Of a stretch of DNA of 64,000 nt, positions 1-64,000 are shown one piece after another. Every line of letters starts with the position of its first letter. Positions within the stretch are counted from its first letter, which is position 1. The stretch is from the IMG/VR virus record IMGVR_UViG_3300018429_000060, positions 27,307 to 91,306 of that record; one strand, written 5' to 3'. Position numbers and translations under genes: made by a program. Below the pieces are notes generated by a model. It did not search any database and was not told where the DNA came from. It saw nothing but the letters and a program-made list of their open reading frames with translations. Source of the DNA: a virus.

Positions 1-1
1 C

Positions 2-70
2 CAGGCCCGCGCGTTCTTCGACCAGCTTCGGGCGATGATCCCGCCGCCCGCGCACCAGCTCACCGCGTAA
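2..70 (+). CDS. C-terminal fragment of an unknown protein (cut by window edge)
   Basis: An open frame enters from the left edge and ends at TAA after 22 codons, reading AFFDQLRAMIPPPAHQLTA at its end. A strong hairpin follows 10 bases later, which supports a real gene end. Too little remains to suggest a function. Confidence 0.55.
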   Translation, partial: QARAFFDQLRAMIPPPAHQLTA

Positions 71-80
71 CCCGGATGGC

Positions 81-113
81 TGGTTGCTGTCATCGGGCCG
101 GTGACAGCAACCA
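81..113 (+). terminator. Hairpin terminator after the first gene
   Basis: A perfect 12-bp stem, TGGTTGCTGTCA (81-92) with TGACAGCAACCA (102-113), encloses a 9-base loop. There is no T-run, as is common in GC-rich actinobacteria. From here to about 371 I see no supported gene. Confidence 0.6.
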
Positions 114-371
114 ACCCGTCCTCCCGTGAACCTCCAGCAGCTGGCCCCCCTCTCGTCGTCGTGGCCCGGCGCCGCCGGGTACCGCTGGCGGCCCGACGCC
201 TGAACGACGATGTCCGGCTGTGGCATACTGCTGATCGCCGAGGCGGTGGCCAAGGAAGTGAACCCGACTCTTCTCCGGACGGTGATGGGTCGGGTTTCGC
301 GCCTTCAGTTGTGTTGCAGTGCAGTTTGTGCTTGGGCTCGGCGGTGCGGGGCCGGGCAGGGAGACCCCCTT

Positions 372-605
372 CTAGCGGCCTCGCACCGCGTCCGCGCCGT
401 CCGGCGCGAGAAGCACCTCCTGGGCCAGCAGCCGCGCCCCCAGCTCGCACAGCCGCCGATCCGGCTCCACCAGCACCGCCCGGCGACCCTGCAGCTTCGC
501 CACCAGCCCGGTGGCGCACAGCCCGGCCAGCACCTCCCCCGGCTCCCCCAGATACAGCGTCACCAGGTCGTCGGCGTAGAACGGCCGCGGCCGCCGGCTG
601 CTCAC
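372..605 (-). CDS. Hypothetical protein, 77 aa
   Basis: The GTG start overlaps the stop of the upstream minus-strand gene (GTGA, 602-605), so the two are probably translationally coupled. The protein is compact and mixed helical, with Leu/Ala-rich segments, for example LYLGEPGEVLAGLCATGLV. No domain is recognised. The longer frame reaching 887 would overlap the neighbour almost completely and is not used. Confidence 0.5.
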   Translation of the reverse strand: MSSRRPRPFYADDLVTLYLGEPGEVLAGLCATGLVAKLQGRRAVLVEPDRRLCELGARLLAQEVLLAPDGADAVRGR

Positions 606-1117
606 GTGGCCACGACGGCGGCGTCCGGTCGCACCGCGAGCGCGTGCCCGTCCGGCCACCAGCCGCACAGCCCGGTGCCGCAGAACACGCCGCCATGCTC
701 CGGGCACCCGGCCCGATACCGGTGCACCGCGGCCACCAGCGAGGGATGCGCCGGCCGGGCCAGGCTGAACGACGCGTGCACCGCGCCCTCGCCGCCGTTC
801 CACAAGCGCCTCACCAGCACGCCCAGGCTCTCGATCGCGGCCGCGATCTCGGCCATCTCGTCCCGTCCTTCCAGCGGGTTCTCGCACCGGTAGGTCCGGC
901 CCGTGCCGATCCAGCGCTGCCCCACGACCTCGACGGAGATGACCGGCAGGTCAGCCCACCCGGCCGGCGCCGCCCGGTAGCGCCGGGCCGCCACCACCGG
1001 CTGCAACCCGGCGCCGTGGTGCTGCAGGATCGCTCCGACGGGCTGCTCCACCTCGTACAACCACCGCAGACCCGCCGCCAGCACCGCCAGTCGACCCTGA
1101 TCAGCCATGTCACGCAT
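602..1117 (-). CDS. Hypothetical protein, 171 aa
   Basis: First gene of a two-gene leftward operon with the 372-605 gene. Start choice is uncertain: the ATG at 1117 has a GAGGAG about 17 bases upstream, and an alternative ATG lies at 1108. The protein has Cys and Trp residues near its end (CPEHGGVFCGTGLCGWW) that could bind a metal. No family is recognised. Confidence 0.5.
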   Translation of the reverse strand: MRDMADQGRLAVLAAGLRWLYEVEQPVGAILQHHGAGLQPVVAARRYRAAPAGWADLPVISVEVVGQRWIGTGRTYRCENPLEGRDEMAEIAAAIESLGVLVRRLWNGGEGAVHASFSLARPAHPSLVAAVHRYRAGCPEHGGVFCGTGLCGWWPDGHALAVRPDAAVVAT

Positions 1118-1182
1118 CGTCGTGCTCTGGTGGCTCCTCGTGCCGGATCAACATGCCACCCCGGAAGATCCACACCGCGAAG

Positions 1183-1195
1183 TGTGATAATCACA
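1183..1195. promoter_or_regulatory. Palindromic operator/promoter TGTGATAATCACA
   Basis: A perfect 13-bp palindrome in an AT-rich island 35 bases before the gene at 1230. It includes GATAAT with an upstream TG, so it could be an extended -10 as well as a regulator site. It resembles the TGATATGATTAC promoters found further right in the window. Confidence 0.5.
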
Positions 1196-1229
1196 AGTAG
1201 ACAGGGTTCGTTGACGGGGAAGAGACGCC

Positions 1230-1772
1230 ATGCCCAGCAGCACGGGCGACAGCACAACCGACACCGATGACGAGAACGACGACCACGACGCGCGGCCGCC
1301 CAGCCCAGGGCGTCTCTACGTTCTCGCGCACCCCCACCATGTGCACGCCGTCCAGCTCACCGCCGACGCCGACTGGTCAGCGGCGGCCCAGTGGTGCAAC
1401 GGGCACCTCATCGAACGCGGCGACGCGCGGATGGTGGTCTTCCGGGACCACCGCTGCCAGGAGGTGTCGGCCCTGCTGGGCGACTGGATCGTCGAGAGCG
1501 ACACGGGGTACTTCGTCCTGCCCGATCAGACCTTCACCATCCACTACGGCACCGGCGGTCTCGAGCTGGACGCCCGGCGCCTGACCGAACTGGGGCAGGT
1601 GGTGCACAAGCTGATGGACGCCCACAGTCGCGCCGAGGAGCCGCTGCGGCCGGTGCGGACCTGGGTTCAGCTCACCGACAGCGAGCGAGCCCTGGCCATC
1701 GTCGTCGCCGAGACGCTGTACCGGCTCGGCGCGGTCACCACCCGCATCCAGAACGCCGGCGGCGCCGCATGA
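1230..1772 (+). CDS. Hypothetical protein, 180 aa
   Basis: Starts at ATG downstream of the 1183-1195 palindrome. The first 25 residues are acidic and disordered (TDTDDENDDHD). The rest is a folded alpha/beta-looking domain with a motif TGYFVLPDQTFTIHYG. It overlaps the following membrane protein gene by ATGA, so the two form an operon. No known family is recognised. Confidence 0.65.
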   Translation: MPSSTGDSTTDTDDENDDHDARPPSPGRLYVLAHPHHVHAVQLTADADWSAAAQWCNGHLIERGDARMVVFRDHRCQEVSALLGDWIVESDTGYFVLPDQTFTIHYGTGGLELDARRLTELGQVVHKLMDAHSRAEEPLRPVRTWVQLTDSERALAIVVAETLYRLGAVTTRIQNAGGAA

Positions 1773-2218
1773 CCGCGTCCCCGCGCCGACTCACCTGGTC
1801 GGTCATCGCCGTGTTCGTCATGGCCACCCTCGGCGTCGGCCTCGGTGCCCTGCTCCCCGCCGAGCCACCACCGCCACGCGGACCGTCGGCGTTCGACCCC
1901 GGCGCCGTGCGACCCTCGCCGTCGACGCTGTTCGTCGTCGACCCCGAGCTCGTCGACCCCCAGGCCGACACGTGGGTCGTGGTGATCCGCGACCACCGCG
2001 GCGTCGAGGTGTTCCGCGACGGCACCCACTACCCCGCGGCGGACGGCCTCATCGTCACCTGGCTGTCCAACGCCGACCAGCTGTGGGTGCTGTCCGGGCG
2101 CAGCACGGTGGAACGCATCACCCGCGGGCCCACCGGCTGGGCCAAGGTGCTCGTCCCCCCGGTCGAGCGGCACACCGTGCCACGCGAGATAGCCCGGCAC
2201 CTGCCCGTGTTCGGCTAA
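1769..2218 (+). CDS. Membrane-anchored hypothetical protein, 149 aa
   Basis: The ATG overlaps the upstream stop (ATGA). One N-terminal hydrophobic segment, residues about 9-28 (WSVIAVFVMATLGVGLGALL), precedes a Pro-rich linker and a soluble domain probably exposed outside the cell. Arg residues before the segment fit an N-in anchor or an uncleaved signal. It converges on the minus-strand gene ending at 2215. Function unknown. Confidence 0.6.
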   Translation: MTASPRRLTWSVIAVFVMATLGVGLGALLPAEPPPPRGPSAFDPGAVRPSPSTLFVVDPELVDPQADTWVVVIRDHRGVEVFRDGTHYPAADGLIVTWLSNADQLWVLSGRSTVERITRGPTGWAKVLVPPVERHTVPREIARHLPVFG

Positions 2219-2826
2219 CCGTCGACGGGAGCGACGTCGGGCACGGCCCCCGGCGGCCGCGGCGGCCGACACTCCCCCAGCATGGCCACCAAGGTCAGCG
2301 CCGCCGACGTGTCCATCCCGACCACCGTCACCAGGTGCCGCCGGTAGCCCTCGTCCAGGGCGACGGTCGTCGCCGAGTGCAGCACGTCCATCGCGTGCTT
2401 CTCGGCCTCGGCCGGCGTCCAGCGCCACCACTCGGCCTGGCCCCGCACCTGGCAGTGCAGGTACGGGGCGCCGGTGAACTCGCAGATCCCCGGCCGCAGC
2501 TGCAGCAGGCCCAGCGCGTCGACGTCCAGCGGCGCCCGGTCCGATCGCAGCGACCGCACCTGCTCCCCCACCTGCGGCACCGTCGAGCCGCCGGCGTCGA
2601 CCAGCTGCAGCGCCACCGCAACGTCGAACTCGGCACGAGCCACGGCGTCGACCACCGCCACGGCGTACGCGATCGCTTGCGCGCGAGTGAACGCGGCCAG
2701 CAGGTCGTCGGTGTAGGCGATCGACACGTGGAACACCCCGTCGATCGACCGGTCGGAGCGCACCACGATGGCCGCCAGCTCGCCGTCCGCGCTGCCGGAG
2801 CTGGTGCGGTCAGCAGTTAACGCCAT
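2215..2826 (-). CDS. Hypothetical protein, about 203 aa
   Basis: Convergent with the preceding gene, the two stops overlapping by 4 bases. The start is not certain: ATG 2826 is chosen, but the frame stays open to GTG 2922. The central part (DAVARAEFDVAVALQLVDAG) and a Trp-rich stretch (WWRWTPAEAEKHAMDVLHSA) suggest a folded helical protein. No family is recognised. Confidence 0.55.
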   Translation of the reverse strand: MALTADRTSSGSADGELAAIVVRSDRSIDGVFHVSIAYTDDLLAAFTRAQAIAYAVAVVDAVARAEFDVAVALQLVDAGGSTVPQVGEQVRSLRSDRAPLDVDALGLLQLRPGICEFTGAPYLHCQVRGQAEWWRWTPAEAEKHAMDVLHSATTVALDEGYRRHLVTVVGMDTSAALTLVAMLGECRPPRPPGAVPDVAPVDG

Positions 2827-2923
2827 GTCGGGCAGTGTCGCAGCCGTCGATGGTTGCACGGTCGGGTGACCGGCCGTGCTGTCCGTACCGCGCGGCCGTC
2901 GTCCGGCGATAGAGATCATCACC

Positions 2924-2953
2924 TACCGTGTCACACCGGTCAGGGGGCTGACC
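2924..2953 (+). promoter_or_regulatory. -10 box TACCGT followed by GGTCAG/CTGACC leader hairpin
   Basis: TACCGT (2924-2929) is followed after 8 bases by a perfect 6-bp hairpin with a GGGG loop (2938-2953). The same arrangement and spacing recurs at 18948-18977. The transcript would probably begin just before the hairpin, giving the mRNA of the 2974 gene a structured 5' end. Confidence 0.55.
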
Positions 2954-2973
2954 CGTGAAAGGACAATCCCAGC

Positions 2974-3507
2974 GTGAGTGACCGGCCCTTCGTGCCTGGC
3001 CCCTGGTTCGCACAACCGGTGTCGACCGCGTCGACGTCGGTGCAGTCGCCACCGGCGGCCGCGCCACCGGGCCCGCCGGCGGATGCCCTGGTGGCCGCGC
3101 TGGTGGCCACGGCGCCCGTCGCGCCGACGGCCGCCGCTGTATGGGAACCACCCGCAGTCATCGTCCCGGCCCCGGCCGCGGTGATCTGGAGGCGCCCGGC
3201 GCCGGTCCCAGTGAGACGGATCCAACGCCGGCCGCGGGCAGGAAAGGAAGCTCGCTGGATGGTGCTGTACCGAGAACTGCAGACCGTTGCGACCGGCGAC
3301 GTGTTCACCTGGGATCGAATGATCGAGTTACTGAAACTCACCGAGCGGATCTTGCTGTGGCAGGCGTTTGACCGCGCCAAGCGGGAACTCGCGATGGTGC
3401 AGGGGCGAGGGTGCATCTTGGTCTATGGCGTCGGCTACCGGGTCGTCTCCACCGTCCAACAGGCAGCTCCGGCACAGCCGTACCAGCAGCCTCCCGCGCC
3501 CCTGTAA
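2974..3507 (+). CDS. Proline/alanine-rich protein with C-terminal winged-helix-like domain, 177 aa
   Basis: GTG start about 20 bases after the leader hairpin, with a GAAAGGA ribosome site. Residues 1-85 are low-complexity Ala/Pro. Residues about 90-160 form a compact domain (MVLYRELQTVATGDVFTWDR, then FDRAKRELAMVQGRG) reminiscent of a small DNA-binding winged helix. That resemblance is an inference. It converges with the parA operon. Confidence 0.55.
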   Translation: MSDRPFVPGPWFAQPVSTASTSVQSPPAAAPPGPPADALVAALVATAPVAPTAAAVWEPPAVIVPAPAAVIWRRPAPVPVRRIQRRPRAGKEARWMVLYRELQTVATGDVFTWDRMIELLKLTERILLWQAFDRAKRELAMVQGRGCILVYGVGYRVVSTVQQAAPAQPYQQPPAPL

Positions 3508-3587
3508 GGGACCGTCAGGGAGCCATGGCGGCGCGAGGGGTCGGGCGGACAACCTCGCCGAGAAGGTGCCTGCCCCCAGTCCGCCAG

Positions 3588-4064
3588 CTACGTGGCCGCT
3601 GCCGAGTCCGGTTCGGGCCGCCGCGGCACCGGGATCCCCCGCGCCGCCAGATAGGCGATCAACGCATCCTCGACGACATCCTGGATGTCGACGTCATGTT
3701 CAGCGGCGTAGAGCCGTACCGCCTGGCGCGCGACCCGCGTCATGTTGCAGTTGAACGCCACCATGTCCATGTCGGTGACTGTCGCCGCCGCGGTCCCTCC
3801 CCGGCGCCGGCGGCTCCTCGTCACCGGCGGCGCCAACGTCCCCGCGGTCCCCGTCGCTGTGCCCGAGGGACGAACACCCGCCGTGCGGGCGGTGCGCGGC
3901 CTGGTGGCCGGCTGAGCCGCCGGTACGGGCGGCTCGGCGGTGGCCGGCTCAGCCGGAGCCAGAGCCGGTGCGGGCGCGGGAGCTACCGCGGCCACCGCCG
4001 CGGGGGCTGTCGGGTCCGCCGGGTGGGTCGACGCGAGTGGGCTGACCCGACGCGGTGCGCTCAT
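3588..4064 (-). CDS. ParB-like partition partner with ribbon-helix-helix C-terminus, 158 aa
   Basis: The ATG overlaps the parA stop (ATGA), the classic layout of a two-gene partition cassette. The first 90 residues are an Ala/Pro-rich tail with a basic patch (TRSRRRRGG). The last 50 residues (VAFNCNMTRVARQAVRLY, then IQDVVEDALIAYL) match a ribbon-helix-helix DNA-binding fold. It likely binds the repeats upstream of parA and stimulates ParA through its tail. It is not a ParB/Spo0J-type protein. Confidence 0.75.
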   Translation of the reverse strand: MSAPRRVSPLASTHPADPTAPAAVAAVAPAPAPALAPAEPATAEPPVPAAQPATRPRTARTAGVRPSGTATGTAGTLAPPVTRSRRRRGGTAAATVTDMDMVAFNCNMTRVARQAVRLYAAEHDVDIQDVVEDALIAYLAARGIPVPRRPEPDSAAAT

Positions 4065-4897
4065 CCTGCCCGTACCTCCTCGTGCTGGTCCGCCAGCAGG
4101 CGGCCGACGAACCGGCCGTACACCTCGGCCAAGATCCGCAGCTTCGAGTCCGGCGACTGGTCCAGCGCCACCTGCGTGTTGACCGCCGTCTTGATCCCAT
4201 TCCACAGCGGGATGACGTCGGTGTGGTCGTCGGCCGACGCCCACACCGACGCCTCCGGGAAGTGCTGCTGAATCTCACCCAGGTTCAGCTTCTCCTCCTT
4301 GGTGCCTCTCCACCGCGAGATCACCACGCCGGCCCACCGCAGGCTGGGGTTGCTGTACCTCTGCACCTTCGTGATGGTCTCGCGGAGCAGGACCAGTCCG
4401 GCCGCACTCCACCGGTCTGCCTCCATGACGACCAGGACCGAGGTGTTGTCCGTGGCCGCCAGGGCATTGACCAGCAGCTGGCCCAACGCCGGGGCGTTGT
4501 CGACCAGCACCAGGTCGTACTGGTCGATCACCGGTTGCAGCGCCTCCCGCAGCCGGAACTCACGGCCCGACATGGACGCACTGATCATCTGCTCGACGTG
4601 CGCCAGGGCGCCGCTGTTGGTGACCGGGGCGAGATCCACGCCGGGCCAAATCGACTCCACGATGACCTCACGTAACGGGATCGCTCCGTTCGGGTTCAGC
4701 GCGTCAGCGACCGAGATCGTCCCCGGAGCAAGTGGCTCCGTCGCCAGCGCGTCGGTGGTGTTGCCCTGCGGGTCGAGGTCGATGACCAGCACCCTCAGCT
4801 TCTTCACCACCGCCGCACGTGCCAGGTGGACGACAGTCGTCGACTTGCCCACGCCGCCCTTCTGCATGGCGACCACCACAACACGAGCGTGTCTCAT
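4061..4897 (-). CDS. parA: ParA-family partition ATPase, 278 aa
   Basis: Segregates the extrachromosomal element by ATP-dependent binding to the nucleoid. The deviant Walker A, KGGVGKST, lies at residues 13-20, walker A' with D40/D42 follows in VLVIDLDPQGN, and a Walker B-like segment reads LVLVDNAPALG. The length is typical of small ParAs without an N-terminal DNA-binding domain. ATG 4897 is chosen because it has AAAGGGGAG upstream. The longer frame to 5053 reads through the repeat region. Cotranscribed with the ribbon-helix-helix gene, and probably autoregulated through the upstream repeats. Confidence 0.92.
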   Translation of the reverse strand: MRHARVVVVAMQKGGVGKSTTVVHLARAAVVKKLRVLVIDLDPQGNTTDALATEPLAPGTISVADALNPNGAIPLREVIVESIWPGVDLAPVTNSGALAHVEQMISASMSGREFRLREALQPVIDQYDLVLVDNAPALGQLLVNALAATDNTSVLVVMEADRWSAAGLVLLRETITKVQRYSNPSLRWAGVVISRWRGTKEEKLNLGEIQQHFPEASVWASADDHTDVIPLWNGIKTAVNTQVALDQSPDSKLRILAEVYGRFVGRLLADQHEEVRAG

Positions 4898-4955
4898 CGG
4901 AGTCCGCTCCCCTTTCCTGCTCCAGCTCAAACCCCAGCACGCGCAATCCTGCATC

Positions 4956-5192
4956 AGCGCGTCAGCTCCAACGCGTCGACACGCGGAACCACGACCACGC
5001 ACACACGCCAACACCTGGACACGCAGTAGCGCGTCACCGCAGAAGCGCCTCAAGGCACCAGCGCGTCAGCAACAACACGCTGAACGGCCGACACGCATCT
5101 ACCCTGTCCCGCTACCGCACTGTCACGCGTGCACGCTTGAGCAGTGTAGCGGCTTACTTCTGACCCGCTGTCAGGCGTCAACACTGACGCGT
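4956..5192. repeat. Centromere/operator-like repeats upstream of parA
   Basis: The 9-mer AGCGCGTCA occurs exactly at 4956-4964, 5028-5036 and 5060-5068, with a one-mismatch copy at 5044-5052 and an inverted TGACGCGT at 5185-5192. Clustered short repeats just before parA are typical of parS sites for ribbon-helix-helix partners. The rest, to the recombinase start at 5595, contains no gene I can support. Confidence 0.6.
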
Positions 5193-5594
5193 AAATCTGG
5201 CTAATGCAGGTCAGAGGCCAATTTGTGCCACCCAGGGGAGAGGCTGCCACCGAGCAACCACCCACCCAGCTCGGCCTCGGCAACAGCGCAGCTGCCCCTT
5301 GACGTCCTACCTGACCGCCACCGGGGACCAGAGCCACGATAGGGTGGCACCACCGGTGCAGCGGCCGCCCCCCGATGCCTTCCGAGCCGGCCCGGTCGTA
5401 GAGCACCCCCCGTACATACGCTATTTACGGACGTGCCAGGCTGACCCCGTGCCCCCTTCGTCCAGGCGCTTTTCAGGACCTCGACCCGGCCCTGCCCAGG
5501 CTCGCCGGCGCAGCCGCCACGCGGCCCGGCTCAGCTATACGTAGACATTGAGCATGTGAAGCTAGACTAGCCGTGACCTGGGAGGCTACGGCTG

Positions 5595-6752
5595 ATGAGC
5601 GACGACGACACGAACAACCGCCCAGACGCCGGGGGGCTGCCCGGTGAGGTGATCGACGCGGTGGTGGCGCGGGCGGGTTCTGCCCGGACACGGCGGCTTG
5701 TGGACGGTGTGGAGGCGGATTCGACGCGGGCCGGGCGGGTTCGGTACTGGGGCCTGTTCGAGCGGTTCTGTGGCGACTACGGCGGCCGTGGACCGGACGG
5801 CGAGCGGTTGCGCGGGTTGACGGCGTTGCCGGCCGCGCCGGACACGGTGACGGAGTTCGTCGGGTACCTGGCGCACCGTGGGTATGCGCCGGCGACGATT
5901 CAGGCGTGCCTGTCGATCGTGCGGGCGAAGCATCGGATAGCGGGGGAGCCGGTGCCGGACGGCGTGCAGGCGGCGGCCGCGGTCCGCGGTTACGAGGCCG
6001 AGCTGCGTGCCGCCGGGTGGCGACCGAAGCGGTCCGCGCCGGCGCGGACGCGACAGCTGCAGCAGCTGGTGGAGGTCTGCGACCCCATGACGGCCCAGGG
6101 TTTGCGGGATCGGGCGATGGTGCTGCTGGGGTACTCGATCGCGGGCACCAGAACGGCGTTGGCCGCGATGGATATGACCGACCTGACCCCGCTCGACGCC
6201 CGGCAGCACGAGGTGCGGGTCTTTCGTGGCGAGCGACGTGAGCGACGGTTGGTGCCGGTTCCGCACTGGGGGACGCCGGCGCGTGGTCGCTGCGGTGATC
6301 CGCTGTGCCCGCTGTGCGCGACCTTCGCCTGGATCGGGCGCCTGAACGAGGGTGGCGTGCGGCGGGGCGCGTTGTTCCGGCCGGTGGACCGGTCGGGCAA
6401 CATCGCCGGGATCCGCGCGGTGGCCGGCGGACATGACGAGCGGCTGAGTGTGACCGCAGTGAACCTGATCCTGCGACGGTTGCGGCGGCGGGCCGAGCTG
6501 CCGGAGAACGTCACCCCGCACTCGCTGCGGGCCGGGTTCGCGGTCGAGTCGATCGAGCGCGGCGTCGACGAGCGGGACGTGCGTCGCCACGGTGGGTGGG
6601 TGGCGCACTCGACGGCGTTCACGGTTTACACGCGGGGGCTGCTCGACCAGGAGGCCGCGGGGCCGGGCCGGCGTGCCGCTGCGGTGGCCCGGCCGAACCC
6701 GCTGTTGACGATCGCCCGCGACTTGAGGTCGAGCGGGCCGCAGGACGGGTGA
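5595..6752 (+). CDS. Tyrosine recombinase/integrase, 385 aa
   Basis: Catalyses site-specific recombination, probably integration or dimer resolution. Catalytic residues are visible: R186 in SIAGTRTALAAMD, H309 and R312 in TPHSLRAG, H332 in RHGGW, and the nucleophile Y345 in FTVYTRG. Residues about 30-140 form the SAM-like core-binding domain. A Cys-containing insert (GRCGDPLCPLC, about residue 231) is unusual. ATG has GGGAGG 10 bases upstream. It stands alone between the par locus and the repeat block. The attachment site cannot be deduced from this sequence. Confidence 0.9.
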   Translation: MSDDDTNNRPDAGGLPGEVIDAVVARAGSARTRRLVDGVEADSTRAGRVRYWGLFERFCGDYGGRGPDGERLRGLTALPAAPDTVTEFVGYLAHRGYAPATIQACLSIVRAKHRIAGEPVPDGVQAAAAVRGYEAELRAAGWRPKRSAPARTRQLQQLVEVCDPMTAQGLRDRAMVLLGYSIAGTRTALAAMDMTDLTPLDARQHEVRVFRGERRERRLVPVPHWGTPARGRCGDPLCPLCATFAWIGRLNEGGVRRGALFRPVDRSGNIAGIRAVAGGHDERLSVTAVNLILRRLRRRAELPENVTPHSLRAGFAVESIERGVDERDVRRHGGWVAHSTAFTVYTRGLLDQEAAGPGRRAAAVARPNPLLTIARDLRSSGPQDG

Positions 6753-7141
6753 CGCGATTCGCGGTACGCGGTACCGCCGACCGGCGGCACTTTCGGCCCT
6801 GAGACGGCCTGTGCGGAGTTCGGCGGTGGCATCACCCTCGGCGACCGGTGTTGGTGCGGCAGCGGCTGACTGAGGGACCGGGGGGAGTGGTTCCGCCAAT
6901 GATCGTCCAGCGGTGTCGGCCGGGGGCGGTGGCTGGTGGACAGCCCGCTCGCGCGCACGCGCGTACGGGACGTAACCCGTAGCACTCAGGTTGAGCCGAT
7001 CACTTCAGCACGTACGGATCCCAGCGCCAGGTTTCGGTCCGCCGGGGGGCGGGGGGCGGCGGTTCGCCCCCCGCTTTGTTGATCTTCGGCTGTGGATGTT
7101 CGTAGTTGGTGTTTTGCCGTTGGTCTTCTTCTTACTACCCG

Positions 7142-7217
7142 CTCCGTACGTCTGTACTCCAGACGTCTGTACTCCAGACGTCTGTACTCCAGACGTCTGG
7201 AGTACAGACGTACGGAG
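7142..7217. repeat. Perfect 25-bp inverted repeat containing three 15-bp tandem repeats
   Basis: Arms at 7142-7166 and 7193-7217 are exact reverse complements. Inside, CTGTACTCCAGACGT repeats three times without a mismatch (7152-7196). The block lies in a 770-bp gap between the recombinase and a replication-like gene. It could be an iteron/origin region or a recombination site. Confidence 0.75.
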
Positions 7218-7295
7218 ATCAGTCCTGACCTGCGGTTATCATCGGTCTTCGACTGCACTCCGTACGTGCGGAGACCAGTGCTGACCTGCGGTTAT
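7214..7295. repeat. 26-bp direct repeat next to the palindrome
   Basis: 7214-7239 and 7270-7295 match at 24 of 26 positions (GGAGAYCAGTSCTGACCTGC, then GGTTAT). Between them is a shorter CTCCGTACG/CGGAG inverted repeat (7258-7273). Together with the larger palindrome this forms a dense repeat cluster of the sort seen at plasmid origins. Confidence 0.6.
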
Positions 7296-7522
7296 AGGGC
7301 GTGGGTTGTGCTTCGAAGTGTAGCTATCCGGCGGCACCGGGCAGGCTCGCCGGCGGGGGAGGAAGATGCGTGCCGCGAATGCATCGAGGTCGGCATCGGC
7401 GCCGGGCGCGGTCCCCGGTCACGGCGAGCGGGCGCGCCAGGAGGCCGGATCCGTCGAGGTCAGCGCCCCCCTGTCCTGACTGTGGCAGGGAGCCAGGTCA
7501 GCTCAGCGGATCGGCACGACGA

Positions 7523-8038
7523 TCAGTGCGTGTCGTGCTCGTCGAGCGGCAGCATGTCCGCCGGGTCTTCCTGCCTGCCAGCAGCCCGACGTCGACGAGC
7601 AGGGCGGTCAGTGGCAGCGCCGGTCTGTGCGGTGACCGATTTGGGCGGTGCGAAGGTGGCGGTCGGGGTTTTCCGGGGCGACCGGGGCTGCCGTGGCCGA
7701 TAGGTGCGTTTGTCCTCGGGGACTGGGAGCGGTTGGAGTTTGAAGTCCATGCCGGTGACCTGTCCCCGACGGTTGCGGGTGTACTCGCGGCAGAGGTATC
7801 CGGCCCGCTCGAGCTCGTACAGCAGGTCCTCGGCGGCGTGCACGCCGCAGCCGCCGGCGTCGGCGATGTCCTGCGCCGAGGTCATCCAGCCGTCGTCGTT
7901 GCTGTTCATCCAGGACCAGGCCCACCGGGCCGCGGGGGACAGGCTGGTGTCACGGATCAGTGCGTTCGGTGATGCGGTCCAGCCGTCGGCTTTGAACGCC
8001 TCGACGTCCTTGGTGATGCGTGCGCGTCGACGGGTCAC
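7523..8038 (-). CDS. Replication-initiator-like helix-turn-helix protein, 171 aa
   Basis: Residues about 10-95 (FKADGWTASPNALIRDTSLS, then GYLCREYTRNRRGQVTGMDF) match the winged-helix domain found in phage replisome-organiser and plasmid replication proteins. The C-terminal half is basic and disordered (RPARRRRAAGRQED). GTG 8038 is chosen because it overlaps the stop of a short leader ORF (GTGA). GTG 8068 in the same frame is possible. The adjacent iteron-like repeats (7142-7295) support a replication role, but the family match alone would also allow a transcription factor. Confidence 0.65.
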   Translation of the reverse strand: MTRRRARITKDVEAFKADGWTASPNALIRDTSLSPAARWAWSWMNSNDDGWMTSAQDIADAGGCGVHAAEDLLYELERAGYLCREYTRNRRGQVTGMDFKLQPLPVPEDKRTYRPRQPRSPRKTPTATFAPPKSVTAQTGAATDRPARRRRAAGRQEDPADMLPLDEHDTH

Positions 8039-8079
8039 TGCTGAACCAGCAAGGTGACTGTGTGACACAGGATGATCAC
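8035..8079 (-). CDS. Possible 14-aa leader peptide coupled to the replication-like gene
   Basis: GTG 8079 has GGAGG (8090-8094) 10 bases upstream and encodes VIILCHTVTLLVQQ, ending in a TGA that overlaps the GTG of the next gene. A good ribosome site in front of a tiny ORF and none in front of the main gene point to translational coupling, a known copy-control device in plasmids. Whether the peptide is made is unproven. Confidence 0.4.
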   Translation of the reverse strand: MIILCHTVTLLVQQ

Positions 8080-8099
8080 GTTGTGACGTCCTCCGAGTG

Positions 8100-8572
8100 G
8101 GGCGTCATACGTGATCGAAGTCCTGGGGTGTCCCCGTTTCCATACAGAGGGGGCACCCGTTAGACTGGGAGACGGTACGACGCAAGGCTTCTTCGTGGTT
8201 GCCGGGCTCGTATTCAGTTGGTTCCGTCGTTCGTCCCGGCCGGGGAGAACGACGGTTGAGCTAGAAGGGACCGGGTCCGGTCCCACGCGACGAGCCCTCG
8301 GCGGTCCCCGATGGGCTCGTTTCGCGTTTCTGGCTCTGTTGTGCGTGTGATCCTAAACCTGTCGGCGGTCACCCTTACGGACCTACCCCACTGTCGGGGG
8401 GTCGCGGCTGGTCCGGCACAGGTTGGCCGGATGGCTGCTCCAGCAAGGGCACACCGGGCCTTCGCCGCTGGTGAGGCGTCGCTGGCCGCCCGTGACGGTG
8501 CGTAGACCGGCTTGTCTCATGAGGGGGACAGGGGCTGTCACCCCGTCGGCGACCGGTGGTCGCGGCGTGGAT
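8100..8572. other. Intergenic stretch without a supported gene
   Basis: About 470 bases upstream of the replication-like operon and beyond the end of the 8573 gene. It should contain the promoter of the replication-like operon. An open frame at 8111-8350 has no ribosome site or recognisable protein and is not called. No repeat or RNA gene was seen. Confidence 0.4.
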
Positions 8573-9412
8573 CTAGCCTCGGGTGCCGCTGGTGTCGGTC
8601 AGCGTGTTGAACCCGGCGCGCAGTCGGGTGCCGATCGCCACGGCCTCTCGGACGATCGGGTCCGGCGATGACGCCGCCGGGCCGTCCTCCCGGAGCAGGA
8701 ACATCGCGTAGGCCACCGTGCCCGCCGACGTGCGGGTCGGCCGCGACGTCATCGCTTCGCCGGCGCCGTCGATGGCCTCAATCAGGAGCCGCCGCTGCTG
8801 CTCGTCGTCGACCAGGGCGGCCAGGTGCTCGCGGTGGTCAACCAGGACCTCGGCCACCCGCAGCAGCTGCGGATGGTGCTCGACAAGCCAGCGGTCAACC
8901 CGGCCGGCGTGCTCGGTCTCGGCGGCGGTGGGCGGGTGTTCGCCGCCGCGGCGCCACCGGGTGGTCAGCAGCTTCCGCCGGTTCCACACCGCCTGGCGGG
9001 ACCAGAGGCCGAGCCAGCGGCCGAACAGGCTCGGCAGGGCGTGCACCTCGTGGCCGGTGTCCAGCACAGCCAGCTCGTGGCGCTGCAGGGCCTGGTCGGC
9101 CTGCTGGCGTAGGTACCGGACCAGCAGGGCCCGGTCGGGCAGCTCGGCGCGGCGGACCTCGTCGGGTACCCGACGGTGCTGGTGCAGGTAGTGCACCACC
9201 GTGGTGACGTCGTCCTCGTCGACGACCGTGCGGGGGTAGTAGTCCAGGTCCGGGTCGTGTGCGGTGCTGCGGAGCCGGCGGATGCGGTCGGCCGCGCACT
9301 GGGCGTCGCTGTCGGACACCGCCGGCACGAGCTCGGTGAGGCGCCGGCGGACCCGGCCGCGGCCGCGGTCCGGTGTGCGGGGCTGCCTCAGCGAGGTCAT
9401 GTCAGTCAGCAT
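8573..9412 (-). CDS. Hypothetical helical protein, about 279 aa
   Basis: A long, charged and mostly helical protein (DRALLVRYLRQQADQALQRH, then VWNRRKLLTTRWRRG). No transmembrane segment or enzyme motif is visible. Several ATG codons lie near the start (9412, 9400) and none has a convincing ribosome site. It is alone on its strand before the tail module. Function unknown. Confidence 0.6.
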   Translation of the reverse strand: MLTDMTSLRQPRTPDRGRGRVRRRLTELVPAVSDSDAQCAADRIRRLRSTAHDPDLDYYPRTVVDEDDVTTVVHYLHQHRRVPDEVRRAELPDRALLVRYLRQQADQALQRHELAVLDTGHEVHALPSLFGRWLGLWSRQAVWNRRKLLTTRWRRGGEHPPTAAETEHAGRVDRWLVEHHPQLLRVAEVLVDHREHLAALVDDEQQRRLLIEAIDGAGEAMTSRPTRTSAGTVAYAMFLLREDGPAASSPDPIVREAVAIGTRLRAGFNTLTDTSGTRG

Positions 9413-9513
9413 CCCACTCACCATCGTGTGGTGTGGGTGGCCCACTCCTACCCCAAGGCGGTGACGGGTCGCGGCAGTCCGTGTCCGTCGACGGTGCTGT
9501 GGTTAGCGTGATC

Positions 9514-9707
9514 GACGGGGATGGAGGATCCCGCCTCCACCTAGAACCCGACCGTTGCACGGAGCGCCCAGCGAGCCGCGCAACACCCTCACCGGCCGCC
9601 GTTGGCCGGAACGGTGAGGCGGTTCCCTCCATCCCCGTCCTTCCAGATGGTTCGCGTCACCCTGGCCGGGCACCGACTCCTCAATCCCTCAGCCGGCCAG
9701 GGTGACG
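9514..9707. repeat. Nested inverted repeats upstream of the tape measure gene
   Basis: 9514-9537 is nearly the reverse complement of 9616-9639 (GACGGGGATGGAGG core), and inside lies CCTCACCG/CGGTGAGG. A second perfect 15-bp hairpin has arms 9655-9669 and 9693-9707. The last may be a terminator. The whole 370-bp gap holds no gene. Confidence 0.55.
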
Positions 9708-9819
9708 TGGCCGCTGGACCCCCGCGGCCGTTGATCACCGCGGCTATGCTCTGGCCAGGCACAGCACAGCCGACTGGCGCACCGGGGCCGGGCACACCCA
9801 GCAGAGGTGTGACCCCCGG

Positions 9820-12800
9820 ATGGCAGTCGAAGGCGGCCCGATCGCGCAAGCCGCGGCCGAGCTCGTCATGGACGTCTCCTCGTTCGGGCCCGACGTCAAG
9901 CGCAAGGTCACCGCCGCGGCGGCGGCCGCGGGCAAGGACTTCGACCGTGAGCTGATCAAGGCCACCCAGCGCACCGGCGGTGTGGTCGGCAACGGCATCT
10001 GGACCAAGGTCGAGGACGGCGCCGGCCGCGGCGGTGTCCGCGCCGGGCAGGAGTTCGACCGGGGGGTGCGGGCGGCGACCCGCCGCACCGGCACCCAGCT
10101 GGGCCGGTCCGGCACCCAGGCCGGGTTCTCCTGGGGCAACGCGTTCAAGACAGCGCTGGCGCTGGTGCTCACCGGTGCGCTGCTGCGTGGGGTGTTCGCG
10201 CCGCTGGAGGCGGTCGGCAAGGGCCTCGGGCTGGCCACCGTCGGCGCCGGCGCCGCGGCCGCCGCGGCGGGGCTGCTGCAGATCGTCGCGGCCGCCGCGC
10301 CGGCCACCGGGGTGCTGCTGCTGATCCCGGCGCTGGCGGTGGCGGCCGGCGCCGGGCTGCTCACCCTGCGGGTGGCCCTGTCCGGGATGGGGGAGGCGTT
10401 CTCGGCTGCCCTGTCCGGTGACCCCCGCAAGTTCGCCGAGGCGATCGAGTCGCTGTCGCCGGCGGCGCGGTTGGTGGCGCAGGAGTTCCAGCGGCTGGTG
10501 CCGGAGCTGCACGACATCCGTGACGCGACCCAGGAGGCGTTCTTCGGGCCGTTGCAGGGGCGGCTGACGGCGATCGCCGCCACCCTGCTGGGTCCGGTCC
10601 GGTCCGGCATGGTCGGCGTCTCGGCGGCCAGCGCCCAGGTGGCGCTCGGCCTCGGTGACATCGCGGCCCAGGCGCCCACCACGGCGCTGGTCGCCGGCGG
10701 CTTCGACCTGGCCCGCCTGGCGGTGGCGGCGCTGCTGCCCGGTGTGCTGGCGATCGTGCTCGGGGTCCGTGACCTCGGGGTGGTGGCGCTGCCGCTGCTG
10801 TCGCAGATGTCGGCGGCCACCGGTGGTGTCGCCGTCCAGTTCGGGCAGTGGCTGTCCGCGATCGCCGCGTCCGGTCAGGCGGTCACCTGGATCCAGCAGG
10901 CGCTGGCCACGCTGGCCCAGTTCGGGCAGCTGCTGCTGCAGGTCGGCGGCATCATCGGGGCCGTCCTGGGCGCCGCCCAGACCTCCGGCGCCGGTGCCCT
11001 GGTGACGCTGACGGAGCTGCTGCACAGCGTCAACGCGTTCCTGTCCGGCACCGCCGGGCAGACCGCGCTGGTCAGCATCTTCACCTCGTTGAGCCAGGTC
11101 GGTGCCGCCCTGTCGCCGGTGCTGACCGCGCTGCTGGTGCAGCTCGGCCTGATCGCCCCGTTCGCCGCCCAGATCGCCGTCGCGCTCGGCCCCGGACTGG
11201 CCTCCGCGGTCGGCTCTCTCGGGCAGGCCCTGGTTGGTCTGGGGCCCGGTTTCGTGGCCATCGCGGCCGGGCTGAGCCAAGGGTTGATCGCCGCCGGCCC
11301 CGGCATCATCGCTCTCGCCGGGGCGCTCGGGATGCTGCTCGGGTCGGTGGGTCCGCTGCTGCCCCAGCTCGGGCTGCTGGTCGGGTTGGTCGCCGGCGTG
11401 CTCGGTCAGGCGCTGGTCAGCGTCACCCCCGCGCTGATCGCCGTCGCCGGGGTGGTGCTGCGGCTGCTCACCGCGGTGGCGCCGCTGATTCCCGTGCTGG
11501 GCCAGCTGGTCGCCGTGGTGGCGGTCGCGCTCGTGCAGGCCCTCGATGCGCTGCTCCCGGCGATCGAGCCGATCGTCGCCGGACTCGTCTCCGGGCTCGC
11601 CCCCGTCCTTCCCGAACTCGCCCGCGCCTTCGCCGGCCTGGTGGCCGCCGTGGCGCCGCTGCTACCGCCGCTCGGTGCGCTGATCGGGTTCGTGCTACGC
11701 CTGGCCGGCATCGCCCTGGCCTTCCAGTTCAAGGGCCTGGCCGACGCGTTCGAGCTGATCGCGGCCGTGATCGGCCCCGTCGTCGCCGGCATCTCCCGGT
11801 TCGTGTCCTACCTGGGGTCGCTGGACTTCGGGGCGATCGCCGCCGGCATCGGCGGTGCGTTCGCCGGCGCCGGCGCCGCGATCCTCGGCTTCTTCCGCGG
11901 CCTGCCCGGCCAGGTCGGGCGGGCGCTGCTCGGCCTCGGCCGCGCCACCGGCAGCGCCTTCACCAGCGCCGGTCAGGCCATCCAGGACTTCCTCACCAGC
12001 CTGCCGGGGATGCTCCTGCGCGGGCTCGCCGGCCTGGGGCGGCTCTGGTTCACCCTGTTCACCAGCGCGCTGCAGCTGGGGCTGCAGGCCATCGGCATCG
12101 GCATCGCGTTGATCATCCAGGCGTTCATCGTGCTGCCGGGGCTGATCGGCCGCGGCCTGGTGGCGCTGCCCGGCGTCATCGCCGGCGCCTTCGCCGCCGC
12201 GTGGCGGCTCGCCGTCGACGCCACCACCGCGGCGGTCGCCGCGATCGTGGCGTGGCTGGCCGGGCTGGGCCGTGACGTCGGGTCGATCCTGTCCGCGCTG
12301 CCCGGCCAGGTCGGCGGGTTCTTCCGCGACGCGTTCGCCTCCGGCAAGGCGTGGGTGCTGGACGGGGTGACCGTCATCGTCGGCTACGTCTCGACCCTGC
12401 CGGGGCGCATCGGCGGGTTCCTGTCCGGGCTGCCCGGCCAGATCGGCGCGATCTTCCGCAACGCGTTCGCCTCCGGCAAGCAGTGGGCGCTGGACGGGGT
12501 CAACACCATCGTCGGCTACATCGCCGGCCTCCCCGGCCGCATCGGCGCCTTCGCCGGGCAGATGTTCGACGCCGGCGCCCGGCTGGGGAGCCGCCTGCTC
12601 GACGGGCTGCGTCAGCTCGGGTCGTTCGTGTCCGGGCTGGGGCGGGCGTTGCTGAACTACGTCATCGACGGCATCAACCGCGGCATCAGCTCGGCCTGGA
12701 AGCTGCCCGGTGCGCCGCCGCAGATCCCCCGCATGGCCAAGGGCGCCATCGTCGACAAGGCCACCCTCGCCCTGCTCGGTGAGGCCGGCCGCGAGGTGGT

Positions 12801-13020
12801 CATCCCGCTGACCAAGCCGGCGCGGGCGGTGCAGCTGGCCGCCGACTCGGGCCTGCTCGACCTGCTCATCCGCCAGGGCGCGCTGCGGCCCCGCGGCGGC
12901 GACGGCGCCGTGCAGCAGGTCGTGATCAACGCCCCGATCACGGTGCAGGCGCCGTACTCCGACCCCGAGCTGGTCGCCCTGGCCACCGTCGACCGGCTGC
13001 TGCGTGAGGCGGAACTGTGA
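9820..13020 (+). CDS. Tail tape measure protein, 1066 aa
   Basis: Sets tail length and lies inside the tail tube before DNA ejection. Evidence is the great length, the Ala/Gly/Leu-rich hydrophobic repeats through residues 90-850, and the typical end (MAKGAIVDKATLALLGEAGR, then EVVIPLTKPARAV) shared by siphophage tape measures. Two near-repeats of LPGQVGGFFRDAFASGKAW and LPGQIGAIFRNAFASGKQW occur near residues 830-890. No peptidase or lysozyme domain is seen. Its length implies a long flexible tail. First gene of the tail operon. Confidence 0.9.
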   Translation: MAVEGGPIAQAAAELVMDVSSFGPDVKRKVTAAAAAAGKDFDRELIKATQRTGGVVGNGIWTKVEDGAGRGGVRAGQEFDRGVRAATRRTGTQLGRSGTQAGFSWGNAFKTALALVLTGALLRGVFAPLEAVGKGLGLATVGAGAAAAAAGLLQIVAAAAPATGVLLLIPALAVAAGAGLLTLRVALSGMGEAFSAALSGDPRKFAEAIESLSPAARLVAQEFQRLVPELHDIRDATQEAFFGPLQGRLTAIAATLLGPVRSGMVGVSAASAQVALGLGDIAAQAPTTALVAGGFDLARLAVAALLPGVLAIVLGVRDLGVVALPLLSQMSAATGGVAVQFGQWLSAIAASGQAVTWIQQALATLAQFGQLLLQVGGIIGAVLGAAQTSGAGALVTLTELLHSVNAFLSGTAGQTALVSIFTSLSQVGAALSPVLTALLVQLGLIAPFAAQIAVALGPGLASAVGSLGQALVGLGPGFVAIAAGLSQGLIAAGPGIIALAGALGMLLGSVGPLLPQLGLLVGLVAGVLGQALVSVTPALIAVAGVVLRLLTAVAPLIPVLGQLVAVVAVALVQALDALLPAIEPIVAGLVSGLAPVLPELARAFAGLVAAVAPLLPPLGALIGFVLRLAGIALAFQFKGLADAFELIAAVIGPVVAGISRFVSYLGSLDFGAIAAGIGGAFAGAGAAILGFFRGLPGQVGRALLGLGRATGSAFTSAGQAIQDFLTSLPGMLLRGLAGLGRLWFTLFTSALQLGLQAIGIGIALIIQAFIVLPGLIGRGLVALPGVIAGAFAAAWRLAVDATTAAVAAIVAWLAGLGRDVGSILSALPGQVGGFFRDAFASGKAWVLDGVTVIVGYVSTLPGRIGGFLSGLPGQIGAIFRNAFASGKQWALDGVNTIVGYIAGLPGRIGAFAGQMFDAGARLGSRLLDGLRQLGSFVSGLGRALLNYVIDGINRGISSAWKLPGAPPQIPRMAKGAIVDKATLALLGEAGREVVIPLTKPARAVQLAADSGLLDLLIRQGALRPRGGDGAVQQVVINAPITVQAPYSDPELVALATVDRLLREAEL

Positions 13021-13044
13021 CCCCGCGCAGTGTGAGGAGCGGTC

Positions 13045-14322
13045 ATGTATGACCACTGGCTGACCCTCGGCGGTGTCGAGCTCGTCAACTCCACCCGCGC
13101 CGCCCAGTACGCCGGCGCCCTCGGGATCACCGTGGTGCGGTGCGCCGGCTGCCGCGACATCACCCGCGCCCTGCGCGACGCCCCGTATACGCTGCCCGGC
13201 GACCCGGACAACCCCGCACCCTGGTACGACCCGTCGCTGCCCGAGTCGGCCGGGTTCGCCGGCCTGGTCGGGGTGGAGTTCGAGGGCCTGTCCCGCGGCA
13301 CCGGCGGCCGCCAGACGGTGCCGCTGCTCGGCGCCGGCTCCGCGATCGGCGGGCTGCGCCGCGGCGCTCGGGAGGTGCTGGTCAAGGCGCTCATGCTGGC
13401 CACCACCGACGCCGCCATGTCCTACGGCACCGCCTGGCTGGCGTCGGCGCTGCGCGGGTCGATCTGCCAGACGTCCTGCGTCGCCGACGAGCTGTGCGTG
13501 TTCGCCTACTGCCCCAGCTGCGCCTCCCCGCCGCCGGACCCGCCGGCCTACGACTCGTGCGGGGACGCGGCGCTGCGCACCGTGCTGGACACCGGGCTGC
13601 TCGCCGGCCCGACACCCACCCGCACCCTCACCGTCGGCGGGGGCGTCCTCACCGAGGTCGAGTTCTCGCTGGTGTGCGGGCAGCCGTTCCTGTGGCGGCA
13701 GCCGCGGTACGTGACCGGAACCGGCCAACCCGGTGTGTCGCCGGCGCCGCCGATCGGCCCCGGTGAGGGCTGCGTGGAGAGCATCGACTGCGCCCACGAC
13801 CCGCTGTGTCTGCCGCTGCCGCCGCCGATCCGGCCGCCGGCGCCGCCCAACCCGTGTTTCCCCGGACCGCCGCCGGTGGGCGACACCCGCCGCACCATCG
13901 TGACCGTGCCGCCGGGGCTGCTGCCGCAGTGGTTCGAGAACGTGCCGATCCTGGAGATCCGCACCGGGTCGCTGGCCCTGCGGCGGGTCACGATCCGCTT
14001 CTACTCCAACCCGGCGCTCTATGAGTGCGCCGAGTACGTCGACCCGTGCACCGCCTGCGCCGAGATCAACATCCCGTACCTGCCGCGCGGGGTGGTGTTC
14101 CGCCTGGACGGGCGGCTGGAGCGGGCGACGGTCGACTGCCCCGGCGGCCCCGGCCTCGACGTCGCCGACGTCGAGGTGTTCGGCCCCGGCGGCGGCCTGT
14201 TCGAGTGGCCCATCTTCGAGTGCAACACGTCGCTGTGCATCGAGGTCGTCGTGCAGCAGTCCACCGCGGCGCCGGACTCGCGCATCGACCTGTGGATGGC
14301 CGCCCGAGAGGACGCCGCCTGA
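13045..14322 (+). CDS. Minor tail protein (distal-tail-like), 425 aa
   Basis: Follows the tape measure by 24 bases with a GAGGAG ribosome site, the position of distal tail proteins in siphophages. The opening MYDHWLTLGGVELVNSTRAA is typical of actinophage minor tail proteins. It carries many cysteines (CQTSCVADELCVFAYCPSC) and a Pro-rich linker before a beta-rich C-terminal domain. The stop overlaps the next start (TGATG). Confidence 0.75.
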   Translation: MYDHWLTLGGVELVNSTRAAQYAGALGITVVRCAGCRDITRALRDAPYTLPGDPDNPAPWYDPSLPESAGFAGLVGVEFEGLSRGTGGRQTVPLLGAGSAIGGLRRGAREVLVKALMLATTDAAMSYGTAWLASALRGSICQTSCVADELCVFAYCPSCASPPPDPPAYDSCGDAALRTVLDTGLLAGPTPTRTLTVGGGVLTEVEFSLVCGQPFLWRQPRYVTGTGQPGVSPAPPIGPGEGCVESIDCAHDPLCLPLPPPIRPPAPPNPCFPGPPPVGDTRRTIVTVPPGLLPQWFENVPILEIRTGSLALRRVTIRFYSNPALYECAEYVDPCTACAEINIPYLPRGVVFRLDGRLERATVDCPGGPGLDVADVEVFGPGGGLFEWPIFECNTSLCIEVVVQQSTAAPDSRIDLWMAAREDAA

Positions 14323-15452
14323 TGCTCGGCTGCGCCCAGAACTACGCCGCGGCGATCCACGAACGCGGCGGCCGCCGCCGCGTGGTGACCCTGTCCGGGA
14401 TCACCCGCATCGGGTGGGAACGCAAACTCGACGACTTCTCCGACGCCACCGTGGTGCTGGCCAAAGCGAAGGCCAGTCGCGCCTGTCTGCGCAGCCTGGG
14501 GCCGATCGAGCCGTGGCAGCACGAGGTGTCGCTCTACCGCGACGGGCAGCGGGTGTGGGAGGGGCCGCTGTTCGACTTCGAGGAGAGCCGGGCCTCCATC
14601 ACCCTCACCGCCCGCGATCCGCTGGCCTGGCTCACCCGCCGCGCCCTGCACACCGTGGCGCCGGCCGGGCCGGTCAACGCCGCCGCCTACGCCGACACCG
14701 TCATCCGCGACGCGTTGGGCTACGCCGGGCAGGACCCGAACCTGATCCCGTTCTTGCAGATCACCACGACCAACTCGCCCACCACCCAGCGGGAGACGCA
14801 GCCGTTGACCGTCACCGCCGGCGCCGAGCTGGCCGAGATCGCCAAGGCCGGCCTGGACTACTTCGCCATCGGCCGCAGCATCCACGTGCTGCCCGACCGG
14901 GTCGACTACACGGTGCGGCCCTACCGGCTGCGCGAGGAGCACTTCCTGGCCGACCTCACCGTGCGCAAGGTCGGCTCCGAGGCCGCCACCAAGGCGTACG
15001 TGGTGGGCACCGGGGAGACCGGCGCCGCCCCGGTCGGTGAGTTCGGGGGCCCAGCGGCCGGCTACGGCCTGATCGAGAACGTGTCCACCAGCCAGAACAC
15101 CTCCGACCTGGGGGTGCTCGCCGGGATCGGCGCCAAGGTCGTCGGCTACGGCAACCCGGTGCCCTACACGGTGCTCGTGCCCACCGGCAGCCAACTGTCG
15201 CCGCGCGCCCCGATCGGCATCCCGGACCTCGTCCCCGGCCGGTACATCCAGGTGGCCATCGCCAACTACGCGGTTCCGGTGCTCGCGCTGATGAAGCTCA
15301 ACCAGGTCGGTTGTTCCTGGACCCCGGACACTCCCGAGCAGGTCAGCGTGGCGTTGATCCCCAAGGACGTGTTCGACCTGCCGCCGGCCGAGCTCGCCGA
15401 GCTCGTCGCCGCCGACCACGCCCGCGGCGGTGTGCTGGCCGGTGCGCGGTGA
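14322..15452 (+). CDS. Minor tail protein (baseplate hub-like), 376 aa
   Basis: Second protein after the tape measure, the usual slot of the tail hub. Its N-terminal domain (LSGITRIGWERKLDDFSDAT) and middle region (LTARDPLAWLTRRALHT) resemble hub proteins of actinobacteriophages. No peptidase motif is visible. Translationally coupled on both sides. Confidence 0.7.
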   Translation: MLGCAQNYAAAIHERGGRRRVVTLSGITRIGWERKLDDFSDATVVLAKAKASRACLRSLGPIEPWQHEVSLYRDGQRVWEGPLFDFEESRASITLTARDPLAWLTRRALHTVAPAGPVNAAAYADTVIRDALGYAGQDPNLIPFLQITTTNSPTTQRETQPLTVTAGAELAEIAKAGLDYFAIGRSIHVLPDRVDYTVRPYRLREEHFLADLTVRKVGSEAATKAYVVGTGETGAAPVGEFGGPAAGYGLIENVSTSQNTSDLGVLAGIGAKVVGYGNPVPYTVLVPTGSQLSPRAPIGIPDLVPGRYIQVAIANYAVPVLALMKLNQVGCSWTPDTPEQVSVALIPKDVFDLPPAELAELVAADHARGGVLAGAR

Positions 15453-15703
15453 TCAAGAGCAGTCCCAACGCGAGCCTGGGCCAGTACGCGGTGCGTGACC
15501 GGCTGCGGGCCCACGCCCGCGCCGCCCAGCCCGCCGGCGCCCGCGCCCCGGCCGCCCCATACGGCGCGGCGCCGCCGGCGGTGGTGGTGATCGGCGACTA
15601 CCGGCTCGACGTCGACCCCGACACCGGCGCGCTGATCGCCGTGCACCAACCCACCGGCCACACCCAGACCCTGTTCGCACCACCGTGGGGAGACCCGACA
15701 TGA
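15449..15703 (+). CDS. Small tail-module protein, 84 aa
   Basis: The GTG overlaps the previous stop (GTGA). A basic, Ala-rich N-terminus is followed by a beta-strand motif VVVIGDYRLDVDPDTGALIA. Its position between hub and fibre genes suggests a minor virion or assembly part. No family is recognised. Confidence 0.6.
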   Translation: MIKSSPNASLGQYAVRDRLRAHARAAQPAGARAPAAPYGAAPPAVVVIGDYRLDVDPDTGALIAVHQPTGHTQTLFAPPWGDPT

Positions 15704-15743
15704 CGACCCTCGCTCCAGCGCCGACCGCGGGAGGGCGGCGGTA

Positions 15744-17645
15744 ATGGGCCGCTGCGGATGCGCCTCCGGCTGCGGCTGCCGCCACCAGGGCCGCAACGGC
15801 GTCATCACCTCGGGCACCGGCTCGGTCGACTCGCCGATCATCGTCGAGCTGGCCAACCCGATGGACACCATCGGCTGCAACGTCATCATGGACTGCGTCG
15901 GGTCACACCTCGGTGCCGGAATGCGCTACGACCCGGTCACCCACCGCGTCGCGGCGCGGCTGTCCACCGACGGCGGCAACACCCTGGAGTTCGGCACCGA
16001 CAACGGCCTGTTCACCGGCGGCGCCGGCGGCGCCGGCGGCTTCGCCACCGTCCAGTCGCTCGTCGACGCCACCGAACCGGTCGTCGGCAGCGTCTACGGC
16101 GCCGGCTACACGCAGTACCCCGAGGGGCGGCTGGAGAGCTACGAGCAGGCCATGGCCATCGAGCTGCCGCTGATCCAGGTGCCGGTGCGCCGCTCCGCGG
16201 ACCGGCGGCTGTGGGCGGTGCACTACCGCAACCTGGGGTTCTACAACTGGCGCTACGCCGGCCTCATCACCGACGGGTTCGACCAGAAGATGGGCCGCCA
16301 CGTGTGGCTCACCCCCGGCGGTGAACCGACCATCAACCCGGCCACCAGCGAGAAGGGCTTCACCGCCCTGGCCGGGTACATGGGCTACGGCACCCAGGAC
16401 TCCTACGGGCTGGCCACCGTCGCCGACGTCGCCCGCGTCGTGCAGCGCCGCGCGGTGCTGCTGCTGGACGTCCTCGACATCGGCCTCGGTCCCGCCGACA
16501 CCCCCGCGCCGAGCCTCACCTACAGCGCGCTGCGGACGCTGATCCGCCGCATGGGACTGACCGCGTCGGCGATCGTGTGCTCGGAGTGGCCGCTGTCGGC
16601 CACCCCGGCCGAACGCGCGGAGATCCGCGCCGGGCTGCTCGCGCTGCTGTCCGACGGGGTGGCCATCGGCCTGCGGATCATGACCGCGGCGACGGCCGCG
16701 GCGATGACCCCGGCGGCCATGGTCGCCGACGGCTACACCTGGGTGATCGTGCACTACGCGCTGGCCGACACGAACCCGGCGACGGTGAAGGCGTACAAGG
16801 ACGCCGGGCTGCACGTGCTGCTCACCCCAGGGCACCGGCAGTGGCAGTACGAGCTGATGCGCGACGCCACCACGTTCGGCCCCGGCGGGCTGAAGGGCAT
16901 CCTCTGCTCCGACCCGCTGTACTGCGCCGGCGAGCAGTTCGCCCACGTGGTGCGGCGGCCGTTCGTCGACTGGTTCTGGGGCACCCCGGACTACGGCCGC
17001 CACGCGGCCTGGTCCGACGACATCCCCGGCGCGCACGCCCGGTACCGCGGCTACACCAACAGCGGCGAGGGCGGCACCCTCTCGCTGGACGGCAACATCC
17101 TGCTGCCGGGCGATGATCCCTCGTACCGCACCACCGGCTACTACCTGCTCGCCGGAGAGCTCAACCCGATCGCCTGGCCCCAGTACGACCTGGAGGTCGG
17201 GTTCGTCTGGCAGGCGCTGACCACCGACCGGACCCGGTGGATCGCGGTCTGGTTCGGCTCCCCGAACGACCGCGACCTGCGCGAGTGGACGTTGGCGACC
17301 ACTCACACCAAGGGCTACAACCTGCAGCTGACCCAGACCGGCCAATTCGTGCTGGAACGCTACGACGGCGTGGTGGGCGCCGACCCGCCCTACCAGTCGG
17401 TGCTGGTGTGGGAGTCCGGGTGGGGCACCGTCACCCCCGGCGTGCAGTACCGGATCAAGATCCGGGTCCGCGGCGACCGCATCATCGTCGGCCCCGCGTC
17501 GGAGACGAGCTCCGGGCCGGGCACCCGCGCCCTGATGGACACCACGTGGCGCGGTCCCTACCTCTACTTCGGCCGGCATTTCTTCCACAACGCGGACTCG
17601 GTCCGTATCCGCTGGGTGCAACCGGTCATCACCGAGGTCCCGTGA
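15744..17645 (+). CDS. Tail fibre/minor tail protein with phosphodiesterase-like barrel, 633 aa
   Basis: Probably the receptor-contacting protein. It starts with a Cys-rich tip (MGRCGCASGCGCRH). Residues about 130-390 resemble a glycerophosphodiester-phosphodiesterase TIM barrel (VLLLDVLDIG, SAIVCSEWPL, GLKGILCSDPLYC), a domain repeatedly seen in actinophage tail proteins. Residues about 450-630 look like a concanavalin/LamG-type beta sandwich that may bind wall glycans. GGAGGG lies upstream of the ATG. Whether the barrel is catalytic cannot be told. Confidence 0.75.
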   Translation: MGRCGCASGCGCRHQGRNGVITSGTGSVDSPIIVELANPMDTIGCNVIMDCVGSHLGAGMRYDPVTHRVAARLSTDGGNTLEFGTDNGLFTGGAGGAGGFATVQSLVDATEPVVGSVYGAGYTQYPEGRLESYEQAMAIELPLIQVPVRRSADRRLWAVHYRNLGFYNWRYAGLITDGFDQKMGRHVWLTPGGEPTINPATSEKGFTALAGYMGYGTQDSYGLATVADVARVVQRRAVLLLDVLDIGLGPADTPAPSLTYSALRTLIRRMGLTASAIVCSEWPLSATPAERAEIRAGLLALLSDGVAIGLRIMTAATAAAMTPAAMVADGYTWVIVHYALADTNPATVKAYKDAGLHVLLTPGHRQWQYELMRDATTFGPGGLKGILCSDPLYCAGEQFAHVVRRPFVDWFWGTPDYGRHAAWSDDIPGAHARYRGYTNSGEGGTLSLDGNILLPGDDPSYRTTGYYLLAGELNPIAWPQYDLEVGFVWQALTTDRTRWIAVWFGSPNDRDLREWTLATTHTKGYNLQLTQTGQFVLERYDGVVGADPPYQSVLVWESGWGTVTPGVQYRIKIRVRGDRIIVGPASETSSGPGTRALMDTTWRGPYLYFGRHFFHNADSVRIRWVQPVITEVP

Positions 17646-18484
17646 TCCCCGTTCGGAAGGTGACTACCCCCGTGACCCCTCCTGCAACGCGCCGCCGCGC
17701 CAAGACCACCCCGGCGGCGCCGCCGCCGGCCGCGCCGGCGCCGGGTGCCGCCTTGCTGGCCACCATCGCCGGCACCTGGAACCCCGGCGGCGTGCCGGCG
17801 CTCACCGCGCTGACCTATCCCGGCGCCCAGCGCGACGCCACCACCGCGGTGCAGGGCGTGCTAGGCGTCGCCGACTCCCTCATCGACTTCTACCTGGTGG
17901 CCACCCGCCACCCCGGCGGGCCGGTCTACCGCACGCTGTGGCGGCTGCTCGCCAGCTCGTCCGGCCCGACGCTGCGGATCGGCCCGGCCCAGACGCACCC
18001 CTCGCAGCTGTTCCTGTGGTTGACCCTGCGGCCGCTGGGCGAACAGCTGCAGATGGTCGGCGACCTGGCTATGCCGGACATGCCCTACCGCGGTGTCCTC
18101 GCCGAGCTGGTGCCGGCGCTGCTGCTGCGCCACTACTGGGGTCCGGCCGCCCGGCAGATCACCGTCGGCGGTCTCGGCACCGGCACCTTCACCCCGCAGA
18201 CGCTCGGCTGGCGCGACCGGTTCAGCCCCGACGTCGACGTCACCGTTCCCTACGAGCAGCCCGACCTCGCCATGTACTGGTTCGCCCAGCCGCCGGCGAG
18301 CCCACCGCCGGCGTTGTGGCTGGTCACCACCGACGCCGAGCCGGTCGGGTGGAAGGTGTCCTACTGCGTCGAACGGCCCGAGCAGCCGGCCGCCGAGCGG
18401 TGGGACGACCCGGCGCAGCCGGTGCCGCAATTCGACCCGTTGGTGTGGCCCGCAGGGCCGGATCCGAGCCACCCCGGCCCCTAA
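17642..18484 (+). CDS. Tail-module protein of unknown function, 280 aa
   Basis: The GTG overlaps the fibre stop (GTGA). The N-terminal 40 residues are Ala/Pro-rich and basic. The rest is a globular domain (LTYPGAQRDATTAVQGVLGV, then YRTLWRLLASS). Coupling to the fibre gene suggests a virion-associated or fibre-assembly role. No family is recognised. Confidence 0.6.
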   Translation: MIPVRKVTTPVTPPATRRRAKTTPAAPPPAAPAPGAALLATIAGTWNPGGVPALTALTYPGAQRDATTAVQGVLGVADSLIDFYLVATRHPGGPVYRTLWRLLASSSGPTLRIGPAQTHPSQLFLWLTLRPLGEQLQMVGDLAMPDMPYRGVLAELVPALLLRHYWGPAARQITVGGLGTGTFTPQTLGWRDRFSPDVDVTVPYEQPDLAMYWFAQPPASPPPALWLVTTDAEPVGWKVSYCVERPEQPAAERWDDPAQPVPQFDPLVWPAGPDPSHPGP

Positions 18485-18495
18485 CATCGGCAGGC

Positions 18496-18939
18496 GTGTG
18501 CGACGACCCGCGCTGCTCCGCGCACCTGCAGACACCGGCGCAGCGCCTGGCGCAGCTGGCCATGCAGATCGGCCGGTCCGGCTGGGCACTGGTGGGCAAC
18601 CTGCCCAGTCCCGAGCACCCGGCCGGGTACGCCTACACCGTCGGGATGACCCCGCGTGGCCTGCCGGAGCTGCTGATGGACGGCGACCCCGAGCACGTGC
18701 GGACGCCGCTGGGCGACCTGGTCGACGCCCTGCTGCTCACCCCGGACGCGTTCGTCGACGGCAACCACGTCCGGGTCATCACCCCTGGCGGTGATCCGTT
18801 CACCGTGCGGCTGGCCGGCCCCACCGAGGCCCTGACCCGCCGGGCCTGCCTGGCGGTCGAGCTCTACGCCTCGCGGCACACGCTCCGGGTGATGGAGGTC
18901 GCGACGGCGATGGTGGCCCTCCCCAACACCGCCGGTTGA
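18496..18939 (+). CDS. DUF4262-like protein, 147 aa
   Basis: The pattern WALVGNLPSPEHPAGYAYTV followed by GMTPRGLPELLMDGD is the hallmark of the DUF4262 family, whose function is not known. GTG start 11 bases after the previous stop. It precedes the leader-hairpin promoter at 18948, so it is the last gene of the tail transcript. Confidence 0.7.
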   Translation: MCDDPRCSAHLQTPAQRLAQLAMQIGRSGWALVGNLPSPEHPAGYAYTVGMTPRGLPELLMDGDPEHVRTPLGDLVDALLLTPDAFVDGNHVRVITPGGDPFTVRLAGPTEALTRRACLAVELYASRHTLRVMEVATAMVALPNTAG

Positions 18940-18947
18940 TCACCGAC

Positions 18948-18977
18948 TATCGTCGGGAACCGGTCAGGGGGCTGACC
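18948..18977 (+). promoter_or_regulatory. -10 box TATCGT followed by GGTCAG/CTGACC leader hairpin
   Basis: Second copy of the 2924-2953 element with the same 8-base spacing: TATCGT 18948-18953 and hairpin 18962-18977. GGAGG follows immediately at 18978-18982 and the GTG at 18988, so the hairpin touches the ribosome site and could control translation. Confidence 0.6.
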
Positions 18978-18987
18978 GGAGGACTTC

Positions 18988-19443
18988 GTGAGTTCGCCCT
19001 GCCCGCCGGCGCCCGCTGCAGCGGGCCCGCCGGTGGTGGTGCTGTCTGGTTGCACCCGCGAGGCCGCGCTGGTGGCTCGCATCGCCGCCGCCGTCGACCA
19101 CGCCGGAGCCCGGCTGCGACTGCCTGACAGCCCCGACCTACCCGAGGACCCGACCTCGGAGGACCTCATCGCCGCCCGCCGGGTCCGCAGCCGTCGGCAG
19201 ATGGACGCCATCGCCGACCCGGCGACGATCGCCGTGGTGGTGGCCAACACCGCTCAGGACGGCCGGCCGAACCACGTCGAGCCGAGCGCGCTGGCCGAGA
19301 TCGCCGTCGCGTTCGCCCACCGCGTGCCGGTGTTCCTGCTGCACGGGCTGCCGCTGCCCTACCTCGACGAGCTCACCGCCTGGGACGTCGTCTGCTTGCA
19401 CGCCGACCTCGACCGGCTGGGCGCCTTGCTCACCGCCGCGTAA
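18988..19443 (+). CDS. Nucleoside 2-deoxyribosyltransferase-like protein, 151 aa
   Basis: A Rossmann-like fold is suggested by VVVLSGCTREAALVARIAAA, by ATIAVVVANTAQDG, and by ALAEIAVAFAHRVPVFLL, the last resembling the EiayA segment of nucleoside deoxyribosyltransferase-like proteins. Such phage enzymes act in nucleotide salvage or signalling, and the exact substrate is unknown. Start fixed by GGAGG directly after the leader hairpin. Confidence 0.6.
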   Translation: MSSPCPPAPAAAGPPVVVLSGCTREAALVARIAAAVDHAGARLRLPDSPDLPEDPTSEDLIAARRVRSRRQMDAIADPATIAVVVANTAQDGRPNHVEPSALAEIAVAFAHRVPVFLLHGLPLPYLDELTAWDVVCLHADLDRLGALLTAA

Positions 19444-19463
19444 CCAGCCGAAAGGAACCCATC

Positions 19464-19700
19464 GTGGACGCCATCAAGAAGGGCCAACGGGTCACCGGCA
19501 CGGCTCGCGACAAGCTGGCCGCCGACCTCAAGAAGAAGTACGAGAAGGGCGCATCCGTGCGGGCGCTGGCCGACAGCCTCGGCCGCTCCTACGGCTTCGT
19601 GCACCGGATTCTGGCCGAGACCGACGTGACGATGCGGGGCCGCGGTGGCGCCACCCGCACGCGGAAGCCGGCCCGCCCCCACCAGCAGGTGTCCGCGTGA
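19464..19700 (+). CDS. Small helix-turn-helix protein, 78 aa
   Basis: A common actinobacterial small regulator type: KKKYEKGASVRALADSLGRS forms a helix-turn-helix, followed by YGFVHRILAETDVTMRGRGG. It probably binds DNA. AAAGGA precedes the GTG. It overlaps the next gene by GTGA. It may regulate the tail/accessory border, but no operator is identified. Confidence 0.75.
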   Translation: MDAIKKGQRVTGTARDKLAADLKKKYEKGASVRALADSLGRSYGFVHRILAETDVTMRGRGGATRTRKPARPHQQVSA

Positions 19701-20731
19701 CCGAACTGCCCGTGGCGTTGCTCAACATCCGCGACGGCTGCCGGGTGTCGTTCGGCGCCTACGACTTCAGTCCGCTGCGGCGGGTGTTCGCCGACGTGGC
19801 CACCCCACCGGCCATCCTGGCGGTCAACGAGGCCAAGGACTGGGGCCTGCACGGCAAACGCGGGTTGCGGCTGGCCGTCGCGGAGCTGCGCCGCATCTTC
19901 GACGTGCCCTATGTGGGGGAGGTGGGGGTCTCACCGCGCGGTCCGGCCGCCCCGGCGCTGGTCTACGACCCGTGCCAGGTGCACGTCGACTTCTGGGGCG
20001 ACCCGAGCCGCACCCTCGACCAGGACGGCTGCCCGCGGTGCGACCCGCCGCGGCCGGCGCTGGTCTATGACCCGCGGCGGGTGCACCTCGACGTCTGGGG
20101 CGAGCGGGGCCTGACCGTCGCCCACGACAAGCACAACCTGGCGCTGTGCCACACCGTCGACGGGCAGCCGTTCGCGGTCCTCGTCGACCACTGGAGCCCG
20201 TTCGACGGCAACGATCGGCTGGCGCGGGCCAAGATCATCACCACCTACGGCCTGTGGGACCAGCCGCTGCTGTTGGCCGGTGACCTGAACGGCACAGCGT
20301 CCGGGCCGCACTGGCCGACCCGCGACTGGCTGGCGTGTCCGTACCAGCTGCGCCACGCCAAGGGTGTGCAGGCCGCCGACAGCAGCTGGTCGGCCGACAC
20401 CAGGGCGGTGGATCAGCTCATCGGCCGGTGGAACCCCGGCATCCGGCGCCGCGACGAGGGCGCCGGGTTCCATGCGGTGCCGGAGCTCGCGCTGGCCCAG
20501 GGCATGGCGGACGCCGAGGCGATGTGCCCCACCAGCGACGTCGGCGAGTACCGGGGCGGCGAGCTGGTCATCGACCTGATGCTGCTGAACCAGGCGTGGG
20601 TCGACGGCGGCGGACTGGTGCCGGGCACCTTCCGGGTGCACCGGCCGCCGCCGGGGTGCGTGTTCCCGGACAGCTGGTTCTTCGACCACTGGCTGACCAC
20701 CGCCACGCTGTTGCTGCGCCGTCGCCGGTAG
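19697..20731 (+). CDS. Endonuclease/exonuclease/phosphatase (EEP)-superfamily protein, 344 aa
   Basis: The family signatures are present: an early N/E segment (ILAVNEAKDWG), GDLN in PLLLAGDLNGTASG, and a terminal DHW (SWFFDHWLTT) where SDH is usual. Members cut DNA, RNA or phosphoesters with a metal. An internal duplication of PALVYDPxxVHxDxWG occurs near residues 89 and 124 and is not part of the normal fold. Coupled to the helix-turn-helix gene. Substrate unknown. Confidence 0.7.
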   Translation: MTELPVALLNIRDGCRVSFGAYDFSPLRRVFADVATPPAILAVNEAKDWGLHGKRGLRLAVAELRRIFDVPYVGEVGVSPRGPAAPALVYDPCQVHVDFWGDPSRTLDQDGCPRCDPPRPALVYDPRRVHLDVWGERGLTVAHDKHNLALCHTVDGQPFAVLVDHWSPFDGNDRLARAKIITTYGLWDQPLLLAGDLNGTASGPHWPTRDWLACPYQLRHAKGVQAADSSWSADTRAVDQLIGRWNPGIRRRDEGAGFHAVPELALAQGMADAEAMCPTSDVGEYRGGELVIDLMLLNQAWVDGGGLVPGTFRVHRPPPGCVFPDSWFFDHWLTTATLLLRRRR

Positions 20732-20738
20732 GTAGGTC

Positions 20739-21347
20739 TCAGCCGCCGCGGCCGCGGCGGCCGAGGGCGGCCATGGCGGCCAGGAACGAGGACTCCTCCA
20801 GCTCGTCGGTCCACGTCGGTGGCACGGCGTCGCGGCGGTTGCCGCTGACCGTGAGGTGCGGCGCCGGCTGCCACAGCTCGGCGTCGAGGCGGGCGAAGTC
20901 GCCCTTCTCCACGCACATCGACCGCCGCCACGCGTACACCGCGGCGAGCAGCCGCCCGATCGGCAGCCCGAGCGGGTCCAGGCCCGACGTGGTGGCGCAC
21001 CAGCCGTCGAACACCATCCAGTTGCTGTAGGCGCCGCCGGCCAGCCGCGCCGCGGTGTGGAAGTCGACCCCGCAGGCATGGGTCAGGACCTGCTCGGCGA
21101 CCGCTTCGAGGTCGTCGAGGTCGAACGCGTCGTCCGGGTCACCCAGGCGCCGGGTCAGCCGGCGGGAGCCGTCGCCGGCGAGCAGCTGCGGCACGATCCG
21201 CAGCCACGACCACGGCCGCTCGTACACCAGCGCCTCCAGCCAGACCCGACTGTCCAGCAGCGGCAGCGTGAACTCGTCGTCGTCGAGCGTGAAACACAGC
21301 GGGAACGTCGCCGGTGGACCGTGGTGGGCCAGCGCCAGGTTAGGCAC
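20739..21347 (-). CDS. Tail assembly chaperone-like protein, 202 aa
   Basis: Second gene of a leftward pair. The GTG start overlaps the end of the upstream chaperone gene by 8 bases, as in the G/GT chaperone pairs of tailed phages. Its start (FPLCFTLDDDEFTLPLLDSR) fits the family. No slippery heptamer was found at the overlap, so reinitiation is more likely than frameshift fusion. The position after the tail genes and on the opposite strand is unusual. Confidence 0.55.
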   Translation of the reverse strand: MPNLALAHHGPPATFPLCFTLDDDEFTLPLLDSRVWLEALVYERPWSWLRIVPQLLAGDGSRRLTRRLGDPDDAFDLDDLEAVAEQVLTHACGVDFHTAARLAGGAYSNWMVFDGWCATTSGLDPLGLPIGRLLAAVYAWRRSMCVEKGDFARLDAELWQPAPHLTVSGNRRDAVPPTWTDELEESSFLAAMAALGRRGRGG

Positions 21348-22047
21348 GGCCGCCGGTGCGGGCCGCCGCGCGCCGCTCGGCCCGGTTGGCCGGCCCCGGC
21401 AGCCAGGTCTGGGCGAGCTGGGTGACGAACTCCGCGACGTGCTCCAGATCCAGCTCGTCGTGCTGGGACCGCATCCGGTGCGAGATGACCAGCGCGTCGG
21501 CCGGCTCCAACGCCGAGTCCAGGAACAGACCGATCGCGGCCGCCTGCTGGCCCAGGTTCGCGCCGACGGCGAGGCTGGCCGCGGCGAACAGCAACACGAT
21601 GTCCTTCGGTGGGTGCGCCACGAACCGCACCTCGAGGTCGTCGTGCACCACGGTGATCGACTCGCCGGCCGGCGGCCGCCCCTGGACGGGTTCGACGATC
21701 ACCGGCTCCGGCTGGCCGTCGTCGGGCCAGTTGGTCCACCGGTCGGCCAGGCCGCCGATCAGCAGCAGCGTCTCGTCCAGGGCGACCGGGTCGGCCCGGT
21801 CGATGATCCGCTCGAAGTAGCGGTGGCGCTGCACCGGATCCAGCACGCTGTTGACGAACTGCATGATCGCCTCGGCGCGGTCGGCGTCGCCGACCCCACC
21901 GGCCGCGACCACCTGCGCGAAGTACAGAGTGGCGTCCTTGGGCCGCTGCAGCGTCCACTCGTCGCCGCAGAACACCACCGGCACCGGATGGTGCACGCGG
22001 GTCCGCGCGGGCGTGGTGAAGGTCAGGGTGGTGGTGGCGTTGCTCAC
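21340..22047 (-). CDS. Tail assembly chaperone-like protein with duplicated domain, 235 aa
   Basis: GTG 22047 has AAGGG upstream. Two similar halves are visible: IMQFVNSVLDPVQRHRYFER near residue 55, and IGLFLDSALEPADALVISHR near residue 165. Each is followed by an LxxLADRW or VTQLAQTW helix, a pattern of tail assembly chaperones. These bind the tape measure protein during tail building and are absent from the virion. Confidence 0.6.
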   Translation of the reverse strand: MSNATTTLTFTTPARTRVHHPVPVVFCGDEWTLQRPKDATLYFAQVVAAGGVGDADRAEAIMQFVNSVLDPVQRHRYFERIIDRADPVALDETLLLIGGLADRWTNWPDDGQPEPVIVEPVQGRPPAGESITVVHDDLEVRFVAHPPKDIVLLFAAASLAVGANLGQQAAAIGLFLDSALEPADALVISHRMRSQHDELDLEHVAEFVTQLAQTWLPGPANRAERRAAARTGGRA

Positions 22048-22239
22048 CGGCGGGGCCCTTCTCGGGTGCCGCGCCACCACGATCACGGGGCAGGCGCAGG
22101 CGCGAACACGGGGGTTGCGCCGGCGGCCACTGCGCGCCAGTCCCGGACCTCGCCGAATGCTAGCCGCCAGCGGCCCGCCGCAGCGGGCCCCGACGCGGTG
22201 GCCACCTGCCCCAATACCCCACCGAGCGGTCAGTAATCA

Positions 22240-22251
22240 TGATATGATTAC
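22240..22251 (+). promoter_or_regulatory. TGATATGATTAC promoter, copy 1
   Basis: An extended -10 (TG, one base, TATGAT) in an AT-rich island, first of eight exact 12-mers. It opens the rightward accessory region. No -35 is apparent. Confidence 0.75.
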
Positions 22252-22285
22252 TAAGTAATACCGCTTTGTGTCAGAGAAAAAGACC

Positions 22286-22317
22286 AGCCCGCCTACCGCC
22301 GAGGCGGCCTGCGGGCT
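22286..22317 (+). promoter_or_regulatory. Leader hairpin between promoter and gene 22389
   Basis: AGCCCGC (22286-22292) pairs with GCGGGCT (22311-22317), enclosing a second CCGCC/GGCGG stem. It lies in the 5' leader 35 bases after the promoter and could attenuate transcription. CCAGTTGAG follows at 22323. Confidence 0.5.
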
Positions 22318-22388
22318 GATCACCAGTTGAGAAGTCTCCCCGCCCATCCCGGCCCGCAGGGCCAGTCCAAGTGAAAGGAACCTCTCGG

Positions 22389-22898
22389 ATGCGACTCTAC
22401 TCCCCGGCCCGCCTGGTCGTCGACGCCACCAGCTGCCCCGGCGGCGGCCACCCCGGCGCCCGCGACCCCGTCCAGTCCATCACCGGCGCCGGGCGACTGT
22501 TCGGCCGCTGCCGGCACTGCCGCGAGCTGCACCGCATCGTCTTCAAGGGCGGCGCCGCCGGACCGATCGTGCAGCACTTCGAGCCGTACCGGCTGATCCT
22601 GCACCCGGCCGACGGCGACCGGTCGGCGACCCTGGACCCGGTCCACCCGACCGGCCTGGACCCCCTCGGGGTCGGCCTGGTCGCCGCGATCGCCTGGCAC
22701 GACCCCGAGGCGGACCGCATCCGCGCCACCTGGCACGGCGGCCCGCGGCACCGGTCCACCACCCACGCCCTGGCGCCGCGGCTGCTCGATCAGGCGCGCC
22801 CGCACCTCACCTTCACCCAGCAGCACACCCGCGACGGCGACGTGGTCGAGCTGGTCCTGGCCGGCGCCGCCTGGGAGCTGCCGCAGTGGACGCCGTGA
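22389..22898 (+). CDS. Hypothetical protein, 169 aa
   Basis: ATG 22389 follows GAAAGGAACC. Contains a possible metal site (GRCRHCRELH, about residue 40) and a His-rich middle. First gene after promoter copy 1. No family is recognised. Confidence 0.6.
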   Translation: MRLYSPARLVVDATSCPGGGHPGARDPVQSITGAGRLFGRCRHCRELHRIVFKGGAAGPIVQHFEPYRLILHPADGDRSATLDPVHPTGLDPLGVGLVAAIAWHDPEADRIRATWHGGPRHRSTTHALAPRLLDQARPHLTFTQQHTRDGDVVELVLAGAAWELPQWTP

Positions 22899-22926
22899 CG
22901 CGCCGGCCCGCGCGGTGTCCTCGGCC

Positions 22927-23124
22927 ATGACCGGCCCGGCACCGGCGGCCGCGTTCGTCATCGAGCCGTTGACCGCCGGTAGGCCGATCACCTGGATCAC
23001 CCCCGACCACCGCCGCGGCGCGGTGTACGTGCGGTGGATCAAGCCCGCCCGCAAGCCGCTGCGGACGGGCCCGCACCAGACCGACGACGACCTCACCCGA
23101 AGCCGCCACCGCACCCCACGCTGA
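22927..23124 (+). CDS. Small basic protein, 65 aa
   Basis: Follows the 22389 gene by 28 bases. ATG 22927 is chosen, though an in-frame GTG lies at 22915. The protein is basic (VRWIKPARKPLRTG) and ends with Arg-rich residues. Weak evidence beyond position and codon pattern. Confidence 0.4.
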   Translation: MTGPAPAAAFVIEPLTAGRPITWITPDHRRGAVYVRWIKPARKPLRTGPHQTDDDLTRSRHRTPR

Positions 23125-23146
23125 GTGCGTTTCCGCAGGTCAACAC

Positions 23147-23175
23147 TTGTATTTGCGAGCGCAAACGCATAAGAT
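23147..23175 (+). promoter_or_regulatory. Promoter TTGTAT-N17-TAAGAT with central palindrome
   Basis: TTGTAT (23147-23152) and TAAGAT (23170-23175) are 17 bases apart, consensus-like for the main sigma factor. Between them TTTGC-GAGC-GCAAA (23152-23165) is a dyad placed to block RNA polymerase, so a repressor site is likely. Drives the 23262 operon. Confidence 0.6.
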
Positions 23176-23261
23176 TGATCATGAAGAAATAGCACAGCCC
23201 CACCCGGCGCGCCTGGAAGCAAAACCGGATGGAGCTGCCCGAACACCCGAAGGAGTCCTGT

Positions 23262-24488
23262 ATGTCAGCCTACGCCGGCACGCCCCAGTTGACGCGCCCG
23301 CTGCAGCCCTACCCCCTGGTCACCGACACCCCCACCGGCGACGTGGAGCCCCCGTTCATCCTCGTCGAGGGCGCCGAGAAGTCGGGCAAGTCGTGGGAGG
23401 TCGCCAAGTTCACCGGCGACCCGCGCATCCTCTACACCTGGTGGATCGAGTGGGGCGAGAAGCCCTGCGCCAAGGAGTACGGCGCCATCCCCGGTGCCCG
23501 CTACGAGGTCGTGCGCCACGACGGCTCGTTCTGGTCGGTGCTGTCGCTGGTCGAGCAGATCACCGAGCTGGCCCGCGCCATGATCACCACCGAGGCCGCG
23601 CCGATGATCGTCATCGACACCATGTCCGGCGAGTGGCGCTCCCTGAAGGACCTCGCGCACCGGCGCACCATGGCCTCGCCCAGTGTGCTGCGCAAGATCG
23701 AGCGCAACCCGGCCGCCGTGGCTGATGCCCACACGATCCACAGCAACACGTGGAACGACGTCATCGACCTGCACTACGAGCTGGTCCGGTTGCTGCAGGG
23801 GTTCCCCGGCGTGGCCGTGATGATCTCCCGCGGTAAGGAGGTCACCGCGTTCGACGACGCCGGCCGCCCGGTCCCCGGCGAGAAGACCTACCGGGTCGAG
23901 GGCCAGAAGGATCTCGCCTTCGACGCGTCGGCCTGGGTGCGGATGTCGCGCGACGGCAACCACAGCGTCGTCGCCGCCCGCTCGGCGCGGGCGCCACGTC
24001 GTCCCAACGCCACCCAGCCCGGCGAGTACCGCGGCCTGGGGTGGCTGGTGTTCGACAAGCTGCAGTACCAGCCGCGGCCTTGGACGCCGCCGCCCGCTGC
24101 TCCCGTGCAGCCCACCGGCCCGGCCCGGCCCCCGGCGGCGTCGCCGCAGGAGCCGCGCACCGTCGGCGGTCGCCAGATGGTCGTGCACGACTGGGCCGCC
24201 GAGCTGGAGCGGGTCAACGGCACCGAGAACCTGCGCGAGCGCTACGACCGCCTCACCGAGCTGTGGTCGGCCGCCAGCCTGGCCAACGCCGGCCAGCCCA
24301 TCCGCGACGAGATCGCCGCCGCCGGCCGCGTCGCCGCGGCCGAGCTGGGCATTCCACCCAAGGAGCCCGGCGCCGCCGCACCGGCTGACACCCCGGACCC
24401 CACCCCGGACACCACCGAGGCCACCGCACCGGCCACCGCACCGGCCGCCGCGGCGACCACCGAGCCGCCGAGCGAGGTGTCGTCATGA
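23262..24488 (+). CDS. Phage AAA/RecA-like ATPase, 408 aa
   Basis: Walker A GAEKSGKS at residues 37-44 and Walker B in PMIVIDTMSGEW (D119) mark a P-loop ATPase of the kind found in phage recombination loci (Sak4-like or AAA_24). The last 100 residues are a disordered Ala/Pro/Thr-rich tail. GAAGGAG lies before ATG 23262. It is cotranscribed and overlaps (ATGA) with the ArdC-like gene, suggesting joint action on single-stranded or incoming DNA. A specific recombinase role is inferred. Confidence 0.7.
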   Translation: MSAYAGTPQLTRPLQPYPLVTDTPTGDVEPPFILVEGAEKSGKSWEVAKFTGDPRILYTWWIEWGEKPCAKEYGAIPGARYEVVRHDGSFWSVLSLVEQITELARAMITTEAAPMIVIDTMSGEWRSLKDLAHRRTMASPSVLRKIERNPAAVADAHTIHSNTWNDVIDLHYELVRLLQGFPGVAVMISRGKEVTAFDDAGRPVPGEKTYRVEGQKDLAFDASAWVRMSRDGNHSVVAARSARAPRRPNATQPGEYRGLGWLVFDKLQYQPRPWTPPPAAPVQPTGPARPPAASPQEPRTVGGRQMVVHDWAAELERVNGTENLRERYDRLTELWSAASLANAGQPIRDEIAAAGRVAAAELGIPPKEPGAAAPADTPDPTPDTTEATAPATAPAAAATTEPPSEVSS

Positions 24489-25294
24489 CCGCCGCCACCA
24501 CCCGGCGGCCGCGTCGCAGCCGCTACAGCGAGGCCGAGCAGGCCGAACGGGCCGCCCACGACGCCCACGTCAGCGCCGTGGCCGACCAGGTGCTGACCGA
24601 CCCGGCGGCGGTGGCCCAGCTCATCCGCCAGCTCGGCGGCTCCTGCACCTCGCCGCGTGTGCTGCGCTACAGCCTGCGCAACCAGATCCTGGTGCACACC
24701 CAGGCCCGCGACCGCGGCATCGCGCTGGTCGACGTCGACTCGGTGCGCGGTTGGCGCCAACGCGGCCGCGGTGTGCGCCGCGGCGAGCGGGGCCTGCGCA
24801 TCGTCGCGCCCATGGGCACCGACGCCGCCGCCGACACCCCCGAGGGTGCCGAGGCCCAGCCCGCCGACCCCGTTGCCGAGAGCACCGGTCGGCCGCTATT
24901 CCGCATGGTCAGCGTGTTCGACATCTCCCAGACCGACGGCGCCGACAACGCCGCCGACAACGCCGCCGGCAACGCCGGCGGCCCCGAGGAGCTGACCGGG
25001 CACGCGGCCACCACCGCCGACGTCGGCGCGGCCGCGCAGCTGCCCGGCGACATCCACCACACCGCGCTGACCGAGGAGATCACCCGCCGCGAGTACCGCA
25101 TCGTCTGGTCCGTCCGCGACCCCGCCGACCCGGTCACCCCGCTCGACGTCCGGGTGGACCACACCGCGCGGATCGTCGACCTGCCGCACGAGCTGCTGCT
25201 CGGCCCCGACACCGACCGCGCCGCCGGGCTGAGCGTCGGCATGGCGCAGATCCTCACCCACCGCCCCACCGCCACCGGGGCAGGTGCGCGATGA
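24485..25294 (+). CDS. ArdC-like antirestriction protein (N-terminal ssDNA-binding domain), 269 aa
   Basis: Residues about 50-150 match the ArdC N-terminal domain: LRYSLRNQILVHTQARDRGI, VDSVRGWRQRGRGVRRGERG, and LFRMVSVFDISQT. ArdC protects incoming DNA from host restriction and binds single-stranded DNA. The metallopeptidase half with HExxH that full ArdC proteins carry is absent. A low-complexity NAADNAAGNAGG stretch lies inside. Middle gene of an overlapping three-gene block. Confidence 0.75.
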   Translation: MTAATTRRPRRSRYSEAEQAERAAHDAHVSAVADQVLTDPAAVAQLIRQLGGSCTSPRVLRYSLRNQILVHTQARDRGIALVDVDSVRGWRQRGRGVRRGERGLRIVAPMGTDAAADTPEGAEAQPADPVAESTGRPLFRMVSVFDISQTDGADNAADNAAGNAGGPEELTGHAATTADVGAAAQLPGDIHHTALTEEITRREYRIVWSVRDPADPVTPLDVRVDHTARIVDLPHELLLGPDTDRAAGLSVGMAQILTHRPTATGAGAR

Positions 25295-26283
25295 CGATCA
25301 CCATCACCCACACCTACGCCGAGGGCACCCTGCTCGACGGCACCACCAAGCCCGACTTCGCCAAGGGCACCGGCCCGCGGCAGGTGCTCGACACCTACGC
25401 GTGGCGGTGGGGCCACAGCATCGGCTGCTGGTACCAGCGCAACAGCCGCGACCGGCCGGCGTACACGTACCGCATCGAGCGGACCGCCGAGCAGCTGCGC
25501 GAGCTGGGGTTCACCGTCGAGGTGAGCATCGACAACGAGCCGCGGCCGATGTCCGACCAGGAGGCGGCCCGCGCCGACCGCATGGACGGCCGCGCGGCGG
25601 CCCTGCACGACAAGGCCGACCGCCGGGCCAGCGCCGCCGCCGGGCGGCAGGCCGCGGCCGATCAGATCGCCAACAGCATCCCGTTCGGGCAGCCGATCCT
25701 CGTCGGACACCACTCCGAGCGGCGCCACCGCCGCGACCTGGACCGGATGCACACCAACCAGGGCAAGGCGCTGCAGCTCGGCCGCGAGGCCGACCAGGCC
25801 GCCGCCGGCGCGGCCTCGGCCGAACGGCACATGCAGCACCGCTACAACCCGGTCACCGTGGCCAACCGCATCCACGAGCTGCAGGCCGAGCTGCGGCGCT
25901 ACGAGCGGGAGATGGGACCGGAGGCCAGCGAGGCGACGGTGGCGCACTACGAGCCGCTGCGCGCCGACGCCGCTACCCGGCTGCAGCACTGGCAGCAGGT
26001 CCGCGCCGAGCAGATCGCCTCCGGTGAGGTCGTCGAGTACGGACCGGACAACGTCCACGTCGGCGACTGGGTCGGTGGCTGGGGTTCCGGCTGGTACGAG
26101 GTGGCCAAGGTCAACCGCGCCACCGTCACCTGCAACACCCAACGCTCGGCCATGCCGCCCTACCAGTGGCTGACCAACAAGGTGCCCTACCGCCGGATCA
26201 CCGGGCTGCGCACCGCGCAGGACATGGCCACCCGCCGCGCCGCCACGACCGACCCCGCCGAGGCGGGGGGTGAGCGGTCGTGA
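25291..26283 (+). CDS. DUF3560 protein, 330 aa
   Basis: The DUF3560 signatures are clear: GTTKPDF near the start, WRWGHSIGCWYQRNSRDRPA, and SIPFGQPILVGHHSERRHRR. The middle is a charged coiled coil (RIHELQAELRRYEREMG). The family accompanies antirestriction and mobile-element genes, and its function is not established. Overlaps both neighbours by 4 bases. Confidence 0.8.
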   Translation: MTITITHTYAEGTLLDGTTKPDFAKGTGPRQVLDTYAWRWGHSIGCWYQRNSRDRPAYTYRIERTAEQLRELGFTVEVSIDNEPRPMSDQEAARADRMDGRAAALHDKADRRASAAAGRQAAADQIANSIPFGQPILVGHHSERRHRRDLDRMHTNQGKALQLGREADQAAAGAASAERHMQHRYNPVTVANRIHELQAELRRYEREMGPEASEATVAHYEPLRADAATRLQHWQQVRAEQIASGEVVEYGPDNVHVGDWVGGWGSGWYEVAKVNRATVTCNTQRSAMPPYQWLTNKVPYRRITGLRTAQDMATRRAATTDPAEAGGERS

Positions 26284-26576
26284 GCTGGGACGACCTGTGG
26301 CCCGAGCGCGACGGCCTGGCCTGGGACGGGTCGTGGTCGCCCGGCCTGCTGCCCCGCGGTGAGTCGCCGCCGACGGTCGACCTGGTGTGGCACGAGCACC
26401 AGTGCCCGGACGGCACGCGGGTGGTGTGCGCGTCGCAGTGGATCGCGATGACCCAAACCACCCTCGACCGGTGGTACGTCGGCGAGTACCACATCGCGAC
26501 GTCCTCGCGGGTGCAGGAGAACACCGTGCCGCCCGACTTCGGCTGGGTCGACCAGCAGGCCAGCGTCGCCTCATGA
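26280..26576 (+). CDS. Hypothetical protein, 98 aa
   Basis: The GTG overlaps the DUF3560 stop (GTGA). Trp-rich (MSWDDLWPERDGLAWDGSWS) and acidic. Last gene of the 23262 operon, ending just before a strong hairpin. No family is recognised. Confidence 0.6.
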   Translation: MSWDDLWPERDGLAWDGSWSPGLLPRGESPPTVDLVWHEHQCPDGTRVVCASQWIAMTQTTLDRWYVGEYHIATSSRVQENTVPPDFGWVDQQASVAS

Positions 26577-26583
26577 GCGGTCA

Positions 26584-26623
26584 GGGGTGGCGCCGGCCGG
26601 GTCGCCGACGGCGGCGCCACCCC
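26584..26623 (+). terminator. Hairpin terminator of the 23262 operon
   Basis: GGGGTGGCGCC (26584-26594) and GGCGCCACCCC (26613-26623) form a perfect 11-bp stem 8 bases after the stop. Confidence 0.7.
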
Positions 26624-26672
26624 TTCACGATCCCCCGCCGGCGAGAGCCGCGAACCAGAGGAGGTTCCCGCA

Positions 26673-27350
26673 ATGACCACCGCCCCGGACACCTGTCAGG
26701 TCGGAGACCCTGACCCGACCCCGGACATCGCCCCACTGCACGGGATGTGCGGCGCCGAGGACCAGGACTGGACCTGCACCCGGTACGCCGGCCACGCCGG
26801 CAGCCAGCACGTCGCCGGCTGCCTCGGCGTGGTGCGCCACGTCTGGCCCTGGGCGCCCGGTTGGCACCGCGGCCGCGCCCGGATCAGCGCCCGCAGCGAC
26901 GGTGGCGTCACCGTCCTGTGCCCCCTCGGCCACCTCGTCACCGCCGCCGCCCCCGGCCACTGGGCCGGCAGCGACCTGGCCGCGCGCATTGGTTTCGGCT
27001 GGGACGTCGAGTGCACCGGAGCCACCAGCCCACCCCCAACCCCTGTGAGCATCACCCGAGAGGAGAACCCCATGTCCACCGGCATCAGGTGGTCCGACTT
27101 CAGCGACGCCCAGCGCGCCGAGCTGACCACCTACCTCGAGACCGACCCCCGCGGCAAGGCCGTCGCCGACTACGCCGGCGACGACCCCGAGTTCCGGCTG
27201 TGGCTGCTGCGCGTCGACGCGGCCTGCGGCAAGCGCCTTCAGCTGTCGATGTTCGACCTGGCCGACTTCTGCTGGCGCGACGAGTACGACGCCGACGCGG
27301 CGCCCCGTGAGGCGCTGTCCGCCGCGATCGCCGCGGAAGGACTCGGCTGA
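26673..27350 (+). CDS. Hypothetical protein with internal in-frame start, 225 aa
   Basis: ATG 26673 follows GAGGAGG. The N-terminal half has paired Cys/His (DWTCTRYAGHAGSQHVAGC, VTVLCPLGH), possibly a zinc site. A strong GAGAGGAG sits inside the gene directly before an in-frame ATG at 27072, so a separate 92-aa C-terminal product (STGIRWSDFSDAQRAELTTY onward) may also be made. Function unknown. Confidence 0.6.
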   Translation: MTTAPDTCQVGDPDPTPDIAPLHGMCGAEDQDWTCTRYAGHAGSQHVAGCLGVVRHVWPWAPGWHRGRARISARSDGGVTVLCPLGHLVTAAAPGHWAGSDLAARIGFGWDVECTGATSPPPTPVSITREENPMSTGIRWSDFSDAQRAELTTYLETDPRGKAVADYAGDDPEFRLWLLRVDAACGKRLQLSMFDLADFCWRDEYDADAAPREALSAAIAAEGLG

Positions 27351-27422
27351 TGACCACCCACCTCCACGGGTTCGCGGACACCCGACCGAGGGTGACTTCA
27401 ACCCCAAACCGAGACGTGCGCA

Positions 27423-27434
27423 TGATATGATTAC
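27423..27434 (+). promoter_or_regulatory. TGATATGATTAC promoter, copy 2
   Basis: Exact 12-mer 39 bases before the TTG start of the DUF488-like gene. Confidence 0.75.
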
Positions 27435-27473
27435 CTCAATATACCTTTACGCTGTGCTCGGAAAGGACCTCCG

Positions 27474-27911
27474 TTGACCTTCGCCACCTGCACATACACC
27501 GAATACGATCCGGCCACCATGGGTGGCCTGCCTGTGAGGACCACGGTCGGCAACGTCCGATTCAAGCTGCGGTACCCGCTGGAGCACAAGATGCCGGCGA
27601 TCTACCCCGCCCGCACGATCCTGAAGCTCCCGCAGCCGGACTTCACCATCGCCTACCTGGCCGCGCTGACCACCTACGGCGTCGACGGCATCCGCCGCGA
27701 CGCCGCGGCCATCAGGGCCGCCGCCGGCGTCGACGAGTCCACCCGCCTGGTGGCCCTGTGCTTCGACAGGTTGGGTGTTCCGGGGAAGCCGGCGTGGTGT
27801 CACCGGACCCTGTTCGCCCGCTGGTGGACCGAGCAGACCGGTGAGGAGGTCCCCGAGTACGGCGCCGTGCTCACCCCCGAGATCCGCGCCGATCAGCACG
27901 ACCTGTTCTGA
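27474..27911 (+). CDS. DUF488-like protein, 145 aa
   Basis: TTG start after GAAAGGA. The segment LVALCFDRLGVPG followed by WCHRTLFARWWTEQTG matches the Cys and CHR signature of DUF488-family proteins, whose function is poorly known. Single-gene unit between promoter copy 2 and the next promoter at 28004. Confidence 0.6.
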   Translation: MTFATCTYTEYDPATMGGLPVRTTVGNVRFKLRYPLEHKMPAIYPARTILKLPQPDFTIAYLAALTTYGVDGIRRDAAAIRAAAGVDESTRLVALCFDRLGVPGKPAWCHRTLFARWWTEQTGEEVPEYGAVLTPEIRADQHDLF

Positions 27912-28003
27912 CCTCCGTCGGCCAGGCCGGCGGTTCGCCGCCGGCGCCGCCGACAAAGCGCGACCCATCACGGCCAATCAATGCCCCCAATTCTTTGGTG
28001 AAA

Positions 28004-28033
28004 CTGGCATTCAGAAGTGCGGCGGATTAGGAT
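28004..28033 (+). promoter_or_regulatory. Second-type promoter CTGGCA-N18-TAGGAT, copy 1
   Basis: CTGGCA 28004-28009 and TAGGAT 28028-28033, 18 bases apart. Followed by the CCAGTTGAG leader element at 28064. Confidence 0.65.
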
Positions 28034-28114
28034 ATTGGTATCACCATCCAGTATCAACCAAAACCAGTTGAGAACCCTATTCCACCCCGGCAATCCTCGA
28101 GAGAATGTGTGCCA

Positions 28115-28603
28115 ATGCCTGCCACTGCACTACACGCCCGACTCGACGCGCTGTTGCGCACCGAATCGCAGATGAGCGCGAGACTCCACCAGATGGACGC
28201 CGGCGAGGACGCGGCCGCGCAGGCCAAGGCCGCCGCGCTGGCGGACCGCGCGGAGTTGCACGCCGAGATCGTCACCATCGTGCACCAGCTCGACGCGCTG
28301 CTGCGCACCGCCTGCGTGGCCCCGCCGGCGGCGTGGGTACCTCAGTTCCCGTCGCCGACGAGTGAGGTCGTCGTCCTGCACGTCCCGCTGGTCGGGTACG
28401 ACGCCAAGCTGTTCCTCGCCGGCGTGCGGGCCAGCCAGATCGACCTGACGGTCGTCGACCTGACGAGCCGCTGGACCCACGCCGAGTGGACCGAGCAGCG
28501 CGCCAGGGCTCTGGTCGACAGGTCACCAGCGGCGGCCGCGGCGATCGAGGATTGGTTCGCTCTGGCGGGCGGGCACCTGCACCCCGACCCCGCTGAATCC
28601 TGA
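28115..28603 (+). CDS. Hypothetical protein, 162 aa
   Basis: ATG 28115 chosen (GTG 28109 in frame). The first 70 residues form a helical hairpin or coiled coil (RTESQMSARLHQMDAGEDAA), followed by an alpha/beta domain (VVVLHVPLVGYDAKLFLAGV). Monocistronic between promoter copy 1 and a strong terminator. No family is recognised. Confidence 0.6.
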   Translation: MPATALHARLDALLRTESQMSARLHQMDAGEDAAAQAKAAALADRAELHAEIVTIVHQLDALLRTACVAPPAAWVPQFPSPTSEVVVLHVPLVGYDAKLFLAGVRASQIDLTVVDLTSRWTHAEWTEQRARALVDRSPAAAAAIEDWFALAGGHLHPDPAES

Positions 28604-28626
28604 CCCAACGCAATTGCAATTGCCCT

Positions 28627-28675
28627 GAATAGGGCCGGATAAGCCACTCATTAACTGGCTAATCCGGCCCTATTC
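28627..28675 (+). terminator. Strong terminator overlapping the next promoter
   Basis: GAATAGGGCCGGAT (28627-28640) pairs with ATCCGGCCCTATTC (28662-28675), extended inside by AGCCA/TGGCT. The descending arm contains the CTGGCT -35 of the next promoter. Confidence 0.75.
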
Positions 28676-28684
28676 CATTAGGAT
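28655..28684 (+). promoter_or_regulatory. Second-type promoter CTGGCT-N18-TAGGAT, copy 2
   Basis: CTGGCT 28655-28660 and TAGGAT 28679-28684. Drives the membrane protein gene at 28742. Confidence 0.6.
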
Positions 28685-28741
28685 TAGGACATAGCCCGAA
28701 TTGATCCCCCTATTCATTGTGCGCGAATTGAGGTATGCGTC

Positions 28742-29059
28742 ATGGACGTTCTGATCGGCCTGTTCTTCATCTTTGTGGTGCCGGCCATCACTTACTGGCG
28801 TGGGCGGCGCAGCGGCTACCGCCGCCACGCCGCGCAAACCGCCGCGGCGCCGGCCCCCGACGGCACGCTGTGGTGCCAGTGCGGCGGCACCCTCGCCCAC
28901 CACAGCCCGGCCACCGGCCGCTGTGCCCACGTCGTGTACGTCGCCGGGCCCGCCGGCCCCGAACAGCGGGCGTGCACCTGCCAGTGGTTCGTCGACCGCG
29001 CCGACCCGTACTCGCCGCCGCCGCCGGCCTACTCCCCGCCCTTCCCGCCCGCCGCCTGA
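28742..29059 (+). CDS. Small membrane protein with Cys-containing domain, 105 aa
   Basis: Residues 2-19 (DVLIGLFFIFVVPAITYW) form one membrane segment followed by basic residues, so the rest is cytoplasmic. Four cysteines (WCQCGG, CAH, CTCQW) may bind zinc. The tail is Pro-rich. First gene of the 28742-31282 unit. Function unknown. Confidence 0.6.
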   Translation: MDVLIGLFFIFVVPAITYWRGRRSGYRRHAAQTAAAPAPDGTLWCQCGGTLAHHSPATGRCAHVVYVAGPAGPEQRACTCQWFVDRADPYSPPPPAYSPPFPPAA

Positions 29060-29102
29060 CCCCCGAACGACCCCGACAGACCCGACGAGGAGACCCACCG
29101 CC

Positions 29103-29612
29103 ATGACCCGGATCTACGCCCGGCTGCGCATTCTCAGCGGCCCCGACCTCGACGGCGTGCTGGTCGGCCACAGCGGCCGCGCCGCGTTCGAGACCGTTGT
29201 CCGCGCCCGGCGCGGCCTCACCACGTCCATGATCACGCCGGTGCTCACGCGGTTCTCCCGCGTGTACGTGGCGCAGGTGGGCGGCAACAAGGCCGACAAC
29301 ACCGTCGACCTCGCCCTGGAGGCCGGCGGCTACCGCCGGCTCACCCTGCAGGACCTGACCCTCGGCTACCAGCCGCGGGTGCCCCTGTCGCGCCTGGACA
29401 AGACGCTCGCCGCGATCGCCGAGGACTACCCGGTCGGCAGCCCCACCCGGCAGCTCGCCGACGCGCTCGGCGAGGTGCTGGACCTGTGGGCGCTGCACCG
29501 CCGCGAGGGCACCGCCGCGGTTCCGCTGCAGCAGATCGACCAGGTCATCGGCGACCGGCTGCGGCCGCTGTTCCCCGCCTGGTCGCCCGACGACGAGCCG
29601 GGGGGACCGTGA
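29103..29612 (+). CDS. Hypothetical protein, 169 aa
   Basis: ATG after GAGGAGACC. Alpha/beta N-terminal half (RIYARLRILSGPDLDGVLVG), helical C-terminal half (LADALGEVLDLWALHRREG). Overlaps the next gene by GTGA. No family is recognised. Confidence 0.6.
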   Translation: MTRIYARLRILSGPDLDGVLVGHSGRAAFETVVRARRGLTTSMITPVLTRFSRVYVAQVGGNKADNTVDLALEAGGYRRLTLQDLTLGYQPRVPLSRLDKTLAAIAEDYPVGSPTRQLADALGEVLDLWALHRREGTAAVPLQQIDQVIGDRLRPLFPAWSPDDEPGGP

Positions 29613-30394
29613 TGGAGGTCGACGAGATGACGTGCGCCCACTGCGGCCGCGTCGGCACCCGCGCGTTCGTGCCGCTGCTGCCCGGCAGCAGCTCCACCTA
29701 CGGACCCTGGCGGTGTCGCTGGGAGCCGGCCTGTATGCGGCGGTGGCAGGCCACGACCGCAGCCCTGGCGCCGGCACCGGCCCCCGTGGATCTGGACGCG
29801 CCCGCCCCACCCGCTGATCCCACCTGGGCGCCTGCGCCTGGCATTCCGTTGGAGGTTCCCGTGACCGATCGCGTACCCGACGCGCTCCCCCCGCACATCA
29901 TGACGGCCGCGCAGCGCTGCCACAGCCGGCTCCTGGACCACGGCTGCGACTTCGGCCTGCTGCTGACCGGCATCGCCACCTGGCAGGTGCGCTACCTGCT
30001 GCCGGCCGCCACGGCCATCAGCATCAACTGGGACGAGCAGGTGCAGCTGCTGGCCGTGCACGCCGGCGACCGCACCCTGTGGCACGTCGACACCGATCCC
30101 GAGGAGCCCCCCGAGGGCGTGCCCGACAGCACGTGGACGGCGGCGCTCGACCGCATCGAGTGGATCCTGCACGACGCGCTGGACAGTGCAGGGCCCCACG
30201 ACCTCGGCTGGCGCCCCCACACCCACGCCGACGGGTGGGAGCTGGAGCTGGCCGTGCACCCCGCCGGCGTGGACGTCCGCGCCGCGGATCTCGCCGCGCT
30301 CGACGAGCTCGCCGCCGCCACCGGCGGCTGGCACCGCCCCCCCGGCCCTGCGCCTGAACCGGCCGCGCCGGGCAGCACCAACACCACCAGTTGA
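29609..30394 (+). CDS. Hypothetical protein with N-terminal zinc-finger-like motif, 261 aa
   Basis: Starts GTGATG. CAHCGR near residue 10 and WRCRWEPAC near residue 35 suggest a four-Cys zinc site. A Pro-rich linker leads to an alpha/beta domain (WTAALDRIEWILHDALDSAG). Coupled to the gene before it. Function unknown. Confidence 0.6.
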   Translation: MMEVDEMTCAHCGRVGTRAFVPLLPGSSSTYGPWRCRWEPACMRRWQATTAALAPAPAPVDLDAPAPPADPTWAPAPGIPLEVPVTDRVPDALPPHIMTAAQRCHSRLLDHGCDFGLLLTGIATWQVRYLLPAATAISINWDEQVQLLAVHAGDRTLWHVDTDPEEPPEGVPDSTWTAALDRIEWILHDALDSAGPHDLGWRPHTHADGWELELAVHPAGVDVRAADLAALDELAAATGGWHRPPGPAPEPAAPGSTNTTS

Positions 30395-30403
30395 GGAGCC
30401 CTC

Positions 30404-31282
30404 ATGTCCACCACGACCGTCCGCCGTGGTCGCCGCGCTGCGGTGACCGACGACCGCGTCCGCGAGATCCTGCGCACCGTCCAGATCACCGGCCTGCACC
30501 TCGCCCTGCCGGACCAGCTCGACCCGCGCGAGTACACCGCCGTCAACACGATCCTCACCGCTCTGGGCGGCCGCTGGCATTCCCGGCAGCGCGTCCACGT
30601 GTTCACCGTCGACCCGGCGCCGGCGCTGGCCGCCTACCTCGCCGGCAGCGCCGCGCCACGGCCACCGCAGCCGCCGCGCACCACCGAGGGCTACGTGCCG
30701 ACCCCACCCGCGCTGGCCGCCGAGATCCTGCGCCTGCACACCGACATCGGCGACCTCGACCCGGCCACCGGGGACCAGCTGCGGGTGCTGGAGCCGTCGG
30801 CCGGCGACGGCGTCTTCGTCCACGCCATCCTCGGCGTCGCACCGCGGCCGGTCGCGATCGAGGTGTTGGCGATCGAGCCCAACCCGGAGCGCGCCCGCCT
30901 GATCTGCCGCGACCGGCCGGACCCGAGGGTGACCGTCCTGATCGGCACCCTGGAGCAGTTCTGCCAGGCCCGCCGGACGCGTCTGGCCCACGACGGCCCG
31001 CAGGGCAGCGAGCTGCGCCAGTTCGACCTGGTGGTGATGAACCCGCCGTTCGCCGTCCCCGGCCGGTCCAGTCTGTGGATCGACCACCTCACCCTCGCCT
31101 GGGACCTGCTCGCGCCGGGCGGGACGATGGTGGCGATCGTGCCCGAGTCGCTGGACTATCGCCGCGACCGCCGCCACGACGAGATCCGCGACCTCATCGA
31201 GAGCCACGGCGCGCACCGGCCGCTGGCCCCCGGCGCGTTCACCTCGGTCCACGCCAGGGTGGCGTGGGCCGAGAAGCCCTGA
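30404..31282 (+). CDS. DNA N6-adenine methyltransferase-like protein, 292 aa
   Basis: S-adenosylmethionine-binding motif LEPSAGDG at residues 129-136, preceded by the YVPTPPALAAEIL element, and catalytic motif NPPF at 213-216, which fits adenine-N6 methylation. No restriction enzyme lies nearby, so it is probably an orphan, protective methylase. ATG follows the CCAGTTGAGGAG element (30387-30398), which supplies its ribosome site. Target sequence unknown. Confidence 0.8.
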   Translation: MSTTTVRRGRRAAVTDDRVREILRTVQITGLHLALPDQLDPREYTAVNTILTALGGRWHSRQRVHVFTVDPAPALAAYLAGSAAPRPPQPPRTTEGYVPTPPALAAEILRLHTDIGDLDPATGDQLRVLEPSAGDGVFVHAILGVAPRPVAIEVLAIEPNPERARLICRDRPDPRVTVLIGTLEQFCQARRTRLAHDGPQGSELRQFDLVVMNPPFAVPGRSSLWIDHLTLAWDLLAPGGTMVAIVPESLDYRRDRRHDEIRDLIESHGAHRPLAPGAFTSVHARVAWAEKP

Positions 31283-31356
31283 CCCTCTCCCCCGCGCACC
31301 GCCGGAATAGCGCGCAAAACAATTGCGAAAATTGACCCCATAAATGGGTTCATTAA

Positions 31357-31386
31357 CTGGCTATTGGCGCGCCATTGGATTATGAT
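31357..31386 (+). promoter_or_regulatory. Second-type promoter CTGGCT-N18-TATGAT, copy 3
   Basis: CTGGCT 31357-31362 and TATGAT 31381-31386, followed by ATTGGTATCA as at copy 1. Confidence 0.65.
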
Positions 31387-31431
31387 ATTGGTATCAGATA
31401 ACGAGCAATAAGACATAGAACGGGAGATGTC

Positions 31432-31617
31432 ATGTACGAGGTTGAGGAGCCCGAGCACTGCGAGGTCTGCGGCCACTTTCACCGTGAGCCGGTCTGTTCC
31501 CCGGAGGCTCCTCTGTTCGCTCCCGGCGAGTCGTGCGGCTCGTACCTCTGCTGCCAGCCCGGCGGGTTCGGCGAGGGTCACCGGCCCGGCCGGTCGTACC
31601 TGCGCTACCAGCCCTGA
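31432..31617 (+). CDS. Small Cys-rich protein, 61 aa
   Basis: CEVCGHFHREPVC near residue 10 plus SYLCCQPGG make a probable zinc-binding module. First gene after promoter copy 3. Function unknown. Confidence 0.6.
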   Translation: MYEVEEPEHCEVCGHFHREPVCSPEAPLFAPGESCGSYLCCQPGGFGEGHRPGRSYLRYQP

Positions 31618-31635
31618 CCCCCACGAAAGGACGTC

Positions 31636-31806
31636 ATGCACTCCTCCTGCGACCGGGCGCCCATGGCGGGGCGGGAGCCCCGCACCCCGATCTGCTGCCT
31701 CACCCACGACCGCGCCAACTACCGGCGGCGCTCCCGGCGCCGCCAGGGCCGTGAGACCCGTCGCCTGGGCGACGCGGCGATCGCCGCCCGCTCCGCCGCC
31801 CGCTGA
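31636..31806 (+). CDS. Small basic Cys-containing protein, 56 aa
   Basis: ATG 31636 has GAAAGGA upstream. Begins MHSSCDRAPMAGREP, then ICCLTHDRANYRRRSRRRQG: Cys/His residues followed by an Arg-rich helix. Evidence is the ribosome site and its place in a regularly spaced operon. Confidence 0.5.
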   Translation: MHSSCDRAPMAGREPRTPICCLTHDRANYRRRSRRRQGRETRRLGDAAIAARSAAR

Positions 31807-31842
31807 CCCCCCCGTCGACCAACCCCGGAAGGAGCCCCCGAC

Positions 31843-32031
31843 ATGCGCAACGCCCGCGGCCGCGGTGGTTGGCACCCCGACGCCCCGATGATCACCAGCA
31901 AGCGGACGCTCGACCCCAACCCCAGCGCCGTGAAGCGCATCTCGTCCGCGCTCACCCGCAAGCGGCGCGCGGCCGACAGCCGCGCGGCCCGCCGTGCCCG
32001 CGTCCACCTCACCCGCGCCCACCAGGGCTGA
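31843..32031 (+). CDS. Small basic protein, 62 aa
   Basis: GGAAGGAG precedes the ATG. Strongly Arg/Lys-rich (LTRKRRAADSRAARRARVHL), so nucleic-acid binding is possible. Third gene after promoter copy 3. Confidence 0.55.
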   Translation: MRNARGRGGWHPDAPMITSKRTLDPNPSAVKRISSALTRKRRAADSRAARRARVHLTRAHQG

Positions 32032-32057
32032 CCGCTCCAGCGAAAGGAGTCCCCATC

Positions 32058-32390
32058 ATGTCCACCCCGATCACCCCGGCGGCCGCGCCGGCGGCCGCGA
32101 GGCTGCTGAGCGGCCCCGAGGTGATGGCCCTCGCCGCGATCATCGCCGCGGCCCAGACCGGCGAGACGGTGGCGCGAGTGGACGCTGCGGAGCCCCGCGC
32201 GGGCGTGACCCGCGGCACCGCCCGCAGCGTCGGCGACCTCAACGGCGTGTTCCTCGCCGCCCACGCCGACGTGCGCGACTCCTACCTACGGGTCACCACC
32301 GACCACGGCTGGGACGTGTTCTGGCCCGTCGCCGAGCTGGCCGCCGAGTACGTGACCGGCGAGTTCGTGATCCGCCCGGCCGCGGTCTGA
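32058..32390 (+). CDS. Hypothetical protein, 110 aa
   Basis: ATG after GAAAGGAG. An Ala-rich helical start and a C-terminal beta region (DVRDSYLRVTTDHGWDVFWP). Last gene before the 32414 terminator. No family is recognised. Confidence 0.55.
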   Translation: MSTPITPAAAPAAARLLSGPEVMALAAIIAAAQTGETVARVDAAEPRAGVTRGTARSVGDLNGVFLAAHADVRDSYLRVTTDHGWDVFWPVAELAAEYVTGEFVIRPAAV

Positions 32391-32413
32391 ACCACCCCCG
32401 CGAAGCGCGAATG

Positions 32414-32459
32414 GGGCGCCATCAATTGTGAGTGGTACCACACACAATTAATGGCGCCC
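32414..32459 (+). terminator. Hairpin terminator
   Basis: GGGCGCCAT (32414-32422) pairs with ATGGCGCCC (32451-32459), extended by AATTGTG/CACAATT inside and followed by ATTCCCTTTAT. Confidence 0.75.
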
Positions 32460-32473
32460 AATTCCCTTTATAA

Positions 32474-32503
32474 CTGGCATTCACAAGGGCGGTCAATTAG
32501 GAT
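32474..32503 (+). promoter_or_regulatory. Second-type promoter CTGGCA-N18-TAGGAT, copy 4
   Basis: CTGGCA 32474-32479 and TAGGAT 32498-32503, directly after a terminator. Drives the 32549 gene. Confidence 0.65.
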
Positions 32504-32548
32504 AATGGTGTTAGCAAAAACCACCAAAGAATTGTGAGGAATAGGGCC

Positions 32549-32950
32549 ATGGGCGTAGCACTGTCGGTCGAGGACATCACCGTGCAGGACCTGGACCGCG
32601 CCGACATCGCCGAGGAGTACGCCATGCTCGACGAGTGCGGCGACCTGCCGACCGACGAGGCCAGGACCTACTTCACCCACTACGGGCACCGGGTCTCCAT
32701 CAACCTGGTCGACGCGGCCGGCGAGCACGTCACGCTGGACGCCGACGCGGCCGGGTTGGCCGCGGTGGCCACCGTCGAGGCCGAGGTCAACGCCGCGCTC
32801 GTCGCCGCCGGCGCCGCCAGCGCCGAGCTGGGCTGGGGGTTCTCGGCCTACGCCTTCTGCTCGTGCCCGTGCTCGCCCGGCTTCATCGTCCAGGGCACCG
32901 GCACGCAGAAGACCGCGACCGTGCGGCTGCGGGTCACGCAGTCCGCCTGA
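32549..32950 (+). CDS. Hypothetical protein, 133 aa
   Basis: GTGAGGA lies before the ATG. Acidic N-terminus (SVEDITVQDLDRADIAEEYA) and a Cys cluster (FCSCPCSPGF) near residue 112 that may bind metal. Single gene between promoter copy 4 and a strong terminator. No family is recognised. Confidence 0.6.
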   Translation: MGVALSVEDITVQDLDRADIAEEYAMLDECGDLPTDEARTYFTHYGHRVSINLVDAAGEHVTLDADAAGLAAVATVEAEVNAALVAAGAASAELGWGFSAYAFCSCPCSPGFIVQGTGTQKTATVRLRVTQSA

Positions 32951-32954
32951 ACCG

Positions 32955-32991
32955 ATGCCAGGGGGTGAGGCGCCGCCTCACCCCCTGGCAT
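32955..32991 (+). terminator. Hairpin terminator with 18-bp arms
   Basis: 32955-32972 is the exact reverse complement of 32974-32991 (ATGCCAGGGGGTGAGGCG), one of the strongest hairpins in the window. Confidence 0.8.
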
Positions 32992-33026
32992 TCCGCCGCC
33001 CCCAACCCCAGCAGAGGAGCACCCCC

Positions 33027-33338
33027 ATGCCCACCCTGACCGACCCCGCCGCGGGCGCCGAACTCGTCGACTTCGCCGACCCCGACACCTGCCCCGTCGA
33101 CCCCACCGACACCGACCCCGCCTACCTCGCCTTCCTCGCCGAGCTGGTCGCCGACGACCAGCGCGCCGCCGCCCGCCGCGGCACCCCCGCCCCGCGTTCC
33201 TGGGGCGACCGGCTCAGCGCCACCGACTACTTCTGCCCCACCTGCTGGTACGCCGGCCTCGGCGACGGCAGCCACAGCGACACCCACCCGCCCTGCGACC
33301 CGCCCGGCACCGTCCGCGGCCCCTACGACCCCCGGTGA
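33027..33338 (+). CDS. Hypothetical acidic protein, 103 aa
   Basis: GAGGAG lies before the ATG. Very acidic and Pro-rich, with a possible zinc pair (YFCPTCWYAG). First of three overlapping genes (33027-34137). No promoter of the two recurrent types is seen before it. Function unknown. Confidence 0.55.
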   Translation: MPTLTDPAAGAELVDFADPDTCPVDPTDTDPAYLAFLAELVADDQRAAARRGTPAPRSWGDRLSATDYFCPTCWYAGLGDGSHSDTHPPCDPPGTVRGPYDPR

Positions 33339-33646
33339 CCGCCATGACCACCCCGCCCACCCCGCCCACCGAGGTGACCTACGACGTGACCGTCGTCATC
33401 AGCGTCGACTGCGCGAACGGTCCGCTCGCCGCGGCGTTCCGCGGCTGGGACCAGATCACGGCCCTCCAGGCGCCCGTCGTCACCGTCGTGCACCGCCACC
33501 CAGCCGGCGGCGAGCCCACCGAGGTCGACTTCGAGCACTACGACCGCACCTCCGACCCCAGCTGGAGCCACTACGAGGCCACCGGCGAATTCCTTACGCG
33601 ACCCGACGACGATGACGAACCCGCAGAGGCTGGAGACCACCCATGA
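33335..33646 (+). CDS. Hypothetical protein, about 103 aa
   Basis: GTG 33335 overlaps the previous stop, with an in-frame ATG at 33344. Beta-rich core (VTYDVTVVISVDCANGPLAA) and acidic tail. Overlaps the next gene by ATGA. Confidence 0.55.
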   Translation: MTAMTTPPTPPTEVTYDVTVVISVDCANGPLAAAFRGWDQITALQAPVVTVVHRHPAGGEPTEVDFEHYDRTSDPSWSHYEATGEFLTRPDDDDEPAEAGDHP

Positions 33647-34137
33647 CCACCCCGACCATCCCGGCCGTCGACCCGGCCGCCCCGACGGCCGCTCAGGCCC
33701 TGCTCCCGGCGTCCGTGGCGCTGCCGACCCACGCCGCCGTCCGCGTCGCCGAGCTGCGCACCCTGCTCCAGCACATCCGCCTGGCCCAGCTCACCACCGC
33801 CGGCGCCGTCGAGCGCTACGTGATCCAGCTGGCCGCGGACCTGGAGTCGACCATCGTCGTGCCGCTGCCCGTGGTGGTGCGCGTCGACGCCGAGAACGGC
33901 CAGGCCACCCTCATCTGCCCCCACCCGCGCTGCGGCGCCGTCGGCTCCATCCACGAGGAGGACCGCGCCGGCCGCTGGAACACCGCCCACGAGGCCGAGG
34001 CAACCCCGGACGGCCGGCTGCGCTGGATCCAGTGGGGCCTGGGCGACAGCAACGGTTTCGAGCACGAGCGCCACTTCTGCGACAGGTGTCTGCGCCCGGT
34101 CACCATCGACGAGACCGTCGAGCACGGCTACCTCTGA
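33643..34137 (+). CDS. Hypothetical protein with zinc-ribbon-like pairs, 164 aa
   Basis: CPHPRCG near residue 92 and HFCDRCLRPV near residue 148 could form a four-Cys zinc site around a WNTAHEAEATPDGRLRWIQW segment. Last gene before the cas12m leader. Any link to the CRISPR system is unproven. Confidence 0.6.
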   Translation: MTTPTIPAVDPAAPTAAQALLPASVALPTHAAVRVAELRTLLQHIRLAQLTTAGAVERYVIQLAADLESTIVVPLPVVVRVDAENGQATLICPHPRCGAVGSIHEEDRAGRWNTAHEAEATPDGRLRWIQWGLGDSNGFEHERHFCDRCLRPVTIDETVEHGYL

Positions 34138-34146
34138 CAGCGCGAA

Positions 34147-34182
34147 GCCCGGAGTCCCACGACAACGCGGGCGCATCCGGGC
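34147..34182 (+). terminator. Hairpin between the 33643 gene and cas12m
   Basis: GCCCGGA (34147-34153) pairs with TCCGGGC (34176-34182), followed by CTCTTC. The remaining bases to 34353 should hold the cas12m promoter. A TACCGT occurs near 34266, but I cannot assign a -35. Confidence 0.45.
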
Positions 34183-34353
34183 CTCTTCGGCCGACTCCGC
34201 GGAACGGCCTACTGGCGAGAACGCTAGCACCGAGCCACCGACGTCACCAACCCATAACCGTGCGTTACCGTGGCCGCGCGGTGGCGGCGTTTCGACAGGA
34301 GCCTGCCAGCTCCGCACCACAACCCGACCAGCGCGAAAGGGGCTCCCACCGGC

Positions 34354-36222
34354 ATGGCTGTCGTCGTCCACGTCTACGGGGTTCCGCCGGTCCTGCACGG
34401 CGAGCGGGTCCGGCTGCCCGCCGAGGTCGACGAGCAGCTGTCCTTGGCGCACTGCCTGCGCGAAGACCTCGTCACGCTGGAGCACCAGCGGCAGGACGCG
34501 GTCACCGCCGTCTGGTCCAGCTACCCGCAGATCGCCGCGATCGAAACCCAGCTCACGGCCGCCGAGACCGAGCTCACCGACCGTTCCGCGGCCGCGGCCG
34601 CGGAACGGTCCGCGGCCCGCAAGAAGGGTCCGACCGAGTCCTCCGAGGCGGTGCGTCAGCTCAAAGCCCGCATCAAGGACCTGCGCAGCCAGCGCCGCAC
34701 CGCCATCGCCGACGCCCACCCGACCGCCACACCGCGGCTCACCGCGATCGCCGACGCCCACCGCGCGGCCATCAAGGCCCTCTACGCCGACTACAGCCAG
34801 GGCCGCGGCCTGTACTGGGCCACCTACAACGACGTCGTTGCCCATCACCAGGTCGCCACCAAGAGGGTCGCGGCCGAACGCAAAGCCGGCCGCCCCGCCA
34901 ACATTCGGCATCACCGCTACGACGGCTCCGGCAGCATCACCGTGCAGCTCCAACGCCAGACCGGCGCACCGCCCCGGCTGCCGGCCACCATCGCCGACGA
35001 GCAGAACGGCCCCTGGCGCAACGTCCTGTACCTGACACCCTGGGTCGACCCCGACACCTGGGCCACCCTGGCGCGGGCCGAGCAGCGCCGCCGCCGCCTC
35101 GGCGTCGTTCGCCTCGACCTCGGCAACAAGCGCCACCTCAGCATCCCGGTGCTGGTCCACCGCATGTTGCCGGCGGACGCCGACATCACCAGCGCCCGGC
35201 TCGTCGTCCGCCGCGTCGCCGGCCACCGCAAGATCGAGCTGCACGTCACCGCCAGGATCAAGGATCCGGTGACCCGCTCCGGCGGGCCGGCCGTCGCCTT
35301 GCACCTCGGCTGGCGCCGCGAGGACGGCGGCGCCGTGCGCGTCGCCACCTGGCGCAGCACCGCCCCTGTCCACGTGCCGGACGACCTCAACGACCTGGTG
35401 CACGCCGACACCGACCACACCGGCACCATCTCCCTGCCCGCGCGCTGGTGGCACCGGGTGTCCACCCAGCCCGAGATGGCGGCCCGACGCGCCACCTCGC
35501 TCAACGACATCCGAGACCAGCTCGTCGCAGCCCTGACCGACAACCCACTCACGATCACCGCAGACGACGAGGACGCTCAGCCGGTCCCGACCGCCGCGGC
35601 GGTCGCGACGTGGCGTTCACCGGCCCGGTTCGCCCACCTCGCACGCACCTGGGCCACCGACTGCCCCGCAGGCCACCAGGCCACCGCCGCCGCCCTGGAA
35701 AACTGGCGACGCAGCGACCGCCGGCTCTGGGAACAGCAGGCGCACGGCACAGCCAATACCCTCGCGGCCCGCGCCGATGCCTACCGACGGACGATGTCCT
35801 GGCTACTGACCGGCGCCAGCCGACTGGTCCTGGACAACACGGCCATCGCCGACCTGGCCCGCCGCGCCGATCCCGCGACAGAGCCCACCCTGCCCACCGC
35901 GGTCACCGACCGGGTGGCCCACCAACGCATCGGCGCCTCACCCGGCCAACTCCGCAGCATCGCCACCACCACAGCGAACTCCTACGGCGTGGCCGTCGCC
36001 GTCATGCCCCACACGGGCATCACCCGCACCCACTACCGATGCGGACACCTCAATCCAGCCGACGACCGCTACTCGGCCGCCCGGATCGTCACCTGCGACG
36101 GCTGCGGTCAGCACTACGACCAGGAATCATCCGCAACCCTCATGCTGCTCGCCGCGAGCGGCGACGTGGCAGCACCCGGCAGCGCCACCGCTCGCAACCC
36201 CGACACCAGCGCACACGCGTAG
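34354..36222 (+). CDS. cas12m: Cas12m, type V-M (formerly V-U1) CRISPR effector, 622 aa
   Basis: An RNA-guided DNA-binding effector. The order of conserved segments follows known actinobacterial Cas12m proteins: LAHCLREDLVTLEHQ and WSSYPQIAAIE near the N-terminus, HHRYDGSGSITVQLQRQTGA, VALHLGWRRE (RuvC-I), LVLDNTAIADLA (RuvC-II), RTHYRCGHLNPADDRYSAAR, and CDGCGQHYDQESS (RuvC-III). The active-site positions read H317, D494 and D589, where cutting Cas12 enzymes have D, E and D. The zinc ribbon is C563, H565, C581, C584. Family members process their crRNA and bind DNA without cutting it, silencing the target. ATG 34354 has GAAAGGGG upstream, and the frame open to 34270 lacks one. The CRISPR array lies 107 bases downstream on the same strand. 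No Cas1 or Cas2 gene is nearby. Confidence 0.95.
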   Translation: MAVVVHVYGVPPVLHGERVRLPAEVDEQLSLAHCLREDLVTLEHQRQDAVTAVWSSYPQIAAIETQLTAAETELTDRSAAAAAERSAARKKGPTESSEAVRQLKARIKDLRSQRRTAIADAHPTATPRLTAIADAHRAAIKALYADYSQGRGLYWATYNDVVAHHQVATKRVAAERKAGRPANIRHHRYDGSGSITVQLQRQTGAPPRLPATIADEQNGPWRNVLYLTPWVDPDTWATLARAEQRRRRLGVVRLDLGNKRHLSIPVLVHRMLPADADITSARLVVRRVAGHRKIELHVTARIKDPVTRSGGPAVALHLGWRREDGGAVRVATWRSTAPVHVPDDLNDLVHADTDHTGTISLPARWWHRVSTQPEMAARRATSLNDIRDQLVAALTDNPLTITADDEDAQPVPTAAAVATWRSPARFAHLARTWATDCPAGHQATAAALENWRRSDRRLWEQQAHGTANTLAARADAYRRTMSWLLTGASRLVLDNTAIADLARRADPATEPTLPTAVTDRVAHQRIGASPGQLRSIATTTANSYGVAVAVMPHTGITRTHYRCGHLNPADDRYSAARIVTCDGCGQHYDQESSATLMLLAASGDVAAPGSATARNPDTSAHA

Positions 36223-36251
36223 GCTCTCCCCCCAGCCAGCACCGACGCACC

Positions 36252-36328
36252 TTGAAACCTGAACCTCTAGACCAGCGCTCGCGATGATCTCCATGTGGCC
36301 TGGTCAATCGCGTCTCGTACAGCGAGCT
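36252..36328 (+). promoter_or_regulatory. Presumed leader of the CRISPR array
   Basis: The gap between cas12m and repeat 1. The best-conserved repeats lie at this end, which marks it as leader-proximal. TTGAAA at 36252-36257 could be a -35, but no clear -10 follows. Confidence 0.4.
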
Positions 36329-36913
36329 GTCGCAACGCCTGCGTCGGGGCCTCGTGCCGACGACGAGTCGATCTGGCGGGAGGCTTGTCGACTCCCGGAG
36401 CTGTCGCAACGCCTGCGTCGGGGCCTCGTGCCGACGACCTCTGCACAAGCGCCGGGACGTGCTCGACACGACCTGGTCGCAACGCCTGCGTCGGGGCCTC
36501 GTGCCGACGACCTCTGCACAAGCGCCGGGACGTGCTCGACACGACCTGGTCGCAACGCCTGCGTCGGGGCGTCGTGCCGACGACGATGCGCCCACAGCCT
36601 GGTCGCACCGCCTGTGTCGGGGCGTCGTGCCGACGACTATGCCCCTTCGTGTGGCGGTGCTGTGGTGGCCGAGTGGTCGCACCGCCTGCGTGGGGGCGTC
36701 GTACCGACGACATGCTGATGAGTGATGTTGGGTCGCGGTGGTGACGTCGCACCGCCTGCGTGGGGGCGTCGTACCGACGACGCGGATGCATCCAGCCGAG
36801 CGCGTTCGCGCTCCAAGTCACACCGCCTGCGTTGGGGCTTCGTACCGACGACACGGTTCTGGTGTCGGTCATACACGGCGCATCGCCTGCGTGGGGGGCG
36901 TCGTGCCGACGAG
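36329..36913 (+). CRISPR. CRISPR array, nine 36-bp repeats and eight spacers
   Basis: Repeats: 36329-36364, 36403-36438, 36476-36511, 36549-36584, 36602-36637, 36676-36711, 36746-36781, 36817-36852, 36877-36913. Repeats 1-3 are identical. Later ones drift, and the last is 37 bases and ends GAG instead of GAC. Spacer lengths are 38, 37, 37, 17, 38, 34, 35 and 24. Spacers 2 and 3 are identical. A GTCGG/CCGAC stem lies near the repeat 3' end on the + strand, as expected for type V crRNAs in which the repeat hairpin precedes the guide, so transcription is rightward with cas12m. Confidence 0.97.
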
Positions 36914-36945
36914 ATGTGACACCTCACGGCGCGGTGGCGAGCCGG

Positions 36946-37851
36946 CTAGTGGTGCACGTCGAGGTAGTCGGCGATCATCTGGTCGAGTAGCTGCCACGGC
37001 TTGCCGGGCTCGACGGTTCCCGAGTCCACCGCCGCCTTCAGGGCGCGGGTCAGGGCGGCCGCGGTGGCTGCCGGCACGGTGCGACTGCCCAGCACGACCT
37101 CCAGGCCCACGTGGCCGCGGTGTCGCGGTTCGGTGGACATCGGGTCCAGGTAGCCGTCCTGCAGGTCGGTCAGGTGTCGTTCGGTGAGCGCGACGAGGAT
37201 GCCCATGGCGGTGGCCACGTTGCCCACGTTGTGCGCCGAGTGCGCCGAGGCGAGCGCGTCCAGGGTGGGCTGGTAGTCCTGGTAGGCGGCCAGCCACCGT
37301 TCGTCGGAGGTGCGGCCCAGCTGGTCCAGGGCGTCGCGGGCGGCGTCGGCCTCGCCGGCCAGGAACACCAGGTTCACCGTGTGGAAGGACAGGTTGGCCT
37401 CCGACAGCGGTTCCAGCGCGATCCGATCGAGCAGGTCCAGGGTCTTGTCGTCCAGGCCGGCGTAGGCGCGTTCGTCGATGTCGTCGATGCCGTCGTAGAG
37501 CTGTTTGAGGATGGCCAGGTCGTCGTCGCCCTCGATGGCGTTGTGCGACAGCTGCATCGCTAGCTGCCGCGCCTTGGGTAGGTCGTCGGTGACGAGCAGG
37601 AACCAGGCTTCCTCCAGGTCGGCGGCGATGCCGGCCTGGACTCGGTGGTTGCCCGACAGCACCAGCTCGTGGCCTTCTGCGTACTCGCCGGCGCCGCTGT
37701 AGATGAGCGGGGTGGAGGTGAGGGCGCCGTCGGTGCGGATGTTGGAGACGAGCCGGTCGAACTGTTCCTTGGTCATGTAGCGGGCGTTGACGTCGAGCAG
37801 GGTCAGGTCGGTCAGCCGGCGCCGCACCGGCAGCGGCTCGGACAGCCTCAC
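36946..37851 (-). CDS. ParB-like nuclease-domain protein, 301 aa
   Basis: The N-terminal domain matches the ParB/Spo0J-like fold used by phage and modification proteins: EQFDRLVSNIRTDGALTSTP, HELVLSGNHRVQAGIAADL. The C-terminal 180 residues are helical and of unknown role. GTG 37851 overlaps the upstream stop (GTGA). It is the last gene of a five-gene leftward operon that also encodes a terminase-type nuclease and a Mom-like protein. It lies apart from the parA locus and is therefore not a partition protein. It ends 33 bases from the CRISPR array. Confidence 0.75.
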   Translation of the reverse strand: MRLSEPLPVRRRLTDLTLLDVNARYMTKEQFDRLVSNIRTDGALTSTPLIYSGAGEYAEGHELVLSGNHRVQAGIAADLEEAWFLLVTDDLPKARQLAMQLSHNAIEGDDDLAILKQLYDGIDDIDERAYAGLDDKTLDLLDRIALEPLSEANLSFHTVNLVFLAGEADAARDALDQLGRTSDERWLAAYQDYQPTLDALASAHSAHNVGNVATAMGILVALTERHLTDLQDGYLDPMSTEPRHRGHVGLEVVLGSRTVPAATAAALTRALKAAVDSGTVEPGKPWQLLDQMIADYLDVHH

Positions 37852-38288
37852 CGCAACGGTCCCCGCACCACGCCGGCGGCCTCGTCGACGATCACCAGGT
37901 CGGCCGACAGTCCCTTGATCGGACCCGGCTGCCGTGGTCGCACCGCCGCGGCGTACTCGGCGGCGGCCACCGCCGCCAGCAGGCGCGGCCGGTCCTGCTC
38001 GGTGTCGCCGTAGATGGCCACCGCGCCGTCGACCAGCTGCACGCGCCATCCGTCGCCCGACCACACCACCCCACCCGGCTCGTCCGGCTCCGGCAGCAGC
38101 GCCTGCGACTGACTGATCAGCCGCACGGCGTGGCTCATCTGCTGCCCGGCGGCCTGCAGCGCCGGCACCAGCTGGCCCAGCCACGCGGCCACCTCGCCCA
38201 GCGACGCCACCAGCTCCCGCTGCAGCCGGCCGTGCGTCTCGTCCGGGTCGGAGGTGTCGTCCGGGTCGGTGTCGGGGAAGCCGGTCAT
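37848..38288 (-). CDS. Hypothetical protein, 146 aa
   Basis: ATGA overlap at its start and GTGA at its end, inside the packaging/modification operon. Helical N-terminal half (RELVASLGEVAAWLGQLVPA) and an alpha/beta C-terminal half (WRVQLVDGAVAIYGD). No family is recognised. Possibly an accessory of the nuclease encoded just upstream. Confidence 0.6.
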   Translation of the reverse strand: MTGFPDTDPDDTSDPDETHGRLQRELVASLGEVAAWLGQLVPALQAAGQQMSHAVRLISQSQALLPEPDEPGGVVWSGDGWRVQLVDGAVAIYGDTEQDRPRLLAAVAAAEYAAAVRPRQPGPIKGLSADLVIVDEAAGVVRGPLR

Positions 38289-38878
38289 AGTGCGACTCCT
38301 GCGTGTTGGTCGTGCATGATGTCGCCGGTCCACAGCGCGAGCTCGGCGGCCAGGACGAGGTCGTCGTGGCCGGTGGACGCCTCGTGCTTCTGGTAGCCGG
38401 TGCTGGTGGGCCGGGCGCGGAACCGGCCGAGCTGGTCCCCGAACGCCCGCGCGTTGGGCAGCTCCGGGGGGATGGTCACGCCGCGTTGTTCCAGGGCGAC
38501 CTGCAGCACCTCGGTCAGACGGTGCTTGCCCACGACGTACTCGTCGGGGTTGCTGTGGGTCAGGGTGCGGCCGGAGCTGATGCTGACCGCCACGATGTGC
38601 AGGTCCGGGCCGGCCTTGCGGGCCATCTCGACGACCGCGGCGCCGATGCCGGTGGCGTCGATGGTGGCGACCACCGGGTAGCCGGCGTCGACGAGCTCCT
38701 GGGCGACGGTGACCAGCAGGTCGGCCAGCTGCTGGTACGGGGTGCCGAGCTCGATGTTGCCGATGGAGAGCAGGTCCCACAGCGGCCGGTGCGAGTTCGG
38801 CCGCAGCCCCACGGTGCGCAGCGCGGCGAGCGCCGCCGGGTCCTGCTCCTTGCCGACGTCGAGGCCGAGCGAGATCAC
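38285..38878 (-). CDS. Terminase large-subunit nuclease-like protein, 197 aa
   Basis: The RNase H-like nuclease half of a packaging terminase, without an ATPase half. Acidic residues are D7 (LGLDVGKEQDPAAL), D74 (VVATIDATGIGAA) and D172/D173 (STGHDDLVLAAELALW), the typical metal-binding set. A terminase ATPase gene lies on the other strand at 41493. Either the packaging enzyme is split or this nuclease has another role, such as acting on modified DNA. Coupled on both sides by 4-base overlaps. Confidence 0.7.
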   Translation of the reverse strand: MISLGLDVGKEQDPAALAALRTVGLRPNSHRPLWDLLSIGNIELGTPYQQLADLLVTVAQELVDAGYPVVATIDATGIGAAVVEMARKAGPDLHIVAVSISSGRTLTHSNPDEYVVGKHRLTEVLQVALEQRGVTIPPELPNARAFGDQLGRFRARPTSTGYQKHEASTGHDDLVLAAELALWTGDIMHDQHAGVAL

Positions 38879-39159
38879 CGGCCGTCCCCGGCGAGGTCGG
38901 CGCCGTAGCCGCTCAGGGCGTGCTGCAGGGTCAACCAGTGGCCGGTGTCGCGGGCGGCGGCGACCCCGAGGGCGGCGCGGATCATGGTGGCGGCCAGCCG
39001 TTCGTCGCTCAGGTCACCGACCAGGTTCCCCGACGCCGTCAGGTGGGTGCCGTGGTTGTCGCAGATCGTGACGTGCACCATCAGCATCGGCTCGGTGCCG
39101 TCGTCGTCGTGGTGGTTCTCGACGGTGATCGGCACGTCGGTCCTCGAGGTCGTGGTCAC
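38875..39159 (-). CDS. Hypothetical protein, 94 aa
   Basis: GTG overlaps the Mom-like stop (GTGA), and the stop overlaps the nuclease start (ATGA). Begins with beta strands (DVPITVENHHDDDGTEPMLM), then a helix (RLAATMIRAALGVAAARDTG). Probably a small accessory of the operon. No family is recognised. Confidence 0.6.
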   Translation of the reverse strand: MTTTSRTDVPITVENHHDDDGTEPMLMVHVTICDNHGTHLTASGNLVGDLSDERLAATMIRAALGVAAARDTGHWLTLQHALSGYGADLAGDGR

Positions 39160-40547
39160 CGCGCCACCCCGGTCACCACCACCGGCCCCGCCGCCGCGTC
39201 GGCGGCCGTGGGGGTGAGGTGGGTGTGTTTGGCCTGCCACAGCTCCAGCGCCTCCGCGAGCGTCCACTGTCCGAGTGGCCCGCCGTACTGCAGCTGGTAG
39301 GTGTGGATGCCGTCGTCGCAGGGTTTGCGGCTGGTCAGTTTCACGCCGGGGATGCCGCGGCCGTACTTGGCCGACGTCGGGTTGTTGGTGAACGCCGTGG
39401 TGGCCCAGCCGAGGACCCGCTTGGACAGGGCCCGCTGCACCAGCAGCTGCGCCTCGTGGCTGATCGCGGCCATCACCACGAGCTTGGACAGCCGCCGCCA
39501 CTTCGACGGGGCGACCGCGAAGTCGGACATCAGGTAGGCGTCCAGCCCGAACTTCGGCGGCAGGTACCCGAACGCCCCGATGATCTTGCCGCCGGTGGAC
39601 ACCGCGCAGGAGAACAGCGGCGCGCCGGGGGCGATGCCCCGTCCCAGGTAGGCCGAGCGCAGCCCGTTGAACTGCGGTCCGGTCAGCGGGTGCAGCCGCA
39701 GGTCCTCACCGAGGTCGTCCTCGGGTGCCAGCCGGGCCATCAGCACCGGTTCGGTCTTCTGGTGCGGGCCGACGTAGCGGGCGATGCCCGGCTGGGCGAA
39801 CACCCAGATCGGCATCGCCCGCGGCCCGGTCTGCACGAACCCGACGCGGTAGGGCTCCAGCTGCGGCAGCTGGTAGTGCAGCCCGAGCAGCCAGTGCGGC
39901 CGGTCGATGACCAGCTGGATGATCTCGTTCTTGCCGTCGTCGTCCAGGATCTCGTAGGACGGCTCCGGCCAGTCGAAGTGGTCCTCGATGCCCTTGAACA
40001 TGGTCTCGTAGCCGGCCGCCCAGAACGGCGGGAACGACGCCACCGGCGCCTCCGGCGGGGCCTGCCGCAGGTACTCGCGCACGTCGCGGGCGTCGAACGA
40101 GGACAGCCGCAGCGTCGCCCTGGCGAGCTTGGCCACCGTGTCGGCGTGCAGGGTCGGCCACTGGTCACGGTAGGCGGCCACCATCCGCCGGTGGTAGGCG
40201 CCGGTCTTGCCGACGAAGGAGAACCAGCGGGTGCCCAGCATCAGCGTGGCCAGGGTGCCGATGCCGTCGTCGAGGTAGTCGTAGAGCCAGGACAGCTCCT
40301 CGACGAACTCGTCCTTGACGGTGAACGGCACCGGCTGCCCGGCGAACTGCCACCCCAGGGCGCACGAGTACGGGTTCACGTCGTTGGAGTGCAGCCGGAA
40401 CTCCCGCTCCGGGCAGGTCCCGGCCAGGGTGCGTTCGATGGTCAGGTTCCCGGAGCAGCCCACATAGACGTCGGCGCCGGCCGGCCACAGCCGGGCGTGC
40501 TGGGCGACGATGCTGCGCATCTCGGCCGGGATGGTGCCCTGGAACAC
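39156..40547 (-). CDS. Mom-like/antirestriction DNA-modification protein, 463 aa
   Basis: Two parts are seen. Residues about 1-130 hold a methyltransferase-like segment (DVYVGCSGNLTIERTL, then HSNDVNPYSCALGW). Residues about 280-440 form a GNAT-like acyltransferase part (SKLVVMAAISHEAQLLVQRA, GWATTAFTNNPTSAKYGRG) resembling phage Mom-type proteins, which put a bulky group on adenine to block restriction. Actinophage relatives are annotated as putative antirestriction adenine methyltransferases. GTG 40547 is chosen because GGAGG lies 7 bases upstream. The frame reaching 40610 has no ribosome site and abuts the tRNA-like gene. The chemical modification made is unknown. Confidence 0.65.
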   Translation of the reverse strand: MFQGTIPAEMRSIVAQHARLWPAGADVYVGCSGNLTIERTLAGTCPEREFRLHSNDVNPYSCALGWQFAGQPVPFTVKDEFVEELSWLYDYLDDGIGTLATLMLGTRWFSFVGKTGAYHRRMVAAYRDQWPTLHADTVAKLARATLRLSSFDARDVREYLRQAPPEAPVASFPPFWAAGYETMFKGIEDHFDWPEPSYEILDDDGKNEIIQLVIDRPHWLLGLHYQLPQLEPYRVGFVQTGPRAMPIWVFAQPGIARYVGPHQKTEPVLMARLAPEDDLGEDLRLHPLTGPQFNGLRSAYLGRGIAPGAPLFSCAVSTGGKIIGAFGYLPPKFGLDAYLMSDFAVAPSKWRRLSKLVVMAAISHEAQLLVQRALSKRVLGWATTAFTNNPTSAKYGRGIPGVKLTSRKPCDDGIHTYQLQYGGPLGQWTLAEALELWQAKHTHLTPTAADAAAGPVVVTGVAR

Positions 40548-40624
40548 GCTCGGGCCTCCGCAGCACAAATCTGGGCTGGGGCGCCCGGCCACGGATGCCA
40601 GTCGACGCACAACAACGGTGAGTG

Positions 40625-40696
40625 AGCGCCGGCACGGCCTCGAACCGCCCCTACCGCCTGGAATGGCGGTCGTGCTACCAGCTACACCACCAGCGC
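40625..40696 (-). tRNA. tRNA-like gene with an expanded anticodon loop
   Basis: 72 bases fold as a cloverleaf on the minus strand: acceptor GCGCTGG/CCGGCGC (7 bp with one G-U), D-stem GTGT/GCAC, T-arm with TTCGAGG loop (one mismatch). The anticodon arm is 18 rather than 17 bases: ACCGC/GCGGT with an 8-base loop CATTCCAG (or 6 bp with a 6-base loop). TCC (Gly) or CCA (Trp) could be read. No CCA is encoded. It lies 78 bases upstream of the Mom-like start. Confidence 0.65.
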
Positions 40697-40819
40697 ATGA
40701 CTCGTCGCGGATGGTAACGCACCGCAGGTCAGGCTGCCCCTAGACTCCCCGGTGACGATCACCGGGCCTGGCGCACATGGCCGCCGGAAGCACTCGTGCT
40801 TTCGGGAGGGCCCGCCGGC

Positions 40820-41488
40820 GTGTCGACGACCTTCCGTTACGCCTCCGGCCGGGACATGTGGGACCGGCAGCTGGGTGAGCCGGCCGAGGAATACGACTGG
40901 TTCCTGCACTGGCGCAACGAGGCCCACCGCCGCACCTACGTGGCCACCGCGCTGAAGTTCGGGATCAGCCCGGTCACGGTGACGCGGGTCGCGAAACAGA
41001 ACCGCTGGCCCGAACGGCTGCTGGCGTGGAAGGCCGACAACTCGCGGCTGCTGCACGAGCGGTTCACCGATCTGCTCGAACAGTCGATGGTGCCGTTCGC
41101 GCAGGGCATGGTGCGGATGGCCGCCCACACCGCCCGCGCCCCGCTGGACAAGATCCCGGCCGATCGGGCGATGACCGCGTTCGCCGCGGCCCTGCGGGTG
41201 ATCAAGGAACCGGGCATCGCGGACCTCATCCGCATCTCGGCTGCGTCCGGGATGGCCAACCGCGAGATCGACCTCGCCGCGGTCATCCTCGACCGGCTGG
41301 CCGCACAGTTCCCCGAGGCCCACGACGCGGTCCTGGACGCACTGGACGCCGCCACCCAGAACCCCGCCGGGCCGCTGGTCCTCGACGCCGCCCCCGTCCC
41401 GGCCGCCGTCCCCGCCGGCGCCGGCGGCGCTGTCGACGGTGGTGTCGACGACGGGGACGACTGCGTGATCGACCCAGGGAACGGCTGA
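40820..41488 (+). CDS. Terminase small-subunit-like protein, 222 aa
   Basis: Placed directly before the terminase ATPase. The first 80 residues contain a helix-turn-helix-like segment (YVATALKFGISPVTVTRVAK, QNRWPERLLAWK), typical of small terminases that recognise the packaging site. The middle is helical, the tail Ala/Pro/Asp-rich. GTG 40820 has GGGAGGG 9 bases upstream. Confidence 0.7.
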   Translation: MSTTFRYASGRDMWDRQLGEPAEEYDWFLHWRNEAHRRTYVATALKFGISPVTVTRVAKQNRWPERLLAWKADNSRLLHERFTDLLEQSMVPFAQGMVRMAAHTARAPLDKIPADRAMTAFAAALRVIKEPGIADLIRISAASGMANREIDLAAVILDRLAAQFPEAHDAVLDALDAATQNPAGPLVLDAAPVPAAVPAGAGGAVDGGVDDGDDCVIDPGNG

Positions 41489-41492
41489 CCCC

Positions 41493-42317
41493 ATGGCGTC
41501 CGTCACGGTGCTCTCGGAGTTCCTGGCCCGTCGCGACCCGGCCCGGATGATGCGCCAGGCCGGGATGCCCCCCGACACGTGGCAGTCCACCCTGCTGCGC
41601 CGCCGACCGCACCGGGCGCTGGTCACCACCTCCCGGCAGGCCGGCAAGAGCAGCGTCGCCGGCGCGATGGGCCTGCACCGCGCCGCCGAGAAGCCCCGCC
41701 AGACCATCGTCGCCGTCTCGCCCACCCAGCGGCAGTCCGCGCTGCTGGTGTCGAAGGTCCGCCGCTACGCTCAGGCGCTCGGGCTGCAGCTGGCCCGCGA
41801 CAACACCCTGTCGCTGGAGCTGGCCAACGAGTCCGTCGTGTACGCGCTGCCCGGCCACCCGGACACCGTCCGCGGCTACTCCCCCGACCTGCTGATCATC
41901 GACGAGGCCGCGTACACCACCGAAGCGCTCTACACCGCGTGCCTGCCGATGCTCGCCGCCACCGGCGGCGACCTCATCGCCATCTCCACCCCGAACGGCA
42001 AACAGGGCTGGTACTGGGCCGAGTGGTCCGGGCAGGGCGCACCGGGCTGGATGAAGATCCAGGTCCCCTACACCCGCATCCGGCGCATCAGCGCCGAGTT
42101 CATCACCTCCCAGCGGGCGTCGATGTCGCGGGAGCGGTTCTCCACCGAGTACGAGTGCGCGTTCAACTCCTCCACGTTCGGCCTGTTCAACGCCGGCGAC
42201 CTGGCCGCCGCGCTGCAGGCCGAGCCGATGGCGGCCGGCGGCGGTGGCCTGCCCGACGCGCGGGAGATCATGCGCCGCAACCGGGACCGGTTCGCCGCCG
42301 GGCAGGCCGCCTCATGA
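41493..42317 (+). CDS. terL: Terminase large subunit, ATPase domain only, 274 aa
   Basis: The DNA-packaging motor. Walker A SRQAGKS at residues 47-53, Walker B LLIIDEAA with D137/E138, and coupling motif LIAISTPNG near 165. Typical large terminases exceed 450 residues with a C-terminal nuclease. Here the protein stops after the ATPase, and the next gene, overlapping by ATGA, encodes an RNase H-like protein. So the two halves are separate genes. Confidence 0.85.
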   Translation: MASVTVLSEFLARRDPARMMRQAGMPPDTWQSTLLRRRPHRALVTTSRQAGKSSVAGAMGLHRAAEKPRQTIVAVSPTQRQSALLVSKVRRYAQALGLQLARDNTLSLELANESVVYALPGHPDTVRGYSPDLLIIDEAAYTTEALYTACLPMLAATGGDLIAISTPNGKQGWYWAEWSGQGAPGWMKIQVPYTRIRRISAEFITSQRASMSRERFSTEYECAFNSSTFGLFNAGDLAAALQAEPMAAGGGGLPDAREIMRRNRDRFAAGQAAS

Positions 42318-43141
42318 GCACCCCGCCGCTGGCGCCGCGGCAGCAGCGCACCGACGCCCCCGCCGGCCCCGACGCCCGCGTCCTGGCCCTGGACATCGGC
42401 CTCTACGGGCACCTCGGGTCGATCAGCTCGATGTTCTGGTACCAGCGCGGTGGGCTGCTCCACGCCCACCAGGCGCAGCTGCTGCCCGAGGGTGCGACCC
42501 TGCTGGACCAGCTGGACATCCTGGAGGCGACCGCCGCCTCCTACGAGGAGTACCGGCGGATCAGCCCGGTGGTGGTCCTCGGTGTCACCGTGCTGTCGCC
42601 GGTCGGCCGCCGCGAGGTCCGCGGCCACCTGGAGTCCTGGTTCAACCCGCCGTGGCGGCGGCGCCTGGTGGCCATCGGGGACTACGCCGGCGAGCACATC
42701 GCCGTCCGCGGCCTGGTCTCCCGCAAGAAGCTGCGGGACCTGATCTCGACCCGGCTGACCGAGCACACCCTCACGCTCACCCCCGAGCAGCACGACGCCG
42801 TCGCCCTCTACACCGGCCGCCGGGAGAAACCCGGCCGCGACCCGGACGACGAGTGGCGCACCGACGAGGTCGACGCGGTCGCCCTGCCGGTGGCGCTGTC
42901 CTGCCTCGGCGCGACGGCGCTGCTGCCGGCGCCGATGCCCACCCCGCAGCAACGCCAACGCGACCTCGAGCGCGCGATGCGCGCCTGGCAGGTGCAGCTG
43001 GACCTGTCCAACGACGACGCCTGGGACCGCGCCGTGCGCCACGGCCACCCGCACCACCAGACCACCGCCGCTGTCAGCGGCGCCGTGCCCATGCCCGACC
43101 GGTCCACCCCGACCTTCGGCAGCCTGCGATGGAAGGACTGA
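42314..43141 (+). CDS. RNase H-fold-like protein after the terminase ATPase, 275 aa
   Basis: ATG overlaps the ATPase stop. VLALDIGLYGHLGSISSMFW near residue 25, and a late acidic helix EWRTDEVDAVALPVALSCL, resemble the first and last motifs of an RNase H-type nuclease, and the position is that of the missing terminase nuclease half. The middle acidic residue is not clear. An alternative is a divergent nuclease with its own role, as a more canonical terminase nuclease lies at 38285. Confidence 0.55.
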   Translation: MSTPPLAPRQQRTDAPAGPDARVLALDIGLYGHLGSISSMFWYQRGGLLHAHQAQLLPEGATLLDQLDILEATAASYEEYRRISPVVVLGVTVLSPVGRREVRGHLESWFNPPWRRRLVAIGDYAGEHIAVRGLVSRKKLRDLISTRLTEHTLTLTPEQHDAVALYTGRREKPGRDPDDEWRTDEVDAVALPVALSCLGATALLPAPMPTPQQRQRDLERAMRAWQVQLDLSNDDAWDRAVRHGHPHHQTTAAVSGAVPMPDRSTPTFGSLRWKD

Positions 43142-43143
43142 CC

Positions 43144-44808
43144 GTGCGCCTCATGAGCAAGGTGACGGACCTGCTGCGGTGGGCCACCCCCGCCGCACCG
43201 GCCGCGCCCGAACCGCCGGCGTGGACCCCGCCGCCGCTGTCCACCGCGGCCGCCCTGCCCGTGCCGGCCATCTACCGGCCGGTGGTCGCCGCGGCCGCGA
43301 GCGCCGCCCTGGCCACCGCCACCACCTACGCCGGCGTCGCCACCGGCGCCCGTACCGGCGCGGGTGTGCTCACCGCGGCCGTCCCGACCGCCGGCGACAT
43401 CGGCGCCGTCACCGCCTCCCGACTGCCTCGCGCCCTGCAACCACCGCGGCCGCGGGAGTGGCAGGAACGCGCCTGGGCGGCCTGGCGGCACTGCGGCGAG
43501 GCCCGCCAGGCCGTCGAGTGGATCTGCAACAACCTGTCCCGCTGCCACCTCTACATCGGCGACGTCGACCCCGCCAGCGCCGGCGACCCCAAACCCGCCG
43601 CCACCCCCGGCCTGGCCGGCGACATCCTCGCCGAGCTGCACAACGGCCGTCTCGGGCAGAGCGCCATGCTGGCCCGCCTGGGGCTGCACCTGCTGGTGCC
43701 CGGCGAGAGCTGGCTCGCCGGCTACCCCCGCCCACCCGCCGCCGGCGGCACCGCCGCCGGCGATGACGGGCAACCGGCCACCCAGTGGAGCGTGCTGTCG
43801 CGCCGCGAGTGGTCCGAGGTCACCGACACCCACATCCGGTTCAAGCTCGCCGACCACCCCAACCCCGGCGCCGACGGCTGGGTCACCTTCGCCTCCGACG
43901 AGGTCGTGCTCATCCCGATCTACGTCCCCGACGCCGAGGACGCCACCACGGCCACCAGCGCGTTCGAGGCCGCACTGGACACCCTTGACGAGTTGTTCGG
44001 CCTGTCGCGGCGCGTCGCCGTCGACATCAAGTCGCGGCTGGCCGGCGCCGGGGCACTGCCCATCCCCGAGTCGGCCACCCTGCCCACGCCGGGCGCCTCC
44101 GACGGCCTCAACGGCCTGCACGGCGACCCGTTCGTCGCCGCGTTCGCCCGCGCCGCCAAGACCGCCATCCAGAATCCCGACGACGTGGCCGCGCTGCTGC
44201 CGATCTTCTTCCGGGTGCCCGACGAGTCGTTGACCGGCAACGGCTTCAAGCTGATCACCTTCGCCACCCCGTTCGACGCCCAGGTGCCGGTGCTGCGCCA
44301 GGACGCCCGCCGCACCCTGGCCGCCGACCTGAACATCCCGGCCAGCATCGTGCTCGGCGTCGAGGACCTGAACCACTGGTCGATGTGGGGCGTCACCGAG
44401 GACGCCCTGAAGTCCCACATGGGACCGCTGGCGGCGATCATCTGCACCCAGCTGACCATCAAGGTGCTGTGGCCGGCGCTGCGCGCCGCCGGCGAGACCG
44501 ACGTCGAGAAGCGCTGCATCTGGTGGGATCCGTCCGAGGTCGTGCTGCGCCCGGACGGCTCCACCGTCGCGCTCACCGCGCACCGCGACGGCGTCATCGG
44601 CGGCAAGGCCACCCGCCGCGAGATCGGCTTCTCCGAGGAAGACGCCCCCACCGCCGAGGAGACCGCGGCCCGCGCCGCCGCCAACCAGCCCCCACCGGCC
44701 GGCGCCCAGGGTGAGGACGGCGGGCAGGCCACCCCGTCGCAGCGGCCCAACCCACCCGCCGACGACGGCGACAGCACCCCCGACGGCACCCCACCCGCCC
44801 AGCAGTAA
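43144..44808 (+). CDS. Phage portal protein, 554 aa
   Basis: The dodecameric ring for DNA entry. The protein has the portal core (VEWICNNLSRCHLYIGDVD, TLAADLNIPASIVLGVEDLN, WGVTEDALKSHMGPLAAIIC) and a Pro/Ala-rich, disordered C-terminal tail. GTG 43144 has GGAAGG 7 bases upstream, with ATG 43153 the alternative. A recombinase gene, rather than protease and capsid genes, follows downstream, which is unusual. Confidence 0.85.
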   Translation: MRLMSKVTDLLRWATPAAPAAPEPPAWTPPPLSTAAALPVPAIYRPVVAAAASAALATATTYAGVATGARTGAGVLTAAVPTAGDIGAVTASRLPRALQPPRPREWQERAWAAWRHCGEARQAVEWICNNLSRCHLYIGDVDPASAGDPKPAATPGLAGDILAELHNGRLGQSAMLARLGLHLLVPGESWLAGYPRPPAAGGTAAGDDGQPATQWSVLSRREWSEVTDTHIRFKLADHPNPGADGWVTFASDEVVLIPIYVPDAEDATTATSAFEAALDTLDELFGLSRRVAVDIKSRLAGAGALPIPESATLPTPGASDGLNGLHGDPFVAAFARAAKTAIQNPDDVAALLPIFFRVPDESLTGNGFKLITFATPFDAQVPVLRQDARRTLAADLNIPASIVLGVEDLNHWSMWGVTEDALKSHMGPLAAIICTQLTIKVLWPALRAAGETDVEKRCIWWDPSEVVLRPDGSTVALTAHRDGVIGGKATRREIGFSEEDAPTAEETAARAAANQPPPAGAQGEDGGQATPSQRPNPPADDGDSTPDGTPPAQQ

Positions 44809-44825
44809 CCCCCTCCACCAGCGCA

Positions 44826-44844
44826 TCGTGAGCAAACCTCACGA
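44826..44844 (+). terminator. Hairpin between portal and recombinase genes
   Basis: TCGTGAG and CTCACGA (7 bp, loop CAAAC) lie 17 bases after the portal stop. The end of the structural operon is therefore probably here. Confidence 0.5.
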
Positions 44845-44892
44845 CGCGGCGTGGTGCTGCTCGGCGAACCACTGTTAACCGAGAGGAATACG

Positions 44893-46374
44893 GTGAAACC
44901 AGCCTCCGACCCCGCCGGCCGTGGCGCCGTGGTGCTGGATCACCCTCGCCTCGTCGGCCTCAAACGCACCGCCGCCGGCCTCGCCCTGCCCCGCTCCGTC
45001 GACTTCCTGGAGCCACCCGAGCGGCTGCTGGAGCTGCCCACCGCCACCACCCCGGACGTGCTCGACGAGATCGTGTTCGGCTGGCTCGCCGAGCACTTCG
45101 CCGTCAGCACCAAGACCGGCACGACGTACTGCTCCTGCATGTCGGTGTACCTGCCGTGGTGCTCGGCCGAGACCGTCGACCCGCTGCTGATCACCCGCCC
45201 GCAGGCGTCGCGGTTCGCCGGCTGGCTCGCCCAGGCCGCCTCCGGCGTCACCGACCGCGTGCGCTCACCGTCGCGGCGCAACCAGATCCTCTCGGCGTGC
45301 TCGTCGCTGGTCGAGTACGCCATCGACGCCGACGTGCGCCCCACCGCGTTCCCCAACCCGTTCGCCCGCGTGAAGCGCCCGGTGGTCGACCGCCACCCCA
45401 AGGCCGGCGTGCCGCTGACCGTGTCCCACGTCAACCAGCTGATCCTGTCCGCGCGGGCCGACCACCTGCTCGGCGGCGTGCTGGGCAAGCTGCTCGTCGC
45501 CATGATGGCCAGGCTCGGGCTGCGCCCCGGTGACGTGTGCCGGCTGAACCTGGGCGGCGTCGCGGACGACGCCCACGGCTCCTACCAGCTGTCGGTGCCG
45601 GTCAAGGGCGGCCGGCTGCTGTCGCGGTGGCTACCCGCCGACATGGCCAGCGACTTCTACACCTACGCCCACCGGGTGCGCGTCGCCCCCGACCACGACG
45701 GCCGCCCGGATCCGCTCGGCGTCGACCCGCTGTTCGTGCACCCGCGGCGCCGGCGGCGCCTCAACACCGACGACGTGCTGCGCCTGGTGCGCCGCTCCCA
45801 GCTGGCCGCGCGGGTGCTGCCGTCGAGCCGGGTGTGCCCGCGGGACCTGCGGCCGTTCTTCAACACCCTCGCGCGGGCGCAGGGCGCGACGCTGGAGGAA
45901 CGCCAGGTCGGCCTCGGCCACGCCAGCGCGAAGACCACCGAGCTGTACGACCGCACGGTGTGGGCGCGCGAGCACGACCCGGCCATCCGGGTCAGCGCCG
46001 CGTTCGACGACTACCCGGCCGAGACCCGCCTCGGTCAGCTCGTCCCCGACCGCCGCTGGGCGCCGCCGGTGCAGGCCGGCTGTGACTGCACCCCACAGTG
46101 GCCGCAATTGCACGTCGACCTGTCCCCCGTCGGTGTCGACCAGACCGCGGTGTGCGAGATCACCGAGCAGCACGAACCCGGCGTGCACCAGCTGCAGCCC
46201 TACTGCCGCCGCTGCCGCGTCGCCTACCCCGGCCCGTTCCGCGTGGCCCGCGTCCTGGACGACCCGCACGGCCGGTTCCTCGACGAGGCCCGCGCGGGGC
46301 TCACCGACGCCGCCCTGTACCCGGAAGCTGTCAACCGCCGCGAGGAACGCCGACGCCGCGACGACACCACCTAG
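44893..46374 (+). CDS. Second tyrosine recombinase, 493 aa
   Basis: Catalytic residues: R211 (GLRPGDVCRL), R317 where His is usual and R320 (CPRDLRPFF), H343 (GLGHASAKTTE) and Y352. The Arg in place of the box II His is tolerated in some recombinases. An extra C-terminal 130 residues with Cys pairs (CDCTPQWPQ, YCRRCRVAY) may bind zinc or DNA. GTG 44893 follows GAGAGG. Different from the 5595 recombinase in length and layout, so the element may use two systems or come from two sources. Confidence 0.85.
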   Translation: MKPASDPAGRGAVVLDHPRLVGLKRTAAGLALPRSVDFLEPPERLLELPTATTPDVLDEIVFGWLAEHFAVSTKTGTTYCSCMSVYLPWCSAETVDPLLITRPQASRFAGWLAQAASGVTDRVRSPSRRNQILSACSSLVEYAIDADVRPTAFPNPFARVKRPVVDRHPKAGVPLTVSHVNQLILSARADHLLGGVLGKLLVAMMARLGLRPGDVCRLNLGGVADDAHGSYQLSVPVKGGRLLSRWLPADMASDFYTYAHRVRVAPDHDGRPDPLGVDPLFVHPRRRRRLNTDDVLRLVRRSQLAARVLPSSRVCPRDLRPFFNTLARAQGATLEERQVGLGHASAKTTELYDRTVWAREHDPAIRVSAAFDDYPAETRLGQLVPDRRWAPPVQAGCDCTPQWPQLHVDLSPVGVDQTAVCEITEQHEPGVHQLQPYCRRCRVAYPGPFRVARVLDDPHGRFLDEARAGLTDAALYPEAVNRREERRRRDDTT

Positions 46375-46694
46375 GGCGGCGGGCCGGTAACAGCGCCGAG
46401 CGCGACCAGCCCCACAGGTCGCCGACCGTCTGGGCCTGCACGTGACTGTGACGGCGCGGTGACCGAGCTGTACTGACTGGCGTGCCCTCGGCCGCTGTTA
46501 TTCTGCCGGAACCGGGCGCTGCGCCGTCCGGGGCCGGAACCGCCTTAGCGGGCGGCAGACCGCCACAGGGCTCAGTGCCCAGCGCACAGACCACCCTCTG
46601 CGACGTGTTGCGGGGGGTGGTTCTGCAACTCCAGTCAGCTTGTCGCCGCGCGGCCGTCGCGGCCGCGGTCGGTCTCGACACCTAGGCTGGCCGG
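46375..46694. other. Intergenic stretch without a supported gene
   Basis: About 320 bases after the second recombinase. No clear hairpin, repeat or gene. It could contain an attachment site, which single-sequence reading cannot show. Confidence 0.35.
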
Positions 46695-47228
46695 GTGCTG
46701 TTCGCGGATCCGAGCCTGGACAACCTGCTCGACCTCACGCAGCAGGTCGACGAGATCGCCCCTGCCGCGTGCGGCCCCGTGCACTACCAGGACGGCGAAT
46801 TCCGCTGGCTGGTCACCACACCGCCGCAGGCGTGGCCCCCGCACCGTCCGGACGGACTGGGGCGCCGTATCGGCGAACACCTGTACGCCATGGCCAGCAG
46901 GGCGGGACCGTCGTCGCTGCGCGAGCTGAGGGATCTCCTCGATCTGCGCGGGTGGTTGTTCGCCGGCACGGCCGTGTCCGTGGACAACCCCTGGCCGGCC
47001 AGCGAAGGCAGCCTCGCCGATCATCCCGACCAGCGACCGGTCCTGTTGTGCCTGTACCTCGACCAGGAGAACGGGACGCTGACCCAGCGGATGAACTTCG
47101 CCGACGGCGCGGTCGACCTGCAGACCATCGACCGCCCGGAGGCCGGGTGGCTGCCGGAGCGCGGCACGCTCCCGGCGGCTCTGGACCTCATGCGCGCCGC
47201 CGCGGGTCCGGCCCGCGCCGGACGCTGA
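46695..47228 (+). CDS. Hypothetical protein, 177 aa
   Basis: GTG start without a clear ribosome site, close to the promoter, so possibly leaderless. Mixed alpha/beta (FRWLVTTPPQAWPPHRPDG, RPVLLCLYLDQENGTLTQRM). Followed at 17 bases by the 47245 gene. No family is recognised. Confidence 0.55.
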   Translation: MLFADPSLDNLLDLTQQVDEIAPAACGPVHYQDGEFRWLVTTPPQAWPPHRPDGLGRRIGEHLYAMASRAGPSSLRELRDLLDLRGWLFAGTAVSVDNPWPASEGSLADHPDQRPVLLCLYLDQENGTLTQRMNFADGAVDLQTIDRPEAGWLPERGTLPAALDLMRAAAGPARAGR

Positions 47229-47244
47229 GGCAGGATTGTGCGGC

Positions 47245-47604
47245 ATGGCCAGCGACGTGCCGGAACACGACGGAAGCGACACGCAGATCAACCGCCTGAT
47301 CACCGCCCGGCAACACCTAGAGCGGGCCGTCGCTACCGTGCTGCGGGAGGCCGCCGACGTGCACAGGCTGGACATCTGCGGCACCGACGAACTGCCCGCG
47401 GCCCTGTCCGCGCTGGAATCGGCCGACTACGTCGACAGCGAGGAAGACGCGGCCCGCTGGGTCTCCCGCGCGTTCACCGCCTACCCGACCGGGCTGCTGA
47501 CCGCCGGCGCCAGCGACCTCGAGGTGGCCCTGTGTGGCGCCGTCATGATGCTCCGCTCGGCACTGGTCGAACTCGACGAGGCCAAGCAAGTAGGCCCACC
47601 CTGA
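47245..47604 (+). CDS. Hypothetical helical protein, 119 aa
   Basis: All-helical pattern (INRLITARQHLERAVATVLR, VALCGAVMMLRSALVELDE). Upstream of the XRE regulator, with a palindromic site right after its stop. No family is recognised. Confidence 0.55.
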   Translation: MASDVPEHDGSDTQINRLITARQHLERAVATVLREAADVHRLDICGTDELPAALSALESADYVDSEEDAARWVSRAFTAYPTGLLTAGASDLEVALCGAVMMLRSALVELDEAKQVGPP

Positions 47605-47605
47605 T

Positions 47606-47636
47606 GTCAGCGCTGATGCGAATTACTGACGCTGAC
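47606..47636. promoter_or_regulatory. Inverted repeat GTCAGCG/CGCTGAC upstream of the XRE gene
   Basis: Arms 47606-47612 and 47630-47636 around GAATTACT. The position just before the regulator gene suggests autoregulation. Confidence 0.45.
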
Positions 47637-47681
47637 CGCCGACGGGTCGCCGTGGGCCCGTCCGCGAGGTAGCGCCCCCGG

Positions 47682-48110
47682 ATGGTCGAGCAAGGAGCCG
47701 CCGGCGGGGCTGAGGGCGCAGACGACGTCGACGCGGCGCAGCTGATCGACACGGAGATCACGCGGGCCGTCGGCGTGGAGCTGAAAGCCGCCCGGTTGGC
47801 CGTCGGGATGTCCCGCGAGGACCTGGCCTCCCAGCTCAGGTCGCCGGTGCACGCCCGCACGATCGCCAGCTACGAGCAGGGGTCGCGGCACTGCACGGTG
47901 CCGCAGTTCGTCGACATCTGCCAGGTGATCGGCCGGGATCCCGCGGAGCTGCTGGAGCGGATCCTGATGCGCGCCGACCTCGGTCTGGCGCCGCAGCTGC
48001 GGTCCCCTGTCCGGTGCCCTGCCTGTGGGGGACGGTGTCCCAACTGTGGGGGGACCGTCGATCCCACCTACCTGGCACTGGGCACGATAACCAGCGTTAT
48101 CGAGCACTAG
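47682..48110 (+). CDS. XRE-family regulator with C-terminal zinc ribbon, 142 aa
   Basis: Helix-turn-helix around residues 35-90 (LKAARLAVGMSREDLASQL, ARTIASYEQGSRHCTVPQF). The C-terminus carries CPACGGRCPNCGG, a zinc-ribbon pair. The best candidate for a repressor of the repeated promoters, though no direct link can be shown. A CGATAAC/GTTATCG dyad (48085-48102) overlaps its end. Confidence 0.8.
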   Translation: MVEQGAAGGAEGADDVDAAQLIDTEITRAVGVELKAARLAVGMSREDLASQLRSPVHARTIASYEQGSRHCTVPQFVDICQVIGRDPAELLERILMRADLGLAPQLRSPVRCPACGGRCPNCGGTVDPTYLALGTITSVIEH

Positions 48111-48135
48111 TGGATCTAGGAAGGGTGGGCTCACG

Positions 48136-48459
48136 ATGAGCGGCGAACCGCCGGCCGCCGGCCCGGTCGACGAGGAGTCCGACCGCCCGCGACCCATCTG
48201 CTCGTGCCCCGGCCATGACGAGCAACACTGGACCCTCACCGCCCTGGCCCAGCTGCTGCGCGACCTCGACCGCTGCGACCACGGCCGCCACGAGGGTGAC
48301 TCGTGCTTCGACTGCCCCCAGGGCACGTCGACGGGCAACCCGCGGATGCCCGTCGGTCAGCGGATCGGCACCACCGTCCACGGCCGCGCCATCGTCATGC
48401 CGCCCCGCGGTGAACGACACGACCGCCGCTCCTGGACCCAGCCGCCGCCCGCTGGCTGA
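48136..48459 (+). CDS. Hypothetical Cys/His-containing protein, 107 aa
   Basis: ICSCPGHDEQHW near residue 22, and CDHGRHEGDSCFDCP near residue 47, could bind zinc. Follows the XRE gene by 25 bases and the 48085 dyad. Function unknown. Confidence 0.55.
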   Translation: MSGEPPAAGPVDEESDRPRPICSCPGHDEQHWTLTALAQLLRDLDRCDHGRHEGDSCFDCPQGTSTGNPRMPVGQRIGTTVHGRAIVMPPRGERHDRRSWTQPPPAG

Positions 48460-48492
48460 CCGCGGCCGGCTGATCAGCCGGCCGCGACACCG

Positions 48493-48745
48493 TCATGCCC
48501 ACACCTGCTCGCCGGGTGTGGGCACGTGGCTGTCGAGGCACCACAAGCAGGGTGGCCGCGCCGAGGTCATCGTGCGTTCGATACGGGACACCCTGGCGAG
48601 GGTGATGAAGGCGACCGCCGCGGCGACGTCCGCCACGGCGTAGGTGGTCGGGGTCCGTGTCGAGGAACGCCGCTGCTGCCAGGACTCCGAAGAAGGCCGC
48701 CAGCACGTACAGCAGCGCCTCGGCCACCGCCCGGCCACTGATCAC
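48493..48745 (-). pseudogene. Small two-helix membrane protein split by a frameshift
   Basis: GTG 48745 overlaps the upstream stop and reads AEALLYVLAAFFGVLAAAAF, a membrane helix, then DTDPDH. At about 48640 the sensible protein continues in another frame (AVADVAAAVAFITLARVSRI, a second helix, then CLWCLDSHVPTPGEQVWA). One indel, a sequencing error or a programmed shift would explain this. Confidence 0.5.
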
Positions 48746-48960
48746 GGGGCATCGGTGCGGGGGCCGCAGCCGGCCGAGCGGGCGGCGGCCACCAGCCGGG
48801 CTTCCAGCTCCGGCGCGGACAGCGCGCTCACGTCGCCGAGGTCGATGAGCACGGGGTCACCGCCATCGGGGGTGACTCGGATCGTCGTGGCCCGGTCGTC
48901 CATGCCGGTGGGGGTCACGACCGCCACCGTCACGGTGCGCCTGCCTGGTTGGCCGTCCAT
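48742..48960 (-). CDS. Hypothetical protein, about 72 aa
   Basis: Upstream partner of the frameshifted membrane gene (GTGA overlap). Beta-rich (TVTVAVVTPTGMDDRATTIR), then a helix (LSAPELEARLVAAARSAG). The start is uncertain among several in-frame codons to 48987. Confidence 0.5.
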   Translation of the reverse strand: MDGQPGRRTVTVAVVTPTGMDDRATTIRVTPDGGDPVLIDLGDVSALSAPELEARLVAAARSAGCGPRTDAP

Positions 48961-49073
48961 GGTGCCCATCATCGCGCGCCGGCGCACGACCCCGAATCCG
49001 GTACCGAATTCGGCGTCGCCCCCGACGTCGCGAATGGGCTATTTCGATCCCGTGTAAATCGACGCCTTTCGAA

Positions 49074-49103
49074 CTGGCAATTGCGGGTACTGTCAATTAA
49101 GAT
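49074..49103 (+). promoter_or_regulatory. Second-type promoter CTGGCA-N18-TAAGAT, copy 5
   Basis: CTGGCA 49074-49079 and TAAGAT 49098-49103. CCAGTTGAGAAG follows at 49128. Drives the DUF932 gene. Confidence 0.65.
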
Positions 49104-49173
49104 TAGTGGTAGCAACAAAGCATCAAACCAGTTGAGAAGCGCCATTCCCATTGTGAGAGTGAAAGGACCTGTC

Positions 49174-50190
49174 ATGTCCGCCGATGTCGATTCAATGTTC
49201 AGCGTTCGCGAGGTGCCCTGGCACCGCGAGGGCATCGTCGTCCAGGAGTACCCCGGTACGTGGGCCGAGGCGCGCGAGCTCGCCGGCCTCGGCTGGGAGC
49301 CGCGGGTCGAGGGCCAGTACCGGCTCGTCGGCGTCAACGAGGACGGCACCCCGCACTTCGAGGAGGTGCCGGACTACAAGTACGTCGTCCACGGCGGCAC
49401 CAACGCCATCCTCCACTCGGCCACCAGCACCTACGAGCTGATCAGCCACGAGGACATGGGCGCGATCGTCGAGGCGATCCTGGAGACCCCGGAGGTCCGG
49501 TACGAGACCGCCGGCTCGCTCGGCGGCGGCAAGCGGGTGTGGGCGCTGGCCCAGCTCGGCGACCTCGTCGAGCTGCCGGGCGACCCGTCGCCCACCCGGC
49601 GGTACCTCGCGCTGATGAACAGCCACAACGAGACGTCCTCGCTGCGGGCCCTGGGGACGGGGGTGCGGATCGTGTGCGCGAACACCTGGCACGCCGCCGA
49701 CGTCGGCGCCGAGCGCTCCGGCACTGCGTACGCGTTCAAGCACACCAAGAACTGGAAGCTGCGGGTCAAGGAGGCCCGCGCCGCCGTCACCGCGGTGCAC
49801 GCCCATCACGACAAGTACATCGAGCGGGCGCGGGCGCTGCTGGCGATCCGGGTGACCAGCGCCCAGGTCGACGAGTTCATCAACGCGTTCGCCGTGGAGC
49901 GCACGCTGATGAACACCAACGTCCGCCGGGGCGACCTGGAGCAGTACCTGGCCGCGAAGCCCTACGTGGCCACCGGGATGGCCTCCACCGTGGCGTCGCT
50001 GCGGTCGATCATCGCGTCGCCGACCTGCGCGGGGCTGGAGCCGACGGCGTACCAGCTGGTGCAGGCCGCCGGCGAGTTCGCCGACCACGGGCGGCCGGCG
50101 CAGACGCCGGAGACCCACTTCACCCGCACCATGATCAACATCGAGCCGATGAAGAAGGTGGCGACCCAGCTGGTCCGCGCCTACGCCTGA
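49174..50190 (+). CDS. DUF932 phage/plasmid-like protein, 338 aa
   Basis: Belongs to the family recorded as phage/plasmid-like protein TIGR03299: YVVHGGTNAILHSATSTYEL, VWALAQLGDLVELPGD, YLALMNSHNETSSLRALGTG, VRIVCANTW. These proteins are common on mobile elements and their function is unknown. GAAAGGA precedes the ATG. Single gene between promoter copy 5 and a strong terminator, suggesting high independent expression. Confidence 0.85.
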   Translation: MSADVDSMFSVREVPWHREGIVVQEYPGTWAEARELAGLGWEPRVEGQYRLVGVNEDGTPHFEEVPDYKYVVHGGTNAILHSATSTYELISHEDMGAIVEAILETPEVRYETAGSLGGGKRVWALAQLGDLVELPGDPSPTRRYLALMNSHNETSSLRALGTGVRIVCANTWHAADVGAERSGTAYAFKHTKNWKLRVKEARAAVTAVHAHHDKYIERARALLAIRVTSAQVDEFINAFAVERTLMNTNVRRGDLEQYLAAKPYVATGMASTVASLRSIIASPTCAGLEPTAYQLVQAAGEFADHGRPAQTPETHFTRTMINIEPMKKVATQLVRAYA

Positions 50191-50197
50191 CCCCGCC

Positions 50198-50238
50198 GGT
50201 GTCCGGGGGGTGGCGCCACCGGCGCCACCCCGGACACC
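50198..50238 (+). terminator. Hairpin terminator after the DUF932 gene
   Basis: GGTGTCC with G-rich extension and TGGCGCC (50198-50217) pairs with GGCGCCACCCCGGACACC (50221-50238). Confidence 0.75.
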
Positions 50239-50266
50239 ATCACCCCCTCGCAGAGATGAGCACCCG

Positions 50267-50473
50267 ATGACCACCGCCACCGCCGGCGACCCCGGCGTCC
50301 TCGACGTCCACATCCAGATCCAGCAGCCCGACACCGCAGGCGGGCCGACCATCGCCAGCTACCACAACGGCACCGACATCCACACCGTCGACCTGGCCGC
50401 CGTCGACGCCGCCTGGATGGCCGCGCTGCACGCCGCCCTGGAGCGCGTCGAGAACCTGTTCCTCGTCGTCTGA
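50267..50473 (+). CDS. Small acidic protein, 68 aa
   Basis: ATG 50267. A beta-rich start (VLDVHIQIQQPD) and a helix (AAWMAALHAALERVENLF). Lies between two terminators, so partly read through from DUF932 or from an unseen promoter. Confidence 0.5.
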   Translation: MTTATAGDPGVLDVHIQIQQPDTAGGPTIASYHNGTDIHTVDLAAVDAAWMAALHAALERVENLFLVV

Positions 50474-50528
50474 CCGGCTCCCATCCGCACGTGCTCCAGG
50501 GCCGCCGTCGAGCCGCCCGGCACGTGCC

Positions 50529-50571
50529 GGCGGGGTGCTGCCAGCCGCTCCCAGGCTGACAGCACCCCGCC
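50529..50571 (+). terminator. Hairpin terminator
   Basis: GGCGGGGTGCTG (50529-50540) pairs with CAGCACCCCGCC (50560-50571), extended by CAGCC/GGCTG inside. It isolates the terpene synthase fragment from the genes before it. Confidence 0.75.
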
Positions 50572-50756
50572 GCTCGGCGTTGCGGTACCGTCCGGGCCAG
50601 GGACGGTGCGCGCTCCATTGCGGCAACCCGGTGTCACGCACCACGGTTCGATCGAAGCGACACCACTCCGCGCGCCGTCCCCCTCCTCGCCCCCCGCCGC
50701 GCCGGCCGCCGGGCCGGGCCGGGTGAAGCCCCTTACCTCGCGCCGCCGCGGCGTGG

Positions 50757-51524
50757 TTGCATCGACCAGCGCAACCCTCGCGGCCCGACCGCGACGACAC
50801 CACGGTGGCCGCGCTGCACGAGATGGTGATGACCATGTTCCGCCCGGCCGGGGCGCCGCTGCAGCTGCGCTGCCCGGCCACCACGGCGTTTCAGCAGCTG
50901 TGGCAGGTCACCACCGAGACGATGTCGTCGGCCTGGTGTGACCGGTTCGCCGCCGACTACGCGCGGTTCCTGTGCGCGACGATCCGCGAGATCCAGACCC
51001 GGCACCAGGTCCTCGATCGCGACAGCTACCTGGCGTTGCGCCGCGAGACCGGCGGCGTGCTGCACCTCACCGACCAGATCGAGTGGGTCGGCCGGTTCGA
51101 GCTGCCGCCGCAGGTGGCCACCCAGCCGACGATCACCGAGCTGCGGTCGGTGGTGGCCGACGTCGTGGCCTGGATCAACGACGTGCAGTCGGTGGAGCGG
51201 GAGCTGGCCCGCGGCGACCGGACGCACAACCTGGTGCTGGTGGTCGAGGCCGACCGGGGCTGCGGCCGCGAGCAGGCGATCGCCGAGGTGGTGGCGATGA
51301 CCACGCTGGCACTGCGCCGGGTCGACGAGCTCGTCGACGCGGTGTCGGCGCTGTGCGGCCAGCTGGGCCTGGCGGGCGAGTACCGCCGGCGGGTCGAGCG
51401 CTACGTGGTGGGCTGCCAGGACGTGATCGCCGGCTACTACGACTGGTCGGGGCGGTCGTCGCGCTACGGGCCGCCGGCCGGCGCCGCGCCGGTGGTCGAC
51501 GACCTGCTCACCAGCGGTGCGTGA
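50757..51524 (+). pseudogene. N-terminally truncated class I terpene synthase, 255 codons
   Basis: The C-terminal two-thirds of a class I terpene cyclase: the metal-binding NSE triad is intact (NDVQSVERE, N141/S145/E149), YLALRRETGG fits the effector region, and the conserved RY pair is at 236-237 (GRSSRYGPP). The N-terminal part with the Asp-rich DDxxD motif is missing. Upstream sequence in all frames back to the 50529 terminator does not supply it. Start unclear (TTG 50757 or a later ATG). Probably a relic of a captured host gene. An active short form is less likely. Confidence 0.75.
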
Positions 51525-51547
51525 CTGTCGGTCATCGTCGATAGGCT

Positions 51548-52000
51548 GTGCGTGTGCAGACCGATCACGAGCAGCAGCTGCTGGCCGACCGTGTCCAGCG
51601 TTGGCGTGCCGCGGGCCTGATGGTCGTCGAGCTGCCCGACGGCAGCGGTGTCGAGTTCCCGCTGGGTGACGGGGCCAGGCTGATCTTCCGCCCGCACTGC
51701 GGTGAGCGTGGTCAGACCTGGCTGGTGTGGACCGAGGCGCAGCCGGTCGCCCCCGCCGCCGACGGGGCCGACGCCGGCGACGGGCTCACTCCCGCCGCCG
51801 TGCTGGTGGAGGTGGACCGCGAGGTCGAGCTGACCGGGCTGGACGTGCCCGCGGCGGTCGGCGCGCTGCTGGTGATCCACGCCAGTGGGCATCCGCGGCA
51901 GCTGGACGCGATGCACCGGGCGTTGGTGAGCGGCACCGACGCCGCCGAGTACCACCTCGGCGCCGGCCGGCTCGGCGCCCGGCACATCTATCCGGCCTGA
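51548..52000 (+). CDS. Hypothetical protein, about 150 aa
   Basis: GTG 51548 or 51554. Coiled N-terminus (DHEQQLLADRVQRWRAAGL), then beta strands (LMVVELPDGSGVEFPLGDGA). No family is recognised. Follows the terpene synthase fragment by 23 bases. Confidence 0.5.
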   Translation: MRVQTDHEQQLLADRVQRWRAAGLMVVELPDGSGVEFPLGDGARLIFRPHCGERGQTWLVWTEAQPVAPAADGADAGDGLTPAAVLVEVDREVELTGLDVPAAVGALLVIHASGHPRQLDAMHRALVSGTDAAEYHLGAGRLGARHIYPA

Positions 52001-52207
52001 AATTCCCCGGCGGCGACGATGCGCGATTCGTGAAAGTGCGTCTGCCGGCCTGTAGTTGGTGATTGTTAGTGGGCATCGTGGGTGTCCGCGAGTCGCGAGG
52101 CCAGGTGACCTGGGGCAAGGCCGGGAGCCTGGCCTTTCGCCTGTCCGCGGGGTGGTAATGGGGCGTTAATGGCGCCGGTAACCATTCCCACAAATGGTAG
52201 GTAATTG

Positions 52208-52219
52208 TGATATGATTAC
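52208..52219 (+). promoter_or_regulatory. TGATATGATTAC promoter, copy 3
   Basis: Exact 12-mer followed directly by CCAGTTGAGAG at 52224 and the ATG at 52251. Confidence 0.8.
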
Positions 52220-52250
52220 TGTACCAGTTGAGAGCAAAGGACCACTCCCC

Positions 52251-52967
52251 ATGCACAGCGTCATTCTTCGGCTCTACGACCACGGCCGTTATCGCTTCGA
52301 CCCGCTGCCCGCGGTGGCGCTGCCCACCCACATCGCGGCGAACCAGGTACGCCCGCCCGCCGCCCAGCTCGGCGTCGAGCCCGGCACGACCGTCCAGGCC
52401 GTCGTCCGCGACGAGACCGGCGCCGAGATCGACTGGGCGCTGGTCTCAGCCGTGGCCGCCGACCCCAACGTCACCCTGCCCGCCGCGACCCCGATGCACC
52501 GCGCGGACATCGTGGACTGGATCGACCCCACCGCCGCGACGCCGCTGGGCGGGGTGCTCACCGCCCCCAGCGTCACCCTGTCCATCGGCGAGCTCACCCC
52601 TGGCGGCGTCCCCGGTGTCGCCGGCGTGATCACCGGTGTGCGGTTCAGCCACACCGCGACCTGCCTCGGCTGCGGCACCTGCACCGCCGTCTACACCGAC
52701 GGCGGGGAGATCCGCGCCGGCCTGCAGCTGTGCGACCGCCGCACCGCGCGCTGGTACTACCGCGAGCACGTGCAGGCCGAGCCGCTGCTGCCCGACACCT
52801 GCCTGAACCCGGCCTGCGGCCGCACCGACTGGCCGTTCCGCGGCAGCGAGGTCCTGGTGGGCATCGCCGGCGCGGCCACCCGCGAGCTGATCAACGACAT
52901 CTGGTCCGCCGCCCGCGTGAAGCACCCCGAGCAGGCCGCGCTGGCCGACCAGCACGCCGCCCGCTGA
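52251..52967 (+). CDS. Hypothetical protein with Cys pairs, 238 aa
   Basis: CLGCGTC near residue 142 and CLNPACG near residue 184 may hold a zinc ion. The N-terminal half is beta-rich. First of five closely spaced genes (52251-54605) from promoter copy 3. No family is recognised. Confidence 0.65.
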   Translation: MHSVILRLYDHGRYRFDPLPAVALPTHIAANQVRPPAAQLGVEPGTTVQAVVRDETGAEIDWALVSAVAADPNVTLPAATPMHRADIVDWIDPTAATPLGGVLTAPSVTLSIGELTPGGVPGVAGVITGVRFSHTATCLGCGTCTAVYTDGGEIRAGLQLCDRRTARWYYREHVQAEPLLPDTCLNPACGRTDWPFRGSEVLVGIAGAATRELINDIWSAARVKHPEQAALADQHAAR

Positions 52968-53009
52968 CCCCCACCACCCGCAAGGCCCCCGAGAGAGGAC
53001 ACGCCGATC

Positions 53010-53351
53010 ATGACCATGACCCTGCTGGACGAGGTGACCGAGACCGGTGCCGGCGGTCGCCAGCGCTACAGCCTGACCCGCGTCTACCGCAGCGAGACCG
53101 GCCTCACCGTGCGCGTGGACGTGCGCCGCGACTGCTACGAGCACCAGTCGAGCGCCGTCGCGGAGCTGCTGACCCTCGGCGCCGGTTGGCGCCCGCTGCT
53201 GGACACGCCGCCGGGCGGCTGGTTCCTCGACACCGACCGCCCCGGCACCCACAACCGGTCCGCCACCACCGACGGTGTCCTGGCCCAGCTCGGGCCGGTC
53301 GCCGACGCGCTGGTCGACCGCGCGGCGATCGTGCTGGCGGACCTCCGATGA
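53010..53351 (+). CDS. Hypothetical protein, 113 aa
   Basis: GAGAGGA lies before the ATG. Beta-rich (YSLTRVYRSETGLTVRVDVR) then helical. Overlaps the next gene by ATGA. No family is recognised. Confidence 0.6.
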   Translation: MTMTLLDEVTETGAGGRQRYSLTRVYRSETGLTVRVDVRRDCYEHQSSAVAELLTLGAGWRPLLDTPPGGWFLDTDRPGTHNRSATTDGVLAQLGPVADALVDRAAIVLADLR

Positions 53352-53674
53352 GCGCGGTGACCGCCACGCCGGCACTGGACGGCGTGGCGGCCCCGCTGGG
53401 CGAGCTGGCCGACATCCAGTACTCCAGCCCCAGCGGGCGTTTCGTCAGCAGCAGCTGGCTGCCCGCCGACCAGCTGGCCGTCGGCCAGCTGGTCCGCGAC
53501 GCCGGCGGCTGGGCCGTGATCACCGCCGTCGGGGTGGCCCCGGTGCCGGCCGTGCGGCTGCTCACCCATACCGGCGACACCGTGCACACCCTCGCGCCCG
53601 GCGGACTCGAGGTCCGCTCCGACGGCCACATCGACCCCTCGACCCTCCCGACCCCCGGAGCCGGCCATGTGTGA
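53348..53674 (+). CDS. Hypothetical beta-rich protein, 108 aa
   Basis: Small beta-barrel-like pattern (VGQLVRDAGGWAVITAVGVA, VRLLTHTGDTVHTLAPGG) reminiscent of SH3-like folds. Overlaps neighbours on both sides. Function unknown. Confidence 0.6.
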   Translation: MSAVTATPALDGVAAPLGELADIQYSSPSGRFVSSSWLPADQLAVGQLVRDAGGWAVITAVGVAPVPAVRLLTHTGDTVHTLAPGGLEVRSDGHIDPSTLPTPGAGHV

Positions 53675-53918
53675 ACCCGAACTCGACCGCGCGGAGCTGG
53701 AGCTCGCCTACAACGTGACGCTGCCCGCCCGGTTCATCCCGACCGAGGTGTTCCCCGGCATCGACGGCGGCGCCGGCGGTGACGGCGGTGAGTGCACCGT
53801 CGTCGCCGGCATCGACGCCGGCGGTGCGGCCCTGTTCTGCCTGACCTGCGAGGCGTCCGGGATCGCCGAGGGTCTGCTCGACCACGACGCCGTCCAGAAC
53901 TGGCACTCCTGCCTCTGA
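53667..53918 (+). CDS. Small acidic protein, 83 aa
   Basis: ATG overlaps the previous gene by 8 bases. Cys residues (FCLTCEASG) and a Gly-rich stretch (GIDGGAGGDGGE). Function unknown. Confidence 0.55.
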   Translation: MCEPELDRAELELAYNVTLPARFIPTEVFPGIDGGAGGDGGECTVVAGIDAGGAALFCLTCEASGIAEGLLDHDAVQNWHSCL

Positions 53919-53933
53919 CCCTGAAAGGGGACC

Positions 53934-54605
53934 GTGATCCGCATGTCCGACCCGAAGGCCACCACGGCGCCGACCGCGCCGGAGCTGGCCGAGACGATCC
54001 TCGCGGTACTCGACGCTGCAGCCTGGCCGCTGTCCACCACGGAGGTGGCCGACGCCGTCCAGGAGCGGGTGCGCCGGCGCCACGGCGCAACCGAGATCGC
54101 GCAGCAGCTGCGCCGGCTGCCCACCGTGAGCGGCGTGAAGGGCGCCGAGGCGGCCGCTGTCCACGTGCCGGCGCCGGACGCGCGCCGCTGGTACTGGTCC
54201 ACTCCCGAGACCCTGCGGCGGGCCCAGGCCAACCACGACGCCGTGCAGGCCCTGTCGGCGGCCGCGTTCGCCGCACACGAGCTGCTGCGGCCGGTCGCCC
54301 GTGACCACGGCGGCTCCGTCTGGTGCAGCGCGCGGCTCGTCGGCCTGACCTGGTCGGCCGAGCACATCGACGTGCTGCTGGGGGCGTTGCGCGCCGGTGG
54401 GGTGCTCCCCCGGCCGCTGTGCGACGCCTGCTACCGGGAGGCCACCGGTGGGCCGGCGCGGTGTGAGGACGGCTGCTGCCGCGACCTGGACCACACCGGC
54501 ACCTGCTTCCTGACCGGCTACGGCGGCGAGTCCTGCGACCGGTGCGGCGCGGTCGGTCGGCTCAGTGTCGCCGCGATGGCCGACGGCGCCCCTTACCCCC
54601 TCTGA
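53934..54605 (+). CDS. Winged-helix-like protein with C-terminal Cys cluster, about 223 aa
   Basis: GTG 53934 with AAAGGGG upstream (ATG 53943 also possible). Residues about 15-75 (LAETILAVLDAAAWPLSTTE, VADAVQERVRRRHGATEIA) look like a winged helix. The C-terminus has CDACYREATG, CEDGCC and CDRCGAVG, probably zinc-binding. A DNA-binding role is inferred. Confidence 0.6.
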   Translation: MIRMSDPKATTAPTAPELAETILAVLDAAAWPLSTTEVADAVQERVRRRHGATEIAQQLRRLPTVSGVKGAEAAAVHVPAPDARRWYWSTPETLRRAQANHDAVQALSAAAFAAHELLRPVARDHGGSVWCSARLVGLTWSAEHIDVLLGALRAGGVLPRPLCDACYREATGGPARCEDGCCRDLDHTGTCFLTGYGGESCDRCGAVGRLSVAAMADGAPYPL

Positions 54606-54650
54606 CCTGGGAAAACGCTGCCCCCAAACGACCAGTACGGTAAGTAAGTG

Positions 54651-54662
54651 TGATATGATTAC
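54651..54662 (+). promoter_or_regulatory. TGATATGATTAC promoter, copy 4
   Basis: Exact 12-mer preceded by GGTAAGTAAGTG and followed by CGTATCAACCA, both shared with copy 6. Confidence 0.8.
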
Positions 54663-54695
54663 CGTATCAACCAAGAAATACCACGGAGGTTCTGC

Positions 54696-55103
54696 ATGTC
54701 CGCACCCACCGCACCCACCGCCTGGTACCACGGCCGGGCCCACCGCGCCGGCGAGACCGCCCAGGTGCTCGTCACCGACCACCCCGAGCCCGGCGCCGGC
54801 ACCGTGCTGCGCGCCGTGATCCACATCCCCCGGCACTCGCCCACCGGCATGGCCTGGGGCTACCTCGGCTCCGGCGCGGCCGACCTCGCGCTCTCCGTCC
54901 TCGTCGACGCGGTGTGGCAGGGCCAGCCGCCCTGCCCCTGCGTCCTGGAGAACCGGTCGATCGACGGCGCCTGCCTGGACTGCGGCACCCCGCGGCTGCC
55001 CTACCAGGAGTTCAAGGAGCAGTTCGTCGCCACCTGGCCCGAGGACGGCGCCTGGGCGCTGCCCGCGGCCGAGCTCCGCGCGTGGCTGACGGAGCCTCGG
55101 TGA
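54696..55103 (+). CDS. DUF6166-like protein, 135 aa
   Basis: The segment WGYLGSGAADLALSVLVDAV is the signature of DUF6166-type proteins, of unknown function. PCPCVLENRS and CLDCGTPR give a possible four-Cys zinc site. First gene from promoter copy 4, overlapping the next by GTGA. Confidence 0.6.
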   Translation: MSAPTAPTAWYHGRAHRAGETAQVLVTDHPEPGAGTVLRAVIHIPRHSPTGMAWGYLGSGAADLALSVLVDAVWQGQPPCPCVLENRSIDGACLDCGTPRLPYQEFKEQFVATWPEDGAWALPAAELRAWLTEPR

Positions 55104-55873
55104 CCACCGAGACCACGACCGACGTTCCCGCCGCCGCCGGCGGCGGGAACGTCGCCGCCCGGCTCGCCCGGCTGCGCGCGGTCGCGGCCGCCGAGGCCGC
55201 CGCCGGCGACGGCACCCCACTGGCCGAGCACGGCCAACTCTGCGGCGGCTACATCGACGGCCGCATGGTGCACATCCACCTCGACGCCGACGGCACCCTG
55301 GTCATCGACGTCGAGACCGAGTACACCGACCGGCCGAAGCCGATCGTCGTCGTCCACAACGACGAGGAGGTGTGGACCGGCGCGACCCCGGTGCACCCCG
55401 AGCCCGCCCACGGTGACGAGGGACAGCCAGCCATGACGACCGGCGACCCGCCCGCCCCGACGGCCGACCAGGCCCCCGTCGCGGCGCGAGCCCGGCCGGC
55501 GCAGGGCTGGGCCACCTACGGCTGGATCGTCACCAGGGACGTCCTCGCCGAGGACCCCGAGCACGCCGCCGGCTCCAGCGTCGGCGTCATGGGCCCGCGC
55601 ACCATCGACCCCGCGATCGAGGCCCGCCTGATCGCCGGGGAGGGCCGCCGGTGGCGGACCCTGTTCGACGTCGACTACGACGGCCACCCGCGCGAGGAGC
55701 GGGTGGCGCACGAGGGCCGGTACCTGGAGTGCGACGAGGACGACCTCGACGGCCGCGACCAGCGCGACGCCGGAGGGGAGGGCTTCGCCCCGCTGTGGGA
55801 CTTCTCCCAACCCGACTCCGGCGCGGTGGAGATCGAGTACTACACCGAGGCCGGCGAGTGGGAGACGCTGTAG
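55100..55873 (+). CDS. Hypothetical acidic protein, 257 aa
   Basis: Two segments joined by a Pro-rich linker: MVHIHLDADGTLVIDVETEY and a C-terminal acidic part (YLECDEDDLDGRDQRDAG). Ends just before a strong terminator. No family is recognised. Confidence 0.6.
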   Translation: MTTETTTDVPAAAGGGNVAARLARLRAVAAAEAAAGDGTPLAEHGQLCGGYIDGRMVHIHLDADGTLVIDVETEYTDRPKPIVVVHNDEEVWTGATPVHPEPAHGDEGQPAMTTGDPPAPTADQAPVAARARPAQGWATYGWIVTRDVLAEDPEHAAGSSVGVMGPRTIDPAIEARLIAGEGRRWRTLFDVDYDGHPREERVAHEGRYLECDEDDLDGRDQRDAGGEGFAPLWDFSQPDSGAVEIEYYTEAGEWETL

Positions 55874-55890
55874 CGCGCGATGACCGGAAA

Positions 55891-55929
55891 GAAATGGGCG
55901 CCGACAATTCACCCGTCGGCGCCCATTTC
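55891..55929 (+). terminator. Hairpin terminator with T-rich tail
   Basis: GAAATGGGCGCCGAC (55891-55905) pairs with GTCGGCGCCCATTTC (55915-55929), followed by CTTTTCC. Confidence 0.85.
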
Positions 55930-55962
55930 CTTTTCCACTATTCACCGAGCGCGACGTGATCA

Positions 55963-55974
55963 TGATATGATTAC
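55963..55974 (+). promoter_or_regulatory. TGATATGATTAC promoter, copy 5
   Basis: Exact 12-mer 31 bases before the 56006 gene. Confidence 0.8.
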
Positions 55975-56005
55975 CATATCAGCCCGAAAGAAAGGGGACT
56001 TCGTC

Positions 56006-56602
56006 ATGCCCGTCGCCACCGCACCCACCGCACCCACCGCGCCCGCCGGCACCGAGACCGAGCGCGAGGCGGCCCAGCTGCAGCGTGCTGTCGCACACCT
56101 CGAGGCGGTGATCGCCGCGGCGAAGCAGCGCACCCCGAACCGGCGCACCTCCACCCTCACCACCGCCACCGTGGACCTGCCCGCGCCCTACGCCAAGGAG
56201 CAGCGACTGCTGCTCGGCCAGGTCGCCGCAGCCCAGTGCGTCATGGCCGTCGGCACCGGCACCGTCGCCGCCACCGAGTACCGCCGCGGCGCCTCCGCGC
56301 TGCTGCTGGGCTTCGCCCCCGACGTCACCCGCACCCAGCAGCGCTACACCGTGGTGCTCGCGGCCGCGGTCGCCGCGATGCGCGCGGCCACCCCGGCCGC
56401 CGGCGAGGACGTCGCCACCTACCGCAGCTCGTTCCTGCTGGGCTTCCGTCTCGGCCTCGCCGGCACCTTCGACCAGGAGACGGTCACCACCGCGGTGGCC
56501 ACCCCCGAGGCCAAGGCCAGCGGCGTGTGGCTGCGCTCCACCGGCAGCGGCGCCTGGGCCGGCTACACCGCCGGCCGCGCCTTCCTCGCCACCCCGGAAT
56601 AG
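56006..56602 (+). CDS. Truncated paralog of the DUF2786 protein, 198 aa
   Basis: GAAAGGGG lies before the ATG. Shares with the 58108 protein the segments APYAKEQRLLLGQVA and ATYRSSFLLGFRLGL in the same order, but lacks its N-terminal DUF2786 helix pair, which is replaced by a Thr/Ala-rich start. Both have the same promoter type, so they arose by duplication. Function unknown. Confidence 0.65.
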   Translation: MPVATAPTAPTAPAGTETEREAAQLQRAVAHLEAVIAAAKQRTPNRRTSTLTTATVDLPAPYAKEQRLLLGQVAAAQCVMAVGTGTVAATEYRRGASALLLGFAPDVTRTQQRYTVVLAAAVAAMRAATPAAGEDVATYRSSFLLGFRLGLAGTFDQETVTTAVATPEAKASGVWLRSTGSGAWAGYTAGRAFLATPE

Positions 56603-56667
56603 GGCAGGAACACACCAATAATAGCGACCAAAACAGGCCCAACAAATGGCCTTAAGGGCGCAATTAT

Positions 56668-56679
56668 TGATATGATCAA
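56668..56679 (+). promoter_or_regulatory. Variant promoter TGATATGATCAA
   Basis: Shares the first nine bases of the 12-mer in an AT-rich island. A GAGTTGAGGAG leader follows before ATG 56722. Confidence 0.6.
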
Positions 56680-56721
56680 TGGGTCGAACAAAAGCGAATT
56701 CATCGAGTTGAGGAGAAGGAC

Positions 56722-57018
56722 ATGGCCGGTTTCGTCGTCACTGTTCAGATGGCACAGCGCGAACTCGGAGTGGGCGACATCAGGGTATTCGGCCCGTTCG
56801 CCGAGCGCTCGGAGGCCGAGACGTTCGCCGAACTCTGCGACACCTTCGGCCTGGGCTACCAGGACTGGGATCCGAGCTACGTCACCTGCACCAGCATCTC
56901 CGAGATCGAGCCCGCCACCGTGGCCGACCTGGCCCGGCACTTCGACCTCGCCACCGAGGACGGCGACGGCAACCCCGTCACGGACACCCAGGGCAACCCC
57001 GTCGCCGCCCACGCCTAA
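56722..57018 (+). CDS. Hypothetical protein, 98 aa
   Basis: GAGGAGAAGG lies before the ATG. FVVTVQMAQRELGVGDIRVF and GPFAERSEAETFAELCDTFG suggest a small alpha/beta fold. Single gene between a variant promoter and a strong terminator. Confidence 0.6.
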   Translation: MAGFVVTVQMAQRELGVGDIRVFGPFAERSEAETFAELCDTFGLGYQDWDPSYVTCTSISEIEPATVADLARHFDLATEDGDGNPVTDTQGNPVAAHA

Positions 57019-57020
57019 CC

Positions 57021-57054
57021 GGGTGCGCGCGGGGGCTTGTCCCCGCGCGCACCC
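57021..57054 (+). terminator. Hairpin terminator, 14-bp stem
   Basis: GGGTGCGCGCGGGG and CCCCGCGCGCACCC around GCTTGT. Confidence 0.8.
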
Positions 57055-57078
57055 GCCCACCCGTGAGAGGACCCGATC

Positions 57079-57576
57079 ATGACCCGCCCCACCGACTTGG
57101 AGATGTCCCAGCTGCTGCTCACCCGCCAGCTCGACCTCGTCCGCGCCGCCGGCTACCCCATCACGAGCGGCCTGTTCGCCACGCGCACCCCGACCGAGCT
57201 GCGCCTGCTGCAGCTGGCCGGCGAGCTGGCCACCGCGATCGCCCTGGAGCAGCAGGCCAGAGCCGGCGCCGTGCCCGTCACCGTCTACGACGCCACCACC
57301 GGCGTCGACCTCGTCGTCGACGCGGCCCTGCTGACCGACCACGTGACCGCCTGCCGGGCGGTCCTCACCACCGCGGCGGGCGACGCGGCCGCCGCGCCCG
57401 AGCCGACGGCGCAGGAGCGGCAGTTCCGCGAGCTGGCCCTGGTGGCCGCCGGACAGGCGCAGGCCATCGCCGAGAACACCGTGACCGGTTCCCGCTCCGG
57501 CGCCGTGGCGCGGCTGGCCTGCAACGTCACCACCCTGACCGCCTGGTCACAACCCGGCGCCGACGGTGCCCGGTGA
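57079..57576 (+). CDS. Hypothetical helical protein, 165 aa
   Basis: GAGAGGA lies before the ATG. Mostly helical (LRLLQLAGELATAIALEQQA, FRELALVAAGQAQAIAENT). Overlaps the next gene (GTGA). No family is recognised. Confidence 0.55.
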   Translation: MTRPTDLEMSQLLLTRQLDLVRAAGYPITSGLFATRTPTELRLLQLAGELATAIALEQQARAGAVPVTVYDATTGVDLVVDAALLTDHVTACRAVLTTAAGDAAAAPEPTAQERQFRELALVAAGQAQAIAENTVTGSRSGAVARLACNVTTLTAWSQPGADGAR

Positions 57577-57947
57577 GCGGCCGCGACGCCGACGGCGCGC
57601 GGATCGCCCAGGACCGCGCGTGGGCCGACAGCGTCCGCGACCACGTCGACGCCGGCGCCAGGGACCTCGGCCACACCCTGGCGTGGGAGCTCGGACCGTG
57701 TGCGCTGGTACCGGGCCACGCCTACCACTGGGTCGGCGTGTGTGGGGACTGCGGGGCGACGGCCAGCGCCAGCGCCGGGTCGAGCTCCTGCCCCGGTGTC
57801 CGCGACGCCCGCCACGAGCGGTGCAGTGGGCCCGGCACGGCGCTGCTCACCCAGATCGAGACCGACCGCGTCCGTGAGCTGATGGCCGCCGCCGTGGTGG
57901 AGTTCGTCGCCGAGCTGCTGGCCGGCCCGGACCCGACCGGCGAGTAA
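57573..57947 (+). CDS. Hypothetical protein with Cys motif, 124 aa
   Basis: GVCGDCGATASASAGSSSCP is a possible zinc-ribbon fragment. N- and C-terminal helices flank it. Coupled to the 57079 gene. Function unknown. Confidence 0.55.
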   Translation: MSGRDADGARIAQDRAWADSVRDHVDAGARDLGHTLAWELGPCALVPGHAYHWVGVCGDCGATASASAGSSSCPGVRDARHERCSGPGTALLTQIETDRVRELMAAAVVEFVAELLAGPDPTGE

Positions 57948-58043
57948 CCCACCTCCCGCTCCCTGGGCGGCGCGCCCCCCGTCGCGGGTGCTCCATCCCG
58001 CCTCTGACCTGCACAGATACCACACTGAGCGGGTAAGTAACTG

Positions 58044-58055
58044 TGATATGATTAC
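58044..58055 (+). promoter_or_regulatory. TGATATGATTAC promoter, copy 6
   Basis: Exact 12-mer, then CGTATCAA and CCAGTTGAGAAG (58064-58075) before the DUF2786 gene. Confidence 0.8.
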
Positions 58056-58107
58056 CGTATCAACCAGTTGAGAAGTCCCATTCGCCCCCCGTGGAAGGAA
58101 CACCAGG

Positions 58108-58842
58108 GTGTCCAACACAACCAAGATCCTCAACAGGATCCGGGTCATGCTGGCCAAGGCCGAAAGCACCGAGTTCGCGGAGGAACGCGACTCGCTCACC
58201 GAGCGCGCCGAGCAGCTGATGCAGCGCTACGCCATCGACGAGGCGATGCTCACCGCCGAAACCGGCGCCGACCCCACCACCATCACCACCCGCAACATCC
58301 AGCTGATCGCGCCCTACGCCAAGGAACGCGGCTTCCTGCTGGGCACCGTCGCCAAGCATCACGACGTCCGTCTCGTCCTGGACTACAGCGCCGGCTGGGC
58401 CCGCGGCCACGCGTTCGCCATCCTCGTCGGCTTCCCCGCCGACCTGGAACTGGTCGACATGCTCTACACGTCGCTGACGATCCAGGCGGTCAGCGCCCTG
58501 GTCCGTATCGAGGTGCCGCCGCTGCCCAGCGGCCGCAAGCAGGACAAGGCCACCTACCGCTCGTCCTGGCTGCTCGGGTTCCGCACCGCGGTCGGGCACC
58601 GGCTGGCCGCGGCGCGCAGCACCGCGACCGAGGAGACCCCCGCCGGCCCGGTCAGCACCGCGCTGGTGCTGGCCGACCGCGCGGCCCTGGTCGACCGCCG
58701 GATGGCCGAGCTGTACCCCGACACCCACGCCGTGAAGGCCCGCAGCCGCGGCACGGGCCGCACCGCCGGCTACCAGAGCGGCCTCACCGCCGACCTCGGT
58801 CAGCCCCGCATCCAGCACGACAGCCGGGCACTGACCGGCTGA
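58108..58842 (+). CDS. DUF2786 protein, 244 aa
   Basis: The opening ILNRIRVMLAKAESTEFAEE, with LTERAEQLMQRYAIDEAML, is the DUF2786 domain common on actinobacterial mobile elements. The second half holds LIAPYAKERGFLLGTVAKHH and ATYRSSWLLGFRTAVG, shared with the 56006 paralog. GGAAGGA precedes the GTG. Function unknown. Confidence 0.75.
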   Translation: MSNTTKILNRIRVMLAKAESTEFAEERDSLTERAEQLMQRYAIDEAMLTAETGADPTTITTRNIQLIAPYAKERGFLLGTVAKHHDVRLVLDYSAGWARGHAFAILVGFPADLELVDMLYTSLTIQAVSALVRIEVPPLPSGRKQDKATYRSSWLLGFRTAVGHRLAAARSTATEETPAGPVSTALVLADRAALVDRRMAELYPDTHAVKARSRGTGRTAGYQSGLTADLGQPRIQHDSRALTG

Positions 58843-58850
58843 CCCCGCGC

Positions 58851-58878
58851 GGGGCCACCCCCACCACGGGGTGGCCCC
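58851..58878 (+). terminator. Hairpin between the DUF2786 and helicase genes
   Basis: GGGGCCACCCC and GGGGTGGCCCC (11 bp, loop CACCAC). Confidence 0.7.
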
Positions 58879-58906
58879 GCCCTCGTCTGAGAGGACCCCA
58901 TCCCCC

Positions 58907-60421
58907 GTGACCACCACCCAGCCGGCGCTGCGGCCCACCGCGGAGCAGCAGGCCATCATCGACGCCTGCCGAGACGGCCACGACCTCGTCATCGAGGCCG
59001 GCGCCGGCACCGGCAAGACCTCCACCCTCAAGATGGCCAGCCGCTCCATGCGCGGCGCCGGCCTCTACCTCGCCTACAACAAGGTCACCGCCGTCGAGGC
59101 CAAGGCCGCGTTCCCCGACACTGTCGACTGCCGCACCGCCCACTCCCTGGCCTTCCACGCCGTCGGCCGCCGCTACACCGGGCGCATGGACACCGCCCGG
59201 CAGACCGGCCGCGACCTGGCGGACATCCTCGGTGTGCACCGCGGCGTCACCCTCGACACGGCCGGCCTCGTCAAGCTCGGCCGCGGCCAGCTCGCCCGCC
59301 TCGGCGTGGCCACCGTGTCGCAGTTCTGCATGTCCGCCCGCCGCGAGATCACCGTGGCGGACGTCCCCGCGGTCAACGGCGTCGAGGGCGACGCCCGCGA
59401 GGTCCTGCAGCGGCTGGTGCTGCCGATCGCGCGCACGGCGTGGGAGGACCTGCAGCACGACGACCGCAGCGGCCGCGGCCGGCTGCGGTTCCTCCACGAC
59501 CACTACCTCAAGCTGTGGCAGCTCACCGGTCCGCGGCTGCCGGTGGACTACCTGCTGTTCGACGAGGCCCAGGACGCCAACCCGGTGATCGAGGCCGTCG
59601 TCCGCGCCCAGGGGCACCTGCAGACCGTGGCAGTAGGCGACTCGTGTCAACAGCTCTACGCGTGGCGCGGGGCCGTGGACGCGCTGTCGCGGTTCGACGC
59701 CGACCTGCGGTTGTACCTGTCGCAGTCGTGGCGGTTCGGCACCGAGATCGCCGACGAGGCCAACAAGTGGCTGACCGTCGCCGGCGCCACGATGCGCCTG
59801 GTCGGCGCCCCCGGCCAGCGCGGCCGCATCGGCGAGATCAGCGGCTGGCCCGCCGCCATCCTGTGCCGCAGCAACGCCGAGACGGTGCGCCAGGCCCTGG
59901 CCGGCCTCGCCGCCGGCCTGCGCGTCGCCATCGCCGGCGGCGGCACCAGCATCCGCGGCCTCGCCGTCGCGTGCCTGGAGCTCAAGGACGGCCGGGGCAC
60001 CAGCCACCCCGAGCTGTTCGCGTTCAACACCTGGGGCGAGGTGCAGGACTACGTCGAGGAGGCCGACGACGCCGGCGAGCTGCGCACCTTCGTCACGCTG
60101 ATCGACGAGCACGGCGCCGAGGAGGTGATCGCCGCCATGGACCAGCTCGTCGACGAGGAGCCAGCCCGCCGCGGCCGCGGGTACTCCGGGCGGCCGTGGT
60201 CCGCACCCGACGTGGTGGTGTCCACCGGGCACAAGGCGAAGGGCCGCGAGTGGCAGTCGGTGCGGATCGGCGACGACTTCCAGGAGCCCGTCGAGGCCGA
60301 CGGCCGCCCGGCGCCGATCAGCCGGGCGGACGCCAACCTGGCCTACGTGGCTGTCACCCGCGCCCGCCGCGAGCTGGACCGCGGCCCCCTGGCCTACATC
60401 GACGGCCGCGTCGGCGCCTGA
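58907..60421 (+). CDS. UvrD/Rep-like superfamily 1 helicase, 504 aa
   Basis: ATP-driven DNA strand separation. Q-motif-like TAEQQAII, Walker A AGAGTGKT at 31-38, Walker B DEAQD at 219-223, motif III GDSCQQLYAWRGA, motif V-VI region STGHKAKGREWQSVRI and LAYVAVTRARREL. Shorter than bacterial UvrD because the 1B/2B insertions are reduced, as in phage and RecBCD-accessory forms. GTG follows GAGAGGA. A role in element replication or recombination is inferred. Confidence 0.85.
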   Translation: MTTTQPALRPTAEQQAIIDACRDGHDLVIEAGAGTGKTSTLKMASRSMRGAGLYLAYNKVTAVEAKAAFPDTVDCRTAHSLAFHAVGRRYTGRMDTARQTGRDLADILGVHRGVTLDTAGLVKLGRGQLARLGVATVSQFCMSARREITVADVPAVNGVEGDAREVLQRLVLPIARTAWEDLQHDDRSGRGRLRFLHDHYLKLWQLTGPRLPVDYLLFDEAQDANPVIEAVVRAQGHLQTVAVGDSCQQLYAWRGAVDALSRFDADLRLYLSQSWRFGTEIADEANKWLTVAGATMRLVGAPGQRGRIGEISGWPAAILCRSNAETVRQALAGLAAGLRVAIAGGGTSIRGLAVACLELKDGRGTSHPELFAFNTWGEVQDYVEEADDAGELRTFVTLIDEHGAEEVIAAMDQLVDEEPARRGRGYSGRPWSAPDVVVSTGHKAKGREWQSVRIGDDFQEPVEADGRPAPISRADANLAYVAVTRARRELDRGPLAYIDGRVGA

Positions 60422-61250
60422 CCCCCGGCGATCGCAACCGCCACAGCCCGACAGGGCCGTGGCGGTGCACCTGCCGTGATGCGGTATCAATCCACCGTGC
60501 GAATTAGGAGATATGTGACGTGACAATCACAAAAAGGGCCGAAGGCGTTCGGCATCCACCGCGTGCAGAACACCACCCAGCCTGCCACCACCGAAGCCGA
60601 CCACGCCGCGCTGAGCTGCAGCTGCGGCGGCCTCACCCGCACCTACCCCGGACTCGACCACGTGCGCCTCATCACACTCCCCTCCCTCCCGCCACGCGCA
60701 CCACGACGAGACGCAAGCCAATCCAGAATGGTTCGAGGGAACGGCACCCCTCTGGTGTGCTCGGTTGGCGGGGGACGCCAGGGGCGGCGCCGTGTCGCGA
60801 GCATCAGCGGCGCTGGTGGTCGACTCCCGTTGCGGGGTGTGACTGGTGCGGCGGCAGTGGCACCTGGACCGACACCAACGGCGATAAGTGGCCGTGCATC
60901 AAGTGTCGATCGGGCAAGGACGGAACCGACAACTAGTCGCGTAGTGGGCAGCGGCGTGCGGCGCCGCGACGTGATCGACGGCCGCGTTGGCGCTTGACCC
61001 TCGACGCCCCCACCGCCACAGCCCCGATCAGGCCGTGGCGGTGCACCCATGTCCGGCCCGCGGTGCGGTATCAATCATCGTGCGGACTAGGAGATATGTA
61101 ACGTGAAAATCACAAGAAAGCGCATGACGCTGGACTCGTTCGGAGTCCACAGCGTGCAGATCAGCGTGCAGTCCGCCACCGCGACCGCCGCCGACCACGT
61201 CGCGCTGCGCTGCAGCTGCGACTGCCTCACCCGCACCTACCCCGGACTCG
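60404..61250 (+). repeat. Imperfect tandem duplication of about 580 bp
   Basis: The end of the helicase (ATCGACGGCCGCGT, TGA at 60419), the CCGCCACAGCC region, GCGGTATCAAT, the TAGGAGATATGT leader, the GTG start and the first ~130 coding bases recur near 60980-61250, with the stop offset 576 and the GTG offset 583 bases. The first copy is degenerate. Confidence 0.7.
60520..60936 (+). pseudogene. Degenerate first copy fused to a zinc-finger tail
   Basis: The GTG copies the start of the 61103 gene, but a frameshift soon separates it: the homologous protein (ADHAALSCSCGGLTRTYPGL) continues in the frame of 60563. The last 45 codons in the 60520 frame encode CDWCGGSGTWTDTNGDKWPC and IKCRSGKDG, a DnaJ-like zinc finger that is probably the surviving end of a real small gene. 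Confidence 0.5.
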
Positions 61251-62155
61251 ACCCGGCCGAGGCCAGGACCGAGGCCGACGACCATGTGCGCCCGCTCGCC
61301 CGCGCGCTCCTCGGCAACCTGGGGCCCATCGACCTCGCCACTGCCCTGCACGTGGGGGCCCGCTGCGGCGCCGAGCGGGCCGCGATCACGCTGCTCGTCG
61401 AGCACCGGTCCTGGCTGGGCTGGCAGCACAGCGTCCGCGACTACGCCGAGGGCCATTGGGACGACCGGTTCCAGTTCGCCGTCCGCATCGACTGGGCCGA
61501 ACTGCTGATCGGGGTGCGCCACCGGAAGCTGAGTGGCCCGGCGAAGGACGTGGCGGTGTTGCTGTGCGCGGCCAGCGTCGCCGGCGACGCCCCGATCCTG
61601 CTCAACGACCTGCTGGTCAGCATCGCCGCACCGATGAGGGTCCACGTCCATGCCGCGCTGAGGGAGCTGCTGGATCCCACGTCCACCCCGTCCGCGGACC
61701 CGGAGACGATCGACATCGCCACCGCGGTGTTCTACAAGGTCGATGTCGACACGGCGCCGTTGGCGACGTCGGCCGACGTCGACGTGTCCGAGTTGACTCG
61801 GGCGTTGGCCGTCGGGACTCAGGGCACGACCACCGAGGGCGCCGCGGTGCGGCTGCTGCTGTTGCACGGGGTGTGGCCGCGCCGGCCGTCCTGGCGGCGC
61901 TACGTCGCCTACGGCGATGACGCCAGCCACCGCCGTTCCGGGCTGGTGGCGCGGATCATGTGGCCCGAGCTGGTGGAGCACATGGCGGCCGGTGAGGTCG
62001 TCGGGCACCCGTCGGACCTGGCGGTGCTGTCCCTCGCCGCGACGCTGGCCGGTGCCCAGGCGGTGTCGTTGGGCGCGGTGCTGCCCGTGCTCGACTGGCG
62101 GGCCGCCGGTCTGGTGGATCGGGTGATGCGGGACCTGCTCGGGCTGCGCTGGTAG
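61103..62155 (+). CDS. Hypothetical protein, 350 aa
   Basis: Intact copy of the duplicated start: CSCDCLTRTYPGL near residue 33, then two long helical halves (LCAASVAGDAPILLNDLLVS; LSLAATLAGAQAVSLGAVLP) that resemble each other and suggest an internal repeat. The leader TAGGAGATATG lies before the GTG. No family is recognised. Confidence 0.6.
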   Translation: MKITRKRMTLDSFGVHSVQISVQSATATAADHVALRCSCDCLTRTYPGLDPAEARTEADDHVRPLARALLGNLGPIDLATALHVGARCGAERAAITLLVEHRSWLGWQHSVRDYAEGHWDDRFQFAVRIDWAELLIGVRHRKLSGPAKDVAVLLCAASVAGDAPILLNDLLVSIAAPMRVHVHAALRELLDPTSTPSADPETIDIATAVFYKVDVDTAPLATSADVDVSELTRALAVGTQGTTTEGAAVRLLLLHGVWPRRPSWRRYVAYGDDASHRRSGLVARIMWPELVEHMAAGEVVGHPSDLAVLSLAATLAGAQAVSLGAVLPVLDWRAAGLVDRVMRDLLGLRW

Positions 62156-62214
62156 CGATGCCGGTGGTGGCTCACTACGGCGGCCGCCGACACCACAGCA
62201 GTGGTCGCACATCA

Positions 62215-62226
62215 TGATATGATTAC
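62215..62226 (+). promoter_or_regulatory. TGATATGATTAC promoter, copy 7
   Basis: Exact 12-mer. CCAGTTGAGGAG follows twice, at 62341 and 62474, the second serving the 62496 gene. The leader of about 270 bases is the longest among the copies. Confidence 0.8.
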
Positions 62227-62495
62227 CCGTCGGGGTGGGGTTGTCGTCCCGTGACGCCCCCGTCGGCCCGCCACCCCCGGTCGACGCCACCTCCCGCGAC
62301 TGCCTAGCATCGCCGCCCATGCGGCCCGCCGCATGATCACCCAGTTGAGGAGACCCACTGTCCACCCAGGTGGTTGACCCCGCCTGGCCCCCGGTCACCC
62401 GGCCCGGCCGCCGCCAGCGGTCCGGGCCATGGCCCACGGCGCACCCCGCCGAGGGATGCCGGCCGGGGCACGCCCAGTTGAGGAGAGACCACCCC

Positions 62496-63176
62496 ATGCC
62501 CCCCAGGCTCGCCGCCACGGCCCGCCGCGTCGACGGCACTCCCGTCCTTCGCGTCGACGTGCCGTTCCTGTACGACCTGGACCGGGCCGCCACCACCCTG
62601 GCCGCCCTGTTCGCCCGCGAACCGTTGCGCACCGGGATCCACGCGCTCGTCGACGGCCTCACCGCCGCCGTCCAGGACCCGCGGCTGCGCGACCCCGCCT
62701 ACCTGCACGAGCACGCCCACCCCAACGGCGTCGCCGCCTACCGCCGCCGACTCGTCGAGCTGAACGTCTTCCCGACCCCCGAGGTGCGGGCCGCGATGCT
62801 GGAGGAGCTGCGCCAGGCGCAGGCGTCCGAACGCGGCAGCGGCGAGCGGACACCGCCGGCGGTGGGTGCCGTCCAGACCCGGCAGCCGCGGCTGTGGTCC
62901 AAGCACGAACGCGACGACGGCGAACCGGTGGTGCGGGTGGAGTGCTCGCACTTCTTCGACCTCGACGAGGTCGCCACCGTGCTGGCGCTGCTGCACCCCG
63001 GCGAGACGCGGTTCAGCCAGCGACTGGTCCGCGGGGCGCTGCAGCAGGCGACCGCCGACGGTCTGCTGCAGCGCCGCCACCGCGTGGCGGCCGCCGACCC
63101 GACGATCGTGCAGGCGTACCGGACGAGGCTGACCGAGGCCGACATCTTCCCCCGCGACGGCGACGAGGGCGCCTGA
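62496..63176 (+). CDS. Hypothetical protein with two similar halves, 226 aa
   Basis: ATG directly after CCAGTTGAGGAGAG. The halves share the order RVDGTPVLRVDVPFLYDLD / RDDGEPVVRVECSHFFDLDE and AAYRRRLVELNVFP / QAYRTRLTEADIFP, an internal duplication. Function unknown. Confidence 0.65.
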   Translation: MPPRLAATARRVDGTPVLRVDVPFLYDLDRAATTLAALFAREPLRTGIHALVDGLTAAVQDPRLRDPAYLHEHAHPNGVAAYRRRLVELNVFPTPEVRAAMLEELRQAQASERGSGERTPPAVGAVQTRQPRLWSKHERDDGEPVVRVECSHFFDLDEVATVLALLHPGETRFSQRLVRGALQQATADGLLQRRHRVAAADPTIVQAYRTRLTEADIFPRDGDEGA

Positions 63177-63260
63177 GCGCCCGCCGTCGGCGATCGGCGG
63201 CCCGGCCGCCTGCGGTGATCCCGTGCCGGCTTCTGCACCCCTCCGACTGGTAGGAAAACG

Positions 63261-63272
63261 TGATATGATTAC
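63261..63272 (+). promoter_or_regulatory. TGATATGATTAC promoter, copy 8
   Basis: Exact 12-mer followed by TGAGTAATACCAA and CCAGTTGAGAA (63286), 37 bases before ATG 63309. Confidence 0.8.
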
Positions 63273-63308
63273 TGAGTAATACCAACCAGTTGAGAAAGGC
63301 CCCACCTC

Positions 63309-63680
63309 ATGTCCGTGAAGCCCGCCCCGGTGACCGAGCCGGTCACCGCCGAACAGGCGATGGCCGCGCTCGACGCCATCCTCGGCCAGTTCGCCACCCA
63401 CATCGCCGCCGGCGGCCCTCCTCCCGCCGCCGTCGCCCAGTACGACGGCACGCCGCACTGGGCGATCCTCTGGGTCGACGGCCCACTCGACTGGGCCCAC
63501 AGCGCGTTCGTCGGCGGCGTCGACGAGGAGGTCGCCGCCGAGCTCGGCGACTTCCCCGGCGTGCCGGCCGAGACCGCCGCTGCCGCCGCCACCATCGCCG
63601 CCGTCCCGGTACCGGAGGGCGTGTTCGCCGAACCGATCACCGGCTCCGTCCTCGGCCTGTACCCCGACGGGCACCGCTGA
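63309..63680 (+). CDS. Hypothetical protein, 123 aa
   Basis: Helical start (VTAEQAMAALDAILGQFATH), then WAILWVDGPLDWAHSAFVGG. Overlaps the next gene by one base (TGATG). No family is recognised. Confidence 0.6.
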   Translation: MSVKPAPVTEPVTAEQAMAALDAILGQFATHIAAGGPPPAAVAQYDGTPHWAILWVDGPLDWAHSAFVGGVDEEVAAELGDFPGVPAETAAAAATIAAVPVPEGVFAEPITGSVLGLYPDGHR

Positions 63681-64000
63681 TGGGCGGCATCAGCTTCACC
63701 GTCGCGCAGGACGGCCTCGACATGGCGGCGGCGTTCGAGGCCGCCCGCCAGACCGCCGCGCACCACCGCGGGTGGGCCGAGGACAGCGGCACCATCGCCA
63801 CCAAGCAGCACCCGGTGCTCGTCCACGACGGTCCGCCGCTGCCCGCGGCCGCGGCCCACGAGCTGGCCCAGCGCCTGCTCGCCGAGTTCGACGGCGTGCT
63901 CGGCGACCACTACAGCCCGCAGGCCGGCGCGATCCCTGTGGCGGCCGTCGACGGCGGTCCGATCACTGGGTGGCTGTTCGTCGGCTGGGCCAACGACTAG
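63680..64000 (+). CDS. Hypothetical protein, 106 aa
   Basis: ATG overlaps the previous stop. Helical (AAAFEAARQTAAHHRGWAED) with a C-terminal beta strand (ITGWLFVGWAND). The stop is the last codon of the window. Confidence 0.6.
   Translation: MGGISFTVAQDGLDMAAAFEAARQTAAHHRGWAEDSGTIATKQHPVLVHDGPPLPAAAAHELAQRLLAEFDGVLGDHYSPQAGAIPVAAVDGGPITGWLFVGWAND

Follow-up and report, generated by a model that had tools for sequence, protein, structure and literature searches.

A tRNA gene linked to a DAM-like/GNAT fusion enzyme and a ParB-like protein in phages: a candidate unit for tRNA-dependent DNA modification

In this work, we are describing a tRNA gene and a five-gene operon (A to E) from a 64,000-nucleotide stretch of viral DNA, further called the window. 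Across related phages the tRNA gene accompanies genes A and E, and we propose, with a probability of about 0.6, that these three form a unit putting the amino acid from a charged tRNA onto a DNA base. We strongly infer that the charged tRNA is the amino-acid donor for enzyme A, and with somewhat less confidence DNA is considered its likely acceptor. To our knowledge, no base modification is known in the phages that carry A.

The five-gene operon, noticed in an earlier reading of the sequence only, was confirmed. All four gene junctions are 4-bp overlaps (GTGA, GTGA, ATGA and GTGA), and the genes, all on the minus strand, follow one another as A (39156..40547, 463 aa), B (38875..39159, 94 aa), C (38285..38878, 197 aa), D (37848..38288, 146 aa) and E (36946..37851, 301 aa). 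The range given in that reading (36946-40547) leaves out the first element of the operon, a tRNA-Gly-like gene located 76 bp upstream of A (40624..40696, minus strand), which ARAGORN reports as tRNA-??? and which scores 66.3 bits in the R1 alignment. Divergent from the operon, on the plus strand, the terminase small subunit is encoded (40796..41488, phrog_6299), followed by the ATPase part of the terminase large subunit (41493..42317, phrog_7579).

Linkage of the tRNA gene with genes A and E

Homologues of A were grouped at 90% identity into 52 clusters, and 42 of them have a tRNA next to A and E (24 Gly, 17 Lys and 1 Pro). As many as 39 of these tRNAs are located upstream, typically less than 250 bp away, and in three loci the tRNA comes after E; other tRNAs are nearly absent from the sequence around A-E loci. 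Seven whole phage records gave one tRNA-Gly model match each, in every case placed at A by its coordinates. Among 14 fresh prophage loci, the tRNA was present in all seven that had upstream sequence and fell outside the tRNA-less clade. Gene E comes after A wherever the sequence continues, and terminase genes, as conserved neighbours, are usually the next ones. Only three changes of the tRNA amino acid are seen on the enzyme tree. These counts establish the linkage between tRNA and enzyme.

The gene-order search suggested in the sequence-only reading gave a divided answer: A-E recurs in every locus with enough sequence, but C is clade-specific, B does not occur in the other loci and no phage homologue was found for D. 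Judged by gene content, the conserved core is A-E with the tRNA, and C is a clade-specific addition. Nine clusters of A have no nearby tRNA, so the tRNA partner is not universal and those enzymes would need a host tRNA. Rfam at gathering cut-offs gave zero tRNAs in this group, and at these cut-offs it also missed most of the degenerate tRNAs, which were recovered by purpose-built models; when nine tRNA-negative loci representing the group were searched with models and without filtering, no score exceeded chance.

The window tRNA has the acceptor stem GCGCTGG/CCGGCGC, U73 and TTCC within an anticodon loop of 8 or 6 nt. The cloverleaf is maintained by covariation, with compensatory changes in 16 of 21 pairs of the tRNA alignment and 95.6% of cells paired, compared to 43-48% in slid controls. 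In the A8 alignment, comprising the first twenty tRNA-Gly, all sequences have in common G1-C72, C2-G71, G3-C70, U73, C35 and C36, which is the identity set of bacterial glycyl-tRNA synthetase (PMC9976931). While this set stays, decoding features are lost in 11 of the 20: U33 is gone in seven, the T-loop TTC in six, the anticodon loop of the window tRNA is odd and the tRNA of locus L013 has no D arm. In this alignment (n = 20) we are thus dealing with a dedicated tRNA which combines synthetase identity with poor decoding features, as in FemABX-like systems. The anticodons of tRNA-Gly vary (TCC, CCC, ACC), the amino acid being constant, and the single Pro tRNA carries the bacterial proline set A73, G72, G35, G36 and G37 (PMC9976931). 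Two observations count against the donor role: tRNAs of the Lys clade carry C34, where the published bacterial lysine set has U34, and Gly tRNAs of the second clade have C1-G72 instead of G1-C72.

The tRNA could also be an ordinary phage feature, serving as a codon supplement, an integration-site relic or a processing signal of the operon mRNA. Such genes are frequent in phages, and ARAGORN puts the window tRNA just at the operon head. We find this explanation quite improbable, since the amino acid differs between enzyme clades, 11 of 20 tRNAs show an odd anticodon loop, a lost U33 or a lost T-loop motif, GGA makes up 4% of glycine codons in the counted genes of the window phage, and the three tRNAs located after E do not precede A at all. 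Codon supplementation, as well as the idea of a toxin acetylating Gly-tRNA, were weighed and ranked below the tRNA as donor.

Domains of enzyme A and protein E

Enzyme A matches PF22555 (DAM-like-phage1; E=3.6e-92, 309 bits) and PF22559 (GNAT-phage-like; E=2.4e-50, 171 bits), both curated Pfam cut-offs of 27 bits being passed in one protein. It is a full-length member of these two families and of phrog_7858, which have no stated function and whose descriptions do not include the tRNA partner. The DAM-like domain of Rossmann MTase type covers residues 2-272 (39732..40544, minus strand), and the GNAT-like domain, assigned by the Pfam match and conserved residues, covers residues 281-441 (39225..39707, minus strand). 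Foldseek matched A, modelled by AF2 with a pLDDT of 90.3, to GNAT, Mom and MTase folds in PDB. The label "Mom-like", given to A before, holds as a statement on fold: phage Mu Mom (8bv8) is matched with E=7.5e-4, and many GNATs score better. FemX is absent among the best 50 PDB matches, the nearest being acetyl-CoA enzymes and Mom. No further phage architecture was found with the GNAT domain alone as query, and the ValentiniPuff query gave no viral relatives.

Residues conserved in the GNAT domain are R297, G324, R352-L-x-K/R-L, T383, P390, R397-G398 and Y421. The acetyl-CoA pyrophosphate loop R/Q-x-x-G-x-G/A is missing from this domain; at its position 89 homologues of A have RL-x-K/R-L (RRLSKL in the window). 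In the DAM-like domain, motif IV reads FPPF in the window and NPPT in the lysine clade in place of (D/N/S)PP(Y/F/W) of N6-adenine DNA methyltransferases, which points to base chemistry unlike that of the standard enzyme. The MTase domain resembles RNA methyltransferases too (AviRa, TrmN), making an RNA target possible. The participation of A in DNA modification, suggested already in the sequence-only reading, is plausible; its conserved partners are E and the tRNA, whereas nuclease C is specific to one clade.

Protein E proved ParB-like, as was first thought. It belongs to phrog_7405 (E=6.5e-60), lies next to A, and its profile matches the ParB/Spo0J chains 7bnr, 1vz0 and 6t1f from PDB (E=1.2e-5), in agreement with a ParB N-terminal domain; single E sequences score below the Pfam ParB cut-off. 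The CTPase motifs of ParB are GERRxR and ENxQR; where they would fall, E has SG(N/H)HR and HNxxxGxxD.

The GNAT fold and the Foldseek match to Mom would also suit an enzyme modifying DNA at the expense of acyl-CoA, with the tRNA as a passenger or serving translation, and an acyl-CoA "such as glycyl coA" has been proposed as the Mom donor (PMC7824862). We regard this as unlikely, because A is without the acetyl-CoA loop, 42 of the 52 clusters and all seven eligible new loci have the tRNA, other tRNAs being nearly absent, and U33 and the T-loop motif are lost while synthetase identity stays.

Another possibility is that A acts on tRNA or aminoacyl-tRNA, the phage tRNA being a target, decoy or antidote. 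Gly-tRNA is acetylated by the GNAT toxin TacT, which recognises U73 and G71 (PMC9976931); both are retained in the phage tRNA, and, as stated, some MTase-fold matches of A are RNA methyltransferases. This reading is also improbable: the acetyl-CoA loop is missing, a toxin acting on Gly-tRNA would be expected neither to be fused to a DAM-like domain nor to occur in the same layout with Lys or Pro tRNAs, and toxin-like neighbours are absent. Instead of a small lone GNAT beside a DUF1778-type antitoxin, as for TacT-type toxins, we found a 463-aa protein whose constant partners are the ParB-like E and terminase genes.

Proposed mechanism and related systems

The charged tRNA as donor is argued for by the recurrence of tRNA, A and E, the new prophage loci, covariation, synthetase identity kept with decayed decoding, the amino acid tracking the enzyme tree, the GNAT fold without the acetyl-CoA loop, and the precedent of GNAT-fold enzymes using Gly-tRNA. 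In the proposed sequence of events, the phage tRNA, ill-suited to translation, would be charged by a host synthetase (with glycine here). The DAM-like domain of A would bind DNA and present a base, and the GNAT domain would take the amino acid off the charged tRNA and attach it to an amino group of that base. We infer for E the role of loading or spreading A on phage DNA, beside the packaging genes. Phage DNA would in this way become aminoacylated, with glycyl groups here and with lysyl or prolyl groups in relatives, and would resist host nucleases.

Charged tRNAs feed cell-wall, lipid and natural-product chemistry. No description of a charged tRNA feeding DNA modification was found in the open-access literature, preprints and subscription journals being outside the scope. 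GNAT-fold enzymes using Gly-tRNA include FemABX, DhpK and Orf11, and Staphylococcus aureus has specialised tRNA-Gly poorly used in translation (PMC12945691, PMC4810233). The GNAT fold and, as proposed, the use of Gly-tRNA are shared by A; however, those enzymes carry two GNAT domains each, their acceptors being peptides or small molecules, while A has one GNAT and one DAM-like domain of MTase fold, and the tRNA encoded together with the enzyme is a feature of the A system. With Mom, A shares the GNAT fold, the phage origin and the presumed acylation of a DNA base. Mom, whose product is N6-carbamoylmethyl-adenine (momylation), is a lone GNAT for which acyl-CoA has been proposed as the donor, whereas in A the GNAT is fused to an MTase-fold domain, paired with E and the tRNA, and aminoacyl-tRNA is the proposed donor. 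The homologue A0A8S5SJK3 (Siphoviridae sp. ct4Uy2) aligns structurally over the whole of A (E=6.1e-24) and, unlike A, has 695 aa and is annotated as an amidoligase; its amidoligase is possibly another route to amino-acid activation.

There are roughly even odds that we are facing phage DNA hypermodification of a new class, where a DNA base receives its amino acid from a dedicated tRNA that serves translation poorly, and where the tRNA carried by the phage (Gly, Lys or Pro, and perhaps also Thr or Arg) sets which amino acid this is; within such a class, the chemical mark could be changed by swapping the tRNA. If true, it would be an additional source of DNA chemistry and a candidate answer to where Mom-type enzymes obtain their glycine-like group, and a "hypothetical protein" family of actinobacterial and clostridial phages would become an enzyme with a testable substrate. 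Direct testing is feasible, since the cultured Mycobacterium phage Jeon, Gordonia phage Sting and Faecalibacterium phage FP_Brigit carry the tRNA-A-E unit.

Nuclease C and the orphan genes

The assignment of C to terminase-type RNase H nucleases was upheld. Its profile matches the TerL nuclease 5m1q (E=7e-4), and three phages, among which C is conserved at ~60% identity, all keep the aspartates D7, D74 and D172/D173; confidence in the AF2 model of C is low (pLDDT 60.7), and this model was never used by itself. Similarly to the TerL nucleases Sf6 gp2 and G20C TerL, C has an RNase H-type fold with aspartates, but it is without an ATPase domain and lies in a modification operon on the opposite strand. 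It occurs in one phage clade only (the window, L003 and L004), that is in 3 of 52 clusters, and a search for C homologues between A and E in L016, L031 and L032 found none.

The sequence-only reading had proposed self-marking, with the nuclease cutting or sparing modified DNA within a defence island shared with Cas12m. The catalytic aspartates kept in three phages would fit an active nuclease of this kind. We consider the proposal very improbable and did not retain it, as the core is A-E with the tRNA and C is found in so few clusters, a Cas12m relative was present in none of six related phage records (a search run without a positive control), and neither A nor E belongs to a defence family listed by PADLOC.

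No established relatives were found for the orphans B and D. Gene D gave a weak match to phrog_7579 (E=0.0043), and the tail of its product resembles the TerL Walker B peptide (GLSADLVIVDEA).

The operon and its tRNA gene

The five overlapping genes of the minus-strand operon (A to E, 40547–36946) were confirmed, with 4 bp shared at every junction. Gene A joins a DAM-like (PF22555) and a GNAT-like (PF22559) domain in one protein, its AF2 model reached a mean pLDDT of 90.3, and structural search of the PDB returned GNATs, including Mom of phage Mu, as well as methyltransferase folds. C resembles a terminase nuclease and E resembles ParB; B and D are orphans. A can also be superposed over its full length on the BFVD entry A0A8S5SJK3, a phage protein of 695 aa with an amidoligase annotation, which is perhaps a tRNA-free variant.

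The only tRNA gene found by ARAGORN in the window (40624–40696, same strand as A), overlooked in the sequence-only reading, lies 76 bp ahead of the A start; the program left it unnamed because its anticodon loop is irregular, of 8 nt (or 6 nt). In Mycobacterium phage Jeon a tRNA-Gly (7893–7964 of locus L007) also precedes the A homologue, and the annotated start of gene 68 falls inside it. Microbacterium phage ValentiniPuff carries a tRNA-like gene (4855–4927 of locus L098, CGT anticodon, 6-nt loop) just ahead of A (gene 1), the pairing being read across the genome end that splits them.

Recurrence of the tRNA, A and E

Relatives of A were gathered from viral contigs and genomes and grouped into clusters at 90% identity. 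At every locus with sufficient sequence E lies directly 3′ of A or behind a short insert of at least one gene, and terminase genes come next at most loci. Gene C, by contrast, was found in only two relatives besides the window phage. Of the 52 clusters, 42 have a tRNA adjoining the A–E pair (Gly 24, Lys 17, Pro 1); it stands upstream of A in 39, including L040, where it is on the opposite strand, and behind E in three. These sequences hold few further tRNAs (one Leu; Met in two clusters). The tRNA-Gly model matched exactly once in each of seven whole phage records, one of them that of the window, and by coordinates every match is the tRNA at A.

In nine clusters no tRNA lies near the pair; six of the nine belong to one of two clades, the L018 group or that of L005, L012 and L039. 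One set of elements (L018–L022, L024–L028, L030, L033, L035), often on contigs about 20 kb long, has A, E and TerS with a conserved hairpin-rich leader ahead of A in place of the tRNA. Members of the L018 group may be satellites or prophages using a host tRNA.

The tRNA rule was tested on new loci, prophages found via PF22555 in 398 and 392 bacterial genomes; the domain was found in 0 of 14 well-known genomes used as control. E was adjacent, followed by a TerS-like gene, in 14/14 loci. Six had no tRNA (L126, L127, L129–L132) and resemble the L018 group, as judged by 45–48% identity to the window A and by layout rather than by tree; L124 has no sequence upstream of A. All seven remaining loci had an upstream tRNA: Gly in five, Lys (CTT) in one and, about 0.9 kb from A, an Arg-like (TCG) one (L128, 5318–5394).

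Glycine identity, decoding features and the predicted role of A

In a cloverleaf derived from 15 Gly tRNAs, 16 of the 21 pairs showed compensatory changes; slid and shuffled controls fell far below this. In the wider alignment G1-C72, C2-G71, G3-C70, U73, C35 and C36, the bacterial glycine identity set (PMC9976931), are kept in 20/20 Gly tRNAs; those of a second clade (L076 and kin) keep C2-G71, G3-C70, U73, C35 and C36, yet have C1-G72. Lys tRNAs carry A73, C34, U35 and U36. The lone Pro tRNA (TGG; L070, 3779–3854), beside A within a lysine clade, has A73, G72, G35, G36 and G37, the entire bacterial proline set (PMC9976931). Along the enzyme tree of A the amino-acid label switches three times.

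Features of decoding are often lost: at least one departure in U33, T-loop TTC, anticodon loop or D arm occurs in 11 of 20 Gly tRNAs. U33 is replaced in seven (L004, L006, L010, L031, L034, L043, L044), TTC is gone in six (L006, L032, L034, L043, L044, L050), the D arm is missing in L013, and the window tRNA departs by its irregular anticodon loop; the Lys tRNAs of L066, L068 and L083 also lack U33. Four of the departing Gly tRNAs have a GTGC T-loop, a type which also marks the staphylococcal tRNA-Gly serving peptidoglycan.

GNAT-fold enzymes that draw amino acids from aminoacyl-tRNA exist, some using Gly-tRNA (PMC12945691), and S. aureus maintains a tRNA-Gly specialised for this purpose (PMC4810233). 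A is without the acetyl-CoA loop expected in a GNAT acetyltransferase, and its other half has a methyltransferase fold with altered motif IV. In the simplest account, one domain of A would hold a DNA base and the other would aminoacylate it. Both the ParB-like character of E and the neighbouring terminase genes suggest DNA as the acceptor; RNA is a possible acceptor instead, RNA methyltransferases being among the fold matches of A. In the open-access literature, to which the search was limited, no description of DNA modification fed by aminoacyl-tRNA was found.

Terminase genes and the Cas12 neighbourhood

Nothing was found to support the proposal that C distinguishes modified from plain DNA. 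The gene for the TerL nuclease part (42314–43141), behind the TerL ATPase, has by eye no aspartate where C has D74, so C may, as a guess, provide packaging nuclease activity. This second catalytic aspartate is seemingly missing from the split-terminase nuclease part in 3/3 related phages, and C (38285–38878) has all three catalytic aspartates. The tail of gene D (37848–37920), GLSADLVIVDEAAG, is similar to a TerL Walker B segment (phrog_7579, E=0.0043) and is possibly a remnant.

The suggested joint defence island with Cas12m gained no support: no Cas12m relative turned up in six records of related phages, searched with no positive control. In the window, PADLOC assigns the Cas12 gene (34270–36222) to Cas12u1/Cas12f (E=5.1e-149), which agrees with an effector of type V-U1/V-M. 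Between it and gene E lies a CRISPR-like array (36329–36916) of eight 36-nt repeats and a diverged ninth, spaced by 53–74 nt, two units of which share an identical spacer.
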